DNA from: Desulfofarcimen acetoxidans DSM 771
GTDB taxonomy: Bacteria > Bacillota > Desulfotomaculia > Desulfotomaculales > Desulfofarciminaceae
Assembly: GCF_000024205.1 (NCBI RefSeq)
Contig: NC_013216.1
Location: forward strand, 2,852,001 to 2,916,000
Reading direction: 5' to 3'
DNA: 64,000 nucleotides
The notes beneath the pieces were generated by a model. The model worked only from the letters and a program-made list of their open reading frames with translations. It was not told the DNA's origin and searched no databases. A program made the translations under genes and the position numbers. Below are positions 1-64,000 of the stretch, one piece after another; position 1 is the first letter of the stretch, and every line of letters starts with the position of its first letter.

Positions 1-135
1 CCTTTCGTTATTGCATCTGATTATATTTTGCCACATCATAGAGGCTTTGGCAAACATTTTATTAGTACACAAAACAAGGCCGCCATTCATCCCACCACCT
101 TAGAGGTGGGGGAATTCTGGCGGGGTTTGGTTAAA
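1..135 (-). mobile_element. IS200/IS605-type left-end fragment at window edge
   Basis: Positions 1-135 are almost identical to 59863-59997, the segment upstream of the tnpA remnant in the IS605-type element near the other end of the window. Both contain the palindrome CCACC..TTAGAGG..GGTGG and end in GTTAAA before the sequences diverge. This is therefore the left (tnpA-side) end of a second copy whose body would lie outside the window to the left. Direct sequence comparison; the family assignment follows from the tnpA/tnpB genes of the other copy. Confidence 0.8.
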
Positions 136-157
136 GATTAATCGCAGCTAACCAAAA

Positions 158-190
158 ATAAAAATCCGTTACACAGAGTGTAACGGGTTT
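158..190. terminator. Rho-independent terminator
   Basis: Perfect 9-bp stem CCGTTACAC / GTGTAACGG with a 3-nt loop, A-rich on the left and T-rich on the right, so it can act in both directions. It lies about 40 bp past the stop codon of the minus-strand CoA-disulfide reductase gene. Confidence 0.8.
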
Positions 191-227
191 TTATTTTTTA
201 TTTTTACCGAGAAAGTTTTCTCAAATA

Positions 228-1916
228 TTAATCATAATCATAAGGCCAGCCCTCAAAGCCTGTCTCCAGATATTTAACATCATTATAACCCGCACCTTTA
301 AGAGTGCAGGCAGCTTCATAGCTACGGCCACCCATAGCACAAAGGACCACAATTTCCTTATCCTTAGGTATCTCGGAGAGCCTGTATCTCAGTTCATGCA
401 AAGGTATCAACATGCCTCTCTTGTCTTCAATATGACGAGACTGGTAGCCCTGCTGTGTCCGAACATCCAGAAGCACAAAATCATCACCGCGTTCAAGCTT
501 CTCTTTGAGTTCCCTGGCAGAAACAGAGGCAGTCAACCCATCGATTTTATTACGTACTGTGTTAGCTGTATGAGCCGCCATATCGATAGGAGTTGAGAAG
601 GGAGGCGCATAGCCCAGGTCAATGTTATAAAAGTCCTCCAGAGTGGCGCCAAAAGTAATTGCTGCAGCCAAAACATCAATGCGTTTGATTACATCACCTT
701 TGCCTAAACCCTGTGCTCCTAAAAGGCGCCCGGTTTTTGCATCACTTATAATCTTCAGAATCATTTGGCCATGCTTGTTATGATAATGGGTTCTGTCATG
801 ATTGGCATTGGCGGCTGTGGCTATCTCAAAACCAGCATCCAGCGCTTGCTGTTCGCTTAAACCGGTTCGACCTATATTAATACCGCCTATTTCCAAAACG
901 GCAGTACCTAAAATGCCTTTAAACCTGGACTTTTTGCCTGCAATATTGTCCGCCACTATTCTGCCCTGCTTATTGGCTGTTGAAGCCAGCGGCACAAATA
1001 CTTTACGACCGGTTATAATATTGGTGTTTTCCACACAGTCACCGGCAGAATAGATATCCGGGTCACTGGTCTGCATAAATTCATTGACAGCTATGGCACC
1101 TGTCTCACCGATGGTAAGACCTGCCTTACGGGCCAGTTCTACATTGGGTCTAACTCCCACAGCCACAAGCACCATGTCGGCGTCAATGGTTCCCTTGTCG
1201 GTCACTATACCTGTTACATTGCCATCTTCATCGCCCTCTAACTTCTGTACAGTGTGTTCCAAGGCAAACTCCATACCCATATCTTCCAACTTAGTCTTCA
1301 GTGAAGCAGCCATTTCAGGATCAAGGATGCCCGGCAAAAGTTGCTCCCTGAGTTCTACAACTGTCGGGAAGAGTTTTTTTCCTACCAGCGCATCCGCAGT
1401 TTCCATGCCAATTAAGCCAGAACCGATGATTACCGGCATCTCCACATCCGCGTTTTCTAAAAATTCTTTTAGAGCCACGGCATCGTCAGGGTGGTATAAC
1501 TTAAATACTTTTTTTAGATTTAAACCTTCAATAGGTGGATTAATCGGTGTTGATCCGGTAGCCAGTACCAGTTGATCATATTCAATATAGGATTCCACCC
1601 CGGTGGCAAGATCCTTCATTAATACTTTTTTATTCTCACGGTCTATGGACAAGGCTTCTGTTCCGGTAAGTACTTTAACTCCTTTTTCATTTAAAAAAAA
1701 GTCTTTATTGCGAATGGCCCCGTAAGAGGTGGAAACTAACTCGTCCAGTTTTCTCACATGTCCGGATACATATAAGGGCATGCCGCAACCGGCATAAGAT
1801 ATTATATTACTTTTCTCTATAACGGTAATTTCCGCATCAGGCATAACCCTGCGGGCACGGGCAGCAACTTTAGGACCTGCCGCAACCCCGCCCACAATAA
1901 CTATTTTTTTTGACAA
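228..1916 (-). CDS. CoA-disulfide reductase / NADH-dependent persulfide reductase with C-terminal rhodanese domain
   Basis: A 562-residue FAD flavoprotein of the pyridine nucleotide-disulfide oxidoreductase class. The N-terminal FAD-binding motif GGVAAG is at residues 9-14; the single redox cysteine of the CoADR/Npsr type is C44 in YAGCGMP; an NAD(P)H motif GSGLIGMETA lies near residue 165 and the second FAD motif SAGDC near 291. The last ~95 residues are a rhodanese domain with catalytic loop CAMGGR (C526). Enzymes with this fusion reduce CoA disulfide, CoA persulfide or polysulfide with NADH in the cytoplasm, which suits an anaerobic sulfur-metabolising host. Start is TTG at 1916, preceded by AAAGGCGGGGG; no ATG is available nearby. 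Single-gene unit closed by the hairpin at 158-190. Substrate (CoA disulfide, persulfide or O2) cannot be told from sequence. Confidence 0.9.
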   Translation of the reverse strand: MSKKIVIVGGVAAGPKVAARARRVMPDAEITVIEKSNIISYAGCGMPLYVSGHVRKLDELVSTSYGAIRNKDFFLNEKGVKVLTGTEALSIDRENKKVLMKDLATGVESYIEYDQLVLATGSTPINPPIEGLNLKKVFKLYHPDDAVALKEFLENADVEMPVIIGSGLIGMETADALVGKKLFPTVVELREQLLPGILDPEMAASLKTKLEDMGMEFALEHTVQKLEGDEDGNVTGIVTDKGTIDADMVLVAVGVRPNVELARKAGLTIGETGAIAVNEFMQTSDPDIYSAGDCVENTNIITGRKVFVPLASTANKQGRIVADNIAGKKSRFKGILGTAVLEIGGINIGRTGLSEQQALDAGFEIATAANANHDRTHYHNKHGQMILKIISDAKTGRLLGAQGLGKGDVIKRIDVLAAAITFGATLEDFYNIDLGYAPPFSTPIDMAAHTANTVRNKIDGLTASVSARELKEKLERGDDFVLLDVRTQQGYQSRHIEDKRGMLIPLHELRYRLSEIPKDKEIVVLCAMGGRSYEAACTLKGAGYNDVKYLETGFEGWPYDYD

Positions 1917-2040
1917 AATGCCCCCGCCTTTCTTTTTAAGTTTTGCAATATTATTGTACCAAAAACACCTTTAATTATGAAATTTATTCCTAAACCTAAC
2001 GATTATTCTAGTGTTCCGCACTTAAAATGTCAATAGTTAT

Positions 2041-2151
2041 CAAGAAAGTCGTCTTAAGCGACTTTAGAGCAGCCGCAGACACTCGCGCTTGCTGTAAATT
2101 ATGCAGTATTAACCTTAACTTATCCAAAGATCCATGATGAGCATAATTTCC
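2041..2151 (+). repeat. Dispersed structured repeat, copy 1
   Basis: First of six copies (plus one hairpin fragment at 25636) of an intergenic repeat (others near 20915, 22229, 38249, 44879 and 47280). It starts with an AAGAAAGTCG-type hairpin whose arm returns as CGACTTT, continues through a CACTCGCGC segment, and ends with an AATTATGC ... GCATAATTT inverted repeat; between the arms is TTATCCAAA, one mismatch from a DnaA box. It lies between two minus-strand genes and contains no coding potential I could see. Confidence 0.7.
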
Positions 2152-2157
2152 AAGAAT

Positions 2158-2198
2158 AATAAAAAAGACAGTAGTCTAATATGCTACTGTCTTTTTTG
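2158..2198 (-). terminator. Rho-independent terminator of the CD1247-type gene
   Basis: A 12-bp stem AAAAGACAGTAG / CTACTGTCTTTT with a 9-nt loop lies immediately after the stop codon at 2202. T-runs flank both sides, so it is effective on the minus strand. Confidence 0.85.
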
Positions 2199-2201
2199 TT
2201 A

Positions 2202-2666
2202 TTAAATTATATCGGAGGATTTTTTATTAATGTAAGAATGTCCCTCAATCATTTCATTTCCGCCCGTCAGTGGCTGGTCATCATTGATAAACACCACAGT
2301 ATCACAAGACGGACAGGTTACTTCAATAACATCCTCATCCTCTAAAATGTCTGAATCAAAACAAACTGTTTCACCGCACTCGGGACAATCTACTTCAACA
2401 TATTCTGCACCGTCATGCTCACAAGTACATGACCTGTCATCGTAGTAATCATCTTCCAGAGAAAGGAGGTCTTCATCAATTCTCTCCATGTACTCCTCCA
2501 TTTGCTCCTGTGAATCTTCGATAACGTCCATTGTATCTACAATATCTTCTAATACATCAATTATGCCCTGCAGCACCTTGCCCTCTTTAGAAGCACCATC
2601 CAGATCAAGTCCTTCGGAAAGCCCCTGAAGATAAGCTACTCTTGATCTAAGATCAGACATAAGCAT
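2202..2666 (-). CDS. CD1247-type protein with zinc-ribbon C-terminus
   Basis: A 154-residue acidic protein. Residues 4-75 form a helical, probably coiled-coil region beginning SDLRSRVAYLQGL, the pattern of the CD1247 N-terminal domain found in Clostridia next to efp. The C-terminal half has four cysteines in two CxxC pairs (CPECG and CPSCD), i.e. a zinc ribbon, preceded by a CTCEHD segment. No enzyme motif is visible; a regulatory or scaffold role is only a guess. AAAGGGGGT lies 4 nt before the ATG at 2666 (an in-frame ATG two codons later is also possible). It is 119 bp downstream of efp on the same strand, with its own terminator. Confidence 0.7.
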   Translation of the reverse strand: MLMSDLRSRVAYLQGLSEGLDLDGASKEGKVLQGIIDVLEDIVDTMDVIEDSQEQMEEYMERIDEDLLSLEDDYYDDRSCTCEHDGAEYVEVDCPECGETVCFDSDILEDEDVIEVTCPSCDTVVFINDDQPLTGGNEMIEGHSYINKKSSDII

Positions 2667-2752
2667 TTTACCCCCTTTGATTAATAGTTAGCCGATATGC
2701 AGCATTGACTCTATTAGTATGACTCAGCAAAGAGGGTTTTAAACATATATTT

Positions 2753-2780
2753 CCTAATGATTGAATTTTGCAATCATTAG
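2753..2780 (-). terminator. Hairpin downstream of efp
   Basis: CTAATGATTG / CAATCATTAG forms a perfect 10-bp stem just after the efp stop codon. There is no proper T-run after it on the minus strand, so it may be a weak terminator or an mRNA-stabilising hairpin. Confidence 0.5.
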
Positions 2781-2785
2781 CTTAT

Positions 2786-3343
2786 TTAGGCCCGCTTAAT
2801 ATAATTTCCTGTTCTGGTATCTATTTGCAGGACATCTCCCACATTAATAAAGAAGGGCACCTGAACCACATAGCCCGTTTCAAGAGTGGCAGGCTTAGAT
2901 CCGCCGGAAGCTGTGTCACCTTTTATACCTGGTGCGGTATCCGTTACTTCCAGTTCAACAAAATTGGGTAAGTCAAAACCAATGGGCTTTTCTTGAAAGG
3001 TTTGTATGGTGATGAGCATATTTTCTTTGAGATACTTTACTGCATCCCCTAATTCCTCTCTATTCATGGACATCTGATCAAAGGTTTCCATATCCATAAA
3101 GTTATAACTCGTACCGTCGTTATACAGATACTGCACTTCTTTGCGCTCAACGCGCCCCTTATGAAGCTTTTCACCGGCGTTAAAGGTTTTGTCCACAACT
3201 GCGCCGGTACGCATGTTTCTCAGCTTTGAACGTACAAAGGCAGCACCTTTGCCGGGTTTAACGTGTTGAAAATCAACAACTTGATAAATATCATTATCAA
3301 TTTCGATGGTTAGACCGGTGCGGAAATCGTTAGTGGATATCAA
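2786..3343 (-). CDS. efp: Elongation factor P
   Basis: A 185-residue EF-P of standard length. It binds ribosomes stalled at polyproline and helps peptide-bond formation. The N-terminal KOW-like domain carries the conserved tip loop KPGKGAAF with the modifiable lysine at K32, followed by two OB domains; the C-terminus ends in the usual [17 protein letters not shown]. Start is TTG at 3343 with a strong AAGGAGG nine bases upstream. It follows the M24 peptidase gene on the same strand (74 bp), the common Firmicute order aroQ-pepQ-efp. Confidence 0.97.
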
Positions 3344-3416
3344 TGCTTGCTCCCTCCTTGAAATAACAAAATCCCTCAGATAAGTCTTATTTAAATCCTT
3401 TATGTGTATTCCAGAG

Positions 3417-4490
3417 CTAGAATATTTCCATTAAATTCATCTTTGGTGATCTGGTCAGTATTTGACAACCGTTTTCTTCTACAACAACTGTATCTTCAAT
3501 GCGGACACCGCCCCAATCCGGTATGTATATGCCGGGTTCAATGGTAACTACCATGCCTGGCAGCAGAATAGTTTCATCTTTTGCGGCCAGCCGGGGGTTT
3601 TCATGAATATTTAAACCCAGCCCGTGTCCCGTGCTGTGACCGAAGTTTTCACCGTAACCATAAGAAGCAATAATGTCACGGGCGGCTTTATCCACCTCAC
3701 TGGCCTTTATACCGGACCTGACAGCAGCCAGAGCTGCTATTTGAGCTTCCAAAACTATACGGTAAATTTCAGACTGCTTGGCGGTTGAAGTTCCTATTAA
3801 TACCGTACGTGTGATATCTGAATGATAGCCCTGGTAAACAGCACCGAAATCCATGGTCAGCAATTCTCCCGGTTTTATTAATTTTTCTGAGGCTACTCCG
3901 TGCGGCATAGAACTTCTGGTGCCGGAAGCAACAATAAAAGTGAAAGCGGCCTTTTCCGCTCCGGCCCGGCGCATAAAAAACTCCAACTCCAGTGCCAACT
4001 CTATTTCAGAAACACCGGGTTTAATCAGGGGAAGAATATTGGCAAAAGCATCGTCGGCTATTTTAACTGCCCGGCCTATCTTATTTATCTCTGTATTGTC
4101 TTTAACTAATCTTAAAGCTTCGACAAATTCATTAACCGGGTGAACGGTTATGTCTTGCAAGCTCTCTTTTATGGCTATAAACTGCTTATAGGTAATATAG
4201 TCACCTTCACAGGCCAGTCTATATGATTTTGACGGAGTAATAAATTCCAACAGCTTTTCGGTAAATAAACCGGTAAAGGTTATTATCTCGTAATCCGGTG
4301 CCTGTGCCGCTGCCTGCTCACGATAGCGAAAGTCTGTTAATAAAATAGCTCGCCGGGCATCAATGAATAAAATACCGGAAGTGCCTGTAAAACCACTGAG
4401 ATACAACCTGTTTCCAGGATTTATAACCACTATGGCATCTAAAGCTGCTTTATTCAACAATTTCCGCACCGCATTAATCCTGTTTATCAT
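3417..4490 (-). CDS. pepQ: M24 family aminopeptidase P / Xaa-Pro dipeptidase
   Basis: A 357-residue creatinase-fold metallopeptidase that removes residues next to proline in the cytoplasm. The N-terminal non-catalytic domain (about residues 1-125) is followed by the pita-bread catalytic domain. All five dinuclear-metal ligands are present: the aspartates of MDFGAVY and SDITRT, the histidine of GHSTGHGLG, and the glutamates of TIEPGIY and GVRIEDT. ATG at 4490 is preceded by AAAGGGGT. It lies 30 bp after aroQ and 73 bp before efp on the same strand, so the three genes probably form an operon. Exact specificity (PepP versus PepQ) is not decidable. Confidence 0.92.
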
Positions 4491-4520
4491 TTCATACCCC
4501 TTTGGTGGTTGCTAAAAAGC

Positions 4521-4958
4521 CTATTTTTTAATATAGACAGCTGCCATTTGTACTGCCAACAGATAACTATGCAGGCCAAACCCGCAGATTTGTCCCACTG
4601 CTACCGGTGCAATTACAGAATGATGGCGAAATTCTTCTCTGGCATGAATATTAGATAGATGAACTTCAATTGTTGGTATTTTTACAGCGGCAACAGCATC
4701 TCTCAGGGCATAGCTGTAATGAGTCAAAGCACCCGGATTTATGATAATCGCAGCGATATCCCCGCCAAATGCCTGGTGTATTCTTTCAATTAAAGCTCCC
4801 TCATAATTGGATTGCATGAATTCGACTTCTATACCTATTTGCTGGCAATAAACCTTAACCTTTTCATTAATATTGTCTAAAGTTAAATTACCGTAGATTT
4901 CAGGTTCTCTTAAGCCCAGCATGTTCAGATTCGGTCCGTTAAGTATTAATAATTTCAA
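4521..4958 (-). CDS. aroQ: 3-dehydroquinate dehydratase, type II
   Basis: A 145-residue protein of typical length that dehydrates 3-dehydroquinate to 3-dehydroshikimate in the shikimate pathway. Diagnostic motifs are ILNGPNLNMLG at the N-terminus, the flexible-loop REPEIYG with catalytic Y22, INPGALTHYSYALRDA, and EVHLSN with catalytic H100, then GFGLHSY near the end. Start is TTG at 4958 with GCAGGTGG upstream. It heads the aroQ-pepQ-efp group; aroE and aroK are 44 kb away in the same orientation. Confidence 0.97.
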   Translation of the reverse strand: MKLLILNGPNLNMLGLREPEIYGNLTLDNINEKVKVYCQQIGIEVEFMQSNYEGALIERIHQAFGGDIAAIIINPGALTHYSYALRDAVAAVKIPTIEVHLSNIHAREEFRHHSVIAPVAVGQICGFGLHSYLLAVQMAAVYIKK

Positions 4959-5070
4959 AATTATTCACCACCTGCTGTCACTGTCCATAATTTTACCATA
5001 ATTTGCGCCTGCTTGCAAAGACAAAAGAGGGCAGCGACACATGCTGCGAAGATGAATAATTTTAGTTTTG

Positions 5071-6414
5071 CTAATGCCCGCTGACGGTAATCCCTTCAAT
5101 TCTCAACGTGGGAGCACCTTTCCCACCAAAAAATTTCAAATCGCTGCCAACCCCGTTCACACTTGATAGCAAAGTTATTATATTGCCTGCGATGGCTACA
5201 CCCCTCACCGGTTTAGTGATTTGCCCGTTCTCAATCAATAAACCTGAAACACCCACGGAAAAGTCACCGGAAATTGGATTTGCCGTGTGCATACCCATTA
5301 CTTCAGTAACAAACAAACCCGAATTAACAGCTTTAACTAAGTCACCGGGAGAGCAATTACCCGGTTCTATATAAAAATTTGTCGTACCTACTTCCGGCGT
5401 ACCTTTAAACGAACCTCTTACCCCGTTGCCGGTTGAAACAACCCCATCCTGTTTAGCCGTATAAGTATTATAAAGGTAAGCTTTTAACTCACCGGACTTA
5501 ATCAGCACTGTTTTTGCCGTGGGCACACCTTCACCGTCAAAAGGAGCGGAAGCTATGCCTCCCGGCAGGGAACCGTCATCAACTACGTTAATAAGCTCTG
5601 AAGCTACCTTCGAGCCTATTTTGTTGGCAAATAAAGATCGGCCTTTCTGTACAGCTTCAGCCGTGAAAGAAGATGACATTAAACCCAGAAAACCGGCAGC
5701 TACATAAGGCTCCAACACAACACTCACCTTCCTGGTTGAGACAGGCTGTGCACCGAGCATGCGCACAGCCTTTAATGCGGCTTCCCGGCCAATTGCTTTA
5801 GGATTTAAGTCCTTGTATTTTAATCGGTAATCCATAGCAAAACCGGTTTGGGAGTCATCCCCATCAACAGCAACCAGCGCAAGGTAAATACCGCAATATG
5901 TTGACTGGCAAGATGCAGCCAGACCGTGGGAATTGGCTATAACAACTGAGGATATACTATCGCTGTAAGAGGAACTCTCTATAATCTTAACTCTCGGGTC
6001 ATAATCCCTGGCTGATTTCTCCATAGCCACAGCCAAAGCTATTTTATCTTCTACCGGTATAGCGGCAATATCCGGGTCAAATGTATCCATCTGCTCGTAT
6101 TTTTCGACTTTTTCCGGCAAACCGTTATGGGCGTCGGCCGCAATTTGAGCTGAGTTATCCTTTGCCTGCCTTACACATTCCGCAAGCCCTGCTTCTGTAA
6201 GATCAGTAGTAAAGGCAAAACCTGTTCGACCGCCAATGAAAACTCTCAGCCCCAGTCCCCTGTCCTCTGCCATAACCATTGTATCAACCTTACCGCCTCT
6301 TACCTCTATATCTAATTCTTTGCTATAGCTTAAATAAGACTCTGCCATTTCAGAGCCTTGCTTTACAGCTAAATCAACCACAGAACGCGCAATATTTAAA
6401 TTTTCATTTTCCAT
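5071..6414 (-). CDS. tldE: TldE/PmbA-family metalloprotease subunit
   Basis: A 447-residue TldD/PmbA-family protein. The TldD-TldE heterodimer is a zinc protease acting on unfolded or modified peptides; TldE lacks the HExxxH ligands and forms the channel with TldD, consistent with the absence of that motif here. Conserved blocks include RGLGLRVFIGGRTGFAFTTD near the N-terminus, DGEGVPTA and a GNCS..DLV segment near the C-terminus. An in-frame reading extends 16 codons further upstream, but ATG at 6414 is preceded by AAAGGAG at eight bases and gives the family N-terminus. Its presumed partner tldD lies just upstream at 7010-8440, with an oppositely oriented DUF3243 gene between them. Confidence 0.9.
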   Translation of the reverse strand: MENENLNIARSVVDLAVKQGSEMAESYLSYSKELDIEVRGGKVDTMVMAEDRGLGLRVFIGGRTGFAFTTDLTEAGLAECVRQAKDNSAQIAADAHNGLPEKVEKYEQMDTFDPDIAAIPVEDKIALAVAMEKSARDYDPRVKIIESSSYSDSISSVVIANSHGLAASCQSTYCGIYLALVAVDGDDSQTGFAMDYRLKYKDLNPKAIGREAALKAVRMLGAQPVSTRKVSVVLEPYVAAGFLGLMSSSFTAEAVQKGRSLFANKIGSKVASELINVVDDGSLPGGIASAPFDGEGVPTAKTVLIKSGELKAYLYNTYTAKQDGVVSTGNGVRGSFKGTPEVGTTNFYIEPGNCSPGDLVKAVNSGLFVTEVMGMHTANPISGDFSVGVSGLLIENGQITKPVRGVAIAGNIITLLSSVNGVGSDLKFFGGKGAPTLRIEGITVSGH

Positions 6415-6607
6415 CAAAACATCTCCTTTCCATTCCATATCGTTAGTATAATTCAACAACAATCAGTATATTCCTTTCCATTCCGTGCATTACTTAACAT
6501 AATACGGAGAACAAGCCGCAGCAAAATATTTAAGTCTATGAATAAATTCAGTCAAAGGGTAAAAAATAACATTACACTTTAATATATGTCTGAAAGGACG
6601 TGATTGC

Positions 6608-6877
6608 ATGCTGCAATTTGGTCAAATTACTACTCAGATTGCCAATTGGGACAATTGGAAAAAATTTTTAGGACAGGCTGTTGAGTATGCCAACGAACTG
6701 GGTGTCCCCAAGGAGAGAATATCTGCTTTGGCCCAGCAGGCGGGAGATATTCTAGCTTCCAGTGTACCTACCGCCAACCCGGAGCAGCAGACACTTAAAG
6801 AATTGTGGCAGGTAGCTAATGAACAGGAAAAACAAACCCTGGCCACTTTAATGACAAAGTTAGTTTCCGGCAGATAA
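6608..6877 (+). CDS. DUF3243 family protein (YmfJ-like)
   Basis: An 89-residue soluble protein with the DUF3243 pattern: a WDNWKKFLG segment early, then residues resembling a small helical fold ending in LKELWQVANEQEKQTLATLMTK. Relatives occur in Bacillus (YmfJ) without known function. ATG at 6608 is preceded by GAAAGGA. It is transcribed opposite to both tldE and tldD, lies between them, and has its own promoter region and terminator (6884-6920). Confidence 0.8.
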   Translation: MLQFGQITTQIANWDNWKKFLGQAVEYANELGVPKERISALAQQAGDILASSVPTANPEQQTLKELWQVANEQEKQTLATLMTKLVSGR

Positions 6878-6883
6878 GATTGG

Positions 6884-6920
6884 AGCCGGTCAGCTGAAAA
6901 AATAGCTGGCCGGCTGTTTT
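6884..6920 (+). terminator. Rho-independent terminator of the DUF3243 gene
   Basis: A 12-bp GC-rich stem AGCCGGTCAGCT / AGCTGGCCGGCT (one G-T or mismatch) followed by GTTTT, seven bases after the stop codon. Confidence 0.88.
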
Positions 6921-6958
6921 ATAATCAAGCAAATTTAGGGTAACTTTCCTGCTGCGCA

Positions 6959-7003
6959 GAAAAAAGACAGCTCCTTCTTCTTAAAAATCGAAAGCTGTCT
7001 TAT
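6959..7003 (-). terminator. Rho-independent terminator of tldD
   Basis: Stem AAGACAGCT / AGCTGTCTT, read on the minus strand followed by TTTTTT, lies just after the tldD stop codon at 7010. Confidence 0.85.
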
Positions 7004-7009
7004 TCTTTA

Positions 7010-8440
7010 TTATAGCCTGCGTATTTGCTTAATTTGTTCACTGCCGTCAGCATCGTGCGAAGTACCGCCAACAACTATCTCCGGAATATGTATGGTCGGC
7101 TGAGCGTCACTGACCGGTACACCTTGCCCATCTTTGCCACAGGTTCCAATACTGAAACCCAAGTCACTGCCTACCATATCGATAATCTGCAGTACTTGAG
7201 GCCCGTTTCCGGTTAAAGTGGCCCCTCGTACCATAGGTCCAACATCACCGTTTTGAATCAAGTATCCTTCCGCCACATCGAAAACAAAATCACCTGTAGT
7301 AGTATTCACCTGTCCCCCGCCCATTTTTTTAATCAGTAAACCCGACTTGGTCTCACGAATAATTTTTTCTGGATCGGTCTTGCCTTGAGCAATATAAGTA
7401 TTGCCCATTCTAGGGATAGGCTTGTGCTGGTAAGATTCGCGCCTGCCATGACCATTAGACTTTCGATTGTCTTTCTTAGCGGACAGCCTGTCATACAAAT
7501 AATCCTCTAATACACCGTTTTTAATCAGGGTTACCGGCTCTGCCAGGATTCCCTCATCATCTACGGCATAAGAACCATACTTTTTGCTCATAGTCGCGTC
7601 ATCTATCACGGAAACCAGATCCGATGCCACTTTTTGACCTTTTTTGCCTGCATATACTGACAGCTCTTTTTGAATCAAGTCTGCTTCCAGACCATGACCA
7701 CAGGCCTCATGCACCATCGTTCCCCCTGCTTCCCCGGACATAACCACAGGCATTTTACCGGCCGGAGCCGGTTTGGCAGAAAGCATAGAAACTGCCCGTC
7801 TGGCCACGCTTACAGCCAATTCATGAGGATCATAGATTTTAAATAATTCAAACCCACTCAGACCACCAACAGCGTCATAACCGGTTTGAATTACATCATT
7901 GTCAGATGCCACAACTTGCACCAAGAGTCTGGTGCGCATTCGCTCATCTTCAATATACTCCCCGTTGCTGTTAGCCATATTGACTTTAATAGTAGCATCC
8001 CCATAGCCTACAATTACTTGCTTGACAGCTTCATCACCTATAGAGCGGGCTGATTTATCGGCATCTTCCACCAGAGATACCTTCCTGGCAGTGGACACTT
8101 CACCTGGCGGTTCAGGAAAATCAAATGCCACTACCGGCTTTATAGTGCGCAAATCAATATTTATATCTCTTTGTTTTCCCTGAACCGCACTGCTGACAGT
8201 TTTTGCTGCGGCTAATAAACCGTTTTCACTTACATCATTGGTATAGGCAAAAGCAGTGTTCTCACCGGAAAGCACACGAATTCCGGCACCCAACTCCATA
8301 CCGGAATGAATACGTTCTATTTTCCCGGCTTCACAGCGTATACCTATAGCTTTTTTATTCTCAATAAATATGTCCGCAAAATCGCCGCCTTTTGACATAG
8401 AAGCTGCCAGCACTTTCTGCAGCAGTTTTTTATCAAACAA
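7010..8440 (-). CDS. tldD: TldD-family metalloprotease (catalytic subunit)
   Basis: A ~476-residue TldD. The zinc-binding HExxxH is clear in GTMVHEACGHGLEAD, and the third ligand region is the C-terminal GTCGKDGQGVPVSD block; the GHGRRESYQHKPIPRMGN segment is also conserved in the family. The reading frame stays open for 11 codons upstream (TTG at 8473, ATG at 8455), but neither has a ribosome site; GGAGGG sits seven bases before the TTG at 8440, giving the usual FDKKLLQKVLAAS start, so that start is chosen. Acts with TldE as a cytoplasmic protease. Ends in the terminator at 6959-7003. Confidence 0.9.
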   Translation of the reverse strand: MFDKKLLQKVLAASMSKGGDFADIFIENKKAIGIRCEAGKIERIHSGMELGAGIRVLSGENTAFAYTNDVSENGLLAAAKTVSSAVQGKQRDINIDLRTIKPVVAFDFPEPPGEVSTARKVSLVEDADKSARSIGDEAVKQVIVGYGDATIKVNMANSNGEYIEDERMRTRLLVQVVASDNDVIQTGYDAVGGLSGFELFKIYDPHELAVSVARRAVSMLSAKPAPAGKMPVVMSGEAGGTMVHEACGHGLEADLIQKELSVYAGKKGQKVASDLVSVIDDATMSKKYGSYAVDDEGILAEPVTLIKNGVLEDYLYDRLSAKKDNRKSNGHGRRESYQHKPIPRMGNTYIAQGKTDPEKIIRETKSGLLIKKMGGGQVNTTTGDFVFDVAEGYLIQNGDVGPMVRGATLTGNGPQVLQIIDMVGSDLGFSIGTCGKDGQGVPVSDAQPTIHIPEIVVGGTSHDADGSEQIKQIRRL

Positions 8441-8560
8441 GAGCAATCCCTCCATAAAAAATTCTCTGATCAAAAAGATACTTAAACAATAGTATTTTCC
8501 CGCCGGTTATTATTATACAAATAATGGCTGGGTTCTGTGCTCATTAAGCTTTTCTGAAGC

Positions 8561-9133
8561 TTAATTAAGATAAATGAGCATGGATATTTCCGCTTTAGCC
8601 CTGGCTTTAGGATTATCGCTTGTCAGAACTGCAATATTTATTTTTTTTATTTCAGTTAAGAACTGCTGGTGCTCCAACAAATCGACAAAAGATATGATTC
8701 CGGCTAAATCCCCGGCAACAACCAGAGTTACAGGCATCTCGCTATATAACTGCTTATTAACTATTTCTTGCGGGTGAAAGGAAAGGAGTTCTAACCCCGA
8801 TGTCATAGCTAGGTTGCCTGTTGTTTGCAATACCGTACCGTCATTTATCTCCTGCAAAAAATACTTATTATATTCCTCCATTTTCTGCTTATTTTTTTTC
8901 ACGGCTTGTTCGGTTGCATTCATGGAATTAAGCTGTTTATTCATGACAATAACTTTATTCTCATTAACCAGGAGTTGCTTTTTTATCAACCTGTATTCCT
9001 CAATTTGCGGAAATAATACATTTAATATAAAAACCACTATGATTAATACAATAAAAAAGCCGACCAGCAGCCTTTCCCTGCCTGACAGTTCTATTAGCTT
9101 ATTTTGGCATACATTAATTAGATTATACAACAT
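8561..9133 (-). CDS. pilO: PilO-like type IV pilus alignment protein
   Basis: A 190-residue bitopic inner-membrane protein: short cytoplasmic N-terminus, one membrane helix at about residues 24-43 (LLVGFFIVLIIVVFILNVLF), a coiled-coil stretch to about residue 90 rich in K/N/E, then a small alpha/beta ferredoxin-like periplasmic domain. This is the PilO/GspM architecture. It starts one base after pilN ends, and follows pilM-pilN in the canonical order. Sequence conservation of this family is low, so the call rests on architecture and order. Confidence 0.8.
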   Translation of the reverse strand: MLYNLINVCQNKLIELSGRERLLVGFFIVLIIVVFILNVLFPQIEEYRLIKKQLLVNENKVIVMNKQLNSMNATEQAVKKNKQKMEEYNKYFLQEINDGTVLQTTGNLAMTSGLELLSFHPQEIVNKQLYSEMPVTLVVAGDLAGIISFVDLLEHQQFLTEIKKINIAVLTSDNPKARAKAEISMLIYLN

Positions 9134-9134
9134 A

Positions 9135-9710
9135 TCAATTTTTCCTTGTTAGTTTAGCTGTAAATAAAAATTTAACATATTGACTGCCACCAATTCGATC
9201 AACTGATTTCAACTTTACCTGAGATAGGTAATTCAAGCGGCATAATTCTTTATATAAGTTGGCCACAGTCATTGTAGACTCAGCCTCACCACTAATATCA
9301 ATTACCGGTGTTATCCTGCCCGGTGACTCCGTTTTATCCGCCACAGTATATAATTTCATTTCACCGTACCGCAACCCCAACGAACCCAATATATTTAAAT
9401 CCAGCATCAACTTTGACCAGGTTATACGATTCTGCACCAAGTCATCTATGGTATAACCGGCTGCTTCACTTTCCGGACCGGATTGACGCAATTGATGCAT
9501 ATTCTGTAATAAGGCGGATTTATCTTCAATTAACAATGATGACTGAACAGATTTTTTTTGCAAGTTATGATAACTAAATAAAAAACCGGCATAAGCCACC
9601 CCTGATATAAAGAAAATTAGTCCTATAACTGCCGCTCTGAGAGCAGCTTCGGGTACAGGTAAAAAGTTCTTGAGCCGTTTGTTTGTTCTTAGCAAGTTAA
9701 CCTCATACAT
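9135..9710 (-). CDS. pilN: PilN-like type IV pilus assembly protein
   Basis: A 191-residue protein beginning MYEVNLLRTNKR, matching the PilN N-terminal INLLP-type tail that docks into PilM, then one membrane helix (about residues 26-47), a coiled coil, and a ferredoxin-like periplasmic domain. ATG at 9710 is preceded by GAGGAGAG; a GTG six codons upstream is less likely. It overlaps the end of pilM by 8 bp. PilM-PilN-PilO form the alignment complex linking the inner-membrane platform to the pilus machine. Confidence 0.82.
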   Translation of the reverse strand: MYEVNLLRTNKRLKNFLPVPEAALRAAVIGLIFFISGVAYAGFLFSYHNLQKKSVQSSLLIEDKSALLQNMHQLRQSGPESEAAGYTIDDLVQNRITWSKLMLDLNILGSLGLRYGEMKLYTVADKTESPGRITPVIDISGEAESTMTVANLYKELCRLNYLSQVKLKSVDRIGGSQYVKFLFTAKLTRKN

Positions 9711-10701
9711 ACTTTTTTCTCTCCTCACAGAAAGTGTGTTTTTGAAACCTTTTGCTGAGCAAACAAAATAATCTTTTTATTGCCGGATTTGGCGGAACAC
9801 TTCTCAAAGCTAAACCAATAGCTAATTCATAACCGTGATTGACTATTTCTCCTTCACATAACACGGCTTCCGCTGACTTGACCTCGATGTTTATTTTTTC
9901 TTTAATCAAAACCGCTAAATCAGAATAATTGCCGGTACCGCTGATAATAACAGCCTGTACCGGCGGTACAGGTAAAAAATGCTCAAGATATTGAAATGTT
10001 AACTCCAACTGTTCGACAATGTTATGAGAATCAAATACCGGCAAACTGCGTGAAAAGTAGATTTGATTATATTGCATGATCAAGATATGCAAAACATTCG
10101 AGGACATAAAAACAAGAGCGATATTTTTGCCGTTATCTTCTTTATACAAATTCCATAAGGCTAAAGACGGCAAATCAATTTTTGCCAGGTTCAGCCCAGC
10201 GGCTTGAAAAATTGAACGATACTTATCAACTATTTCGTTATTGATAACAATTAGAAGTACATTATAGAACTTGTTTTTCTTTTCCTGTATTTGACCAAGT
10301 ACTAAATAGGTGTAAGTAATATATTCTGCCTTTTCCTGATAGTACTTGTCAACTTCCCATTTAATTGCTCCGTTTAATTCACGTTCCGGCAGAATAGGAA
10401 TTTTTATATGGCGACAGGATATCTGAGGAACCTCTAAACCTAAAACAACTAACTCATCCGTGATATCCAGTCGATCAGCCATCTGGGCCAAAGCAGCCAC
10501 CGTCCAACTGTCATCCTGACTGCCAAATTTTTTTATATCCCGCTCGGCTAAGTTAATACTGTATAAGCCCTGAACCGATATTTTACCCTTGTAATTTAAA
10601 ACTGCGGACCTAACTTTTTCCGCACCCCAGTCAATACCGACAATTCTTGATGTTGCAATATTTTTTTTCATAGTTTTTTCATCACTCTCACAAGAAGTCA
10701 C
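9703..10701 (-). CDS. pilM: PilM-like actin-fold pilus assembly protein
   Basis: Up to 332 residues with an FtsA/PilM actin-like ATPase fold. The first phosphate loop is RIVGIDWGAEKVRSAVL, the second lies near LALVFMSSN, and VQAVIISGTGNYSDL resembles the adenosine motif. Cytoplasmic; expected to bind the PilN N-terminal tail. GTG at 10701 or ATG at 10671 (MKKNIATSR) are both possible starts; neither has a strong ribosome site. It sits 18 bp after the PilX-like gene and overlaps pilN. Confidence 0.82.
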   Translation of the reverse strand: MTSCESDEKTMKKNIATSRIVGIDWGAEKVRSAVLNYKGKISVQGLYSINLAERDIKKFGSQDDSWTVAALAQMADRLDITDELVVLGLEVPQISCRHIKIPILPERELNGAIKWEVDKYYQEKAEYITYTYLVLGQIQEKKNKFYNVLLIVINNEIVDKYRSIFQAAGLNLAKIDLPSLALWNLYKEDNGKNIALVFMSSNVLHILIMQYNQIYFSRSLPVFDSHNIVEQLELTFQYLEHFLPVPPVQAVIISGTGNYSDLAVLIKEKINIEVKSAEAVLCEGEIVNHGYELAIGLALRSVPPNPAIKRLFCLLSKRFQKHTFCEERKKYV

Positions 10702-10719
10702 TCAATTTTTCCGTCGTTA

Positions 10720-11679
10720 CTAAAATACCGGGTATAACTCTTTCCAATAAATTATATCTACATATACAGGCAATCCGGGAGGCAGCTGGTTAACTAACTC
10801 ACCGGAAAATTGATAATTCAGCTTGTTCCCGTTTAATAATATATCTCCGGTTAAAACTGCACCAATGACTCTGGAATCATTAGATACTTTGATCGAATCT
10901 TCAGACCATAAAACAGCGTTAACTACTGTTTCAGAGTCTGACAATTCCAGATTTATGTTGCTATAACTTAATAAAGCTAAAGAATTGCCGGTTAAACTGG
11001 CGGTGATTAGGCTTGTATTGATATAAATATCACCTGTAGCAATAATTGTGGCCACACCTCTATAGCTGCCCCCGATACTAACATTTCCTTCTATAAAATA
11101 TAAACCTCTCATATTCTGCAGCTTAGAGCTGTCAAATATGATATCACCGGTTAGGCAATGCCCGCTGCCATAACTTTCAGCTAGTGTTTTAAAAACACTC
11201 TTATCCTCATCATTTATCAGGGGCGGGGAGAGAGCAATGTTTTCTGTCAGATTTTTATCCTCGTCGCAATAAGCGATTATGTAATTATTATAGGTCTCAA
11301 TAATCTCAGCAGGCTTAAAATTTAATTTAGCAGTCAGGGTTTTCTGTGTACTGCCCAAGGACCCTTTCGCGGTCAATATTAAACAACCTGCAGCAGTATC
11401 TGTGCTGATACTTAAACCGCTGATAGAACCGCCGGCATAAGAGGCTGCTATACTCTGGGGATTATTCCACCTTTTATCGTATTTTAGGCGGGCCAACATT
11501 TTTTCAAGACCGGCATCTGCAATATAAGCTGCCTGTATTGCCTTTAACTGTAAATATGCCGCGTCTTTACCTGTGCCGGCTAGGGAGATTGCTGCCAGCA
11601 ATAAGGTTGTCAGCATTACTACTGCAAATACTGACATCAATAAAACCTGCCCGCTTTGTTCTATAAATTTATCTTTCAT
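10720..11679 (-). CDS. PilX-like pilus-associated membrane protein
   Basis: About 319 residues. The N-terminus has the QSGQVLLMSVFAVVMLTTLL pattern typical of PilX-N proteins, a type III-like hydrophobic helix without the G/F-x4-E prepilin peptidase site, followed by AYIADAGLEKMLARL, which is also characteristic. The rest is serine/leucine-rich predicted beta structure with TGDI-type repeats, resembling a beta-helix. Probably an accessory or minor-pilin-associated protein. ATG at 11679 has AGGA eight bases upstream; an ATG three codons earlier is an alternative. Part of the minor-pilin gene run. Confidence 0.7.
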   Translation of the reverse strand: MKDKFIEQSGQVLLMSVFAVVMLTTLLLAAISLAGTGKDAAYLQLKAIQAAYIADAGLEKMLARLKYDKRWNNPQSIAASYAGGSISGLSISTDTAAGCLILTAKGSLGSTQKTLTAKLNFKPAEIIETYNNYIIAYCDEDKNLTENIALSPPLINDEDKSVFKTLAESYGSGHCLTGDIIFDSSKLQNMRGLYFIEGNVSIGGSYRGVATIIATGDIYINTSLITASLTGNSLALLSYSNINLELSDSETVVNAVLWSEDSIKVSNDSRVIGAVLTGDILLNGNKLNYQFSGELVNQLPPGLPVYVDIIYWKELYPVF

Positions 11680-11699
11680 TGAAAACATCCTATAAAACC

Positions 11700-12203
11700 T
11701 TAACCGTCCGATAAGGCTCTAATATATATGGAAGTTGACATACTTAACTCACCGGTGTTTTTACCTTTACCGGTAATTACTACATTGAGCAGGTGCTTGT
11801 TCTCATCATAAACAGCGCCAAGTTTTATTATATTATTTACGATGGGGGAACTGTGAGCATTGGGGCTAATTTTCCTATTCAACTGGTTTTGATTATAAAT
11901 AAAATATGTAATTAAATAATTGCCGCTGTCATAGAACTGGATATTATTATCAGTGATAGCATGCACCTTGCTGGCCTGGCGAAGTTCACGGGATAATCGA
12001 TCCATGGCGATTCTCATACTTTCTGATACTTCATTTCTGTCCTGCCTTTGATGCCAAAACAAGACTCCTCTGATATATATGTTAAAAATCGAGGTAAAAA
12101 TAATACCTGCCATCGCTACTGCCAGCATGATTTCTATTAAAGTAAAGCCCCGGCTTTTATAAATTCCGCTTCGAGCTTTCATTGCTTTCAGTGCATTATT
12201 CAT
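11700..12203 (-). CDS. PilW-like prepilin (minor pilin)
   Basis: A 167-residue prepilin. The leader ends SRG with the peptidase site G/FTLIEIMLAVAMAGIIF, including Glu at mature position 5, followed by the hydrophobic helix. The ESMRIAMDRLSRELRQAS segment after the helix is typical of PilW/PulJ-like minor pilins. It shares one base with the end of the preceding pilin gene, so translation is likely coupled. Needs a prepilin peptidase, which is not in this window. Confidence 0.82.
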   Translation of the reverse strand: MNNALKAMKARSGIYKSRGFTLIEIMLAVAMAGIIFTSIFNIYIRGVLFWHQRQDRNEVSESMRIAMDRLSRELRQASKVHAITDNNIQFYDSGNYLITYFIYNQNQLNRKISPNAHSSPIVNNIIKLGAVYDENKHLLNVVITGKGKNTGELSMSTSIYIRALSDG

Positions 12204-12580
12204 TATCTGTGCCTTTCCGCTATTAGACTGATATTCCTTTCTGCTCCCGCTTCCTGATAGAAAACTGTAACAGTGATCGTTTTTAAACCGTACTGCTCAT
12301 CATCAATTTTCAGCGTATAAATGTAGTTTTCATAACCATTGAAGGGGAACCTGTTCTCACCCCGTGGCAACTCGCCTGATAACCGGTCATAGGGCATTGC
12401 TTTCATTTCTTCTATTTTTCCCTGTGCTAAAAATATGGCGGTATTATATTTCTCAGCACTTGCGGTTAAATTAACGATTTTGGGCTGCAGGTTAACCAGC
12501 GGTATTAGAACAACAACCAAGATTAAACCCGCCATCATAGTATCCAAAATTGAATAACCCTGCTCGTTTCTTTTACTCAT
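12203..12580 (-). CDS. PilV/PulI-like prepilin (minor pilin)
   Basis: A 125-residue short prepilin. The processing site is EQG/YSILDTMMAGLILVVV: mature residue 1 is Tyr instead of Phe and position 5 is Asp instead of Glu. The AIFLAQGKIEEMKAMPYDRL segment after the helix is the usual PilV/PulI signature. Located between the FimT-like and PilW-like genes, as in many minor-pilin operons. Confidence 0.78.
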   Translation of the reverse strand: MSKRNEQGYSILDTMMAGLILVVVLIPLVNLQPKIVNLTASAEKYNTAIFLAQGKIEEMKAMPYDRLSGELPRGENRFPFNGYENYIYTLKIDDEQYGLKTITVTVFYQEAGAERNISLIAERHR

Positions 12581-12612
12581 AAAAACACCTTTTACTTCTT
12601 AATAATAAATGG

Positions 12613-13101
12613 CTACTCGACACCGGAAGCAGGTTTTTCCACATCCACCCTAACCCTGCCGGTTATACCGGCAACAATAACATAAAGAAAATCACCGCTA
12701 CAACGGTCTCTCAGTGTCACAGTGCCTCCCAAAGGACTTGGAGCCCCATTTATTTTAAAGGAAAGGGTGTTTTTATTAAAATTAACGTATTCTAAATCCG
12801 TGCTGACCGGCAATGTAACACTCTTTATTACATCAGTGTTTTTTTGAAATAAATATCTGTCATTAGACGTATCAAAATTTACTTTATAAGTATCCGTATC
12901 ACTTTGCGCGTTAATCGTTTGTTGAGCAAAATATCTAATATCACCTGCCATGCGGTAAGCCGCCGACTCTAAATTATAATGCCCGTAGGGTACTTTTAGC
13001 TGCGGCACAAGCAATGATAAAAGTACCCCTAAGATAAGAATGACCAAGGTTAATTCAAGCAAGGTAAAACCCCTTATGCTGCGCAAGCTTTTACTCATCA
13101 T
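12613..13101 (-). CDS. FimT/GspH-like prepilin
   Basis: About 162 residues. Prepilin site IRG/FTLLELTLVILILGVLLSLLVPQL followed by the SAAYRMAGDIRYFAQQTINA segment typical of GspH/FimT minor pilins; mature position 5 is Glu. The start overlaps the end of the upstream GspG-like gene by about 11 bp; there is no good ribosome site, so coupled translation is likely. ATG at 13101 or 13098 are equally possible. Confidence 0.82.
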   Translation of the reverse strand: MMSKSLRSIRGFTLLELTLVILILGVLLSLLVPQLKVPYGHYNLESAAYRMAGDIRYFAQQTINAQSDTDTYKVNFDTSNDRYLFQKNTDVIKSVTLPVSTDLEYVNFNKNTLSFKINGAPSPLGGTVTLRDRCSGDFLYVIVAGITGRVRVDVEKPASGVE

Positions 13102-13573
13102 CAATTGCTTTTTTGGAAATTACTGCTTCTTCACCGCCCATGGCTTCAGGTTCAGCCTGGTCTATTTTTGTATCCTGCTCGTTAGTAGCCACGATATTAT
13201 CTTTTTCTTCATTAGACGAACCAGTAGAATAAACTACATACTTTTTGTATGTTTCATCTGCGTCATATATGTAGCCGTTACCCCAGGGATCATCCAAGCT
13301 CCCCCAGTCTATACCGTTTTTAATCAACAGTCCCTGTATGGAGTCAGTGTCAGCTGTTGTATCAGAATCCTTTGGATAAGTCCCGTGTTCTACAAAATAG
13401 GAGTCAATAACAGACTTCATTAATGCAATCTCAGCTTTGGCTCTCTTTTCTTTGGTGCGATCGGCTTGTTTGGTGATTTTAGGTACTATCAGGGCGATCA
13501 GAATACTGATAATGGCCAGGACAACTGCTAATTCAACCAGAGAAAATCCTTCTTTTTTGCTTTTTAACAGCAC
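13091..13573 (-). CDS. GspG-like major pilin/pseudopilin
   Basis: A 160-residue prepilin: KKEG/FSLVELAVVLAIISIL with Glu5, a long N-terminal helix rich in charged residues (TKEKRAKAEIALMKSVID), and the GspG-family motif DDPWGNGYIY near residue 98. The last ~30 residues are acidic. GTG at 13573 is preceded by AGGGGG. First of the pilin genes after pilC, which fits the major pilin. Type II pseudopilin-like motifs in a pilus cluster are common in Firmicutes, so it could be the filament subunit. Confidence 0.85.
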   Translation of the reverse strand: MLLKSKKEGFSLVELAVVLAIISILIALIVPKITKQADRTKEKRAKAEIALMKSVIDSYFVEHGTYPKDSDTTADTDSIQGLLIKNGIDWGSLDDPWGNGYIYDADETYKKYVVYSTGSSNEEKDNIVATNEQDTKIDQAEPEAMGGEEAVISKKAIDDE

Positions 13574-13661
13574 CGCAATTCCCCCTTAAATTTTTCATAT
13601 TAAGCAGCCTTAGCAGTCTAAAAACACATCTGTCAGAAGATTGCTGCTAATGCATGCGTAA

Positions 13662-14867
13662 CTACTCATAAGCTCCCAGTGTTTGGTATACAGGCAACAA
13701 TACGGATATAAATATAAAGCCAACTATGCCTCCTATAATCAGTACCAACAGAGGCTCAAGCATGGAAGACATGTTTGTTACTGTAGTTTCTATCTCACGG
13801 TCTAAAATAGCTGCTGCTTTTTCCAGCAATTCACCCAAAGCGCCTGTTTCTTCGCCTACCGTAATCATATGGATTAATAAGGGAGGGAAAAAGCCACTTT
13901 CTTTTAGGGGCACCGCTATACTTTCACCTTTTTCGATACAATCGCAGGTCCGGCTGACAGCTTTGATTATAATTTCATTGCCAATAGTTTCTTTAACTAT
14001 ATGCAGAGATGCCAAAACCGGTATGCCGCTGTAAAGCAAGGTGCTGAGGGTCCGGCAAAACCGCGCAAGCATTATCTTGCGAAGCAGTGTACCGAATAAA
14101 GGCATACGGACAAGAAGATGATCAGAAATCTCCCGGCCTTTTGACGTTCTTATCCATAACAATACAGCAATACAAATTAACAGGAATATTCCTAGCCCCA
14201 AATATTTGTAAACCATAATAAACTTGTTAACCTTAACCACAACTACAGTAATAAATGGCAATGACGCATTAACGTCTTGCAGCATGCCTTCAAAAACCGG
14301 CAAAACCATGGTCATCATCAATACCAGGCATAATATGGCAGTGGCAACCACCAAAACAGGGTATGACAATGCTGCTTTAACCTTATCTGACAAGGAAGAA
14401 ACATTTTCGAAATGTATCGCTAATCTATCTAAAACTTGCCCTAAGACACCGCCCGATTCACCCGCGGCAATCATTCCAATAAAAATTTTAGGAAAAAAGC
14501 GGGGATAATTGGACATAGCCCCGGAAAGACTCGAACCTGCCTTCAAATCCAGAACCAACTGATCCAATACTACATTGAAACTTTTTTTATTTGTTTGCAT
14601 CGACAATATTAATGCTTTTAATATTGGAATACCTGAATTAATCAATGATGCAAAATTTCTTGAAAAAGCTGCCAGATCTTTAGGTTTAGGCCTCTTGCTC
14701 AATAGTGAATAACCGGCACTATGATGTTCTAATTGGCGCAGTTCAATAATCCAATAATTATTTTTGCGCAGCATTACAGCCGCACCGTTAATTCCGTTCG
14801 CATTAAGTATACCTTTTTTAATGACTCCGTCTTCAGTTGCAACTGTATAAACGTATTTATCCGTCAA
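13662..14867 (-). CDS. pilC: PilC/GspF inner-membrane platform protein
   Basis: A 401-residue protein with two GspF domains (about residues 65-190 and 270-395). Typical motifs: FSRNFASLINSGIPIL, the first-domain GESGGVLGQVLDRLA, and the second-domain repeat GEETGALGELLEKAA; three membrane helices near 165-190, 215-235 and 370-395. It is the platform for the pilus assembly ATPase. TTG at 14867 is preceded by GGAAGTG. First gene of the run down to pilO. The matching ATPase (47433-49016) is 32 kb away on the same strand. Confidence 0.93.
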   Translation of the reverse strand: MTDKYVYTVATEDGVIKKGILNANGINGAAVMLRKNNYWIIELRQLEHHSAGYSLLSKRPKPKDLAAFSRNFASLINSGIPILKALILSMQTNKKSFNVVLDQLVLDLKAGSSLSGAMSNYPRFFPKIFIGMIAAGESGGVLGQVLDRLAIHFENVSSLSDKVKAALSYPVLVVATAILCLVLMMTMVLPVFEGMLQDVNASLPFITVVVVKVNKFIMVYKYLGLGIFLLICIAVLLWIRTSKGREISDHLLVRMPLFGTLLRKIMLARFCRTLSTLLYSGIPVLASLHIVKETIGNEIIIKAVSRTCDCIEKGESIAVPLKESGFFPPLLIHMITVGEETGALGELLEKAAAILDREIETTVTNMSSMLEPLLVLIIGGIVGFIFISVLLPVYQTLGAYE

Positions 14868-15058
14868 ATCATATCACTTCCAATATAATGGTTAATTTGA
14901 TATTTTTTATATTCGATATAAAATTACATATTTCCTTCTTAAAATTTTAATTTTTTAGAAAAAAACATGTATATTAGCCATACTATGTCAGCGATAGTCA
15001 TCTAAACAAATATATGATACAATTAAGCAACAATATAGCTGCATCGAGGTAGATCAAA

Positions 15059-15625
15059 TTGAAGCCGATTTTAACTCCCGAAGAATATAAATATTTATAT
15101 CGATTGACAGAAAAAGCGACTCCACTTAAGAGTGACTGCGGTAAATTGTGCAACAGTATTTGCTGTCAGCAAAATGAAACAGATTCTTTAGGCATGTATC
15201 TTTTTCCGGGGGAGGAAGTCATGTTCACCGGTAAGGAAGACTGGTTGGCATGGGAAAGACATGACCCCAAGGAATATGACTTCCCTGCGTCCTGGCCGTT
15301 TCCTGTTAACTTTGTAAAGTGCTCCAGAGCCTGTCCGAGAGAGCTGCGTCCCCTGGCCTGCCGTTTCTATCCTCTTACTCCCCATATTTTCAAAAACGGC
15401 AGTTGGATACTTATCTATGATACTTTAGATTTACCGTACCGCTGTCCTCTAATTGAGGAACAGTTAACCATGGAACCCAATTTTATTGAAACGGTAGCCA
15501 AAGCCTGGAGTATTTTGCTTAAAGATCACCGTATCAATACCCTGGTTCGTGAAGACTCTGAAGAAAGAGAAAATGCTTCTTTACGAGTTCCGACAGTAGT
15601 TTGGAAATCACAAAAGCTAAGATAA
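15059..15625 (+). CDS. Cysteine-rich conserved hypothetical protein
   Basis: A 188-residue soluble protein with ten or more cysteines. The cluster C27-x3-C31-x3-CC near DCGKLCNSICC and later CSRACPRE, PLACRFYP and YRCP suggest a bound metal or Fe-S centre, in the manner of YkgJ/UPF0153 proteins (RPLACRFYPL is a hallmark of that broad group). Function unknown. TTG at 15059 with GAGGT eight bases upstream. Transcribed divergently from pilC, single gene with terminator at 15657. Confidence 0.7.
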   Translation: MKPILTPEEYKYLYRLTEKATPLKSDCGKLCNSICCQQNETDSLGMYLFPGEEVMFTGKEDWLAWERHDPKEYDFPASWPFPVNFVKCSRACPRELRPLACRFYPLTPHIFKNGSWILIYDTLDLPYRCPLIEEQLTMEPNFIETVAKAWSILLKDHRINTLVREDSEERENASLRVPTVVWKSQKLR

Positions 15626-15656
15626 AAAACCTGCGGTTGTTGCCAGATACTGTTGA

Positions 15657-15691
15657 TAAAGGGGTGCAGAGAAAATTCTCTGCACCCCTTT
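15657..15691 (+). terminator. Rho-independent terminator
   Basis: Perfect 11-bp stem GGGGTGCAGAG / CTCTGCACCCC, loop of six, T-run short (TTT), located about 35 bp after the cysteine-rich gene. Confidence 0.8.
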
Positions 15692-15930
15692 GTCAACAGG
15701 CCAATTAGATACACGGATTTTATTTTACAGCTTATTGCAATAATTGTTATAATTAATAGATAAAATTAAAAATGCTACATTATATTGAATTCTTGAATGA
15801 TATTATAGTAACATGCGGCATGATTATATGAATATTGCATAAAGATATATGCTAACATAAATACTTTTCTATCTAGCGCGGTACAGAAAGCTGTAATATA
15901 ATTTTAGGAAAAGAGGGTGCATATTAGAAC

Positions 15931-16296
15931 ATGCCTGACATTTCTTTAACTCCGGTTATTATCAGATTTTTTTTTGGTGGGAGTGCCGTGGTAGCTTCTA
16001 CAATTATAGCCAGAACTTTCGGTGGCCGTCTGGGTGGTATTTTTGCCGCTTTTCCCGCCGTATATATAGCAGCCTCACTAACTCTTAGCCTGCAATATAA
16101 AAACAATGATCTGCTGGTTATGTCGAGACATATTTCCCAGGGTGCTCTGGTCGGCATGCTGGCCAATATTATTTGCGCCATATCCGCAAACAAATTAATA
16201 GTATCAAAGGGTTGGCAAAAAGGATTAACACTGGCTCTATTAATATGGTTATTAGCTGCTTCAATATTTTATTTCACCTGGCAACTATTATTATAA
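15931..16296 (+). CDS. DUF3147 family small membrane protein, copy 1
   Basis: A 121-residue protein with about four membrane helices and the DUF3147 signature RFFFGGSAVVAS followed by GGIFAAFPAVYIA. No enzymatic residues are evident. AAAAGAGGGTG lies upstream; an earlier start would be weak. It is followed 48 bp later by a paralogue of the same family. Function unknown; members are predicted small permease-like proteins often encoded in pairs. Confidence 0.75.
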   Translation: MPDISLTPVIIRFFFGGSAVVASTIIARTFGGRLGGIFAAFPAVYIAASLTLSLQYKNNDLLVMSRHISQGALVGMLANIICAISANKLIVSKGWQKGLTLALLIWLLAASIFYFTWQLLL

Positions 16297-16344
16297 TGTC
16301 TGCAATTAATTATCGTTATTTAGTATTTAATAAAGGAGTTCTTT

Positions 16345-16722
16345 ATGAGTCCCTATATAAAGGATTTAGTTCTACGCTTTTTCTTAGGCGGCAGCGCAGT
16401 AGCCGCTTGCTACATTGTTCTGCAACTACTCCCTTGGAAATCCTTTGCAGGTATTTTTGCAGCCTTCCCGGCTGTAATGGTAGCAGCTGTAATTATGGCA
16501 GGCATATCCGGAGGATCTCATTATGCCGCTGAAGTAGCTCTGGGCGCAACAGCCGGAATGCTTGGCTGTACAGTTTGCGTTTTAGTAGCAATTATAATTA
16601 TGACCTATCTGCACATCTGGGCTGCCGCTTTGGTTATTTCCCTTTTAGCCTGGCTAATAAGTTCAATTATATTCATAAATTTGATGAAGAGGCACTTTTA
16701 CAAAAGTAACTCTTCAGGTTAG
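16345..16722 (+). CDS. DUF3147 family small membrane protein, copy 2
   Basis: A 125-residue protein with four predicted membrane helices. It shares with copy 1 the blocks RFF-GGSAV-A and GIFAAFPAV and the same length and topology, so the two probably form a heteromeric pair. ATG at 16345 follows AAAGGAG. Its stop codon is followed within three bases by a free-standing IS605-type right end (16723-16875). Confidence 0.75.
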   Translation: MSPYIKDLVLRFFLGGSAVAACYIVLQLLPWKSFAGIFAAFPAVMVAAVIMAGISGGSHYAAEVALGATAGMLGCTVCVLVAIIIMTYLHIWAAALVISLLAWLISSIIFINLMKRHFYKSNSSG

Positions 16723-16875
16723 GTGAGCTACCCCCGCTTATGTTCCACTAAGAAGCGTGGACTTCCATGGGAACTTCAACGAGCGTTTCCTAATTCATCA
16801 GCTACCGCCTACGCTACAAAGAGAATAGGTCTTACACGGCCTCCAGCAGGCATGATTTCGGGCGATCTCCGGCGA
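16723..16875 (-). mobile_element. Solitary IS200/IS605 right end (possible orphan omega-RNA locus)
   Basis: About 150 bp matches 58270-58428, the segment after tnpB in the IS605-type element, at roughly 85% by eye. Shared blocks include CTACCCCCGCTTA, TTCCACTAAGAA, AACGAGCGTTTCCT and GGTCTTACACGGCCTCCAGC. No tnpA or tnpB is present next to it. In intact elements this region makes the TnpB-guiding omega-RNA, whose guide is the sequence just beyond the end. It is bounded by copy 2 of the DUF3147 gene and by the germination permease gene, so it is either a relic or a mobilised minimal element. Confidence 0.7.
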
Positions 16876-16920
16876 ATATTTTAGTAGAACCGCTTTCCAT
16901 TAACCGGAGACAAAGCACCA

Positions 16921-17991
16921 TTATCCATGCTTTTTAAGCGCTATGGCTACAATAAGTAAAATAGGCACCAAAACTAGTTCTACAATTATAGCCACAGACG
17001 GAAAAGTATTTTGTATATAATGTAAGAGTTCTACATTATTTTGAAAATTCAGACCTAAGCCTAAAGAAATAATAGATGCCGGGTATATAAGTGGTTTATA
17101 AGTACTTAACCCCATAATATTGGATATGCCTAGACTGAAGGACCAAATCATCATAGCGGAAGCAATAATTCCTGAACCAATAGCTATAAGTAAAAAAATA
17201 ATCTCTATTCTTATATTTAGCATTCTTGTTATTTGATAAATCGGTGCATAAGCTCTTTGTGCAAAATCTAAACCAAAAGCACCAATTGAGACGATAACAA
17301 CAATACCAACAAAAATAGCTCCCAGACTAATAGCCTGAACCTTAGCAATAAAACCATTTTCAGGTTTGTTGCAGAGTGGAATGAACATGGTCATAATAAT
17401 ACAAATTCCATAAAAACATAACATAAAAAGCGAGCCTGACATTATAGGTTGAAGACCATGCTCCAACTGTGGTTTAAGCCTCTCAATATTTATATTGGGA
17501 ATTGCGATTAATCCTATAAGTACTATTGAAAAAATATAAAAAGGACCAAGAAGCTCAGAAACCCTGGCAATAATTTCAATTCCATTCCGTGCAGCGTAAG
17601 AAGATATAATGAACATGATTGTCATTATAAATACAAACGGAGATCTTGGTAAAAGTATGCTTATAATTACCTGAGTCATAGCACTTTGCAAAAGTATACC
17701 AACCATTAAAAAAAATAAAACAAATATACTCCCGACTAATCTTCCCATATATTTGCCAAGAATAGTAATACTGTATTGAACAAGGTTCTGACCGGCAAAT
17801 CGAATTCCCATATAAGCATAAACTGTTGCCAGAAAAACATCCAATAACCAACCACCTGTTACTGATAACCAGGCATCACGTTCTGTATAAGTAACCACCA
17901 GTGTGGGTGCCTGCAGGAAAGCAACCGAGGTAATAATTATAAAAAGCATCCAGATAAACTGGTTGGTACTAATAATTCCTTTTTCAAGCAT
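16921..17991 (-). CDS. GerAB-family spore germination permease
   Basis: A 356-residue polytopic membrane protein with about ten helices, of the APC-superfamily endospore germination (GerAB/YndE) type: ISTNQFIWMLFIIITSVAFLQAPTLVV at the N-terminus, ERDAWLSVTGGWLLD, and a central PNINIERLKPQLEHGLQPIM loop are characteristic. GerAB subunits bind small germinants in the spore inner membrane with GerAA and GerAC; neither partner is visible nearby, so this is an orphan. ATG at 17991 has a weak GGGG upstream. Confidence 0.85.
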   Translation of the reverse strand: MLEKGIISTNQFIWMLFIIITSVAFLQAPTLVVTYTERDAWLSVTGGWLLDVFLATVYAYMGIRFAGQNLVQYSITILGKYMGRLVGSIFVLFFLMVGILLQSAMTQVIISILLPRSPFVFIMTIMFIISSYAARNGIEIIARVSELLGPFYIFSIVLIGLIAIPNINIERLKPQLEHGLQPIMSGSLFMLCFYGICIIMTMFIPLCNKPENGFIAKVQAISLGAIFVGIVVIVSIGAFGLDFAQRAYAPIYQITRMLNIRIEIIFLLIAIGSGIIASAMMIWSFSLGISNIMGLSTYKPLIYPASIISLGLGLNFQNNVELLHYIQNTFPSVAIIVELVLVPILLIVAIALKKHG

Positions 17992-18294
17992 GGCTTAACC
18001 CCATATCAATCATAAATTTTCTCTCAATTAATTTTATTCAACCCAATTTATTTCATTACAGTATTAGGCTTCTATTCTATTTATTATGTCAATACTAATT
18101 TCTTTACATTCATGCGGAAGCAATTGGATTCACTTGACCAGCTGCAAACAATATTAAGATGAAATAATACTATTTTTTAATTTGTAACCATTTTAAACTT
18201 AGTTTTTATTTAATTACATAAAAACGACCCGCGGATTAGAGCGGGTCGCTAATATTTCATTTATTTATTACTACAGAAAAAGCATTAAATGCGA
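17992..18294. other. Intergenic region between gerAB and nifU-like genes
   Basis: A 303-bp AT-rich stretch. The only structure I can support is the terminator at 18220-18250. The remainder presumably carries the promoter of the germination permease (minus strand) but no clear box can be called. Confidence 0.5.
18220..18250 (-). terminator. Rho-independent terminator of the stress cluster
   Basis: Stem CGACCCGC / GCGGGTCG with an 8-nt loop, followed on the minus strand by TTTT. About 45 bp after the NifU-like stop codon. Confidence 0.82.
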
Positions 18295-18669
18295 TTAACG
18301 CATTTGCCTTTTGAACACATAATCCCAGATTGCTTCTTTTAACGCACCTACTCCTAAATTAGAACAGTGTCCCTTATCCTCCGGGAGTCCTCCCAGAGCT
18401 TCCAGCACATCATCACTATGCATCATCATAGCATCATCTAAATGCTTGCCCATAGCTAATTCTGTCAGCATGCTGCTGCAGGCTATCGCTGCCGCACAAC
18501 CAAAGACCTTTACTTTTATGTCTGCCAAACGGTTGTCTTTAACCTTAATGTATAACCTTAAATGGTCACCGCAAGCAGGGTCACCCTCAATACCAATACC
18601 ATCAGCATCAACTATTTCACCTATATTACGAGGGTTTTGAAAATGATCCATTATTATGTCATTATACAC
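18295..18669 (-). CDS. IscU/NifU-type Fe-S cluster scaffold protein
   Basis: A 124-residue NifU N-domain protein. The three ligand cysteines are in GDPACGDH, VFGCAAAIACSS and GHCSNLG; MYNDIIMDHFQNPRNIG at the start is diagnostic. It assembles Fe-S clusters in the cytoplasm. GTG at 18669 is preceded by AAGGTG. Last gene of a run after rubrerythrin, DsrE, desulfoferrodoxin and flavin reductase-rubredoxin, which suggests supply or repair of iron centres under oxidative stress. Confidence 0.92.
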   Translation of the reverse strand: MYNDIIMDHFQNPRNIGEIVDADGIGIEGDPACGDHLRLYIKVKDNRLADIKVKVFGCAAAIACSSMLTELAMGKHLDDAMMMHSDDVLEALGGLPEDKGHCSNLGVGALKEAIWDYVFKRQMR

Positions 18670-18687
18670 TTAATTTCACCTTCAAAT

Positions 18688-19371
18688 TTATACTTTACTG
18701 AATTTATCCTTACCGGCTCCGCAAACAGGACATACCCAATCTGCGGGAAGATCGTCAAATGCAGTACCGGCAGCAATCCCAGCGTCCGGATCACCTTCAA
18801 TGGGGTCGTAAATATAGCCACATACATTACATTCATATTTATCGGTTTTGTTTACCTCTTCTATTACCGGTTCAGCCACACCGGCAGAAGTTGAAGAAAT
18901 AATCCCCGACTTTAACTTATGATAATAATCATAAGTCATAGGAATACCTTCTCCAAATATCTCGGCACCAATTAACTCCCCGATAAAAATAGTATGAGTT
19001 CCGGCATCCACTTCTTGAAATACTCTGGCTTCCATATAAGATAAAGTAGTTTGTGTAATATATGGTATGCCGTTTTCAGTTATTTCATACTTTACACCGG
19101 CTAACTTATCAATATCACGTCCTGATTTAAAGCCAAAATGGCCAATCAAGGACAGTGGACTCTCCTGAGAAAGTACTGAAACTACAAATAATTTACTCTC
19201 ACGTATAAATTCATTTGTAAGGTTGTTCTTATTAATACTGACAGCTATCGTATTCGGTGTACCGGAGATTTGAAAAACAGTATTTGCAATCTGCCCATTA
19301 TACCGATCCGCAATTTTTGATGTAACAATGTACAAACCGTAACTGAGTTTAAAAAGCGCTCGTGTATCCAC
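18688..19371 (-). CDS. Flavin reductase-rubredoxin fusion (high-molecular-weight rubredoxin)
   Basis: A 227-residue protein: an N-terminal FMN-binding flavin-reductase domain (about residues 1-160; [13 protein letters not shown] and FIGELIGAE blocks) and a C-terminal rubredoxin (last ~50 residues) with ligands [10 protein letters not shown] and [10 protein letters not shown]. In acetogens and sulfate reducers such proteins pass electrons from NADH to flavodiiron proteins or rubrerythrin for O2 or NO detoxification. GTG at 19371 with AGGGGG eight bases upstream matches the family start [12 protein letters not shown]; earlier GTG/ATG codons overlap the ribosome site. Lies between desulfoferrodoxin and the scaffold gene with ~20-bp gaps. 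Confidence 0.92.
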
Positions 19372-19393
19372 ATACATCACCCCCTAGATCACT

Positions 19394-19768
19394 TTAAGCT
19401 TTCCAAAGACCGTGCAAATTACAATATGCTCTGGCTGTAATATTTTCACCTGTAACTTCAAATTCTGCCTCTGGAACATCACCGGGATTTAGAAATTGCA
19501 TATATGCTTTACCATCGGCAATTACTTCAATCCACTCAATGTAATGCTTTACTTCCATAGGATGGGTTACACTGCCGACTTTAACGGTTACCTTGTTGCC
19601 TAAAATTTCAACAACCGGAACGTGTTTTTCTTTAGCCGCATCCTGTGTGTTCTCGGTTTTCAACTCCATATTCTGCTGGCAGCAAACTAATTGCCCTCTG
19701 CCGGTGTTTACAACCTCAACAATATTTCCACATACATTACACTTATAAATTTGCAATAATTTAGTCAC
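19394..19768 (-). CDS. dfx: Desulfoferrodoxin (2Fe-superoxide reductase)
   Basis: A 124-residue protein, the standard size. The N-terminal desulforedoxin-like centre I has YKCNVCG and LVCCQQNM cysteines; centre II has [24 protein letters not shown] and YCNLHG (His/Cys ligands). It reduces superoxide to peroxide without making O2. An in-frame ATG lies 11 codons upstream, but GTG at 19768 has GGAGG eight bases before it and gives the family length. Part of the rbr-dsrE-dfx-hrb-nifU run. Confidence 0.95.
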
Positions 19769-19819
19769 AAGAAATACCTCCGGTTTTTTTATTATTAACA
19801 CGTATATCGTTCTTAATCC

Positions 19820-20167
19820 TTAAAATGTTATTAAAGTAAATCCAGCTTTAATATATTTCTCAAGAGCAACATGACCTTTCATATCAGCCTCAAGAGGCAA
19901 TCCCTGACTCTGTGCTGATTCGATACTGTTCATCTTTATGCAGCAAGCCCGGCACACAGCAGAAATTAAACTATCATTTTTAGCTTGCTCCCACATAGCA
20001 TGAAAAGGATTTGTTTCTTCAGCCAGATCCTTAACCAACTTACAGGCAGAACCCTCAACTACTATTGTAACAGCATAACCTTTTTGCTTAAAATCGAACG
20101 CATTTAATAAAACATGCACAAAACACATAGGCTCGCCGTTAAAAGCAACAAGGCAGATTTTACTCAA
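19820..20167 (-). CDS. DsrE-family protein
   Basis: A 115-residue protein resembling the DsrE/DsrF-like alpha/beta fold: AFNGEPMCFVHVLLNAFDFKQKG, then TIVVEGSAC and AVCRACCIKMNS with several cysteines. DsrE-type proteins bind or transfer sulfur; the catalytic cysteine here is probably in AVCRACC. TTG at 20167 is preceded by GGAGG. Within the oxidative-stress run; its role there is unknown. Sulfur trafficking to Fe-S repair is a reasonable guess only. Confidence 0.75.
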   Translation of the reverse strand: MSKICLVAFNGEPMCFVHVLLNAFDFKQKGYAVTIVVEGSACKLVKDLAEETNPFHAMWEQAKNDSLISAVCRACCIKMNSIESAQSQGLPLEADMKGHVALEKYIKAGFTLITF

Positions 20168-20276
20168 TTATAAACCTCCTCCATTAATACTCATTATAAT
20201 ATTAGAACTATTAGATAGTATTAAAATATAATAACCCGGATCAGAAATTAAATCTTACTATCTGTCTGATTAATTA

Positions 20277-20849
20277 TTAGTAATTGTCAGCTTTTATTTC
20301 AAAAAAGCTTTTGGGATGGGCACAAGCAGGACAAGAATCCGGTGCTTCAGTACCTTCATGCAAATTGCCGCAATTCCGGCATTTCCATATTACCGCTTGT
20401 TCACGTTTAAACACTTTATCCTGCTCAATATTTGCCAGCAAGCTCAAAAATCTTTTCTCGTGATATGTCTCGGCCACCATAACTGCCCTAAAAACCGCGG
20501 CAATAATCGGAAAGCCTTCTTCTTCAGCAACTTTTGCAAATTCCGGATATAAATGCGAGTATTCGTGATTCTCACCTGAAGCTGCACTCCTTAAATTAGC
20601 AGCTGTATCAGAAATAATACCGGCAGGAAAAGCAGCAGTAATCTCTAAATCTCCACCCTCCAAAAACTTAAAAAATCGTTTGGCGTGTTCTTTTTCGTGT
20701 TCGGCTGTTTCCAGAAATATAGCTGAAATTTGCTCATAACCTTCCTTTTTGGCCTTAGCAGCAAAATATGTGTAGCGGTTCCTGGCCTGCGACTCACCTG
20801 CAAAAGCCATTAACAAATTTTTCTCAGTCTGAGTTCCCTTTATACTCAT
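20277..20849 (-). CDS. rbr: Rubrerythrin
   Basis: A 190-residue protein. An N-terminal four-helix di-iron domain has EKNLLMAFAGESQARNRYTY and AEHEKEHAKRF (ExxH), with a second AETYHEKRF (ExxH). The C-terminus is a rubredoxin: WKCRNCGNLHEG and DSCPACAHPK. It reduces H2O2 with electrons from rubredoxin. ATG at 20849 follows GGAGGGGGG. Head of the oxygen-defence cluster. Confidence 0.97.
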   Translation of the reverse strand: MSIKGTQTEKNLLMAFAGESQARNRYTYFAAKAKKEGYEQISAIFLETAEHEKEHAKRFFKFLEGGDLEITAAFPAGIISDTAANLRSAASGENHEYSHLYPEFAKVAEEEGFPIIAAVFRAVMVAETYHEKRFLSLLANIEQDKVFKREQAVIWKCRNCGNLHEGTEAPDSCPACAHPKSFFEIKADNY

Positions 20850-20914
20850 GACTATCCCCCCTCCGGTTAAATAGTTTTTTTGTTTTATTAGTATTGCTTA
20901 TTAATTTAGTAAAG

Positions 20915-21090
20915 CAAGAAAGTCGCCTTAAGCGACTTTCGAGTAGCCACAGGCACTCGCGCTATCTGAAAATAAACTCAGAAGTACCATTTTCATTCTC
21001 CACAGTGCTGCACCGCAGCATGGGAATTTCGTTGGAAATTATACAATACTAACTTAACTTATCCACAAATCCATCATAAGCATAATTTCC
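20915..21090 (+). repeat. Dispersed structured repeat, copy 2 (long version)
   Basis: The clearest copy: GAAAGTCGC-CTTAA-GCGACTTTC hairpin, CACTCGCGCT segment, then GGAAATTAT ... CATAATTTCC arms. It contains an extra ~60 bp compared with copy 1. A perfect DnaA-box consensus TTATCCACA is at 21059-21067 between the arms. Confidence 0.72.
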
Positions 21091-21243
21091 TGATTTACTT
21101 AGGGTGTTAAAAATAAGTTCGCTATTAATTAGTTAAAATCCTGCTTAGTTTGTAATCATTTAAAATTATTTTTTAAAAAGCTTTCAGATTACTATTCTTA
21201 AGGAGCTTGTTGAAAGAATCTCCTTGCAAAACCACGACTAAAC

Positions 21244-21294
21244 GGAAAAAGCGACTGTAAACCCAATATGTTAGGGTAGATCAGCCGCCTTTTG
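21244..21294 (-). terminator. Rho-independent terminator of cotF
   Basis: On the minus strand AAAAGGCGGCTG pairs with CAGTCGCTTTTT, with an inner ACCC/GGGT stem; T-run after. About 60 bp beyond the cotF stop codon. Confidence 0.75.
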
Positions 21295-21355
21295 TCATTA
21301 AATCATTTTTTTCCACAGTGCCGTAAAAGTTGGATTTAGTATATTATATGCAAAT

Positions 21356-21913
21356 TCAACTATATTGTGGAACATGGCCCGTATTGAAACTATTAATCAT
21401 TGTTTGGGTAGTCATTTGCTTCATTGTCGGTACCTGGTAATAACCTCTCTGATTCATATAATACCAGATCTCAAAAGCCTGTTCACTGCAGTTAATGGCA
21501 CCTTGCTGTAACATGCGTCTGATTGTAGGGTCTGCAAATTCTAAAGAAGCAGTCATTTTAAGCACTGCGGATGCTTTATGAGCCCCCAGCATTCCGCTGC
21601 TAACATCTCTGTCATCCATTTCATCTGCTGAAGTATTTGGAGTTAGGGGTGACGGATTCTTTAGTCCATATGAAGGAGTTATATTTTTTACCCTGCGATA
21701 TGGAATAGCTTCACCTTTACTGTGGTGAATTACTGTTTGAACCATGTTGTTATATTCCTGATTCATAAAGCCAATCTGTTTATCCAAGATAGAACGCAAT
21801 TGAGGATCCTGCACATGTGGTCTATAAAGCTGAAACTTATTAATCCCATCAACTAAACATGTTAAAACTTCATGCAATTGAACAGATTCATGTGCTCCCA
21901 ATTCTGCAGCCAT
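21356..21913 (-). CDS. CotF-family spore coat protein
   Basis: A 185-residue protein. Two helical segments of the CotF/ferritin-like type: HEVLTCLVDGINKFQLYRPHVQDPQLR and ASAVLKMTASLEFADPTIRRML; the C-terminus WYYMNQRGYYQVPTM is typical of coat proteins rich in Tyr/Gln/Met. CotF-type proteins are deposited on the spore coat by the mother cell. ATG at 21913 has AAGGGGG upstream; a sigmaK or sigmaE promoter is expected but I could not identify one. Monocistronic. Confidence 0.87.
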   Translation of the reverse strand: MAAELGAHESVQLHEVLTCLVDGINKFQLYRPHVQDPQLRSILDKQIGFMNQEYNNMVQTVIHHSKGEAIPYRRVKNITPSYGLKNPSPLTPNTSADEMDDRDVSSGMLGAHKASAVLKMTASLEFADPTIRRMLQQGAINCSEQAFEIWYYMNQRGYYQVPTMKQMTTQTMINSFNTGHVPQYS

Positions 21914-22123
21914 TTAATATCCCCCTTGATCAAATTTTGATAGTATTTTATCCCCGAGAATATTAAAAATACTATTAAAATTCATCCTGTTATGCCGGGC
22001 ATCGCCAGTAAACCCAAATTAAATATCTAATACGAAGAATAAAATCTGCTAACCATCTGGCTAAAATAGCGGCAGTTTTCGATTAAGTCTTTACCATGGC
22101 GGAATAAAAAAACAACTATACAA

Positions 22124-22160
22124 AGAAAATCACCCGTTTATAATTTCGGGTGATTTTCTT
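22124..22160. terminator. Bidirectional hairpin terminator
   Basis: Perfect 11-bp stem AAAATCACCCG / CGGGTGATTTT with a ten-base loop and T-rich flanks. It is not directly after any gene I can identify, so it may end an unrecognised small transcript. Confidence 0.72.
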
Positions 22161-22228
22161 GCAGTTATTTGTATTAATTTTAACTGTTGTTCAAGATTGA
22201 CTTGGCGGCTGACATTTTATGGTTGATT

Positions 22229-22325
22229 ATGTAGTGCTGACATTGCTTGTGCAATATAAATTTGCACTTTATTATACAATAACTTATCCACATCTTTATT
22301 ATAAGCATAATTTCCTAGAGCATAA
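22229..22325 (+). repeat. Dispersed structured repeat, copy 3 (5' truncated)
   Basis: Shares with copy 6 (44879-45040) the internal block TGACATTG-TTGTGCAATAT and the 3' part AACTTATCCAC ... ATAAGCATAATTTCC. The AAGAAAGTCG hairpin at the start is missing. A perfect DnaA-box consensus TTATCCACA is at 22284-22292. Confidence 0.65.
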
Positions 22326-22657
22326 AATATAGGTTAAGGAATTGAATAAGTTAATTATAAAATTTAAATGTGTTTTATAGGTGTTTATTATATGAATAAT
22401 TGAAGAATTATTATTTAAAAACACATATTTTTTAAGTTCCAGTAAAACATAACGTAATAACCCCAAAAAGGACTGATACATATATTCTCTAATGAGTTTT
22501 TAAGCGTTATTTTTGGCCTCTTATTAATTTTTATTGGCTTATTAAATACATTTCTCTTTCAAAAATATTATTTCAGAAAGGTAGGAAACAAGGCAAGTAA
22601 TATTATCAATAAAAATTCTATAAAAAATGACTAACCGCTAAATACATAGACATTATT

Positions 22658-22759
22658 TCAATAGGCGATTAGTTTATTCTTTTCCCTGAGCTGTGCCAGT
22701 TTTATAATTGCATTGATTCCAACCAATAGTTTTTGATTCAAAGTCCCAAATTCGTTCAT
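22658..22759 (-). CDS. Possible 33-residue small protein
   Basis: An open frame of 33 codons starting at ATG 22759, with AGGAAG seven bases upstream, coding a peptide with an amphipathic LLVGINAIIKLAQLREKN core. It lies about 50 bp downstream of the crcB pair on the same strand. No known family was recognised, and it could easily be chance; comparison with related genomes would decide. Confidence 0.25.
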   Translation of the reverse strand: MNEFGTLNQKLLVGINAIIKLAQLREKNKLIAY

Positions 22760-22810
22760 CCGCAATCTTCCTGCCATAATAATATAAAAAACAAATGGTT
22801 AATAGATCTG

Positions 22811-23182
22811 TTATATATTTTGCGATGCAAACCAGGCAAGAATAAAACCTATAAGAAAACTTAAGACGATGTATAGAGAGGCAATAAAGATCTTTTTATT
22901 TTCTACCAGCTGCAGGACTTCAAACTCAAAAGTTGAAAACGTTGTAAAAGCACCCATAAAACCTATACCTATCCCGTATTTCAAGTCAGCTTGTAAAATC
23001 TTGCTGGCTACTGGGTGCATGACTACAAGTCCTAACAAAAAACTCCCCAATATATTAATTAAAAATGTAGCTATAGGATAACTTTTTTTCCAATATTTAT
23101 TTATTATTTTACTTAATAAATATCTGCTGTTAGCGCCCAAAAAGCCGCCAATTCCAACCAACAGAGCATCATTCACATACAT
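22811..23182 (-). CDS. crcB: CrcB/Fluc fluoride channel subunit
   Basis: A 123-residue four-helix membrane protein with the family blocks GIGGFLGANSRYLLS, FLINILGSFLLG and GFMGAFTTFSTFEFE. These form dual-topology dimers that export F- passively. Its start overlaps the end of the second crcB by 14 bp, so the two subunits are likely co-translated as a heterodimer. Under control of the fluoride riboswitch at 24417-24462. Confidence 0.95.
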   Translation of the reverse strand: MYVNDALLVGIGGFLGANSRYLLSKIINKYWKKSYPIATFLINILGSFLLGLVVMHPVASKILQADLKYGIGIGFMGAFTTFSTFEFEVLQLVENKKIFIASLYIVLSFLIGFILAWFASQNI

Positions 23183-23588
23183 CAGCCCCTTCTGTGCTCT
23201 CCGTTTCTCTCTTTAGATTGGCTATTAATACCTTTCCAGTTAATCTGCCTATAAAAGCTAAAATAAAACCAAATACAAAACTGGAACAAATATATAGTAA
23301 ACTATTAACCGGAGAATACTGAGCTATTTTTACTGCCTCGACACTCAGAGAAGAAAATGTTGTAAAAGCTCCGACAAAACCTGTTGATACAGCCAGTACA
23401 AGATAAGACGTGCTTTGTATATATTCCAATATCACAGTTAAAAAAAAGACAAGTATAAAGCTTCCTATCATATTAACTGCAAATGTCCCGAAGGGAAACC
23501 AGCTGTTTGAATTTAAAGGAACAGTAAAATAATATCTTGCGAGTGCACCTATGGTACCACCGACACCTACACTTAATATACTTTTCAT
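23169..23588 (-). CDS. crcB: CrcB/Fluc fluoride channel subunit
   Basis: A 139-residue paralogue of the next gene: GVGGTIGALARYYF, FGTFAVNMIGSFIL and TGFVGAFTTFSSLSVE. Tandem crcB pairs in Firmicutes encode heterodimeric channels. ATG at 23588 follows the usp gene by 19 bp. The C-terminus is longer than that of its partner and polar. Confidence 0.95.
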   Translation of the reverse strand: MKSILSVGVGGTIGALARYYFTVPLNSNSWFPFGTFAVNMIGSFILVFFLTVILEYIQSTSYLVLAVSTGFVGAFTTFSSLSVEAVKIAQYSPVNSLLYICSSFVFGFILAFIGRLTGKVLIANLKRETESTEGADVCE

Positions 23589-23607
23589 TTTTGCTCTCCC
23601 ATTAAAT

Positions 23608-24036
23608 TTATTTTACTACTGTTACTGAGCAATGTGAATTTTCCAGAACCTTCTTGCAAACACTCCCCATCAGAAGCTTTCTTATTTTTCCCCAGCCCCT
23701 TGATCCCATGATAATATGATTAAACCCTTCTTCAATAGCATATTTAACTATTTCTTTAGCAGGATTGCCATCTAAGACACTTAAACTAAAAGGGATATTG
23801 TTAGTATCAGTTTTTTTTAAAAATATAGAGTTAATTTTTTCCGCTTTTTCTTTTTCAGATTTATAAAACATTTCTGGATTAACACCTAAAAAAAATGCCT
23901 CTTCCTCAGTAAAGGTAAAAACTGTTATTACCTCTATAATAACGTCCGGTAAATAATAAGCCATATTAAAACCAAAATTCGCCGCGTTCACGGAACCATC
24001 AGAGCCGTCAAAAGCAACTAATATTTTATAACTCAT
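23608..24036 (-). CDS. Universal stress protein (UspA family)
   Basis: A 142-residue protein with an alpha/beta Usp fold: ILVAFDGSDGSVNAANF at the N-terminus, the nucleotide-binding loop IIMGSRGWGKIRKLLMGSVCKKVL and the C-terminal HCSVTVVK. The GxRG-x9-GS motif indicates the ATP-binding subtype. ATG at 24036 with AAGGGGGAG upstream. Cotranscribed with the crcB pair downstream of the fluoride riboswitch. Confidence 0.93.
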   Translation of the reverse strand: MSYKILVAFDGSDGSVNAANFGFNMAYYLPDVIIEVITVFTFTEEEAFFLGVNPEMFYKSEKEKAEKINSIFLKKTDTNNIPFSLSVLDGNPAKEIVKYAIEEGFNHIIMGSRGWGKIRKLLMGSVCKKVLENSHCSVTVVK

Positions 24037-24073
24037 AATTCTCCCCCTTATTATTATTTGATTTCATTCAAAA

Positions 24074-24278
24074 CTACAGCCTTTCTAAAACAACTAAAAA
24101 ACCGGTAATTGCCCCGAAATAAAAAGTGTACTGAGGCCCCATGTACTTCCACAAAAAACCTGCTATAAAAGACGAAGATAACACGCCGCCCCCTACCGGC
24201 ATCGCACGCAACCCCGTTATGGTGACATTACGGTGGCGCTATTCTGAGCAGGCACAGAATCAGCAACCAGCGCCAAAT
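24074..24278 (-). pseudogene. Remnant of an MFS-type transporter C-terminus
   Basis: Translating the minus strand gives LRAMPVGGGVLSSSFIAGF, then LWKYMGPQYTFYFGAITGF, then LVVLERL and a stop: the tenth to twelfth helix region of a major facilitator transporter. Upstream in a different frame LALVADSVPAQNSATVM, also MFS-like, so a frameshift separates the pieces. No intact gene remains. It lies between the fluoride riboswitch and usp and may be what is left of a fluoride-regulated exporter. Confidence 0.65.
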
Positions 24279-24378
24279 ATGTCTATCATACTCTAAAAGC
24301 AAACTCCAAAAATCACTTTGTTATTATTATACTATTCACCTTAAATTCCATGAAAAATCGCCCTGGTTATCATTTTTA

Positions 24379-24425
24379 TAAAAAAACAATAAGACTCCTA
24401 CCTGAACATTTGTCCTGGTAGGAGC
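24379..24425 (-). terminator. Riboswitch-controlled terminator
   Basis: On the minus strand GGCTCCTACC ... GGTAGGAGTC forms a long stem followed by TTTTTTT. Its 5' arm overlaps the 3' part of the fluoride aptamer, the usual expression platform. Confidence 0.85.
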
Positions 24426-24462
24426 CATCAGCTTAACAGCATTAGGCGAGCTCCATCGCCAT
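24417..24462 (-). promoter_or_regulatory. Fluoride riboswitch (crcB motif)
   Basis: Minus-strand sequence starts GGCGATGGAGCTCGCC and ends GCTGATGGCTCCTACC, matching the conserved core of the crcB-motif fluoride aptamer (GGNGATGG-NNCNCC and GCTGATGGC-CCTAC). A terminator follows directly (24379-24425), so F- binding is expected to prevent termination. Downstream are the MFS relic, usp and two crcB genes, a known riboswitch regulon. Confidence 0.93.
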
Positions 24463-24590
24463 ACATTTTTTTTATTATAGCATAAAACAAGTTATATTCA
24501 GCAATTAAATTTTAGGGTTTTAACAAAAAGTTTATTTTAGAGCAAAAAAACGCAATTATAACCCCACCAATACTTACCTGGATTACCAAA

Positions 24591-24716
24591 TCAACCAAAA
24601 TCCATTTCGATGCATCGATATCCCATTTGGGGAAGATGATTAAATTGATATTCAAATATTTTGAGATTTACTGGCCAGCCATGTAAAAACAGAATCGGTT
24701 TACCGCTTTGCAACAT
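24591..24716 (-). pseudogene. Alpha/beta-hydrolase N-terminal remnant
   Basis: Minus-strand translation from ATG 24716 reads MLQSGKPILFLHGWPVNL and on to MGYRCIEMDFG before a stop codon. HGWP is the oxyanion-hole motif of alpha/beta hydrolases of the haloperoxidase/epoxide hydrolase group. Only about 41 codons remain; the nucleophile elbow, Asp and His are gone. Confidence 0.6.
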
Positions 24717-24851
24717 ATCTTCAAAATCATTTTATTCATATGGTAATATAAATCCATAATTTGATAATTTATAGGTTTGAAGTATTCACTATTTCCAGTT
24801 ATAAATAATATAGTGTTATAAATTCGTATCTCTAATATGGAGTGATAAAAA

Positions 24852-25550
24852 ATGATGATAACATTTGATTACAAACAAGGAGACGTAAACGGTGATAAAA
24901 TTCCTGATATAATTTATTTAACTGGCAACAAGACACCTGATAGTCCCTTTGTTCAAGACATCACGTTAGTTATAATTGACGGCAAAAACGACAATGTTTA
25001 TAAAATACCTCTTGAAACCAATGCGGGCTATAACCCAACACTTTTTTTAGGTGATTTTACCGGAGATGATACTCTTGACATTTTAGTAAGTATGGATTCA
25101 GGGGGTAGTGGAGGTGTACAATATCACTACGTATATTCGTTTTTAAATAATAAACCGAAAATACTATTTAATTATAATGATTTTAACAGAACATACAAGT
25201 ACAAAGTAATTTACAGAGACTATTATAAGGTCGACATAATAAGCATAACCTTAAATACAATATATACAATAGATATAAAATATAAAGGTCAGGATTATTT
25301 ATCAGAAATATATTATGAAAACGGTAAGCTTAAAAAACCTATAGAAGGATGGGTAAATCCTCTAAGCAGCCTGTGGCCTATTGATATTGAAAGGAATGGA
25401 ACTTATGAATTATATGCTGTGCAACGTATTGCAGGCAGATATAATGCGGATGCTTTAGGTTATGTTGAGACAATATTACAATGGAATGGTTTTAAATTTA
25501 TTCCCTTTCAACAATATGTCGCGATATTTGGCAAAGAAATATCAAAATAA
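24852..25550 (+). CDS. VCBS/FG-GAP-like repeat protein, unknown function
   Basis: A 232-residue soluble protein. Two Ca2+-binding-type Asp motifs are seen: GDVNGDKIPDIIYL (about residue 10) and GDFTGDDTLDILVS (about residue 72), as in VCBS or FG-GAP beta-propeller blades. The middle is rich in Tyr/Asn/Lys beta strands. No signal peptide. Similar proteins occur in spore-formers without a known role. ATG at 24852 with GGAG nine bases before it; single gene with terminator 25574-25608. Confidence 0.6.
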   Translation: MMITFDYKQGDVNGDKIPDIIYLTGNKTPDSPFVQDITLVIIDGKNDNVYKIPLETNAGYNPTLFLGDFTGDDTLDILVSMDSGGSGGVQYHYVYSFLNNKPKILFNYNDFNRTYKYKVIYRDYYKVDIISITLNTIYTIDIKYKGQDYLSEIYYENGKLKKPIEGWVNPLSSLWPIDIERNGTYELYAVQRIAGRYNADALGYVETILQWNGFKFIPFQQYVAIFGKEISK

Positions 25551-25573
25551 GTCAATAATATATTGACAAAGCA

Positions 25574-25608
25574 AAGGAGGCGAATAAATCAGCCTCCCTG
25601 AATTTTTT
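25574..25608 (+). terminator. Rho-independent terminator
   Basis: Stem GGAGGC / GCCTCC with ten-base loop, then AATTTTTT. About 25 bp after the VCBS-like gene. Confidence 0.6.
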
Positions 25609-25635
25609 ATCAACAATCCGGTTAACAAACAAATT

Positions 25636-25680
25636 TTTAAGCAAGAAAGTGGCTTAAAGCTACTTTCTTGCAGCCAAAAT
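25636..25680 (+). repeat. Hairpin fragment of the dispersed repeat (copy 4)
   Basis: Contains AAGCAAGAAAGT-GGCTTAAAGC-ACTTTCTTGC, resembling the 5' hairpin of the repeat family, but the rest of the unit is absent. It may also work as a terminator-like hairpin. Confidence 0.45.
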
Positions 25681-25808
25681 AATAAAACATTCTGCTTTAC
25701 TCGGTGGAATTAAAACAACATTTGCTTTTTGAATGGATATAAAGTAGTTTACTGTTAAAATTATCAATGTTATAATATTATGTAAAAATATACCAATTGA
25801 GGTTAATC

Positions 25809-26915
25809 ATGTTTAGACAATTATTTGTTAACTTTACAATTATTATATCAGCAATAAGCATAACTGCCCATATGTTTAGAGAAAAGGAACTGGTTCATTC
25901 ATCTCCAATTAGTAGCCGAATTATTTTTGGAATATGTTCAGGAGTATTAGGAATTATATTGATGATCTTTAGTATTCAAGTTTTACCTAATATTATTGTT
26001 GATTTCCGAAATGTCGCTGCTATATGGTCAGCTATTTATGGTGGGCCTGTATCGGCTATAATAACTTGTATGATAATAGGAAGCTTTAGAGTTCTATACT
26101 TCGGTCTAACAGATTCCTCCATAGCAGCATTAATTAATATTAGTTTTATGGCAATTGGATTCAGTTTTATATGTAGACAGTCTTTCAGTATGCGGAAAAA
26201 GTATGCAATATGTGTAATCTATGCTATATTTATTAGCTCTATCGCATTTTATCTAGTATTAACGAATAATAACGTGTTAGTAAAGGTTCTGCTTTATTTC
26301 TCTATTGGAACTATAATAGTAACTTATTTTATGTATTATCTTACTGAGTTTCATATAAAATTAAATTCCTTATACAGGAAATTTAGGTCTGAGGCAAAAC
26401 AAGACTTTTTAACCGGTTTAAATAATGTACGTGGTTTTGACGAGGAAATTAACTTCTTAATGAATAATAGTAAACAAACAAGTCATGTAGTATCTCTATT
26501 GTTTATAGATATTGATTTCTTTAAAAAAATAAATGATACTTATGGTCATATAGCAGGTGATGCTATTTTAATAGAACTAGCCGATCTACTGCCAAAACTG
26601 TGTAGCTACAAAGATACAGTTTCTCGAAACGGTGGTGAAGAATTTTCTATAATTCTCCGTGATTGCCCTCTAAGTAAGGCTATCGAAGTTGCTGAACGTA
26701 TAAGGAGTATCATAGAAAAGTATCCATTTAAGTTATTAAATAACAACATTATTAATATTACAGTTTCTATTGGTGTAGCTAATTATCCTGATACTATAGA
26801 TGAAATAAATAAACTCATAGAAAAGGCCGATACCTCACTATACAAAGCTAAGAGGACAGGTAGAAATAAGGTTTCAATAATTCAGGATGATGAAGGTTTA
26901 TGCCCTAATACTTAG
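25809..26915 (+). CDS. Membrane diguanylate cyclase (5TM plus GGDEF)
   Basis: A 368-residue protein. About 190 residues form five to six membrane helices of the 5TMR-LYT sensor type, containing the motif VDFRNVAAIWSAIYGGP typical for that module. The C-terminal GGDEF domain has DFLTGLNNVRGFDEEI, FIDIDFFKKINDTYGH and the active site RNGGEEF. The product-inhibition I-site RxxD is absent (SYKD at that position), so feedback control may be lost. ATG at 25809 is preceded by GAGG; an upstream TTG at 25797 overlaps the ribosome site. Makes c-di-GMP, possibly tied to pili or motility. Confidence 0.92.
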   Translation: MFRQLFVNFTIIISAISITAHMFREKELVHSSPISSRIIFGICSGVLGIILMIFSIQVLPNIIVDFRNVAAIWSAIYGGPVSAIITCMIIGSFRVLYFGLTDSSIAALINISFMAIGFSFICRQSFSMRKKYAICVIYAIFISSIAFYLVLTNNNVLVKVLLYFSIGTIIVTYFMYYLTEFHIKLNSLYRKFRSEAKQDFLTGLNNVRGFDEEINFLMNNSKQTSHVVSLLFIDIDFFKKINDTYGHIAGDAILIELADLLPKLCSYKDTVSRNGGEEFSIILRDCPLSKAIEVAERIRSIIEKYPFKLLNNNIINITVSIGVANYPDTIDEINKLIEKADTSLYKAKRTGRNKVSIIQDDEGLCPNT

Positions 26916-27292
26916 TTTGTATTGGTTTAGTACTTTTTCCTGTCATACAAGTAATCATCGAGTATCACGAAGTCATCAGGTGCTAACGGAATTGTCACTA
27001 AAAAAAGGGGTGTATAAACCTTATGCCACACACCATGAGCAACTTTAAGATAATATTGCGTGTTTACAAGCTTTACAAATACAGAGTTAAATATAAGGAG
27101 CGCTAAGTTAGCGCTCCTTATATTTAACTCTGTATTTGTCCCAGATCATGTTTCCGGGCTAAATATGTTTTCCGTTTAATTTCTGCCTCTCATCTTAAGT
27201 GAAAAAGGATTAGAAGTATAAATGTTTTCTTAAATAAAACAATTATATTTTATATGCTGTTGGTAAAGCCTAATTAAACGGGGTGACATATC
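26916..27292. other. Intergenic region with a perfect 65-bp palindrome
   Basis: 377 bp between the diguanylate cyclase and the CBO0543-type gene. Holds the long palindrome at 27075-27139; the rest shows no gene. Confidence 0.6.
27075..27139. repeat. Perfect inverted repeat, 32-bp arms, 1-base loop
   Basis: Centred on G27107, both sides pair without mismatch for 32 bases; inner part CGCTAA / TTAGCG, outer part ACAAATACAGAG / CTCTGTATTTGT. It has no T-run for a standard terminator and no neighbouring homologous ends. Confidence 0.85.
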
Positions 27293-27733
27293 ATGCCTTG
27301 GGTTATTATTTTTATAATGTCTTGGCTTCTGTTCTTTATCTTTATAGATTACAGCAGGTTAAAGGATAACATTGCGGGTGGGGTTCTGTCTATCGGATTA
27401 GCTACTATTGTTGACAGTGGAGCACAACACCTGCAGCTATATAAATTCTGCAACTTAATTATTCCCTGGATAGGTTTGCCCGCTCCTTACATATTTGGTC
27501 CAATATTTACCATGGGCATCCTTTTTATACAGTTTGTTCCATGCAATAAATGGCTGCAGTTTTTACATATCTTAATATTTGCCCTTATTTTTGCTGCAGT
27601 AGATTATTTAACTGTGCTGGTCCAAGTAGCTAAATACTTTCATTGGCACTGGCTGGCCAGTTTCTTTTTTAACACAGTAACCTTTGCTGGCTTAACCTGG
27701 GTAACAATAAAATTCATTTGGGAAAAAGAATAA
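27293..27733 (+). CDS. CBO0543-type small membrane protein
   Basis: A 146-residue protein with four to five membrane helices, resembling the CBO0543 family found in spore-forming Firmicutes (PWIGLPAPYIFGP and FFHWHWLAS-type aromatic segments). No catalytic motif. ATG at 27293 with GGGGTGAC upstream. Function unknown. 110 bp before another membrane-protein gene on the same strand. Confidence 0.6.
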   Translation: MPWVIIFIMSWLLFFIFIDYSRLKDNIAGGVLSIGLATIVDSGAQHLQLYKFCNLIIPWIGLPAPYIFGPIFTMGILFIQFVPCNKWLQFLHILIFALIFAAVDYLTVLVQVAKYFHWHWLASFFFNTVTFAGLTWVTIKFIWEKE

Positions 27734-27843
27734 ATAAACTATTTAATATAAATTATGGTATATTTATTAAGTGTTACTTTTTAATTAACTATCACAAATT
27801 ATAGATAGCGGCATCTATTAAATTAGGGGTGGAGGTAAAATTA

Positions 27844-28245
27844 TTGAGTATGCAAATAACCCTATTCACTCTGGGACTTTGGTTTCTCTTTGCTTTTTTG
27901 GCTATTTTAAACGGAGTAGTTAGAGAAAAACTTATTAAGCCTTATACCAGTGAACAGACGGGACATATAACTAGCACAATTATTTTAATTATCCTAATCA
28001 TTATTACAACAAATTATTTTTTAGCTAAAATATCTATAAATTCTGATTCCACATTATTAATAATCGGCTTTACCTGGGTAATTCTTACTATAGCTTTTGA
28101 ATTTTTATTTGGACATTACGTGGCCAAACACTCCTGGGAAAAGCTATTGGCTGATTACAATATTTTTAAAGGCAGGTTGTGGAGCCTCATACTAATAACT
28201 GAATTGTTAACACCTATAGTCAGCAAATACCTATTGTATGGTTAA
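27844..28245 (+). CDS. Small membrane protein, unknown
   Basis: A 133-residue protein with four predicted helices and a conserved-looking loop FGHYVAKHSWEKLLADYNIF. TTG at 27844 has GGAGG eight bases upstream; a GTG at 27829 overlaps that ribosome site and an ATG two codons later is spaced too far. Not recognised by name; possibly a small conserved membrane family. Ends before terminator 28340-28398. Confidence 0.55.
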   Translation: MSMQITLFTLGLWFLFAFLAILNGVVREKLIKPYTSEQTGHITSTIILIILIIITTNYFLAKISINSDSTLLIIGFTWVILTIAFEFLFGHYVAKHSWEKLLADYNIFKGRLWSLILITELLTPIVSKYLLYG

Positions 28246-28339
28246 TGGCAGTGTTGCAACCGAAAGAAAAGTTAATAAAATTCATGATAAAATTAAAAAG
28301 ATATTCATTAATACGTTTATGCAACAAGCATGTTAATAT

Positions 28340-28398
28340 GATAACAACACTGTTAACACGCTTTCCTCTAACAGTGCTGTTATCGCTGTCTTGTTGGT
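28340..28398 (+). terminator. Hairpin terminator
   Basis: GATAACA-CACTGTTA pairs with TAACAGTG-TGTTATC over about 15 bp, with T-rich sequence after (GGTTTTTAAA). It can serve the membrane-protein gene upstream. Confidence 0.65.
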
Positions 28399-28504
28399 TT
28401 TTAAATAGTATCCTCTTTCTGTGAACGTTTAAGAAGTAAATATTTAAAAATATCTTTTATCAACTTATCTTTTTAGCTGCTATTTATCCGGGAATAGGAG
28501 GCAA

Positions 28505-31129
28505 TCACAGCTTTTCTACATATCCTTCTGTCCCGTTCACCCGGATCCTCTGCCCGTCTTTGATCAGCTTCGTGGCGTTTTCCACGCTTACGACTGCGGG
28601 AAGGCCATATTCGCGCGCAATGACAGCACCATGGGTCATAAGCCCGCCTACTTCCGTCACCAAACCTTTGACAGATACAAACAGCGGTGTCCAACTGGGG
28701 TCAGTGAATGTGGTGACTAAAATATCACCATCCTCTATGATGGCATCCGCCATTTTTAAAACGACCCGTGCGCGTCCCTCAATGATGCCTGTTGAAACAG
28801 GTATACCCGGTAAGGCACCCTGCGGGATATTGCCGGTGTTGTATTCGCCGGATATGACCTCGCCCTCAGACGTCATCACCCGAGGTGGCGTCAGTTTTTC
28901 ATATACCTCGTACTCCTCTTTTCTCTTAGTTATGACGCTGTAATCCAATCTGTTTGTGCGAGCAACCTCCCGGAGTTCCTCAAAGGATAGATAGTAAATA
29001 TCCTCCTTCTCCCGGATAACACCCTTTTGCACGAGCTTGACTGCCTCCTTCAGCAGTGCCTGCTTATAAATATAGTAACGTTGGATAAAGGCATACTTGG
29101 GATATTCCCGGTAACCGATGAAATTGCGCAAAACGCTGATGACCTTCTTTGTCTTTTGGGCCTTTTGCTGTCCACCTGGTAATTGCTCCAATCGGCTCAA
29201 GAGATCCTGTTCCTTCTGTTCTGCTTCCAGCCTCCCATGATCAAATTTAACGCCGCGCGCATTCGGTTGAAAATTTTTAATGTTGCTGAGGATCATGGGG
29301 ATGAGTGCAGTTGGCTGTTCGCTCCAACGCGGTCTGGTGATATCGATCTCACCGGAACAACGCATACCGTATTTTTCCAAAAACGACTGTAGGGATTCAC
29401 TGACAGCATTACCGCCTTCCAATTTGGACAAATCCACAAAAAAGGTCTCATCACTGGCATGATGAAAATAATCTATCACCGCTGGGTATTGCCGGACGAC
29501 ATCCGATACATCCAACAACGCAAGCCCCATTTCGGATGTAACATTGTTAGCTACCGATTGGGAAAGTGTGTCAGCTACGTTCTTTTCGCCCAGCCACTTT
29601 TCCATTTTCTTATTAATCCAATTTGCTGCCAACACCCCAACAATAATCGCTCCCATACCTCGTGGATTATACATGATTTCTTTTAATTGTTTATGGTCCT
29701 CTACAATAAAGGCAAACAGTTCATCTCCAGATACGTTGGCGATCCTTTGCTGAAGATCTCTTACAGACGCTTCGTTGTGGGATATTAGGTTTTGTATCAG
29801 CGTCACGTCATTTTTGCGATAGATTTTGATAGCCTGAATAGGAAGTGCCCAGGATAGTCCCTCTGTTCCCATTCTGATGTATCTTTTTCCGCGTGGCAAT
29901 GATTTCACAAAAGCTTTTCGCTTCATTAAGTTCAAGATAGCATTGTGCATTAGAGGATCAGCTTTGCCCCAAGTTCTGAGTATTATCTCCCGTCCAATCG
30001 GGGAAGCCAGATCATGTGTCAAATCAAAGAACAGCCTTCCTCCGGCTTTGCGCAGTGGAACCTCATCAGATAATAATTGAAAGAAGGATATGCCCAATGG
30101 TTTAATGGCGTCTGTCATCATCTGCTGGTGGCCTATTGACGTATAGATATGGTTCTGCCCATCGTTAAGGTCCGGTACAGGGTATAAAGTAGTAATAGGA
30201 CGACTTTGCACTACATAGAAAGTATCTTCATAAAGACACCATTCAATATCCTGGGGGAAACCAAAAAATGCTTCAATCTTCCTCCCCATGCCCTCAAGCC
30301 GTAAAATCTGCTCGTCTGTTAGCGTCTGTATGTTTTGCTGCTCGGGTTCAATCTCCCGTTCCTCCGTCCCGCCTTCTTTCAATGCATAGACAGCCAATTT
30401 CTTGGTGGATATTGTCTTATTACATATTCTTCCGTCCCGCACCTTATAGATATCAGCATTCACCAGGCCGGAGACAAGAGCCTCACCAAGCCCGAGGCTG
30501 GCGTCGATGGAAATCACTTTCCTGTTGGAGATGACAGGATCTGCCGTAAACATAATCCCTGAAGCCCGAGGGAAAAGCATCCGCTGGATGACAACTGAAA
30601 GAAAGACCTTGCGGTGGTCGAAACCGTTTTGCATGCGGTAGATCACCGCCCGGTCTGTGAACAAAGAAGCCCAGCACTTGCGGATATGCTTTAAAATCGC
30701 ATCCCTTCCCTTAATATTCAAGTAAGTATCCTGCTGGCCCGCAAAAGATGCCAGCGGCAAATCCTCTGCCGTGGCACTGGAACGCACGGCATAAGCATAC
30801 TCCTCGCCAAATTTTAAGAGATAGCGAATGATTTCTTCCTCAATGTTCCCGGCAATCCCTATCTCTTCGATAAATCCACGGATTTTCCCACTGATTTCAC
30901 CGATCCTTTTCCTATCGTCCACCCTTAGAGTTGATAATTGATCTACCAATGCGTTATACTCCTTGTTGTGGCTAATCGTACTTTTATAAGCCCCGGTGGT
31001 AACACAAAAGCCCTCCGGCACCCGTATTCCTTCAATCCTTGATAGTTCCCCCAAGTTTAAGCCTTTGCCCCCGACGACCATGAGCTTTGTTTTATCGATT
31101 TCCCGGAAACTGAGTACATATGAATTCAT
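28505..31129 (-). CDS. rph: Rifamycin-inactivating phosphotransferase-like protein
   Basis: An 874-residue multidomain protein of the phosphoenolpyruvate-synthase/Rph family. An N-terminal ATP-grasp domain (about 1-310) begins with VVGGKGLNLGELSRIEGIRV and contains YAYAVRSSATAEDLP; a middle region (about 320-760) corresponds to the rifamycin-binding domain; the C-terminal swivelling domain has the catalytic His in GLMTHGAVIAREYG (H833). PEP synthase would have TCHAAI here; the MTHGAV form, the length and the N-terminus fit Rph, which phosphorylates rifampicin using ATP. ATG at 31129 after GGAAGGAG. A native function on another substrate is possible. Confidence 0.85.
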   Translation of the reverse strand: MNSYVLSFREIDKTKLMVVGGKGLNLGELSRIEGIRVPEGFCVTTGAYKSTISHNKEYNALVDQLSTLRVDDRKRIGEISGKIRGFIEEIGIAGNIEEEIIRYLLKFGEEYAYAVRSSATAEDLPLASFAGQQDTYLNIKGRDAILKHIRKCWASLFTDRAVIYRMQNGFDHRKVFLSVVIQRMLFPRASGIMFTADPVISNRKVISIDASLGLGEALVSGLVNADIYKVRDGRICNKTISTKKLAVYALKEGGTEEREIEPEQQNIQTLTDEQILRLEGMGRKIEAFFGFPQDIEWCLYEDTFYVVQSRPITTLYPVPDLNDGQNHIYTSIGHQQMMTDAIKPLGISFFQLLSDEVPLRKAGGRLFFDLTHDLASPIGREIILRTWGKADPLMHNAILNLMKRKAFVKSLPRGKRYIRMGTEGLSWALPIQAIKIYRKNDVTLIQNLISHNEASVRDLQQRIANVSGDELFAFIVEDHKQLKEIMYNPRGMGAIIVGVLAANWINKKMEKWLGEKNVADTLSQSVANNVTSEMGLALLDVSDVVRQYPAVIDYFHHASDETFFVDLSKLEGGNAVSESLQSFLEKYGMRCSGEIDITRPRWSEQPTALIPMILSNIKNFQPNARGVKFDHGRLEAEQKEQDLLSRLEQLPGGQQKAQKTKKVISVLRNFIGYREYPKYAFIQRYYIYKQALLKEAVKLVQKGVIREKEDIYYLSFEELREVARTNRLDYSVITKRKEEYEVYEKLTPPRVMTSEGEVISGEYNTGNIPQGALPGIPVSTGIIEGRARVVLKMADAIIEDGDILVTTFTDPSWTPLFVSVKGLVTEVGGLMTHGAVIAREYGLPAVVSVENATKLIKDGQRIRVNGTEGYVEKL

Positions 31130-31319
31130 ACGGGTCTCCTTCCCTAACGTTTCATAAATTTAGACTTACTAATTTATGCTCTAACAATTCCTTCCTTAAT
31201 TATGTTAATAATATCGTTAAATTTTTTAAGAAATATACCCTTGTTTCCAATGCTGCCTTGTTTTTAAATATTTATACCAATAAGCCGACTTTCTAATCGA
31301 TAGCGGACAAACAATAACG

Positions 31320-32006
31320 TTACTTATTAAAGCGGTAGCCCGTCCCCCAGAGAGTTTCGATAAACTCTGGGTTAGACGGATCCTTTTCTATCTTTTTCCT
31401 TATTTTTTGGATATGTACAGCCACGGTTGCCGTATCCCCAAAGTAATCATCGCCCCATATGCTTACAAGAATATGCTCTTTTGAAAAAACAATGCCAGGG
31501 TTGGAGGCAAGAAACAACAACAATTCATATTCCCTGGTGGTCATCTGAACTTGCTGGCCATTGAGGTACACCCTGTGAGATGCCGTATTGATTTCCAACC
31601 CCCTGTGAATGATAACTTCAGAGGGAACATGGTTGCCCTTAAGCCGCTCATATCTTCTGATATGGGACTTGATCCTGGCCACCAGTTCGCCTGGGCTGAA
31701 GGGTTTGGTCAGATAATCGTCGGCTCCATACTCCAGTCCCCTGATTTTGTTCACGTCCTCATCTTTGGCCGAAACCACCACTACAGGAACATCTAGTTTT
31801 TCCCTTATTTCTCTGATGATTTCATAGCCGTCCTTGCCGGGCAACATCAGATCCACAATAATGACGTCATAATTGCCCGGGAGAGCCTTTTTCAGTCCCT
31901 GAACCCCATCCTGGACGATATCGGCCTTAAACCCGTTCAACTGAAGATAGTCCCTCTCCAGTTCGGCAATATGAAGATCGTCTTCAATAATCAAGATGCG
32001 TTTCAT
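31320..32006 (-). CDS. OmpR/PhoB-type response regulator
   Basis: A 228-residue two-domain regulator. Receiver domain residues 1-118: acidic pair IIEDDLH, phosphoacceptor in IIVDLMLPGKDGYE, VVVSAKDED and the Lys of YLTKPFSP. The C-terminal winged helix (130-228) has TTREYELLLFLASNPG and RKKIEKDPSNPEFIETLWGTGYRF. ATG at 32006 with GGGAGGGG. 18 bp downstream of its sensor kinase. Confidence 0.97.
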   Translation of the reverse strand: MKRILIIEDDLHIAELERDYLQLNGFKADIVQDGVQGLKKALPGNYDVIIVDLMLPGKDGYEIIREIREKLDVPVVVVSAKDEDVNKIRGLEYGADDYLTKPFSPGELVARIKSHIRRYERLKGNHVPSEVIIHRGLEINTASHRVYLNGQQVQMTTREYELLLFLASNPGIVFSKEHILVSIWGDDYFGDTATVAVHIQKIRKKIEKDPSNPEFIETLWGTGYRFNK

Positions 32007-32024
32007 GAATAAACCCCTCCCGAC

Positions 32025-33182
32025 TCATACGGTTAACGGCAGAGTTATTGTAAAGCACGTGCCTTTACCTTCCTCGCTAAAAGCCGCGATACTTCCACCG
32101 TGGGCTTGCAGCAGCTCCCTAGCGATGGCCAATCCAAGGCCGGTACTCATCAAATCCTTGGTGCGTTCTTTATCGACACGGTAAAACCTGTCAAAAATAT
32201 GAGGCAGTTTATCTGCGGGAATTCCCGGTCCGTTGTCTATGAGTTTTATACAAACCAAATCACCTTGCTTTGATAGCTCGGCTTTTATTATCAATCCCTT
32301 ATCAGGTCCGTATTTTAAAGCGTTGCCCACGATGTTTCTCAGTGCCTGGTGCATTCTTTTCCGATCCAAGAGTATCGGCAAATCCTGCTCCATTTTATCG
32401 GTGTAAAAAAACTGAACCTGTCTTTCTTCCAGTTCAAGACCGAGTTCTTCCGTCAGGTCACTCATAAATGCCCGTACCTGCACCTTTTCAAACTGAAAAT
32501 TCAACTTCTGAAGATCAAGTTTTGAAAACAGGAAAAGATCGTCTATCAATTTGTTAACATAAATAATATTGTAATGGATGATTTGCAGGTACTTGTTTTT
32601 AATTTCCAGCGCTATGCCTTCTCCGTCCAGGATAGCTTCAATATATCCCTGAATGGAGGTAATGGGTGTCTTTAAGTCATGGGATATATTAGCAATAAGG
32701 GCTTTCCGGTTTTCTTCGTATTCGGACTTTATTTTTTCGCTTTCTTCCAATTTATGTGCCATTTCGTTAAAAGAAGCCACCAGGATTCCGATCTCATTTC
32801 TCATCTCACACTCAACTTTTATACCATAATTGCCCCTGGCGATCTCTTCCACACCTTTTTTCAACGCTTCGATGGGCCGGAAAATTCTTTTTTCCAGATG
32901 CAGGAGAAATAGCACCTGTACGATTTCTTTAGCAACGAGCAGCGCCGCAATAAAGATGACAATGGCTTTTATCCCCTCCAGCTTAAACAGCAAAAACAAA
33001 ATCAGGAGGTTAAACAGCAACGCAAAGGGACGAAAGAAGTGTAAGGATCTGTGCATCCGGTGAAATTCCCGGTGATACATCCTGTGCTGCTCTAATCTCT
33101 CAAAAAAATCATCACAGTCTCCATGTCCGCGGCGGTTTTTGAATTCATGAAAGAAATTTCTTGTTTCTTCTTTTTTCACCAC
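32025..33182 (-). CDS. Intramembrane-type sensor histidine kinase
   Basis: A 385-residue kinase. The ~55-residue cytoplasmic N-terminus is His/Arg-rich (GHGDCDDFFE, HRMYHREFHRMHRS). Two helices at about 50-95 are joined by a very short external loop, so sensing is probably in the membrane. Then HAMP (RPIEALKKGVEEIARG), HisKA ANISHDLKTPITS, and HATPase with N-box RNIVGNALKYGP, G1 IDNGPGIP and G2 GLGLAIA. GTG at 33182 after AGGAG. Precedes the response regulator and follows the ferredoxin-like gene; the ABC exporter lies further upstream. Confidence 0.95.
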   Translation of the reverse strand: MVKKEETRNFFHEFKNRRGHGDCDDFFERLEQHRMYHREFHRMHRSLHFFRPFALLFNLLILFLLFKLEGIKAIVIFIAALLVAKEIVQVLFLLHLEKRIFRPIEALKKGVEEIARGNYGIKVECEMRNEIGILVASFNEMAHKLEESEKIKSEYEENRKALIANISHDLKTPITSIQGYIEAILDGEGIALEIKNKYLQIIHYNIIYVNKLIDDLFLFSKLDLQKLNFQFEKVQVRAFMSDLTEELGLELEERQVQFFYTDKMEQDLPILLDRKRMHQALRNIVGNALKYGPDKGLIIKAELSKQGDLVCIKLIDNGPGIPADKLPHIFDRFYRVDKERTKDLMSTGLGLAIARELLQAHGGSIAAFSEEGKGTCFTITLPLTV

Positions 33183-33301
33183 ATCCGTCTCCTGACACCT
33201 CTATTTCTTAACTGTCTATCATTATATCATTAGAACACGTGGCAACGGCACAAATCATCATTTTTTATAATATACCAACCGGGGTATGAGAAAGACCGGT
33301 G

Positions 33302-33589
33302 CTAGACCGGTCTTTCCTTTGCTGAACCGCCGGGCCGTTTCAAAACTATGATAGCCCCTTCCGGGCACGCTTTTGCACAGGCTCCGCAACCAATGCAATT
33401 TCCCGGGTTCAAAATGTAGATGTGCCTATGAAAAAGGAAACGAATCTTACCGATAACTCCCCTGGGACAAATCGAAACACACTTCCAGCAAGCTTTGCAT
33501 AACCGGGTGTTAACCGCCATATAATCAGTAGCGTTATGCCTAAAACCATTGAGACAGCCAGGAAAACGATAATAGAAATGCCTTCTCAT
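33302..33589 (-). CDS. 2x[4Fe-4S] ferredoxin-like protein
   Basis: A 95-residue protein with two cluster motifs: CKACWKCVSICPRG (residues 31-44) and CIGCGACAKACPEG (68-81). The ~30-residue basic N-terminal extension RRHFYYRFPGCLNGFRHNATD is unusual. Probably an electron carrier or redox sensor. ATG at 33589, eight bases after the stop of the His-rich gene, so coupled expression; 119 bp before the sensor kinase. Confidence 0.85.
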   Translation of the reverse strand: MRRHFYYRFPGCLNGFRHNATDYMAVNTRLCKACWKCVSICPRGVIGKIRFLFHRHIYILNPGNCIGCGACAKACPEGAIIVLKRPGGSAKERPV

Positions 33590-33597
33590 AGTCCCGC

Positions 33598-34308
33598 TTA
33601 CCAGGTAAGATTCAGTTCCGCCTGCAAAATAAGGGGGTGCAAAACACCGGACTCATCTTTTAGTTTGCCTTCAACATTAAACAGGAACTTTTCCACTTCA
33701 TTGTTCTTATTTATGCGTATTGACAGCCGGGCGTTTCCGATTTCCAAGCCGGAAAATTCTTTTAACCTCCCATTAAAGCAATGGGCATGATGCATTCTGT
33801 GTTGCTGCAGTTTTTCCTGGAGAAGTGTTTTCATATCTCCTGGCAAGTCTTCAAAACCCAGTGATAGCAGCGTACTTTTGTCTTCCTGTGCCTCCATTTT
33901 CATGCTGTTTAACATACTGGCCAACAATGCCAGTTTACTGAGCTTTCCCTTTATCCCGCAGCACCTCATGCCATCCGGGCGGACATGGTGGGGGTGAGGA
34001 TGATGCTCATGATGGTCATGCCACTGGTGAAAAAAACCGCGGTGCATAAAGCCGTGCCCGTCACAACCGAGGAAACCTGTCATGTCAAACTCAGTGTTGC
34101 TTTCATGCTTAACTTTCTTTCCTGCACAATCGGTTTCAAAGGAAACCTTGGCCTTCATCTGCCCTTTCGCCAGGTTTTTTTCAAAGTCATTGTTCATATC
34201 AAAGATCTTAATCTGGTCCTTGCTGCCTTCCACTTTGAAGTTCCCTATAAAAGATTCCTTGCCTTTCATAGTCATAATTACATCATAAAGAAGCTTCATC
34301 TTACCCAT
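33598..34308 (-). CDS. His-rich protein of unknown function
   Basis: A 236-residue soluble protein. It is predicted to be mainly beta strand at both ends (e.g. IGNFKVEGSKDQIKIFDM and NARLSIRINKNNEVEKF) with a His-rich loop WHDHHEHHPHPHHV at about residues 95-108 and a CC pair at 116-117, which suggests metal binding. No export signal. ATG at 34308 has AAGGAGG eight bases upstream. First gene of a probable operon: this gene, ferredoxin-like, sensor kinase, response regulator. Not recognised as any named family. Confidence 0.6.
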   Translation of the reverse strand: MGKMKLLYDVIMTMKGKESFIGNFKVEGSKDQIKIFDMNNDFEKNLAKGQMKAKVSFETDCAGKKVKHESNTEFDMTGFLGCDGHGFMHRGFFHQWHDHHEHHPHPHHVRPDGMRCCGIKGKLSKLALLASMLNSMKMEAQEDKSTLLSLGFEDLPGDMKTLLQEKLQQHRMHHAHCFNGRLKEFSGLEIGNARLSIRINKNNEVEKFLFNVEGKLKDESGVLHPLILQAELNLTW

Positions 34309-34531
34309 TTATATGACCTCCTTGTTTTTGATGAGGTCATTATAAAATAACAGTTTAAACTAGTTATAATAAGTTTATAAAAATTTTATAAAAAATAATA
34401 AAACCTTTTTAAATTTTTTCGCTATGTTTATATCTTTATACGCGAAAATTGGTAACTAATAAAACTCTCCAAATAAGATTAAGATCTTTAACGATGTATA
34501 TTCATCGTCATCTTAACTTCATGTAAAACCA

Positions 34532-34572
34532 ACAAAAAGAACCATAACCCTTTGGTCATGGTTCTTTTTGCT
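34532..34572 (-). terminator. Rho-independent terminator of the ABC exporter operon
   Basis: AAAAAGAACCAT pairs with ATGGTTCTTTTT; on the minus strand it ends in a T-run. 25 bp past the stop codon at 34596. Confidence 0.85.
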
Positions 34573-34595
34573 TTAACAGAAATATACAACTTTGT

Positions 34596-36491
34596 CTATC
34601 CCGCTTCTTGATTAAGACTTCCTACTGTAAACTGGCTCAGGTAAAGTTCTGCATAGAAGCCGCCCTGTGCAAGAAGTTCATTATGAGTGCCTGTTTCAAT
34701 AATGCTGCCGTTATTCATTACCAGGATTAAATCAGCATCCCGAATAGTGGACAAGCGATGGGCAATAACAAAACTCGTTCTTCCCTTCATTAGTGCTGTC
34801 ATCGCCTTTTGGATTAGCAATTCGGTTCTGGTATCAACATTGCTGGTAGCTTCATCAAGAATCAGAATGGCCGGATCGGCGAGTATTGCCCGGGCAATTG
34901 TCAGCAACTGTTTTTGTCCCTGGGAAATATTCGAGGCTTCCTCATTGAGAATGGTATTATAACCATCGGGCAGGGTCCGGATAAAGTGGTCGGCATGTGC
35001 CGCTTTGGCTGCCCGCACAATATCCTCTTCGACAGCACCGACACGGCCATAGGCAATATTATCTCTGATTGTGCCGTTAAAAAGCCAGGTGTCCTGCAGC
35101 ACCATGCCAAACATCGTGCGCAGGTCACTGCGTTTTAAATTCCTGATATCGACACCATCTACTGTGATTTTTCCTGCACTAATTTCATAAAAGCGCATCA
35201 AGAGGTTAACAAGGGTGGTTTTGCCGGCTCCGGTCGGGCCTACAATAGCAATGGTCTGGCCCGGCCTGATATCGATATTCATATTTTCGATCAGAGCGGC
35301 ATCTTCCTTGTAGCCAAACCGGACATTTTGGAACTTGACCTCGCCTTTCGGCAACTCAATTCTCTTCGCAGCTTCCCTGTCCGGAATTTGTTCAACCTCG
35401 TCCATAAGCTCAAACACCCGCTCGGCGGAAGCTACCGTAGACTGGATGATATTAGCTATATTAGCTGTCTGGATGATGGGATGGGTAAACTGCCTGGAGT
35501 ATTGGATAAAAGCCTGTATATCACCGATTTCAATTGTTTTTTTTGTAACCAGAATACCCCCGACAACACAGACCAACACATAACCGATGTTGCTGATAAA
35601 GCTCATGAGCGGAAAAATTATGCCGGAAACGAACTGAGCTTTCCAGCCCGAATTATATAGTCTTTCGTTAATCTCATTGAATCTGACAACAGATTCACGC
35701 TCCCGTCCGAAAGCCTTTACAATTTGGTGGCCGGTGTACATCTCTTCAACATGCCCGTTGAGTATTCCAAGTTCCTTCTGTTGTGTGGCAAAGTATTTCT
35801 GGGAACGCTTGGCGATCATCACCGTCACTATAAACGAAAGCGGCAGGGTCACAAGCGCAATTAAAGTCATGAACGGGCTGATGGTCAACATCATTATGAG
35901 AATACCGACGATAGTAATAATCGAGTTAATTAACTGGGTCAAACTTTGCTGCAAGGTTGAACCGATGTTATCAACATCATTCGTTATGCGGCTTAAAATT
36001 TCACCATGGGTATGTGAATCGAAAAATTTAAGCGGGAGGCGGGCCAGTTTTTTATTGACATCATTACGAATATCAAAAACCGTTTTTTGTGCCACACCCG
36101 CCATGATATATTGCTGCAGGTAACTGAAGAACGCACTGAAAATATATAGTCCAATTATAAAAAACAGTATCTGTGCAATATAGTTAAAATCGATCTTAGC
36201 CCCGGCTATATTATTATGCCTCATCATAATTCCTTCAAACAATTTGGTGGTGGCTTTACCCAGGATTTTCGGGCTTGCAATGCTGAAAACGGTACTGAGA
36301 ATACTCATTATAAATACGGCCAGCAACCGGTATTTACGTGGTCTTAAATAGCCGAGGAGCCTTTTCATGGTGCCTTTAAAGTCCCTGGCTTTTTGCACCG
36401 GCATACCCATTTGCCCTCCCATCGGGCCTCTGCCGAAACCTCCTCCGGACCCTCCGGCCAGTGGTCTTTGCTCTCTGCGTTCTTCCCTCAT
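34596..36491 (-). CDS. ABC exporter half-transporter (consensus NBD-A/B, degenerate signature)
   Basis: A 631-residue fused TMD-NBD protein with a Gly-rich N-terminal extension (GGSGGGFGRGPMGGQMG), six membrane helices and an ABC domain from about residue 385. Walker A is GPTGAGKTT; Walker B ILILDEATS has the catalytic Glu; the H-loop His is in IAHRLST; the signature is changed to ISQGQ. Together with the upstream gene (4-bp overlap, ATGA) it should form a heterodimeric type IV exporter like BmrCD/LmrCD. Substrate is unknown, probably drugs or lipids. Confidence 0.93.
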   Translation of the reverse strand: MREERREQRPLAGGSGGGFGRGPMGGQMGMPVQKARDFKGTMKRLLGYLRPRKYRLLAVFIMSILSTVFSIASPKILGKATTKLFEGIMMRHNNIAGAKIDFNYIAQILFFIIGLYIFSAFFSYLQQYIMAGVAQKTVFDIRNDVNKKLARLPLKFFDSHTHGEILSRITNDVDNIGSTLQQSLTQLINSIITIVGILIMMLTISPFMTLIALVTLPLSFIVTVMIAKRSQKYFATQQKELGILNGHVEEMYTGHQIVKAFGRERESVVRFNEINERLYNSGWKAQFVSGIIFPLMSFISNIGYVLVCVVGGILVTKKTIEIGDIQAFIQYSRQFTHPIIQTANIANIIQSTVASAERVFELMDEVEQIPDREAAKRIELPKGEVKFQNVRFGYKEDAALIENMNIDIRPGQTIAIVGPTGAGKTTLVNLLMRFYEISAGKITVDGVDIRNLKRSDLRTMFGMVLQDTWLFNGTIRDNIAYGRVGAVEEDIVRAAKAAHADHFIRTLPDGYNTILNEEASNISQGQKQLLTIARAILADPAILILDEATSNVDTRTELLIQKAMTALMKGRTSFVIAHRLSTIRDADLILVMNNGSIIETGTHNELLAQGGFYAELYLSQFTVGSLNQEAG

Positions 36492-38224
36492 GCTATTTCC
36501 TCCTCGGACAGCTGTGAAACTACAATCTCACGATATACATCACATGTATTCAAGAGTTCCCTGTGCCTGCCGATTCCGGCAATTTTACCTTTATCCATAA
36601 CGATAATCCGGTCGGCATCCATTACCGTACTGACTCTCTGTGCTACGATCAGCACAGTGGCACAGGCCGTTTCCTTTCTGAGAGCTGCACGCAGGCTGGC
36701 ATCGGTTTTAAAATCAAGGGCGGAAAGGGCATCATCAATGACATAGATTTCAGGCCTTCGCACCAAGGCCCTGGCGATGGAAAGACGTTGCTTTTGTCCT
36801 CCTGAAACATTGGTTCCACCTTGTGCGATAACGGAATCAAAGCCATCCTTCATACCGGTGATAAATTCTGTGGCCTGGGCGATTTCGGCAGCACGCCTGA
36901 CCTCTTCATCCGTAGCAGCTTCTCTGCCATAACGGATATTTGCAGCAATGCTGCCGGTAAAAAACACTGCTTTTTGCGGTACCAGCCCTATCTTAGATCT
37001 CAAACTTTCCTGTGACATCTCCCGCACATCAACACCGTCTATTAAAATACTGCCCTTATCAATATCGTAAAAGCGGGGTATCAGATTTATCAAAGTCGAT
37101 TTTCCTGAACCGGTACCACCAATAATAGCCGTAACCTCGCCGGGCCCGGCCGTGAAGGAAATATCACTGATAGCAGGTTCCTCAGCCCCGGGATAGCTGA
37201 AGGTAACATCCTTAAACTCCACAAAACCCTTTTTGTCGCCTGCCTTTTTCACTCTTTCAGCGTCCTTGATTTCCGGAATGAGATCAAGCACTTCGTTAAT
37301 TCTTACGGCGGAAGCTTCCGCCCGGGGAATCATAATAAACATGAAAGAAATCATAATAAGTGAGAACATGATTTGCATGGCGTATTGAAGAAAAGCCATC
37401 ATATCTCCGACCTGCATGTCGCCTTTATCAACCCGAATACCGCCAAACCAGACAATGGCAATACTGGAAAGGTTCATCACCAGCATCATCACGGGCATTA
37501 AACCGGCCATAATTATATTGACTCTAATGGCTGTGTCGGTCAGATCGCTGTTGGCTTTTAAAAAACGTGCGTTCTCATGTTCGAGACGATTAAAGGCACG
37601 AATAACTCTAATGCCGGTAAGTCCCTCGCGCAAAACCCGGTTTAATTGATCAAGATTGACCTGCATGGCCTTAAAAAGCGGTACGGCTTTACGAAAAATA
37701 ATCAGGATTGTACCGGCAATAACCGGCAGTACAACAACAAAGACCAGCGATAAGACAGCATCTTTGGACACCGCCATAATAATGCCACCGATGCACATCA
37801 TGGGTGCACTGATCATCATACGCATCATAATAATCAGCAATTGCTGAATCTGGTTAATGTCGTTAGTAGTTCTGGTAATCAGTGAGGCTGTGCCCATCCG
37901 GTCAAACTCGTTGAGTGAATAACTCTCTACCCGAGAAAAAACCATGCCGCGCAGATTCCGACCTAATCCTGTTGCTATTTTGGCGGATAAATAGCTCGCT
38001 GTAATCATACACAAAGCACTGACTGCCGCAAAAAACAGCATTTTTCCGCCAACGTTTACAATGTAATGTGTATCGCCTTTGACGATGCCTGTATCCACAA
38101 TACCGGACATCAAAGTCGGCAAATACAAATCGGTAAGTGATTGAAAAAGCAAGAGCAGCAAAACAGCAGCAACAGACCATGTGAAGGGCTTTAAAAACCT
38201 GACTAACTTAATCATTAACCTCAT
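36488..38224 (-). CDS. ABC exporter half-transporter (degenerate catalytic site)
   Basis: A 578-residue TMD-NBD half-transporter with six helices in residues 1-310. Walker A GGTGSGKST and signature VSGGQKQR are intact, but the Walker B Glu is replaced (VIDDALSALD) and the switch His is Gln (VAQRVST). These are the changes expected in the degenerate site subunit of heterodimeric exporters. ATG at 38224. The dispersed repeat copy 5 lies between this gene and marR upstream. Confidence 0.93.
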   Translation of the reverse strand: MRLMIKLVRFLKPFTWSVAAVLLLLLFQSLTDLYLPTLMSGIVDTGIVKGDTHYIVNVGGKMLFFAAVSALCMITASYLSAKIATGLGRNLRGMVFSRVESYSLNEFDRMGTASLITRTTNDINQIQQLLIIMMRMMISAPMMCIGGIIMAVSKDAVLSLVFVVVLPVIAGTILIIFRKAVPLFKAMQVNLDQLNRVLREGLTGIRVIRAFNRLEHENARFLKANSDLTDTAIRVNIIMAGLMPVMMLVMNLSSIAIVWFGGIRVDKGDMQVGDMMAFLQYAMQIMFSLIMISFMFIMIPRAEASAVRINEVLDLIPEIKDAERVKKAGDKKGFVEFKDVTFSYPGAEEPAISDISFTAGPGEVTAIIGGTGSGKSTLINLIPRFYDIDKGSILIDGVDVREMSQESLRSKIGLVPQKAVFFTGSIAANIRYGREAATDEEVRRAAEIAQATEFITGMKDGFDSVIAQGGTNVSGGQKQRLSIARALVRRPEIYVIDDALSALDFKTDASLRAALRKETACATVLIVAQRVSTVMDADRIIVMDKGKIAGIGRHRELLNTCDVYREIVVSQLSEEEIA

Positions 38225-38248
38225 CTTCTCCTGTCAGTTAGGGATTAC

Positions 38249-38370
38249 CCAAGAAAGTCACTTTAAGCAACTTTCGCGCAACCATAGGCACTCGTGCTCG
38301 ACAGAAATTATGCGGCATACCTTAACTTGTTTACAAATTCAGCATAAGCATAATTTCCCAGAGTATAAAA
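38249..38370 (+). repeat. Dispersed structured repeat, copy 5
   Basis: Begins CAAGAAAGTCAC-TTTAAGCAACTTTC, contains GGCACTCGTGCTCG and ends GCATAATTTCC, followed by CAGAGTATAAAA as in copies 3 and 6. The DnaA-like position here is TTGTTTACA. It sits between marR and the ABC operon, which it may have split. Confidence 0.7.
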
Positions 38371-38386
38371 AAAATTTAGTTAAAAA

Positions 38387-38839
38387 TTACAATTGTTTTT
38401 CTTCCTCTTTGTCCAACAGTTGCCGCAAAGCTGCTAATCCTTCCAAAATTTTTATTTTTTCCGCAACCATTGCCCGGTCAAATATATCTACAACGCCTGA
38501 AAACATCTGGTGTGGCATCATTTTAATGTGTTTTTTGCCCAAATCGGTTGTTGTTACTTTGGTAATTCGGCGATCTTGCAGGTTCTGGGATCGCATGACC
38601 AGTCCTTTGCGTTCCAATCTATCCACGATTCCCGATATAGTGCTATGGGAAAGTCCGACTTTTTGACTCAATTCTTTAACACTCAGATCACCGTATTGAA
38701 CTAAATGTCCCATAACAATTCTTTGAGGAACTGTAAATCCGCCTTTTATTGCATGTGACTCAGCCCCCCGGTGCAATTGCCTGAACAGAAAAAGCAAATG
38801 CTCAACCAATTTCTGATTCGCCTGATCTTCATTTAACAT
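38387..38839 (-). CDS. MarR-family regulator
   Basis: A 150-residue winged-helix regulator: LVEHLLFLFRQLHRG helix, the recognition region QKVGLSHSTISGIVDRLERKGLV and the wing NLQDRRITKVTTTDLGKK. ATG at 38839 follows AGGGAG; an earlier GTG/ATG six codons up is less well placed. It is the first gene of the group with the two half-transporters, a common drug-efflux arrangement. A palindromic operator candidate lies upstream at 38865-38881. Confidence 0.92.
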   Translation of the reverse strand: MLNEDQANQKLVEHLLFLFRQLHRGAESHAIKGGFTVPQRIVMGHLVQYGDLSVKELSQKVGLSHSTISGIVDRLERKGLVMRSQNLQDRRITKVTTTDLGKKHIKMMPHQMFSGVVDIFDRAMVAEKIKILEGLAALRQLLDKEEEKQL

Positions 38840-38864
38840 GCACCTCACTCCCTGCATTTAAGTC

Positions 38865-38881
38865 GCAACACGACGTGTCGC
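38865..38881. promoter_or_regulatory. Candidate MarR operator
   Basis: GCAACACG-A-CGTGTCGC is a 17-bp near-perfect palindrome located 26 bp upstream of the marR start codon. MarR proteins usually bind such dyads at their own promoter, so autoregulation is likely. Confidence 0.55.
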
Positions 38882-39021
38882 ACCAGAACATATTATATTA
38901 GTTAAATTATCCTCTGTCAAGTCAACTGCATCTAATAAGTGGTTATTATCAACGGAAACGAGATAGTTATGCGTAAACGTATTTTCCGAAGTGCAAGCAG
39001 GTAGCTTGACTTATTAATACG

Positions 39022-39645
39022 CTACTTGCTGAGAAATATATAACCGAAAAACATAGAGGCTATGATTAAAATAATCGGATGCATCTTAAACTGGAAAATC
39101 AGGACCAGGGCTATCAGGGCAATAATCCAGGTAACCGGAAGAGGAAAAGATTTTAGTCCCATGTCCCAAGCAGTTTGCAGAAGAAGCACTACCACGACCG
39201 GGCGAACTCCTTTAAGCATACCCGTAATCTGAGGTGTGTCCTTATATTTGAGATAGATTCCTGCCAGGCCCAGCATAGCAACTGCCGTAGGTATAACCGT
39301 ACCCGCCAGAGCAGCGGCTGCACCCCATAAACCTGATATCTTGTAGCCGACATAAGCAGCCATTTTCGTAGCAATAGGTCCGGGCAGGGCATTGCCCATA
39401 GCCAGCACATCTGTGAACTCTTCAGTGCTAAGCCACTTATAATTGTTCACCACTTCCCGCTGAATGAGAGGAATTACAGCAGGCCCGCCCCCAAAACCAA
39501 AAAAATTAGCCCGCCCAAAAGCCAGAAACAACTGCCAGAAGAGAACGCACAGAGGCAGAGTTGCCAGAGTGGTAATAATCAAACCACGAATCCCTTTTTT
39601 CTTGTCGTCAAGCTTATCAGCTACAACAGTTTCCCGGTGTGTCAT
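39022..39645 (-). CDS. Chromate transporter (CHR) family protein, half-size
   Basis: A 207-residue, one-domain CHR protein with five to six helices. The FFGFGGGPAVIPLIQREVV and LAMGNALPGPIATKMAAYVGYK motifs are diagnostic. Half-size CHR proteins usually act in pairs; only one is here, so it may pair with a distant partner or have lost one. Anion transport (chromate or sulfate) is inferred from family. ATG at 39645 follows AAAGGAG. Its promoter carries a TGGTATACCA site shared with the gntR promoter. Confidence 0.88.
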   Translation of the reverse strand: MTHRETVVADKLDDKKKGIRGLIITTLATLPLCVLFWQLFLAFGRANFFGFGGGPAVIPLIQREVVNNYKWLSTEEFTDVLAMGNALPGPIATKMAAYVGYKISGLWGAAAALAGTVIPTAVAMLGLAGIYLKYKDTPQITGMLKGVRPVVVVLLLQTAWDMGLKSFPLPVTWIIALIALVLIFQFKMHPIILIIASMFFGYIFLSK

Positions 39646-39674
39646 ATCAAACACTCCTTTATTGATTAAAATAA

Positions 39675-39686
39675 ATGGTATACCAT
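39675..39686. promoter_or_regulatory. GntR operator candidate upstream of chrA-like gene
   Basis: Perfect palindrome ATGGTATACCAT lies 30 bp upstream of the chrA start codon. The same core TGGTATACCA occurs at 40414-40427 in front of the GntR gene, and T(G)GTATACCA matches the usual FadR/FCD GntR sites. Confidence 0.72.
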
Positions 39687-39699
39687 GCTGCTTTAAATT

Positions 39700-40395
39700 T
39701 TACACTTCAGTTTGTCTCTTTTGAGCCATTTCACTAAAATAAGCCTGCCTTGAATTATCAATATGCTCTCTGGCAATACGCTCAGCCAGGTCGCCATCCC
39801 GCAGCTTAATGGCCTCAACCAGTTGACGATGCTCCAAAGTAGCCGCGGCCACACGTCCCGGATAACAATAACCTACTCTGACACAGCGGCTGATATGGTC
39901 TGTCAGAGTCATAATCATACTGTACAAACGCGGGCTGTCGGCTGATTTATAGATGAGATCATTAAACTCCAGATGTACACTTTCCAACCTTTTCAGGTCA
40001 ACCTCACGGGCAAACTTCTCTATATCATTCAGAAGTTCAACCAATTCCCGCAATTGCTCCGGGTTAATTCTCTCAGCCGCCATACGTGCGGCCAGTCCCT
40101 CCAGCACCGCACGTATGCGGTATATCTCCAGCACCTCCAGGTCATTGACCTGTGCCACCACAGCCCCTACCCGCGGCAGATGGGATACCAAACCCTCCAA
40201 TTCCAGCATGCGAACGGCTTCTCTCACCGGAGTTCGGCTTACGTTTAATTGATCCGCCAGCTTGCGCTCTACCAGGCGCTCGCCCGGTTTCAAGCCACCC
40301 GCGAGAATAGCCTCCCGCAGGCGATTATAAACCTTATCGCGCACCTGAAAGGAAGTTTCAATCTCTACCGGTTTAAGATCAATTATTTCGCTCAT
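39700..40395 (-). CDS. GntR-family regulator, FCD subfamily
   Basis: A 231-residue regulator. The N-terminal winged helix (about 1-80) has RDKVYNRLREAILAGGLKPG and LADQLNVSRTPVREAVRMLELEG; the C-terminal FCD domain has helices with RAVLEGLAARMAAERI and EFNDLIYKSADSPRL, LTDHISRCVR and EHRQLVEAIKLRDGDLAERIAREHI, which include the usual Asp/His metal-binding positions. Likely controls its own promoter and the chrA-like gene (shared operators), and perhaps the metabolic operon starting at 40857. GGGAG lies seven bases before ATG 40395. Confidence 0.93.
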   Translation of the reverse strand: MSEIIDLKPVEIETSFQVRDKVYNRLREAILAGGLKPGERLVERKLADQLNVSRTPVREAVRMLELEGLVSHLPRVGAVVAQVNDLEVLEIYRIRAVLEGLAARMAAERINPEQLRELVELLNDIEKFAREVDLKRLESVHLEFNDLIYKSADSPRLYSMIMTLTDHISRCVRVGYCYPGRVAAATLEHRQLVEAIKLRDGDLAERIAREHIDNSRQAYFSEMAQKRQTEV

Positions 40396-40413
40396 CATAT
40401 CACTCCCTTGGTA

Positions 40414-40427
40414 TATGGTATACCATA
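40414..40427. promoter_or_regulatory. GntR operator candidate at the gntR promoter
   Basis: Perfect palindrome TATGGTATACCATA, 18 bp upstream of the gntR start and close to a TATAAT. Same core as the site at 39675-39686. Confidence 0.75.
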
Positions 40428-40627
40428 CAATCTATTATATTATAAAATCTGAACAGAAGTACTGCAAGAGTAAAAAATATAATTTACATCCAGTATGTCC
40501 TGAAATTTTATTAATCGACAGCAATAGCTATATATAAATTCTCCACCACCTGGACTGCAATATAAAAATAGAAATCCTGATGTTATAACCTGTTAACTAA
40601 AAATCTTAACGGCGGAAAAAATTGCAG

Positions 40628-40656
40628 TTGAATTATTTAATTAATGATCTTATAAT
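40628..40656 (+). promoter_or_regulatory. SigmaA-type promoter of the metabolic operon
   Basis: TTGAAT, 17-base spacer, TATAAT. It would start transcription at about 40663, giving a ~195-nt leader before the ATG at 40857. Confidence 0.72.
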
Positions 40657-40662
40657 AATCAT

Positions 40663-40777
40663 TGTAGAATGGTAGGATGGTAAATGGGTAGCTTTATACA
40701 GGTATACGGGCTTTTACGATTGGTTTGGTCTTACCTGTTAATTCACCATAAACACCTCTATCTGGAGGTGTTTTTTT
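40663..40777 (+). promoter_or_regulatory. Structured 5' leader with attenuator (possible riboswitch, class unknown)
   Basis: The leader contains nested helices: ATGGTAAAT (40677-40685) with ATTCACCAT (40741-40749, one mismatch), and inside it ACAGGTA (40698-40704) with TACCTGT (40732-40738). Directly after the outer helix comes a terminator hairpin AAACACCTC / GAGGTGTTT with seven Ts (40750-40777), still 80 bp before the coding start. This is the layout of an attenuator or riboswitch. I do not recognise the aptamer; it has no T-box, SAM, THF, TPP or cobalamin core that I can see. Confidence 0.6.
40750..40777 (+). terminator. Leader terminator (attenuator)
   Basis: Perfect 9-bp stem AAACACCTC / GAGGTGTTT, loop TATCTG, then T-run. 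It lies between the promoter at 40628 and the first gene at 40857. Confidence 0.85.
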
Positions 40778-40856
40778 GTTTTACCGCTTACCTGACCACA
40801 ATAATATATATCAGCAAAAACTGAAAACATTAATTTTGTGGAAAGGGGATAAGATC

Positions 40857-42059
40857 ATGACAACTAGCTTACCTGAAAAGAAAACTATTGAGATAGGCAT
40901 CATCGGAGGCCCGTTTGACCGCATCACCACTGTTTTGGAAGAGTTTGAACCCGGACAGAAAGATTTTATAGTGCACCCGGAGAGTTTCGGAGTAACACCC
41001 CGTACCGTCAGCCAGATCAGCGAGCGCGAAGTAGAGGTTACTGTCCCCGCCCGCATGCACTCAACCGTACTGGACATGAACAGGTTTAATACCGGTCGGG
41101 CAGGCGGCGGCGGCATCGGCTGGGCTGTCGGTGTATATTTTCAGGCCAGAGTACGGGCCACTGCCAACCCGGATATAGTAGTCAAAGGGCAGCGCCCTTT
41201 GATTGTCAGCCATTTTGCCCATGTTTTTAAAGAAATATTAAAATTTCCCGGAGGCTTTGAAATTGAGCTCTATGACCACGGGCGCCGCCATGTAGGAATG
41301 GGTTCTTCCACAGGCACCATGACTGCTGCCTGTGTAGGAATCAATGAAGTTTTAGGGCGTCCCTTCACCAACCGCGAACTAAGACGCATACTGGGCTTCA
41401 ACGCCTGCGAAGAATCCGGCCTTCATTACCTGATCAGAGGCTTTGAAACAGGCATCGGTGCAATGGCCGGTATTAACGGGGGCATGGTGCTCAGCACAGA
41501 CGATATGGAACTGGTTTACAGAATCCCCGTACCTGAAACCAAAGCACTTATTTTTATTCCTGATGTACCTTCCCTGGAAGACGAGTATTCAGGCAAAGAA
41601 ACTGCTGCGGAATCGGAAGTTGAGCTTTTGATGAGACGGGCGCGTTACCTGGACACTTTACAGTGCGGCACCAAATCTCAGATTGTCCTGCTAGACCTGC
41701 TGCCCTCCATGGTCAGGGGGGATTTAAGAGGTATAGGCAACTCCCTGTTCGATCTGGCTTTTCTCGGTTCCAAGAGGGCTGAGTGTGAGCAGCACGGCGT
41801 GTTCGGGGCTCCTATTTACCATTTTCTCGGTACCTTGCGGGGCATCGGGGCGGAAGTTGTTGGCATGAGCTCTGTGGGACCGACTGTCTACGCTATGACC
41901 AAGGATCAGGATGTTATGGACAGAATGCTAAAATACTTAAAAGATCATGACGTACCGGAAAGCCGCATTATTGAAACCTTTATTGATAACACAGGGGCTC
42001 GAGTCAAAGAAAACGGTGTGGAAAGGAACTACCAGCATGAAGGATGGCTTACTTGTTAA
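40857..42059 (+). CDS. GHMP kinase-superfamily protein, beta-RFAP-synthase-like
   Basis: A 400-residue protein. The layout follows beta-ribofuranosylaminobenzene-5'-phosphate synthase: VTVPARMHSTVLDMNRFN (N-terminal RxH-DMN block), GGGGIGWAVG, and the GHMP motif VGMGSSTGTMTAACVGINEVLG; later GIGAMAGINGGMVLSTDD and the C-terminal GMSSVGPTVYAM. In methanogens and methylotrophs the enzyme couples PRPP with an aromatic acid to make a C-riboside. The substrate here is unknown. ATG at 40857 follows GGAAAGGGG; the frame is open 27 codons further upstream, but that part overlaps the leader terminator. First gene of a four-gene operon and overlaps the TrpF-like gene by 23 bp. Confidence 0.8.
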   Translation: MTTSLPEKKTIEIGIIGGPFDRITTVLEEFEPGQKDFIVHPESFGVTPRTVSQISEREVEVTVPARMHSTVLDMNRFNTGRAGGGGIGWAVGVYFQARVRATANPDIVVKGQRPLIVSHFAHVFKEILKFPGGFEIELYDHGRRHVGMGSSTGTMTAACVGINEVLGRPFTNRELRRILGFNACEESGLHYLIRGFETGIGAMAGINGGMVLSTDDMELVYRIPVPETKALIFIPDVPSLEDEYSGKETAAESEVELLMRRARYLDTLQCGTKSQIVLLDLLPSMVRGDLRGIGNSLFDLAFLGSKRAECEQHGVFGAPIYHFLGTLRGIGAEVVGMSSVGPTVYAMTKDQDVMDRMLKYLKDHDVPESRIIETFIDNTGARVKENGVERNYQHEGWLTC

Positions 42060-42873
42060 ACTCTGCGGCATGACAAATATAGAAGATATCCAATTGGCTG
42101 CTCGGTACGGTGCTGATTATGCCGGTGTTGTAACTGAAGTGGATTTCTCTCCCAGATCATTGACTATTGAACAGGCGGAGACAGTTTTTCAATTGTCTCC
42201 GCTGCCAACAGTCGCACTGGTTTACAACATAGCCTGGGATAGACTTGTTTACCTGGTTCAAAAACTGCAGCCTCACGCACTGCAGTTTCTGGGACCGGAA
42301 AACCCGCAGCTCCTGAGCAGATGCCGGGATAAATTTCATCAAACGGAACTCTGGCAATCAATCCACTTGCCGGCGGCAGAAGTCAACACCTCCAATACAA
42401 ATATTAGCAAAACTGCAAATATTGAAGCAGTACAAACACCGGAGCAACTTAACGCAGACCGGTTAACAAGCAATAATATTTCTAATAACGCAGGTAATTC
42501 ATGCTATAACGGTGAATTATTATCCCCAGAGGAAGCTTACATACTTAAGCAAGTAAAGCAAAACATGCTGGAATGTTATCAGGCCGGAGCGAATGTTTTT
42601 CTGCTTGATGCGGCAACTAAAATTAACGGAAAAACCCGTTTCGGAGGTACAGGGAAAACGGTCAACTGGAAACTGGCCAGAAAGTTAATTGATGCATCAC
42701 CTCTGCCGGTTTTTCTGGCCGGAGGCATAAACCCGGCCAACATTGCTGAGGCCATAAACAAAGTACACCCGTCAGGTATAGATTTATGCAGCGGTGTAGA
42801 AGCACTGCCCGGTAAAAAAGACCCGGGGAAAATTAAAGCCTTGATGGAAGGCGTAAAGAAAGCAGTGATTTAA
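42037..42873 (+). CDS. Phosphoribosylanthranilate-isomerase-like protein (TrpF family)
   Basis: A 278-residue TIM-barrel protein. KLCGMTNIEDIQLAARYGADYAGVV at the N-terminus has the catalytic Cys position, VFLLDAATKINGKTRFGGTGKTVNW contains the catalytic Asp and phosphate-binding region, and VFLAGGINPANIAEAI and GIDLCSGVEALPGKKD are also TrpF-like. A low-complexity Asn/Ser/Thr-rich insert of about 55 residues splits the barrel (VNTSNTNISKT ... NNISNNAGNS). No other trp genes are nearby, so it probably performs an Amadori-type isomerisation of another phosphoribosyl or sugar-phosphate substrate. ATG at 42037 after GGAAAGGA. Confidence 0.85.
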   Translation: MKDGLLVKLCGMTNIEDIQLAARYGADYAGVVTEVDFSPRSLTIEQAETVFQLSPLPTVALVYNIAWDRLVYLVQKLQPHALQFLGPENPQLLSRCRDKFHQTELWQSIHLPAAEVNTSNTNISKTANIEAVQTPEQLNADRLTSNNISNNAGNSCYNGELLSPEEAYILKQVKQNMLECYQAGANVFLLDAATKINGKTRFGGTGKTVNWKLARKLIDASPLPVFLAGGINPANIAEAINKVHPSGIDLCSGVEALPGKKDPGKIKALMEGVKKAVI

Positions 42874-43908
42874 ATGATGAAAGCAGCCGTGGTATATGGA
42901 AAAGATGATATCCGCATTGAGATGACTCCAAAACCGAGCGCCGGAGAAGGCGATTTGGTAGTCAAGGTACGTTCCTGCGGCATCTGCGCCACTGATGTTA
43001 AAATTTTGCTGGGCAACGGGCTGCCCAAAGACCTGCCCACCATATTAGGTCACGAAGTAGCCGGTGAGATTGCCGAAATAGGTCAGGGTGTGGATGGTTT
43101 TACAGCAGGGCAAAGAGTCGCTGTCTACCCTATAGCAGTATGCGGCGAATGTGAATTTTGCCGGCGCGACAACCATAATCTCTGCCTGAAGGAGTTCGGC
43201 TTATCCCACGGCATTGACGGGGGTTTTGCCGAGTATGTGAGAATACCTTACCAGATTGTCAAAGCAGGTGGTGTGGTAATTATTCCTGATCATCTCTCCT
43301 TTGAAGAAGCAGCTATGGCTGAGCCTCTCTCCTGCTGCCTGGCCGCAGCTCGCAGCGGGCCGGTTGGTCCAGGCTGCACCGTAGCCATTATTGGAGCCGG
43401 GCCGATGGGACTGCTTCATCTCAAAGTAGCCAAACAGGCCGGTGCTAAAGTTATTGTCGCTGATTTACTGGAACAGAGACTTAACCAGGCAAAAGAAATG
43501 GGAGCTGATTTTACAATTAACACCAGTCATGAGGATTTCGTACAGTCAGCCAGGCAGCTTACCGGCGGACTTGGCGCGGATATGGTTATAGCCTCGCTGG
43601 GAATCCCTCAAATCATGCAGGATTATTTGCCGGCAGTTAAAAACGGCGGGACTTTCAATATTTTCGGCGGACCACCGGCGGGACAAAGTATGACTGTGGA
43701 CCCCAGGTGGCTGCATTACGGCGAAATAAAAATTACCGGCACCTTTGCTTCAACACCGCAGGATTTTCAGCGGGCAGTAGAGCTGATTGCTTCAGGTGAA
43801 ATTGCAGTCAAAGATATGATCTCGCACCGTTTCAGCCTGGATAATTTATTAGAGGCTGTGGAAAAGGTAAAAAACCGTGAAATGATTCGCGGAGTTTTGA
43901 GTATATAA
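42874..43908 (+). CDS. Zinc-dependent alcohol/polyol dehydrogenase (MDR family)
   Basis: A 344-residue medium-chain dehydrogenase. Catalytic zinc: GICATDVKILLG and GHEVAGEI; structural zinc: CGECEFCRRDNHNLC; NAD-binding GAGPMGLLHLKVAKQAGAKVIVADL. Closest by pattern to threonine, sorbitol or galactitol-phosphate dehydrogenases. It begins directly after the stop codon of the TrpF-like gene, so coupled. In this operon it may oxidise the hydroxyl of a sugar-phosphate-like intermediate before aldol cleavage. Confidence 0.9.
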   Translation: MMKAAVVYGKDDIRIEMTPKPSAGEGDLVVKVRSCGICATDVKILLGNGLPKDLPTILGHEVAGEIAEIGQGVDGFTAGQRVAVYPIAVCGECEFCRRDNHNLCLKEFGLSHGIDGGFAEYVRIPYQIVKAGGVVIIPDHLSFEEAAMAEPLSCCLAAARSGPVGPGCTVAIIGAGPMGLLHLKVAKQAGAKVIVADLLEQRLNQAKEMGADFTINTSHEDFVQSARQLTGGLGADMVIASLGIPQIMQDYLPAVKNGGTFNIFGGPPAGQSMTVDPRWLHYGEIKITGTFASTPQDFQRAVELIASGEIAVKDMISHRFSLDNLLEAVEKVKNREMIRGVLSI

Positions 43909-43921
43909 GGGGGATAAATAA

Positions 43922-44725
43922 ATGAATGGTTTTCAGGCGAGAATGAAACGAATTTTCCGCAAGGGCAACGGCAAAGCGCTGGTGTTGGCCATAGACCATG
44001 GCATGGCGCTTGGCCCTATGACGGGCATAATGGATGTCAAGAGTACGGTAAAAAAACTGGATGCACCTGATCTGGTGGATGCCTGGCTCCTGACTAAAGG
44101 TATTTATGTACATGCTTTTGAGCCGGTAAATAACCCCGCCACCTTTTTAAGAATCAGCGGCGGTGCCACAATTGTCGGACCGGAGCTGACCAGAGAGGGC
44201 TTAACCTCCGATGTAGAAGAAGCCCTCCGCCTGGGATCTGACGCCACAGCCGCTTCTGCTTTTATCGGTTCTCCTTCGGAACACGAAACTCTCATTCAGA
44301 TGGCCTTGGCAGCAACAGAATGCCATCGCTGGAATGTCCCGCTGCTGGGTGTGGTGGGATTAGGCAAAATCAATGAAGAAAAGAAAAAAGACGCTAAATT
44401 CATTGGCCTGGGTGCCAGGGTAGCCGCCGAACATGGGGCTGACCTTGTAAAAACCTACTACACGGAAGAAAACTTCGACCGGGTAGTGACCGGTTGTCCT
44501 GTGCCCATATTGATAGCCGGCGGACCAAAATGCGATACAGACCGAGATACTTTAGCCATGATTCATGGCGCGATGCAAAACGGTGCTGCCGGTATAGTAA
44601 TGGGCAGGAACGTCTGGCAGAGTCCCCACCCGGAAGCACTGCTAGCCGCGGCACATGGCATCATCCATAATAATTTAAACGTACAGGAAGCGGTAGATTT
44701 GCTGGAAAGCAAGGCGGCTCAATAA
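43922..44725 (+). CDS. Class I aldolase, FbaB/LsrF-like (DhnA family)
   Basis: A 267-residue TIM-barrel aldolase: ALVLAIDHGMALGPMTGI near the N-terminus, the Schiff-base Lys in GADLVKTYYTEENF, and the phosphate-binding LIAGGPKCDTDRDT and GAAGIVMGRNVWQSPHPEALLAAA. The same family contains fructose-bisphosphate aldolase class I, ADH synthase and the LsrF thiolase. The substrate is not predictable, but the site favours a phosphorylated ketose or a dihydroxyacetone-phosphate product. ATG at 43922 with AAGGGGG upstream. Last gene of the operon; terminator at 44855. Confidence 0.9.
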   Translation: MNGFQARMKRIFRKGNGKALVLAIDHGMALGPMTGIMDVKSTVKKLDAPDLVDAWLLTKGIYVHAFEPVNNPATFLRISGGATIVGPELTREGLTSDVEEALRLGSDATAASAFIGSPSEHETLIQMALAATECHRWNVPLLGVVGLGKINEEKKKDAKFIGLGARVAAEHGADLVKTYYTEENFDRVVTGCPVPILIAGGPKCDTDRDTLAMIHGAMQNGAAGIVMGRNVWQSPHPEALLAAAHGIIHNNLNVQEAVDLLESKAAQ

Positions 44726-44854
44726 AAAAATTGAGAAATTTAATGTTTCTTTAAGCTTCAGAAAGTAATATTAGAATGAAATTAAAAGTCAGCTGTTTTT
44801 AAAACCCCGGTCCAGCCGTTAATATATATACTCTACTACCCAATATCCTCCTTT

Positions 44855-44880
44855 GAACTCCGCTTTGCGGAGTTTTTCTT
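44855..44880 (+). terminator. Rho-independent terminator
   Basis: Stem AACTCCGC / GCGGAGTT with a TTT loop, then a T-run. It can end the four-gene operon (130 bp after the last stop codon). Confidence 0.82.
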
Positions 44881-45040
44881 TTATACTCTGGAAGATTATG
44901 CTTATGATGGAGCCGTGGATAAGCCATTACATAACGGAATACAAACTCATATTGCACAAACAATGTTAGTACTGCATAATTTCCGACGAGCACGAACGAG
45001 TGCCCATGACTGCTCGAAAGTCTCTTAAAACCACTTTCTT
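44879..45040 (-). repeat. Dispersed structured repeat, copy 6 (inverted)
   Basis: Reverse orientation: TATACTCTGGAAGATTATGC at its 3' boundary, DnaA-box-like TTATCCACG (reverse strand), GTTTGTGCAATATGAG, CTGCATAATTTCC, then GAGCACGAACGAGTGCC and a degenerate AAAGTCTC hairpin. Closest to copy 3 in the inner segment. Confidence 0.7.
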
Positions 45041-45064
45041 AGTCAGATAAAGTCAAGTAATTTA

Positions 45065-45093
45065 TTGACAATTTGTTTTATTAGTGGTAATAT
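45065..45093 (+). promoter_or_regulatory. SigmaA promoter of the 23-codon microgene
   Basis: Perfect -35 TTGACA, 17-base spacer, -10 TAATAT. It lies about 35 bp before a strong ribosome site. Confidence 0.78.
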
Positions 45094-45126
45094 AGTCAAG
45101 TCACTATATGGGAGGGGGTGGAAAAA

Positions 45127-45198
45127 TTGACTAAAGAATTGATTAATGAGATTTTGGATAGTATTGGGTTAGAAAGAATTGAGGAGAAAGATGAATAA
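45127..45198 (+). CDS. 23-residue microprotein
   Basis: A complete small unit: near-consensus promoter (45065-45093), strong ribosome site GGGAGGGGG, TTG start at 45127, 23 codons (MTKELINEILDSIGLERIEE, then KDE), stop, and a terminator starting at 45197. The peptide is acidic and amphipathic, with no membrane segment. Not recognised; it could be a small regulatory protein, or the unit could be an sRNA with a chance ORF. The layout argues for real expression. Confidence 0.6.
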   Translation: MTKELINEILDSIGLERIEEKDE

Positions 45199-45229
45199 AC
45201 CGGAGGCGAAAGGGGCCTTCGGTTTTCCA
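45197..45229 (+). terminator. Rho-independent terminator
   Basis: AAACCGGAGGC pairs with GCCTTCGGTTT over 11 positions (one G-T), ending in TTTT. Starts inside the stop codon of the microgene. Confidence 0.82.
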
Positions 45230-45323
45230 TTGAATTATTATTTTTATAAATCTCTCTAAATGCTTTTGTTAACATAACAAAAGCCTATTGAAATAGATGA
45301 TATATATTTTATTACAGCTTGGT

Positions 45324-45647
45324 TTAGTCCTTTCGCTTCTGCGGTAAGACAACTAATTTAAAATTAAACTCCGAAACATAATTTGACGAACTAAAGAACC
45401 AATACAATGTTGACGATACAGGTACCGTAGCCATCATTAAATAAACCATTTTCCCTGGGGAGCCTACCAATTTGGGGTTATCTGAATAGTATGTTTCATT
45501 TATAACTATAGCATTTTTTATTTTTTGAAAAGAGGGACCTGATAAATGCACTCCGGTTGTAGGATTATAGGAAATTTCTACTACAAATAATTCATACTGT
45601 TCAAGTTTAATTCTGGCATCCTGATCTGAATTTGTAATAATTCTCAA
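45324..45647 (-). CDS. Hypothetical protein
   Basis: A 107-residue protein with no recognised motif. The middle has a hydrophobic segment KMVYLMMATVPVSSTLYWFF that could be a membrane helix or buried strand. TTG at 45647 is preceded by GGGGGT at eight bases. Isolated gene between the microgene and the chemoreceptor. Confidence 0.4.
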   Translation of the reverse strand: MRIITNSDQDARIKLEQYELFVVEISYNPTTGVHLSGPSFQKIKNAIVINETYYSDNPKLVGSPGKMVYLMMATVPVSSTLYWFFSSSNYVSEFNFKLVVLPQKRKD

Positions 45648-45754
45648 TACTTAATACCCCCGTTCACGAATAACTTTTTAATTGCATTACAGCTTATGCA
45701 TCAAGTAAGTTTTTGTGATGCCCATTAAAAATTAAGTAATTTAAGCAAAAACAT

Positions 45755-45785
45755 AAAAAGCCCTGTCTCTATTGACAGGGCAAAA
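45755..45785 (-). terminator. Rho-independent terminator of the chemoreceptor gene
   Basis: Stem GCCCTGTC / GACAGGGC with a six-base loop; the minus-strand read ends in TTTTTAT. It is about 90 bp after the stop codon at 45874. Confidence 0.8.
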
Positions 45786-45873
45786 GAAAAAAATTCGATT
45801 AAGCACCGGTTCACGGCTCTCACCACTGGAACTCGACAAGCTGTTGTCACAAACTGGTCTTTTAATTAAATTA

Positions 45874-47058
45874 TTACTCAATTACCTCCGATAATTTTAA
45901 GAATGCCTCTAAAATATCCATTGATGCATCAACAACTTTACTAACATTTATTACGTTACTGTCTATGGCAAGTGTTTTGGCCATCTCGTGAAACAGCCTA
46001 TGTGGTTCATCAATATCAATATACTCCCTAATATTTTTGTATTTATCATACTCTTTTCTGTACCATTTCCCGAAGGCACATTCCTGATGACTTATTAAGC
46101 TTACACCTTTTCCTGCGCTCTCAATAGTTTTTCTTAGAAATTCAGCATGATCTTTTAATCTGGCACCCAAAATACTTAAAATATGTTCAGTTTCAGTTCC
46201 TTTAATATGGGGCTTTAATAACCTGGTTAAACGCTCCGCGTCATTTTTTAACATCTCCCCAAAATCTGTGGCCTGTGCTAAATCAGATGAAACCCTGGCC
46301 TGAGTTTCCATAGCTATAGCCTGCTGCTGCGCCGCTTGCGCAATATTCTCCGACGCGCCGGCAGACTCCTCGACCTGTTCAAGATTTTCCTTAGTCATTT
46401 GCGCTACCACTGTAGTTTCTGATATATATCTGTCAAAAGCACTCTTTACGCTAGTAACATTATCACCAGTGTACAGAGCCTTATTATTCATTTGGCTTGA
46501 TATGGTTTTTACTTCCTTAACAGCATTCTTCGTTTGATCAGATAGTTTTCGCACCTCTTCCGCTACTACTGAAAAACCCCTGCCATGCTCGCCGGCTCGT
46601 GCAGCCTCAATAGCCGCGTTTAATGATAAGAGATTAGTCTGATCAGCTATTTCTGATACATTCTGACTAATGTTATCCACATCCTTAATCTGAACTAGAA
46701 GCTCTGTGGCATTGTGCACCATTTCATTCAACCTCAGCATTACCTCTTCAGACAATTTATTCAGAGCTGTTACTTTATTTAAATTCTCTATTTCCCTAGC
46801 TTTTAAATGCTGCATTCCGGCACTTATTTGTTCCACCGTAGCAGATGTTTCCTCCGCAGTTGCAGACATTTGTTCAGTTGTAGCTGCTAAATCATTAGCC
46901 ATTTGAGCCAATTCATTAACTTTCAGTGTCACCCTAAAAGCCATTAACTCGCTATGTGCCAAAGAAAAATCCTGTATAGCATACGAAAAATCCATTCTTG
47001 CCCCTATATCACCTCTGGGTATGGCTATTTTTTCCCTACTACCAAAAAAAGAAAGCAT
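45874..47058 (-). CDS. Soluble methyl-accepting chemoreceptor with C-terminal CZB zinc domain
   Basis: A 394-residue protein without membrane helices. The signalling domain contains the hairpin tip [24 protein letters not shown]-type sequence ([19 protein letters not shown]) and [16 protein letters not shown]. The last ~110 residues are a chemoreceptor zinc-binding domain: a His in [20 protein letters not shown] (His/Cys) and [12 protein letters not shown] (His). Such receptors respond to zinc, hypochlorous acid or redox and often affect c-di-GMP or motility. No che genes are in the window, but pili are. ATG at 47058 with AGGAGGAAG. Confidence 0.88.
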
Positions 47059-47279
47059 ATCATCTTCCTCCTCAACTATTATTTAAATAGGGCCTCAATA
47101 ACTATACTTTCCAAATCAGGTAAATTTATTTTTAATATTATATACATCTTGTCAAACCAATCAATTAATATGCTTGTGATTATTTTATCAAAGTGCTGAA
47201 AATATGTACAGGCATTCATGCACAATTTATACAACTTATCCTAAATTAATAAAGATAAAAGTCTATGGGAAATACAAAA

Positions 47280-47390
47280 CAAGAAAGTCACCTTAAACAA
47301 CTTTCGAACAGCCACGGACACTTGTGCCCGCTGGAAATTATGCGTTACCAACCTTAACTTATCCATAGATCCAATATAAGCATAATTTCA
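47280..47390 (+). repeat. Dispersed structured repeat, copy 7
   Basis: CAAGAAAGTCACC-TTAAACAACTTTCG, CACTTGTGCCCGC, GGAAATTATGC ... GCATAATTT. DnaA-like position TTATCCATA. It ends just before the gspE terminator. Confidence 0.7.
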
Positions 47391-47391
47391 C

Positions 47392-47418
47392 AAAAAAAGC
47401 CCTGCCTCCTAGGCAGTG
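47392..47418 (-). terminator. Rho-independent terminator of pilB/gspE
   Basis: CTGCCT / AGGCAG stem, then GGGCTTTTTTT on the minus strand. It immediately follows pilB/gspE, so transcription is not continuous into pilC today. Confidence 0.75.
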
Positions 47419-47432
47419 CATACCTATTAATA

Positions 47433-49016
47433 CTATTCCTCCTCAAAACAAACCCTCATAATTTCCTCTATGGAAGTAAGACCCTGCAGGGCTTTGTTAA
47501 TCCCGTCTTTCATGAGAGTCAGCATACCTTCCCGCAAACCTTGCTCTCTGACATCATCTTCAGAATACTGTCGGTTGATCAATTTTTTAATACTGCGTGA
47601 CAGAGGCAATACCTCGGAAATACAGGTTCTACCCCGGTAACCGGTGAAATTACAGCTTTCACAGCCACTCTCACGGAACAAAACCACCGCATCTTTATCC
47701 TCTATCCCCCACATATGTTTCTCTTGTTCGGACAAATGCAACTCATACTTGACACGGCATTGAGGGCAAAGCACCCTGACCAATCGCTGGGCAAGCACAC
47801 CTGAAACGGAGGAAGCCACTAAATATGGCTCTATCCCCATATCAATAAGTCTGATTACGGCGCCCGAGGAATCTTTGGTATGCATGGTAGACAGCACCAG
47901 GTGTCCCGTTGTTGCGGCCCGAACCGCAATTTCCGCCGTTTCCTGATCGCGTATTTCTCCCACCATAATAATATCCGGATCCTGTCTCAGGATTGAACGC
48001 AGCCCGGCGGCAAAGGTCAATCCCGCCACCGGATTAACCTGAATCTGATTTACTCCAGTCAGGCTATATTCAACAGGATCTTCTATTGTTATAGCATTTT
48101 TTTCCACAGTACTGATTTCCGTTAGGGCCGCATACATGGTAGTAGTTTTACCGCTGCCGGTAGGCCCGGTCAATAAAACCATCCCGTGGGGCTTTCTAAT
48201 AATTCTATGAAACCTGTCTAAGTTATATTCCGTAAAACCCAGACCGTTTAAATCAATCACCTTGTGATCTTTATAGAGAAAGCGTAAAACACATTTCTCC
48301 CCCGTTATCGTCGGAATAGTTGAAATCCGCAGGTCTATGTGCTGCCCGTTAACCATAATTGGTATCCGTCCATCCTGCGGCAATCGTTTTTCAGCGATAT
48401 CAAGCTGGGATAAAATTTTAATTCTTGAAATTAAGGAGAGCTTAATAGCAAGAGGAAAAATTTGCATTTCTCTCAACATACCGTCTAAACGCTGGCGCAC
48501 CCTGACATGCTTTTCCTGTGGCTCGATATGAATATCGCTGGCTTTATCTGTTGCGGCAAAGTATAAAATGTATTCTAATATTTCCGAGGCCGAACCATTG
48601 GCCGGATCATTTAAAACCTGCGGGGCAGGTTTGTCAATGGTAATGATGTTACTGCTGCTCTCAGAAACAGAAAAATATTCAGCAGGCTCAACCTGTGTCG
48701 CTAGCGCGTTTTTAAATAAGCTGCCGGCTTGAGCATTTTCAGCAGGACTGCCCTCCGGCTTGACCGTTACGGAGCTGACGCCCAAGTGAGCTTTCCTTTC
48801 ATATTCCCGCAGCAGTTCATTTATTTTATCCGGTTCAAAAGCAACCGGTTCAATTCTTAGTCCTGTAACAGCGGAAAAATCGTCAATGGCCATAATATTA
48901 AAAGGCTTAGTCATTGCCAGGAACAAAGTGTTGCCGGAAAGTTCTATAGGTACGACACCGTATTGAGGTAAAAAATGCTTTGGTATATTTAATTTTTCAA
49001 CTAAATAATTAATCAT
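47433..49016 (-). CDS. pilB: PilB/GspE-type pilus assembly ATPase
   Basis: A 527-residue secretion ATPase. The T2SSE_N-like region (1-75) has QYGVVPIELSGNTLFLAM. Walker A is GPTGSGKTTTMYA, Asp box RISTIPTITGEKCVLRFL, Walker B QDPDIIMVGEIRDQETA, His box ATTGHLVLSTMHT, and a tetra-cysteine zinc site CPQCR ... CESCNFTGYRGRT. It powers pilus extension and acts on PilC. Starts within aroK (4-bp overlap). Its natural partners pilT and pilC are missing here; pilC is at 13662-14867. Confidence 0.96.
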   Translation of the reverse strand: MINYLVEKLNIPKHFLPQYGVVPIELSGNTLFLAMTKPFNIMAIDDFSAVTGLRIEPVAFEPDKINELLREYERKAHLGVSSVTVKPEGSPAENAQAGSLFKNALATQVEPAEYFSVSESSSNIITIDKPAPQVLNDPANGSASEILEYILYFAATDKASDIHIEPQEKHVRVRQRLDGMLREMQIFPLAIKLSLISRIKILSQLDIAEKRLPQDGRIPIMVNGQHIDLRISTIPTITGEKCVLRFLYKDHKVIDLNGLGFTEYNLDRFHRIIRKPHGMVLLTGPTGSGKTTTMYAALTEISTVEKNAITIEDPVEYSLTGVNQIQVNPVAGLTFAAGLRSILRQDPDIIMVGEIRDQETAEIAVRAATTGHLVLSTMHTKDSSGAVIRLIDMGIEPYLVASSVSGVLAQRLVRVLCPQCRVKYELHLSEQEKHMWGIEDKDAVVLFRESGCESCNFTGYRGRTCISEVLPLSRSIKKLINRQYSEDDVREQGLREGMLTLMKDGINKALQGLTSIEEIMRVCFEEE

Positions 49017-49534
49017 ATTCTCATGTTGTATTTATTTTTTAAGTATAGAATAATTTCCTGCACCACTTCATCCACCTGCTTGTCCCCGGTCTCCACCCTG
49101 TATTCTGCCACATCATAGGCATATTCCCGTTCAGCAAACAGTTCCTTAATTTTAATTAAAGCATCACCTTTATTCAGCAACGGCCTGCTGCGCTTGTGTC
49201 TCACTCTTTGATATATTACCTCCGGAGGTGCATTCAAAGCAATTAAAATGCCGTTTTTCTTTAACGATACAACGTTTTCCGGGTTTAAAACTATACCCCC
49301 GCCCGTAGATATAACCAGATTATCCTGATCCTCCAATTTTTTAACCAGCAAAGACTCTTCAGAACGAAAACGAACAGCACCGTCCTGCGCAAATATTTGC
49401 ACAATCGTTTTTTCAGTAATTCTTTCTATTTCCGTATCAGTATCTATAAACCTCTTCTTTAAGAGCGCGGCCAAACGACGGCCAACAACAGTCTTACCCG
49501 TGCCCATAAAGCCTATCATTACAATATTAAACAA
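49013..49534 (-). CDS. aroK: Shikimate kinase
   Basis: A 173-residue P-loop kinase: MIGFMGTGKTVVGRRLA, shikimate-binding DTDTEIER and FRSEES, TGGGIVL and the lid RHKRSRPLL. It phosphorylates shikimate at O3. Its start directly adjoins aroE's stop. The order aroE-aroK-pilB is typical of Peptococcaceae. Confidence 0.97.
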   Translation of the reverse strand: MFNIVMIGFMGTGKTVVGRRLAALLKKRFIDTDTEIERITEKTIVQIFAQDGAVRFRSEESLLVKKLEDQDNLVISTGGGIVLNPENVVSLKKNGILIALNAPPEVIYQRVRHKRSRPLLNKGDALIKIKELFAEREYAYDVAEYRVETGDKQVDEVVQEIILYLKNKYNMRI

Positions 49535-50401
49535 CTATATCACCTGCCTTAAAGCTTGATCCATTATTTCCACCGGAGAAGCCAAACCCGTCCAGTATTC
49601 AAAGGCTAGAGCCCCCTGGTATAAAAGCATACCCATGCCGTTTAAAGTCTTAGCACCACACTGTTCCGCCATCTGCAAAAATATAGTTTGCCTTGGATTA
49701 TATATCAAATCACACACCAACTGCCCGGCATGAAATGCATCCAGAGGATAAGCCGGCAGCTCCGTTACCCGCGGATACATGCCTTGAGAAGTAGTCTGGA
49801 TTATTAAATCAGCGTCTTTCATTAATTTGCTTAGAGATAAATCTTGCTGTGAATAAGCTTTTGAGGAACAGCTTGTATTTCCTTCAATTAACCCGGCAAT
49901 TTCCTCCGCACGATCAACTGTTCGGTTAGCTATATGAATTAAGGAGGCCCCAGACAACGCCAACTCAACTGCAACTGCACGTGCAGCACCACCGGCTCCC
50001 AGAATAAATATGCCGGCTCCTTCCGGTGAAAATCCCGCCTGTTCCTTCAAAGATCGGACAAAGCCGGGAGCGTCAGTATTGTAACCAACTAAATACCCAT
50101 GATTATTAACAACGGTATTAACTGCACCAATAAGAGAGGCAGATGATGAAATTTCATCCAAATACTGCAAAACTGCTTGCTTATGAGGCACAGTAACATT
50201 AATTCCCTTTATATTTAAAGCCCTTACTGCCTTTAGAGCATCGGACAAATTATCTCTTTTTACATGAAAAGGAACATAAGCATAATCTAAACCTAAAGCA
50301 GCAAAAGCAGCATTATGCATAAAAGGAGAAAAGGAGTGCTCTATCGGGTCACCTATAATCCCGCATATCTTTGTAGCTCCGGTAATGTTTAGAAAAGGCA
50401 T
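49535..50401 (-). CDS. aroE: Shikimate dehydrogenase
   Basis: A 288-residue dehydrogenase: GIIGDPIEHSFSPFMHNAAF (shikimate binding), GINVTVPHKQAVLQYLDE with catalytic Lys, NADP-binding ILGAGGAARAVAVELALSGA, IHIANRTVDRAEEI and GMGMLLYQGALAFEYWTG at the C-terminus. Starts the aroE-aroK-pilB group. Confidence 0.97.
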   Translation of the reverse strand: MPFLNITGATKICGIIGDPIEHSFSPFMHNAAFAALGLDYAYVPFHVKRDNLSDALKAVRALNIKGINVTVPHKQAVLQYLDEISSSASLIGAVNTVVNNHGYLVGYNTDAPGFVRSLKEQAGFSPEGAGIFILGAGGAARAVAVELALSGASLIHIANRTVDRAEEIAGLIEGNTSCSSKAYSQQDLSLSKLMKDADLIIQTTSQGMYPRVTELPAYPLDAFHAGQLVCDLIYNPRQTIFLQMAEQCGAKTLNGMGMLLYQGALAFEYWTGLASPVEIMDQALRQVI

Positions 50402-50460
50402 ATAGCACCTCCAAAACTAAAAGGCCCTATAAACGGCCTTAAGTTCATGTAAATTATAGG

Positions 50461-50967
50461 TTAAGACAAACGTTTTTTTATCTTTGCCAGAACCAGCTTT
50501 TCTAAGCGCCTGTTGAAAAAAGTAGTTCCCCAAAATTCTTTTCCAGGCAAAGGCACAACTAAAATAGTGAATAGTCCTAAACGATTTCCCCCGTAAACAT
50601 CTGTAAACACCTGATCACCTACAACTGCAGTATCACTGACATCTGTATTCAAAAGCTGCATAGCTCTGCGGAAAGCTTTGCGTCCTGGTTTACCTGCTTT
50701 ATAAACATAAGGTATGTCAAGTGCTTGCGCCAGATAACTGACTCTGTGCTGGCGCCTGTTATTGGAAACGATACAAAGTTTGAAATTATGTTCTTTTAAT
50801 TCAAGCAACCACCCAGCTATATCAGCAGAAAAATACTTCTGATCCCTGGGTATTATGGTATTATCCAAATCAAAAATAATTCCTCTTATTCCTTGCTTTT
50901 TTAGATCTTGCAGATTAATGTCAAACAATGAATCGACATATAAATTCGGGTAGATAATACTGATCAC
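50461..50967 (-). CDS. YqeG-type HAD phosphatase
   Basis: A 168-residue HAD hydrolase with motif I FDLDNTIIPRDQ, motif II IVSNNRR, motif III KAGKPGRKAF and motif IV VGDQVFTDVYGGNRLG. This is the small cap-less YqeG/GEP4-type group; the substrate may be phosphatidylglycerophosphate. Located upstream of aroE as in many Firmicutes. 59 bp gap to aroE. Confidence 0.92.
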   Translation of the reverse strand: MISIIYPNLYVDSLFDINLQDLKKQGIRGIIFDLDNTIIPRDQKYFSADIAGWLLELKEHNFKLCIVSNNRRQHRVSYLAQALDIPYVYKAGKPGRKAFRRAMQLLNTDVSDTAVVGDQVFTDVYGGNRLGLFTILVVPLPGKEFWGTTFFNRRLEKLVLAKIKKRLS

Positions 50968-51082
50968 CTTTCCCCTGTCCGATCATGACAGTATATTAAA
51001 ACTTTCTTTCATTAATTATCAAGACATCTCTTTTCCCAACTCTTATCACTTTTCGCCAGTATTAACAAATTATACTATCTAA

Positions 51083-51862
51083 TTATATTTTTTGCAAAGG
51101 GTTGATTTTTTGAAGCAAATTCAATACCTCTTTGTAGTCGTATACAACATTTGTATCCTCGGAAGAGTCACGTTTTATTACCACCACAGGAATCTTCAAC
51201 TCAAGGGCAGCCAGTATTTTATTGTTTGTGCCGCTGGACGGTCCGCTGTCTCTAGTAATGATGACATCCGCCCGGTAGGCTTTAAATATAGCTTTGTTAA
51301 ACTTAGTGGAAAACGGCCCGTGCAAAGCTACAATATCTTTAGGGCTAATCCCTAAATCCTGGCACTTTTTAATTACCTTGTGCTCCGGTATGACCCGAAC
51401 GACAATTCTTTTTCCCTTCATAACCCGGGCCTGAGTAAATATTTCCAAACCATTGCTCCCGGTAGTTAAAAAAATGGTTTTTCCTAACTCAGAAGCTTTC
51501 ATCGCAGCATCAGACCAGGAATTAACAGGATAGACCAGCTTGTTTTCAGGTAATTTTGTTTCTTTACGCTGGAGCCGAATATAATAAATATTATTTTTTC
51601 GGCAAACCTTACAAGCAGCACTGGATAGATCGCTGGGGAAAGGCTGAGAAGCATCAATAACAGTTGTTACTCTCCTGTTGACCAGTAATTCCTCCAGGTC
51701 ATTCTGGCGGGAATTTACCGGAAAAACATCTAATGCCCCATCCTGCCTGGCAATATCCAGGCCATATTCAGTAGCAACAGCAGCATATACTTTATAGCCA
51801 CCGGCAACAAGTAAACCCATCAGTTCCCTTGCTTCTTTTGTTCCATATAATAAAAGCAACAT
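51083..51862 (-). CDS. cbiJ: Precorrin-6x / cobalt-precorrin-6A reductase
   Basis: A 259-residue CobK/CbiJ: LLLYGTKEARELMGLLVAGG at the N-terminus, IDASQPFPSDLSSAA, YYIRLQRKE, FLTTGSNGLE, VRVIPE and SGPSSGTNNKILAALEL near the C-terminus. It reduces a macrocycle double bond with NADPH in anaerobic B12 synthesis. No other cobalamin genes adjoin it and no cobalamin riboswitch was seen upstream, so it appears isolated. Confidence 0.9.
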   Translation of the reverse strand: MLLLLYGTKEARELMGLLVAGGYKVYAAVATEYGLDIARQDGALDVFPVNSRQNDLEELLVNRRVTTVIDASQPFPSDLSSAACKVCRKNNIYYIRLQRKETKLPENKLVYPVNSWSDAAMKASELGKTIFLTTGSNGLEIFTQARVMKGKRIVVRVIPEHKVIKKCQDLGISPKDIVALHGPFSTKFNKAIFKAYRADVIITRDSGPSSGTNNKILAALELKIPVVVIKRDSSEDTNVVYDYKEVLNLLQKINPLQKI

Positions 51863-52213
51863 ATATTATCACACCGTCTTCGTTATATTACCTTAGTTAT
51901 TTAATTTTCTCCATGTACTAACTATTTCCTCTAAAATTTTTTATATTTTTTTTAGGTTAGACAGGCACAAATAATCTCTTTTCCCATAAGATATATTCAG
52001 CCATATGATGCCTGGCCTTTTAACGTCTGTTAGTGTCCTACTTTGCGGCAATAAAACAAAAACCCGATAATCCCTTGTATTTCAAAGATTATCGGGTTTT
52101 CTATAAAATAATTTTAGTTATATAAAGATAACATCGTTCCATATGAATGTTGATACTATTGTTTAATATTTAGCTTTAAATAATTGCATTTCCTTTTCAT
52201 CACCGGTGTGGCA
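51863..52213. other. Intergenic region downstream of the FMN-binding gene
   Basis: 351 bp. Carries the terminator at 52057-52102; nothing else convincing. Confidence 0.5.
52057..52102. terminator. Bidirectional terminator
   Basis: Perfect 14-bp stem AAAACCCGATAATC / GATTATCGGGTTTT with a 14-nt loop. Confidence 0.85.
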
Positions 52214-52543
52214 TTATAACAAAGCATCAGCTTTTTCTACTGTTAAGAACACTTCTTCACCTTCGGTCCAGGCCTTACCGCTGAGCCGGTAGCCCTTTTT
52301 CCCCGCCACCACGGCCACCTGCATTACTGCGGTTTCAGCAATGTTCCGGCGGGTTTTCTCCATCTTATAGACACCAAAAACCAGAGTATTATCATTCCTT
52401 ACCTCTTTAACTTTACCCACCACGATCAAGTGGGGTTGCCCATCCTCGGACAAAGTGGCAATGGGTACAAAGGCGGATTGTGCAATAACTTCCTTGATTT
52501 CCGGTGTTAATAATGTGTTGCATCCACAACAATTACAGCCCAT
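52214..52543 (-). CDS. Pyridoxamine 5'-phosphate oxidase-like FMN-binding protein with Cys-rich N-terminus
   Basis: A 109-residue split-barrel protein (SAFVPIATLSEDGQPHLIVV and VVAGKKGYRLSGKAW) with an unusual N-terminal MGCNCCGCN that could bind a metal or Fe-S cluster. Relatives in anaerobes are small flavoproteins of unknown reaction. ATG at 52543 after GGAGG. It follows the Crp/Fnr regulator by 83 bp and may be its target. Confidence 0.8.
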   Translation of the reverse strand: MGCNCCGCNTLLTPEIKEVIAQSAFVPIATLSEDGQPHLIVVGKVKEVRNDNTLVFGVYKMEKTRRNIAETAVMQVAVVAGKKGYRLSGKAWTEGEEVFLTVEKADALL

Positions 52544-52626
52544 TTTTAAAAACCTCCTCTGTTTTATTTAATATAATATTACTATCTAAAATGAGAAGGC
52601 GCTGTTAAATATTTTACACTCAGGGA

Positions 52627-53295
52627 TTAAAAACAGCGATCCTTGAGTACAAAATATTTCTCAACTCTGTCAATGTAATTCCTGGTTGACAACTCTTTTA
52701 ACGTTTGGGCCACCATCACCCTTGATACTCCGACGAAATCGGCAATATCCTGTTGGGTCAGGTATAATTTGATTTTAGTGCCTTCAGGGCAAGGTTCACC
52801 ATGTTCTATGGATAAACGGATCAACAAGTTTAGCACCTTTTCCCGAGTCGATCCGGTGCGTAGTTCAGTTACTTGCTCCCATGTATCATACAGCCGGTTA
52901 CCCAGGCTAAAAATAACCTGCATGGCCAAATCCGGCGATTCTCTAATAATTTGTTCCAGGCTCTGACGGCTGAGAGAACAAACCCGGGCAGTTTCCAAGG
53001 CTATAGCGGAAGCCGGCTGAGTACCTTTTCTAAACAGGGCTGCCTCCCCCAGTACCTCACCCTTGCCGGCCACCTGTAAAATAGCCTCTTTACCTTCTTC
53101 ATTTACCCGCACCAATTTAAAACTACCTTCTTTAATCAAAAACAAACTATCAGTGGGGTCCCCTTGGTGAAATAAAACATCTCCACGCTGGTAATATTTC
53201 TTGGCCGCAGCTTTAAGGCAAACCTGGCTGAAAACCTGCTGCTCCACACACTCAAATAAAGGAAAGTCCTTCAAGCAAAGACAACGGTTTTTCAT
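52627..53295 (-). CDS. Crp/Fnr-family regulator
   Basis: A 222-residue regulator: cyclic-nucleotide-type beta barrel (residues 12-125; VLFHQGDPTDSLFLIKEGSFKL, GEVLGEAALF) and helix-turn-helix IADFVGVSRVMVAQTLKELS. N-terminal cysteines C5, C7, C16 and C26 could bind a cluster or haem; the type is uncertain (FNR, HcpR or other). ATG at 53295 follows GGGAG. Monocistronic or with the FMN-binding gene. Confidence 0.88.
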   Translation of the reverse strand: MKNRCLCLKDFPLFECVEQQVFSQVCLKAAAKKYYQRGDVLFHQGDPTDSLFLIKEGSFKLVRVNEEGKEAILQVAGKGEVLGEAALFRKGTQPASAIALETARVCSLSRQSLEQIIRESPDLAMQVIFSLGNRLYDTWEQVTELRTGSTREKVLNLLIRLSIEHGEPCPEGTKIKLYLTQQDIADFVGVSRVMVAQTLKELSTRNYIDRVEKYFVLKDRCF

Positions 53296-53666
53296 TAAGA
53301 TAATCTCCCTGTTGTAAATTTATTAACATATGAAATAATTAAATAGCTATATAATTTTATGTATCATTATATCTCAAAGAAGTATAAGTACCAATGACCA
53401 AAATCATTAAAATGAAATTTTTACAACAGCACGGAATTGTTATTTATAAACCAATTATTAATCTCAACCGCTAAAAAACAAGTTTTCTTGTAAAGTAGTT
53501 TACAGATAAATTAGTGTTTTAGTAGCATAATAACATAAGAAATACTTAAATAGGAAGGTATTGATTTCCCGTTTAACAGTGTTGAAGATGTAGCTGAAAC
53601 AATCGTTACAAAAGCAGGTCTAAAATAACAAAAACCATTCTTGTTAATCGTTCGCCAATTATTAGT

Positions 53667-53698
53667 TAGTCCTGTAGTAATCCTACAGGACTTTTTTT
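53667..53698 (+). terminator. Rho-independent terminator
   Basis: AGTCCTGTAG / CTACAGGACT, 10-bp stem, followed by TTTTTTT. Confidence 0.88.
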
Positions 53699-53855
53699 AG
53701 GTTGGGGTACCGATAGCAAAACGCAAACAAAACAAGCGCAACTGATTAACAAAATCCTGTTCTTTACCATTTGTAACTTTCGCTGTTTGAAAAGCAACTT
53801 TAACCAAATCATATATTTGAGAAAATTCTTCCGTTTTTTCTTTTCTAATAACCAT
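53697..53855 (-). pseudogene. Truncated GNAT acetyltransferase (N-terminal 52 residues)
   Basis: Minus strand from ATG 53855: MVIRKEKTEEFSQIYDLVK, then VAFQTAKVTNGKEQDFVNQLR, ending after ~52 codons at the terminator. This is the typical start of YhbS-like GNAT proteins; the acetyl-CoA site is missing. Confidence 0.65.
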
Positions 53856-53956
53856 AGTTTTCTCACTCCTGTTATAGATTACTTATTAGGCGGTCGATTA
53901 ATGCCATTGCTGCGAGTATTCTGAGCCCACAATACACAAAATGCTCCTTCCATTTA

Positions 53957-54523
53957 TTACGCAAACTTTTCCTGCCAAGATTTTTTCCACTGTTCAAAAT
54001 TAAGATGAGGGTTTAAATCAGGAAAATGTTTGCCATCTACAGACCAGACCATTTCTTTTCCTAGTTTATTTTTGCCTTCCTTAACTGCTGGTCTGGAATA
54101 ACCACCTATAGCTTTGTTATCCACCATAAAAACATATATTGCAGTTTTTCCTGTTGATTGGATATCAACAAAATGACTCAATGGAGTCCATTCATCTAAA
54201 GGGTGGTTCTGAACGGTGAACTTTTCAACAGTTATTTTTTTAAGAAGATATTTTTTGGGGTCAAAGCACTGTACTGCCCACTCTTCTATATATGGTTCTT
54301 GGATTATCTTTTCTTTTGTTAGTACATATTTTTCGAATATACCATCGTATGAAACAATTTTATAACCCTTATTCTCAATGTACTTTTTAGAAACTTTTTG
54401 ACTGGTTGTCATGTTAGAATTATTGGTTTCCTGTACAAGATTTATGCCTTTTGTTGTATTCGAACAGCCTGCCCCAAAAATTATAATCATTCCTAATAAA
54501 AAAATGGTTACATACCGTTTCAT
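53957..54523 (-). CDS. Putative lipoprotein
   Basis: A 188-residue protein with a lipoprotein signal: KRYVTIFLLGMIIIFGAGC (lipobox FGAGC, Cys20). The remaining ~170 residues are predicted alpha/beta, with aromatic-rich LDEWTPLSHFVDI and HLNFEQWKKSWQEKF at the end. No named family. ATG at 54523 preceded by GGGAGGCGC. Lies after the Ca2+-ATPase on the same strand. Confidence 0.7.
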   Translation of the reverse strand: MKRYVTIFLLGMIIIFGAGCSNTTKGINLVQETNNSNMTTSQKVSKKYIENKGYKIVSYDGIFEKYVLTKEKIIQEPYIEEWAVQCFDPKKYLLKKITVEKFTVQNHPLDEWTPLSHFVDIQSTGKTAIYVFMVDNKAIGGYSRPAVKEGKNKLGKEMVWSVDGKHFPDLNPHLNFEQWKKSWQEKFA

Positions 54524-54659
54524 TTGTAGCGCCTCCCGAATGCTTTGACGATACCTAATGTGTTTTATTAGCCTAATTATTTTATATGGGTATTTAAATT
54601 GTAACTATATTATTACACATGGGATTTCTGGTATCACAACTTGTAAAACAGTAAACATC

Positions 54660-54703
54660 CTCTGGGACGAGCCCTTGGTTTTTCAGGAGCGATTTTCTAT
54701 AAA
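54660..54703 (-). repeat. IS200-like end sequence overlapping the ATPase 3' end
   Basis: GGACGAGCCCTTGGTTTTTC and the following AGGAGCGATTTTCTATAAA closely resemble 57828-57870. The final codons and stop of the ATPase gene lie in this sequence. Confidence 0.55.
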
Positions 54704-57334
54704 TAGTTTAGTTATTTCATTAACTATTAATGGAATTATTGCCATAAATACAACCAGGCTCCAATCTACTAAGCTTAAATTATGCACCTTAAACGCATTT
54801 GCCAAAAATGGTATGGATATTACCCCAAGCTGTAGAATAAATCCTATTATTATTGCACCAATTAGATACATATTTGAACATATTCCGATTTGGAATATTG
54901 ACTTACTTGAGTTTCTCATGGCTAATGAATAGAACAGTTGAGAACCAGCAAGTACCACAAATGCCATTGTTCTAGCATATGTTGTTACATCTTCTGGTAT
55001 ATTTCTTGATCCAAGGCTATATCCATACTCTCTTAATCCAAAGTTGAAAGCTGCCAAGGTTAGTATACCGATCAATGCACCACCGAAAATAGCTCTAAGC
55101 CCTACACCATCAGCAAAGAAACTTTCTTTTGGATCTCTTGGTTTCTTTCTCATCACATCCTTATCTCCGGGATCTATTCCAAGTGCAATAGCTGGCAATG
55201 TATCGGTTATTAGATTTATCCATAGAATCTGGGTAGGCAGAAGAGGTACTGGCCAGAAGAAGAGGATAGAAGCTAATATAGTAATAACCTCTCCTAGATT
55301 GCAGGATAATAGGAATATCACAGACTTCCTTATATTATTATATATATTCCTTCCTTCTTCGATTGCATGAACAATTGTAGTGAAGTTATCATCTGTTAAT
55401 ATCATATCGCTAGCACCCTTGGAAACATCGGTACCAGTTATTCCCATGGCAACTCCTATATCAGCATATTTTAATGCGGGAGCATCATTTACACCATCAC
55501 CAGTCATGGATACTATATTTCCTTGTGATTTATAAGCTTTTACTATCTTAACCTTATGTTCTGGCGATACTCTGGCAAACACTCTGTAATCATTTATTCT
55601 GTTTGCGAAATCCTTTTCTGATAGTTGATCAATTTCAGCACCTGTTAGACTCTGCTCTATTGAATCTGCAATTCCAAGCTCCTTAGCAATTGCAACCGCT
55701 GTATTTTTATGGTCACCGGTAATCATTACAGGTGTAATACCTGCCATTTTTGCTTCTTTTATGGAATTCTTAACTTCAGATCTTGGAGGATCAATCATAC
55801 CAACAAGTCCAATTATAGTTAGATCCTTTTCCATATCTTCCGGTTCTATCAAGCTTCTTGTATCCTTAAATGCGACACCCAGAACTCTTAAAGCATCATC
55901 CGACATTTCTTCTGTTACCTTCAAGTAGTTGGCTTTGATATCTTCGGTTAATGGAACTGTCTTGCCATCTATAAGAACACTATTGGAAATTGACATTAAA
56001 TTATCAATTGCACCCTTTGTATGTACTCTATAACCAGTTCCTTCTTCATTTAAAGTTGACATTAGCTTTCTGTCGGAATCAAAAGGCTTTTCAGAAATCC
56101 TCTTATAATTTGCACTCAAACTTATTTGTGAAAGGTTGTATTTATTACCTAATATCAGTAAAGCTATTTCAGTAGGATCTCCGGTGCCTTGATCATTTTC
56201 ATAAGTAGCATCCGAACATAAAACAAACGACTTAATCAATTCTTTTTCGTTATCGGAAGCTTTAAGATTTACTCCTACTTCAGGTACTTCAGTCAATTTA
56301 TTAAAAGTATAATACTTAACTACTGTCATCTTATTTTGAGTAAGAGTACCTGTTTTATCTGAGCATATGATATTAACAGAACCCAGGGTTTCAACCGCAG
56401 GAAGCTTTTTTACTATGGCATTGATTTTAGACATTTTAGCAACTCCAAGAGCTAACACAATAGCAACTATAGCTGCCAATCCTTCGGGAATTGCTGCCAC
56501 TGCTAAGCTAATCGCGGTTAAAAACATTTCAAACAAATCTCTTTTTTGAAGGAGAGCAATTATAAATATTAACGTACATATACCAATTGCAATAAATCCA
56601 AGTGTTTTTCCAAGCTCAGCTAATCTCCTTTGCAGAGGGGTCATTTCATTGTTATCTTCATCAAGAATCTCTGCAATTTTACCAATCTCTGTATCCATGG
56701 CCGTTGCGACAACAACACCTTCACCTCTACCATAGGTAGTAAGGGTAGACATGAAAGCCATATTAGACTTGTCACCTATCGGTGTTTTCGGATTTTCATA
56801 AATATCTTTTGCATTCTTGTCAGAAGGGACAGATTCCCCGGTTAGGGATGATTCTTCTATTTGAAGATTAGCGCTTTCTATCAATCTTAAATCAGCTGGC
56901 ACAAATCTACCGGCATCTAAAATAATAATATCACCGGGTACTATTTCCTCTGAATTAATTTCTTTGACTTCCCCATCACGTCTTACAAGTGATTTTGGAG
57001 TAGTCATTTGCTGCAGTGCTTCAATTGCCTTTTCAGCTTTGTATTCTTGCACCACTCCAATTATTGCATTTAAAACAACAACTAACATTATAATAATTGC
57101 ATCAACATATTCACCTATGAACAGGGTAATTACAGCGGCTCCCAGAAGTACATAAACAAGCATATCCTTAAGTTGCGCAAAGAATTGCAAAATTAAAGTT
57201 TTTTTAGGTTTACTCTTTAGTTTATTTTCACCATACTGGTTAAGCCTTGTCTTGGCTTCCTCGCTGGTAAGACCAGTTAAGGGGTTCGCATCTAATTCTT
57301 TTAAAACTTCTTCTTGGGTTTTTAAAAACCACAT
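54683..57334 (-). CDS. Calcium-transporting P-type ATPase (P2A)
   Basis: An 883-residue pump. It contains the actuator TGES, phosphorylation site SDKTGTLTQNK (D326), MITGDH, and hinge GDGVNDAPALKYADIG. Ca2+ ligands are present: VAAIPEGLAA in M4, NLGEV in M5 and NLITDTLPA in M6. The frame is open for 43 more codons, but that part comes from a TnpB remnant; ATG at 57334 is preceded by AAAGAGGTG and starts MWFLKTQEEVLKEL, the family N-terminus. Ca2+ or Mn2+ export is inferred. IS debris flanks the gene on both sides. Confidence 0.93.
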   Translation of the reverse strand: MWFLKTQEEVLKELDANPLTGLTSEEAKTRLNQYGENKLKSKPKKTLILQFFAQLKDMLVYVLLGAAVITLFIGEYVDAIIIMLVVVLNAIIGVVQEYKAEKAIEALQQMTTPKSLVRRDGEVKEINSEEIVPGDIIILDAGRFVPADLRLIESANLQIEESSLTGESVPSDKNAKDIYENPKTPIGDKSNMAFMSTLTTYGRGEGVVVATAMDTEIGKIAEILDEDNNEMTPLQRRLAELGKTLGFIAIGICTLIFIIALLQKRDLFEMFLTAISLAVAAIPEGLAAIVAIVLALGVAKMSKINAIVKKLPAVETLGSVNIICSDKTGTLTQNKMTVVKYYTFNKLTEVPEVGVNLKASDNEKELIKSFVLCSDATYENDQGTGDPTEIALLILGNKYNLSQISLSANYKRISEKPFDSDRKLMSTLNEEGTGYRVHTKGAIDNLMSISNSVLIDGKTVPLTEDIKANYLKVTEEMSDDALRVLGVAFKDTRSLIEPEDMEKDLTIIGLVGMIDPPRSEVKNSIKEAKMAGITPVMITGDHKNTAVAIAKELGIADSIEQSLTGAEIDQLSEKDFANRINDYRVFARVSPEHKVKIVKAYKSQGNIVSMTGDGVNDAPALKYADIGVAMGITGTDVSKGASDMILTDDNFTTIVHAIEEGRNIYNNIRKSVIFLLSCNLGEVITILASILFFWPVPLLPTQILWINLITDTLPAIALGIDPGDKDVMRKKPRDPKESFFADGVGLRAIFGGALIGILTLAAFNFGLREYGYSLGSRNIPEDVTTYARTMAFVVLAGSQLFYSLAMRNSSKSIFQIGICSNMYLIGAIIIGFILQLGVISIPFLANAFKVHNLSLVDWSLVVFMAIIPLIVNEITKLFIENRS

Positions 57335-57720
57335 ACATAACACCTCTTTCTTATTTATTTCATTTGTAATAATACCGTGACATTTAAGCTTGTGCTCCAG
57401 CATATTGCGTAATTGACCAAAAGCCCACTGGCTCATGCGTTCGTTCAAGGCACAAAACGTCATGAAAGAATTTCTTTCAGAATTTCACCTCCTTCCGGGA
57501 GATTTCTGTGCTTCAATGTATTTACAAATAGTTTCTGCACTGACATTACCGGAAGTACTTATATACTAATCCCTGATCCATAACCCACTGCCCCAGAAAT
57601 ATTTCTTTTTAAGCCAAGGAAAAGCATCAAATATTCTGTTAGCGGTAATGCTTTTAATTATCCTTGCAATTTCAGTAGGAACCACGGTACTTTGGACAAA
57701 ACACTATATGATAGTTAATA
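57335..57720 (-). pseudogene. Remnant of an IS200/IS605 element (tnpA and tnpB pieces)
   Basis: The minus strand reads ARIIKSITANRIFDAFPWL and KKKYFWGSGLWIRD, stop, then NVSAETICKYIEAQK: the C-terminal half of a TnpA (Y1 transposase), with the tyrosine in CKYIEAQ. After it comes a piece of TnpB, NERMSQWAFGQLRNMLEHK, that reads directly into the ATPase start. The first half of tnpA and most of tnpB are deleted. Confidence 0.7.
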
Positions 57721-57794
57721 TTCTATGCATAATGTTTTGTTTTTCTTTCCTTGATCCAATTATACAATAGAGGAAATGTCTGTGTATATATTTG

Positions 57795-57870
57795 TCACCC
57801 TTCGGGCGACCGCTCCTTTCATCCACGGGACGAGCCAGTGGGTTTTCAGGAGTGATTTTCTATAAAGACA
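57795..57870 (-). mobile_element. IS200-like end, upstream of tnpA remnant
   Basis: Contains CACCCTTCGGGCGACCGCTC and, after a short gap, CCACGGGACGAGCCAGTGG and TTTTCAGGAG, the palindromic pattern of IS200/605 left ends. A related copy lies at 54660-54703, on the other side of the ATPase. Confidence 0.5.
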
Positions 57871-58073
57871 AAAGCCCTCAGGCAAAATTTCCTAGAGATA
57901 TTAAATGATCAATTATAGTTCCTTATTTATATAAAATACAGCAGAACTTGTAAACATACGCCTTATTTAAAGTTATTACGGATTAAATCACCCCCAAATA
58001 TTACACCTGTGGAGGAGATGACCATTTAATAATAAATGATCTTTTGTAGTGGCAATTTTCACATCTAAAAAAT

Positions 58074-58102
58074 TTAAAACCCTTATTCTATAAGGGTTTT
58101 AA
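58074..58102. terminator. Bidirectional terminator
   Basis: AAAACCCTTAT / ATAAGGGTTTT, perfect 11-bp stem, loop of three. It could serve a gene lost from this region. Confidence 0.75.
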
Positions 58103-58269
58103 TAAACAGATAGGTGTCAAAGTCAGGGATTTCGCTTTACCAAGACGCACCGTAAAGCCACTGTACTTATACTTCGTTAACGTAATTGGTAACATACAGG
58201 TTCGCTTGTCGGTCAGAAAATATCAAAACAATATGGCAATCCGCCAACCCAAATAAAACTGACACCATT

Positions 58270-58437
58270 TGTGAACTACCCCCGCTTACGTTCCACTAAG
58301 AAACGGGGGCTTCCAAAGGAACATCAACGAGCGTTTCCTGATTCATCAGCCACGGCCTACCATTACAAAGAGCAATAGGTCTTACACGGCCTCCAGCAGG
58401 CATGATTTCGGGCGGTCCCCGCCCTATAACTATATAT
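58270..58437 (-). ncRNA. Predicted omega-RNA / right end of the IS605-type element
   Basis: The ~165 bp between the tnpB stop codon and the element's right end, with several conserved hairpins: CGGGCGG-CCCCGCCC, GCCTCC/GGCCTCC segments and a GCCCCCGTTTC / CGGGGG-type stem near the end. In this family the tnpB 3' end and right end are transcribed as a guide RNA. The guide would begin just beyond 58270 on the left. Function is inferred from the family. Confidence 0.55.
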
Positions 58438-59538
58438 CTAAGCCGCTAGCATTTCTAAGCCACGACGTTCTATCAATATGGCTGACACCAAATCCCTAGG
58501 CATAACCATTCCACAAGCAGGACACCGGTGCACTCTGACACTCAAATCCTTTGGCACATTGGCACCACAAAGACATGTCTGGGAAGTGCCATGAGGAGGG
58601 ACAGGAAGAAATATTTTACCATATCTGTGACATTTATACTCCACAAGGTTTCTGAATGTACCCCATGAAGCATCATGAATGCTTTTAGCTAGGTAGTGAT
58701 TTTTGACCATGTTCTTGATCTTTAGGTCTTCCATGAAGACAATATCATGGCTCTGAACCACGTCTAGACTGGTCTTGTGTAGAAAGTCTTTCCGTTGATT
58801 AGTTATCTTAGCATGAAGTTTAGCCACTTTAGTTTTAGCTTTCCCTCGGTTGTTAGAACCTTTCTTTTTGCGAGAAAGTCTTCGCTGTTGTTTGGCTAAC
58901 TTCCTTTCTGATTTACGATAGTATTTTGGGGTTTCTATTTCTGTACTATCAGACAATACCGCAAAATGTTCAAGGCCCACGTCTATTCCAATGGATTTGG
59001 TACTGTCGGTAAGATTTTCGAGTACTTCCACTTCGGCGGTCAAATTAGCGTACCACTTACCACCGTGATACTTTATGTTAACCCTGGATATTTGACTGGC
59101 ATCAAATTCCCGGTGAGTTGTCATTTTTACAAAACCAATCTTAGAGAGATAGATTTTACCTGGCTTAGAGAAAGTTTTCTTTACAGCATCCACCTGGGGA
59201 TAGGTAAATGATGTGTAATGGTCACGGTTTTTGAACCGGGGGTATCCAGCTTCTTTGGCAAAAAACCGCTGATAGGCAAAGTCTACCCGGCGCAAAGTAT
59301 CCTGCATTACCTGACTATGAACTTGCTTGTATTCCAGATGTTCTTTTGTATAGCCCGGCAGCATATTCTGCTGTTTATTATATGTCAACCCCTGGCCGGT
59401 TCCTTTATACACACGCTGACGCTCAGATAAAGACCAGTTATAGAGTTTCCGGCAAAGTTTTAGTGTGTGAAACATTTTTTTCTGTTGCTCTTTGGTCGGA
59501 CGCATTTCAAACCGGTAGACAATTTGCAAATGATTCAC
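58438..59538 (-). CDS. tnpB: TnpB RNA-guided nuclease (IS605 family)
   Basis: A 366-residue TnpB with an intact RuvC core: D186 in SIGIDVGLEHF, E270 in IVFMEDLKIKNM, D349 in PRDLVSAI. The zinc finger has C322, C324 and C339, C342 (TCLCGANV and CPACG), so the first knuckle is CxC instead of CxxC. It starts at GTG 59538, overlapping the tnpA stop by 4 bp. The remaining residues look complete. TnpB makes RNA-guided cuts at empty donor sites and keeps the element in the genome. Confidence 0.92.
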   Translation of the reverse strand: MNHLQIVYRFEMRPTKEQQKKMFHTLKLCRKLYNWSLSERQRVYKGTGQGLTYNKQQNMLPGYTKEHLEYKQVHSQVMQDTLRRVDFAYQRFFAKEAGYPRFKNRDHYTSFTYPQVDAVKKTFSKPGKIYLSKIGFVKMTTHREFDASQISRVNIKYHGGKWYANLTAEVEVLENLTDSTKSIGIDVGLEHFAVLSDSTEIETPKYYRKSERKLAKQQRRLSRKKKGSNNRGKAKTKVAKLHAKITNQRKDFLHKTSLDVVQSHDIVFMEDLKIKNMVKNHYLAKSIHDASWGTFRNLVEYKCHRYGKIFLPVPPHGTSQTCLCGANVPKDLSVRVHRCPACGMVMPRDLVSAILIERRGLEMLAA

Positions 59539-59545
59539 CTCTTTT

Positions 59546-59852
59546 CACCCTGGGTTTCAATGTACTTCTTAATTACTTCAATGGGTGCACCACCTGTAGT
59601 TAGAAGACAAAAACTTTACGACCAAAAATATTCTTTCCATAATTAGGGTGAGCCTTGAACAATATGTGTGTGTGCTTTGTCATGTTTGTATTCAAGAAAA
59701 CTAATATTATATTTTGGTACAATATACTCACCAATTTCTTTGATACGGTTTGCTATTGTGTCGTTTATAACTTTTCTGCGGTATTTTACTACCAAAATCA
59801 GATGATATGTGAGTAAGAAGACTGAGTGACTATTTGTATCAAGTTTGCTCAA
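59546..59852 (-). pseudogene. tnpA (Y1 transposase) pseudogene
   Basis: The N-terminal 65 residues are intact (SHSVFLLTYHLILVVKYRR, YNISFLEYKHDKAHTHI with the HUH pair), then a ~35-residue deletion and a stop codon; after it LWKEYFWS, a second stop, and TTGGAPIEVIKKYIETQG with the catalytic Tyr. No active transposase can be made. Confidence 0.85.
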
Positions 59853-60148
59853 TAATAATCAACCTTTCGTTATTGCGTCTGATTATATTTTGCCACATCA
59901 TAGAGGCTTTGGCAAACATTTTATTAGTACACAAAACAAGGCCGCCATTCATCCCACCACCTTAGAGGTGGGGGAATTCTGGCGGGGTTTAGTTAAAACG
60001 GTGTCAGTCCGTACAATTCAAAGCTATCAATTCTATAGAAATCTTTATTCTTACCCGATAAAGGATGTAGTTTAAAAATCTACCTGCATTCTTTTTAGGC
60101 CTATATAAAAATATAAAGGCAGTGTGCTATTGGTTGTTCTTTAACTTG

Positions 60149-60520
60149 TTATTTAGCGAGATGTCCATCTCCCCGATATCCCAAACTGTTTGTTTTTGTA
60201 CACGTATCAGTTGTGAATCTTATTTGTGCACCTGTATAACTGCCTGCTCCCGATATAGGGTAATTTTTTGGAGATGTTACTTCACCACTAACCTTTTTTC
60301 GTCCCCACATAGAACCTCCCCAAATCCCTTTTTTTAACAACGGCATAGGTAATTCCAACAGGGCAACTCAAATATACATAATCGTGTGATTGAGTTAGGT
60401 CTGTTAAGGTTGCGGTTAATCCATCAATATTGAATGTACCAGTTGAATAGAAAACGGCACCACCCGATCTGCCACTAAAACCCAAGATACTAATGTAGTT
60501 GCTACTGGTGAAATTGCTTG
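60149..60520 (-). pseudogene. Frameshifted C-terminal domain of a secreted-type protein
   Basis: Two overlapping frames join across a run of seven A (60327-60333 on the other strand): LGFSGRSGGAVFYSTG ... VGITYAVVKK, then, after a +1 shift, GIWGGSMWGRKKVSGEV and GAGSYTGAQIRFTTD to the stop at 60149. A beta-rich domain of unknown family. It may once have continued from the tandem-repeat gene upstream. Confidence 0.5.
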
Positions 60521-60529
60521 CGAGGATGA

Positions 60530-61360
60530 TCAGGTATTTGCCTCCGGCTCTTGTGTTCCTTCTTGAATAACCTCATAGTTTTTTTCTAATGAGTTTGCGT
60601 TGATAATAACTTTCCAGGACTTATCATATCTAAGCACAAAAGGTACTTTTTCAATACTTCCGTTATCATATGTTAAAATTGCCTCAAAATTTATTAGGGT
60701 CGGTGACTCTTGGGACATGTTTGTAATCTTGTAATCAATTAACTTCTTTTCTTTAAGAAAATGAGTATACTCTTCCTTTTGAAAATCACAATCATCGGAC
60801 GAATAGCGTTCATCTATAACGAAAGTAAGTATTTCTTCAACATTCTGATTAGCAATTGCATTCAGGTAACTTGTTAAAATATCTTCTGCATCTGTACCTG
60901 CGAATACGCTTATACTTGATGAGGTATTTGCCTCCGGTTCTTGTATTCCTTCTTGAATAACTTCATAGTTTTTTTCTAATGAGTTTGCGTTGATAATAAC
61001 TTTCCAGGACTTATCATATCTAAGCACAAAGGGTACTTTTTCAATACTTCCGTTATCATATGTTAAAATTGCCTCAAAATTTATTAGGGTCGGTGACTCC
61101 TGGGACATGTTTGTAATCTTGTAATCAATTAGCTTCTTTTCTTTAAGAAAATGGGTATACTCTTCTTTTTGAAAATCACAATCATCGGACGAATAGCGTT
61201 CATCTATAACGAAAGCAAGTATTTCTTCAACATTCTGATTAACAATTGCATTCAGGTAACTTGTTAAAATATCTTCTGCATCTGTACCTGCGAATGCAGT
61301 TACACATGATGATAATAATAGTAATCCTAACAGACATAAAACAGACAATGCTCTTTTCAT
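60530..61360 (-). CDS. Secreted protein with two tandem NTF2-like repeats
   Basis: A 276-residue protein with a signal peptide/lipobox-like start (RALSVLCLLGLLLLSSC) and two near-identical 130-residue units (FAGTDAEDILTSYLNAI ... EPEANT), each shaped like a small NTF2-type or DUF4878-like domain. At DNA level the unit period is 390 bp (60537 versus 60927) with few differences, so the duplication is recent. ATG at 61360 follows AAGGAGG; an in-frame extension of 62 codons upstream is not likely. The stop falls where the other unit has TCA, so the end may be a nonsense mutation. Confidence 0.65.
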   Translation of the reverse strand: MKRALSVLCLLGLLLLSSCVTAFAGTDAEDILTSYLNAIVNQNVEEILAFVIDERYSSDDCDFQKEEYTHFLKEKKLIDYKITNMSQESPTLINFEAILTYDNGSIEKVPFVLRYDKSWKVIINANSLEKNYEVIQEGIQEPEANTSSSISVFAGTDAEDILTSYLNAIANQNVEEILTFVIDERYSSDDCDFQKEEYTHFLKEKKLIDYKITNMSQESPTLINFEAILTYDNGSIEKVPFVLRYDKSWKVIINANSLEKNYEVIQEGTQEPEANT

Positions 61361-61574
61361 TTTCACAACCTCCTTCTTGGTATATTTTTTAAGTTTTACA
61401 ACAGCAAATTTCTTCACAACACTCCACTGCTTCCAGTTGGTTAGCTTGAGAAATCCTTCTTTCTTTTTAATAAACTCCTTTATTAGAGGTTTTGAAACTC
61501 TCTCATATTTACATCCTAATCCATCATTTCTAAAATCTTTGACCAAATAAAACTGTGACTCATTCGGTTAAATT
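61361..61574. other. Upstream region of the tandem-repeat gene
   Basis: 214 bp; no promoter could be called. No gene seen. Confidence 0.35.
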
Positions 61575-62531
61575 TGGCTGTTACTGATTTATGTCTTTAA
61601 AGGCTAAATCCTCAACCACCAGTACTCGGTTTAACTTTTGAGCAGTATCTACTACGTGAGTTGCGGCTTCACCAATCAAGTTCTCTCGCCGGGTACTTCG
61701 GGCATAAGTGCATTCGCTTAACGACTGCCACAGGCTTTCTTTGAACTGCCCCCGGTAATCGGCACATGCTCTAAACCGTCCGGGTTGGTTCCCGGATTAT
61801 TTCTATCTTATAGGCTTCTCCTGTTTTAAGATAATCCAGCACCATTTGCCGATAGTTTATACCGTTAATCTTACTGGTTTTCTTGGATGGTTTTTGTGTC
61901 AGATAAATCGGCACGGTAATCCGGTTACCTAACCGACTTGCCGGTTATTATGGGATCGGTAGCTATCTCTAAGTATATATTGTCATTTATAACACATATC
62001 CTGGTATTCAGGTTGCCGCCTTTACTCTTATCACCTCGCGAAAGGTAGCGGTTATTTCGAGCATCCAGCCATTCTTCCCGACTGATTAGTCCTTTACAGC
62101 GTTTTTAGAATAGTTTTTTACCGCCAAAGACTATATTGGGAAATGAACTGCTATCTATGTGTTTTTGCCAGTATACATGTTTTCTTTGTTCTTTATCCAA
62201 TCGCTTTTGAAGTCTGGATGTCTCTTGGGTGATTTAGCTTTATCCAGTTGTTTTTGGGTGTAGTCTACTTTAGCTATAGCATTTCCATGGTGAAGTTTAA
62301 CCAGTTCTCTCTGCGAGGAGATTACTGGTTGTGCATCTAATACTGCATCATTGGCCTGTCGGGAGTTAAGGTTGAATTTTCCTTGTACCGCTAATCGTAT
62401 ATCTTGTGTTTTCCATCCGTCCAGAAGTCTTTTAAATGACCAACGAATTGCTGCACCGTAGCAATTCGTTCAAAACTGTTCTCTGTTCCTCTGTTGTTTC
62501 AAGGATTACGTCTCTAACTGTTGTTTTCAAT
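61575..62531 (-). pseudogene. Degraded TnpB-related (IS605 accessory) gene
   Basis: The minus strand contains, in several frames, TTVRDVILETTEEQRTVLNE, LQKRLDKEQRKHVYWQKH, REEWLDARNNRYLSRGDKS and GEAATHVVDTAQKLNRVLVV (then EDLAFKD), which fit a diverged TnpB of the IS605 accessory type, including the E-containing VVEDLAF segment. There are many stop codons and frameshifts. Confidence 0.65.
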
Positions 62532-62637
62532 GGCGCTCACCTTTTGTTCAATTATTTTACTTAGATTTTTTGCTACACGCCCACCGCGTTTACCGTACAT
62601 ACTGGCTGAAAAACTGGTGACTATATCAATCATGTCT

Positions 62638-63520
62638 TCGACTAATTATTACCCCTGAGCAAGTTGCTCACATTATTTCATTGTCATGTAAATCTCCTGA
62701 ATCTGTGGACATACCGTTAAGTCACTGGACACCTTCAGCATTAAGAGTAGAAGTTATTAAAACAGGTATTGTTGAAAGCATTTCAGTCCGGCAAATCAGA
62801 CGTTTTTTAAAAAGGAAATAGATTTAAAGCCGCACTTACATAAAGGTTGGTTAAATTCAAAAATATAAGATCCTGAATTGTTCAAAAAACAGGTAAAAAA
62901 AGTATGTCAAACATATAAAAACGCATCAGAACTTGAAAAACAAAGGATACATGTTTTTAGTACAGATGAGAAAACCGGTATACAAGCAATTGGACATCTT
63001 AATCCAACATTGCCAATGAAACCGGGACAAATCGAAAGATGTGAACAAGAATACAAAAGGTATGGCACATCCGGATTAATCACTACACGAAACATTGTTA
63101 CAGGAGAAATTGTTGCACCACTTATTCAACCCACAAGAACGGAAGAAGACTTAATAAAGCACTTACGAGATGTGGTAGCAATTGATCCTAAAGCAAGGTA
63201 TATTTTTATTATGGATCAGCTTAACACTCATAAATCAGAATCCTTAGTCTGTTTTGTAGCAGAGCAATCTTGTATAGTGGAATTGTCATAGATTATAGAT
63301 ACTCTTAGCATAAAAGGCAAATCCGGTATTTTAAAATCAATGGAGGCACGTGAAAAATTTCTATTAGATGAGTCACACAAAATACAACTTGTTTACGCTC
63401 CCAAACATACTTCATAGCTGAATCAAATTGAAATCAACATGTAATGGCGAAAAATGGCAACGAAGAAGCAATTGAAAAGCAAGCCATTTCTGAGATAAAT
63501 AAAGATAGGGTTAATAATGT
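62638..63520 (+). pseudogene. Degraded IS630-family transposase
   Basis: Reading frames give ITPEQVAHIISLSCKSPESV, PLSHWTPSALRVEVIKTGI, then after lesions FSTDEKTGIQAIGHLNPTLP (first catalytic Asp), FIMDQLNTHKSE (second Asp) and, past a stop, YAPKHTS-LNQIEI (Glu). A middle portion (62878-63291) remains open for 137 codons. Frameshifts near 62815 and stops after 63291 make it nonfunctional. Confidence 0.85.
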
Positions 63521-63721
63521 CTTGATAGATGGTAGACAGAAGCACCGTCCCCACGTCTTCATTTAGAGGTGGTTTCAACCAACATAAAAAGAATTACTCC
63601 GGTGCGTATTTTGTTGTGGTGACTTAATTATACCATAGGTGGGTATGCTTTTTGTGCTTTGACTGGATTTTCTCAGTGGCCTCGAACCGTCCATTTGTTA
63701 TTTTTAACACCCTCATGTTTT

Positions 63722-63898
63722 TTATTGTTTAAATATTTTCATGGTATAAATAATAAGAGAAATAAGAGAAAGTAGAAGTGATAAAGGTATTCCAATAGCC
63801 AAAGCACCTTGAAAAAACCAATGTGCTATATTGGCAAAAATTAAAGATAACAAACTCAGCAACAAAAATAACTTGCCATAATCCTTCGTGTCCTTCAT
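63722..63898 (-). CDS. 58-residue small membrane protein
   Basis: A short gene: ATG 63898 with GAGGAGG seven bases upstream, coding MKDTKDYGKLFLLLSLLSLI, FANIAHWFFQ, and GALAIGIPLSLLLSLISLII: two hydrophobic helices. No known family. The strong ribosome site supports expression. Confidence 0.55.
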   Translation of the reverse strand: MKDTKDYGKLFLLLSLLSLIFANIAHWFFQGALAIGIPLSLLLSLISLIIYTMKIFKQ

Positions 63899-63928
63899 GT
63901 TATCCTCCTCAATAAAATTCTGGTAATT

Positions 63929-63960
63929 TTTAAGGGTGTCTTTTATCTAAGACACCCTTA
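63929..63960. terminator. Hairpin upstream of the small membrane gene
   Basis: AAGGGTGTCTT / AAGACACCCTT, perfect 11-bp stem with a six-base loop. There is no obvious T-run, so it may be a leader hairpin of the 58-residue gene or the terminator of a gene outside the window. Confidence 0.5.
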
Positions 63961-64000
63961 AAGAATTCTACACTACAACACGGTCAAATTACCAACATTC

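Follow-up and report, generated by a model that had tools for sequence, protein, structure and literature searches.

Organization of the locus

The leader considered here precedes a four-gene operon in the window, that is, the whole 64-kb stretch of DNA that was analyzed. Its features and those of the operon are as follows.

40628-40656, + strand: sigma-A type promoter, TTGAAT-17-TATAAT, with the start of transcription predicted at about 40663-40665
40664-40691, + strand: tandem 8-nt array G-UAG-AAUGG-UAG-GAUGG-UAA-AUGGG-UAG at the transcript 5' end (about +1), a predicted HutP-like binding site
40677-40685 and 40741-40749, + strand: outer nested helix, ATGGTAAAT with ATTCACCAT; the 5' strand overlaps the array and the 3' strand abuts the terminator
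40698-40704 and 40732-40738, + strand: inner nested helix, ACAGGTA with TACCTGT
40750-40773, + strand: intrinsic terminator AAACACCTCTATCTGGAGGTGTTT, with seven Ts at 40771-40777; a terminator is kept here in orthologous leaders
40796-40841, + strand: hairpin CCACAAT ... ATTTTGTGG, adjoining the Shine-Dalgarno sequence (SD) of the GHMP gene
40857-42059, + strand: gene 1, a GHMP kinase-fold protein distantly related to beta-RFA-P synthase
42037-42873, + strand: gene 2, a phosphoribosylanthranilate isomerase-like protein
42874-43908, + strand: gene 3, a zinc alcohol dehydrogenase
43922-44725, + strand: gene 4, an aldolase of the DhnA/DeoC family, akin to LsrF and to the ADTH synthase of archaeal-type aromatic biosynthesis

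Elsewhere in the window, at 24412-24469 on the - strand, lies a fluoride riboswitch (RF01734, 46.5 bits), a member of an ordinary known class.

An earlier note on this sequence had described a sigmaA promoter, two nested helices and a terminator with seven Ts ahead of the start codon. All of these elements are present, the helices being weak and the terminator strong, and the start codon of gene 1 at 40857 lies 79 nt past the terminator. The note had also seen no hallmark of a known riboswitch, and the Rfam covariance search of the leader agrees with it: there was no match at the gathering threshold, and a permissive threshold returned only matches far below it, none of them credible. The whole leader folds mildly better than shuffled sequences (z -1.70, with 9 of 200 shuffles as good), an advantage that comes mostly from the terminator. 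In the MFE structure the outer pairing differs slightly, with 40669-40678 pairing with the same CACCAT.

The feature that the earlier note overlooked is the tandem NAG array; no other part of the leader is conserved as strongly. In the window it consists of two perfect units followed by UAA as the third triplet and then UAG, with a single cluster visible, and it misses the strict pattern described below by one base. The pattern GNAGNAYGGNAG has only one match in the 64-kb window, which is the array itself, with 0.54 expected.

Conservation of the leader

Orthologs of gene 1 were taken from relatives and their leaders compared. Most of these leaders carry the tandem 8-nt repeat NAG-N-A-Y-G-G at the transcript 5' end. 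In an alignment of eight of them, the invariant columns are confined to the array and the terminator, while the center of the leader shows neither conservation nor covariation. The consensus structure is the terminator alone, and the nested helices are not conserved. Invariant positions in the array and terminator together with an unconserved center speak for a linear RNA site rather than an aptamer. The earlier note had read the locus as a riboswitch or a protein-dependent attenuator; the conserved array and terminator support the second of these, and the comparison of homologous leaders disfavors the first. A metabolite riboswitch of a new class, built from the nested helices, would account for the riboswitch-like order of promoter, helices and terminator. 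However, the conserved array is also found in surroundings of unrelated structure, start codons among them, and no Rfam class matches. This explanation was rejected on the basis of the unconserved leader center, and we regard it as very improbable.

Two further elements recur around the array. The TATAAT box lies 8-9 nt 5' of the array in the window and in leaders L003, L006, L007, L009, L010 and L021. A CCACAAA/TTTGTGG hairpin beside the SD of the GHMP gene is conserved between the window and leaders L003, L006, L007 and L010; in these four leaders its loop contains a second NAG-N5 array, which has been lost in the window. Orthologs of gene 1 in the Desulfobacterales and Gammaproteobacteria are accompanied by neither an array nor HutP.

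Distribution of the site in the genome and the order

The array is not restricted to this operon. Elsewhere in the same genome it is found before a branched-chain-type ABC transporter operon, where there are two arrays, before the genes for DAHP synthase and prephenate dehydrogenase, and, at site 4447501 on the - strand (L037), before a mycofactocin precursor-like peptide ending in IDGICGVY and a mycofactocin-system OYE. In each case a terminator lies downstream. The last of these sites suggests that mycofactocin belongs to an aromatic regulon. When one mismatch was allowed, the genome gave seven matches, five of which are in leaders; the matches L187 and L188, which have no promoter or terminator setting, look like chance and were discarded.

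A strict pattern of three NAG triplets with 5-nt spacers, AGNAYGGNAGNAYGGNAG, was scanned in 113 genomes of the order. It occurs 103 times in 65 of these genomes, compared with 13 occurrences of the reversed pattern, and a class-wide scan added no genomes outside the order. Among 95 distinct sites, 44 precede an intrinsic terminator, 24 lie over the SD or start codon, as in GGAGGATGGTAGTATGG, and 27 are unclassified, a group that includes chance matches. One of the sites covering the SD and start, GGAGGATGGTAGTATGGGAG (L184), precedes an ortholog of gene 1 of the window. The first gene downstream of 87 sites encodes DAHP synthase at 40, an SSS symporter at 17, DctP at six, PaaK at five, a lactate permease-like protein at four and an ABC binding protein at three. 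Chorismate mutase, prephenate dehydrogenase, mycofactocin OYE and GHMP follow one site each. The uptake genes among these targets are of an arylacetate type. Several of the DAHP synthase leaders (L063, L065, L067, L068 and similar ones) also contain a very short ORF-like stretch, ATGTTTACATAA or variants of it, after the array and immediately before the terminator, which is possibly a leader peptide.

At the 68 terminator and SD sites the NAGs of a cluster number exactly three, AG at the flanking periods being at background, and at 57 of these sites the first NAG follows a G. A second cluster is common at the sister sites, many being 36-66 nt upstream, and lies near the SD in some orthologs. 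Within 120 nt of the terminator and SD sites there are 50 additional GNAGNAYGG units in the sense orientation and none in the antisense orientation, with fewer than two expected by shuffling. This strand bias indicates a signal in RNA and not in DNA. It is also the first of three observations against the array being a DNA operator just past +1 with a terminator that belongs to something else. The array does begin at about +1 in several leaders, 8-9 nt after TATAAT, but other sites are far from promoters, over the SD or start codon or inside operons behind hutP, and 8-bp direct repeats are neither a palindrome nor a 10-11 bp helical repeat. A DNA operator is thus highly unlikely.

A HutP-family protein as the candidate regulator

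The genome encodes a single HutP homolog (PF09021, 168.5 bits) at C1:2274556-2274936, directly upstream of a DAHP synthase gene. Across the 113 genomes, the array and HutP occur together in 62, while 17 have HutP only, three have the array only and 31 have neither (p = 2e-12, with genomes counted without phylogenetic correction). The 17 genomes that possess HutP but no strict site may be explained by the strictness of the pattern. The association extends to gene order. In 37 genomes hutP is followed within 12 kb by a site on its own strand, within 2 kb in 20 of them, and in none is the site upstream. Ten genomes (G011, G030, G033, G060, G063, G065, G066, G076, G095 and G096) contain a second, more distant HutP paralog scoring 62-114 bits.

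The predicted fold of the homolog points to HutP. An AF2 model (pLDDT 78.5) matched HutP structures in Foldseek with an E of 4e-9 and a TM of about 0.7, and all Foldseek matches below an E of 0.001 were HutP. A sequence-only search of the PDB with the homolog and its 11-sequence profile did not return HutP. The HutP family of this order is very conserved, and in a profile alignment its invariant Gly90 and Gly94 stand opposite His73 and His77 of Bacillus subtilis HutP, which we take to be the ligands of Mg2+ and L-histidine. Glycine at both of these positions makes a different ligand likely. From the gene content, we infer that this ligand is Phe, Tyr or an arylacetate.

Genus g21, represented by G020, a complete genome, and G073, does not fit the pattern of co-occurrence. 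Its sites, which lie at genes for DAHP synthase, SSS and ABC proteins, look genuine, and neither a HutP in the genomes nor a HutP-like ORF around the sites was detected. Either HutP has diverged in this genus or another factor reads the site.

TRAP (MtrB) is nearly universal in the order. In this genome its gene is present in a single copy at C1:826694-826897 (L044), between the gene for the DNA polymerase III alpha subunit and accDA and away from the trp genes. The presence of TRAP here and in 105 of the 113 genomes, its reading of (G/U)AG triplets and the HutP-less sites of genus g21 would all be consistent with an array read by TRAP or by another NAG/GGA-binding protein. Nevertheless, TRAP shows no association with the array over the 113 genomes (p = 0.46), and the TRAP-positive, HutP-less families f17, f7 and most of f14 are without the array. 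The TRAP site itself consists of 11 repeats with 2-3 nt spacers that bind an 11-mer ring (PMC7430163), which three NAGs with 5-nt spacers do not resemble. Based on spacing, repeat number and co-occurrence, TRAP was rejected, and recognition by TRAP or by another NAG/GGA-binding protein is judged improbable.

Proposed mechanism and direction of control

The leader is probably a protein-dependent attenuator in which the array is the predicted site of the HutP-family protein, the ligand is aromatic and the outcome is repression. From the patterns described above, we infer the binding of HutP to the array, the nature of the ligand and the direction of control, whether by termination or by SD occlusion. 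Rather than histidine, the HutP-family protein would probably sense one of the aromatic amino acids or a closely related product (Phe, Tyr or arylacetate). Once charged with ligand, it would bind the array as single-stranded RNA and bar it from pairing with the downstream leader, so that the terminator could form and transcription would be attenuated. At sister sites where the array overlaps the SD and start codon, the bound protein would instead be expected to block translation.

The direction of control was addressed by predicted folding. When the array was forced to be single-stranded in 41 terminator leaders, the mean predicted pairing of the terminator rose from 0.67 to 0.77, while a control mask gave 0.61 (p = 5e-5). 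This masking result and the 24 sites over the SD or start codon favor repression. In the nascent RNA of the 41 leaders, the 5' arm of the terminator mostly pairs at array positions 18-26. In the window, the array is paired with the 5' side of the terminator in nascent RNA extending to 40762-40768, and the terminator has folded by 40772. Pairing between the array and the terminator arm was also considered as a general antiterminator and rejected, as cognate pairs had only a marginal advantage over swapped pairs (p = 0.02) and over shuffled pairs (p = 0.08). The corresponding duplex in the window was no better than shuffled, so an antiterminator is not well supported there. Because the simple duplex energies are unconvincing, and least convincing in the window, the direction given here is a best guess.

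The opposite direction is unlikely. A HutP-family protein could bind the array and antiterminate, as in the hut operon of B. subtilis, turning the operon on with ligand. In favor of this, the known HutP is an antiterminator (PMC7430163), and some of the targets, such as PaaK and the symporters, function in catabolism or uptake. However, at the 24 sites overlapping the SD or start, binding should repress, and the largest group of targets encodes DAHP synthase, the first biosynthetic enzyme. Masking of the array likewise favors the terminator. Repression by the HutP-family protein is the preferred reading of the leader.

A broader proposal, toward which we lean somewhat less firmly, is that of a regulon spanning the order. 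A HutP-family protein without the histidine/Mg2+ site would have an aromatic amino acid or an arylacetate as its ligand and would repress through an RNA site of three NAGs with 5-nt spacers, either by attenuation or by covering the SD and start. Such a protein would be a HutP-fold counterpart of TRAP.

Implications

HutP is known as the antiterminator of the histidine operon. If the proposal is true, the HutP proteins found most widely in this order differ from it in the RNA site they bind and the ligand they sense, and they probably act as repressors that direct carbon into aromatic biosynthesis and the use of arylacetates. The expression of the mycofactocin precursor and the uncharacterized GHMP-PRAI-ADH-aldolase operon would then fall within the aromatic regulon, and TRAP-like control by an unrelated protein would represent convergence. 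Searches of the open-access literature found neither HutP in Desulfotomaculum nor an aromatic HutP regulon described, an absence that carries little weight given that most subscription journals lay outside the search. The analysis provides a testable RNA site, a protein and about 100 predicted targets.

Comparison with known systems

The NAG triplets of the B. subtilis HutP site are separated by 4-nt spacers, whereas the spacers here are 5 nt with a conserved GG. The clusters also differ in placement, being mostly 36-66 nt apart here and 20 nt apart in B. subtilis. In addition, His73 and His77 are replaced by invariant glycine in the homolog, the downstream genes are aromatic and not histidine or hut genes, and the likely outcome is repression and not antitermination. 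Despite these differences, the candidate protein shares its family and fold with B. subtilis HutP (PDB 1wpv and 1wmq, PF09021). HutP binds two clusters of three NAGs (PMC7430163), and the sites described here likewise have exactly three NAGs per cluster, often two clusters, and a leader terminator.

The resemblance to TRAP (MtrB), which controls attenuation of trp and translation of trpE and trpG in B. subtilis, is one of logic. Like TRAP, the proposed system has NAG repeats in the leader, and it would share with TRAP a choice between terminator and antiterminator, occlusion of the start region and an output in aromatic amino acids. In contrast, the present site has three repeats with 5-nt spacers, and its distribution does not follow that of the TRAP gene. 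Overall, the system most likely works like TRAP attenuation but belongs to the HutP family, with a spacing, a ligand and targets of its own.
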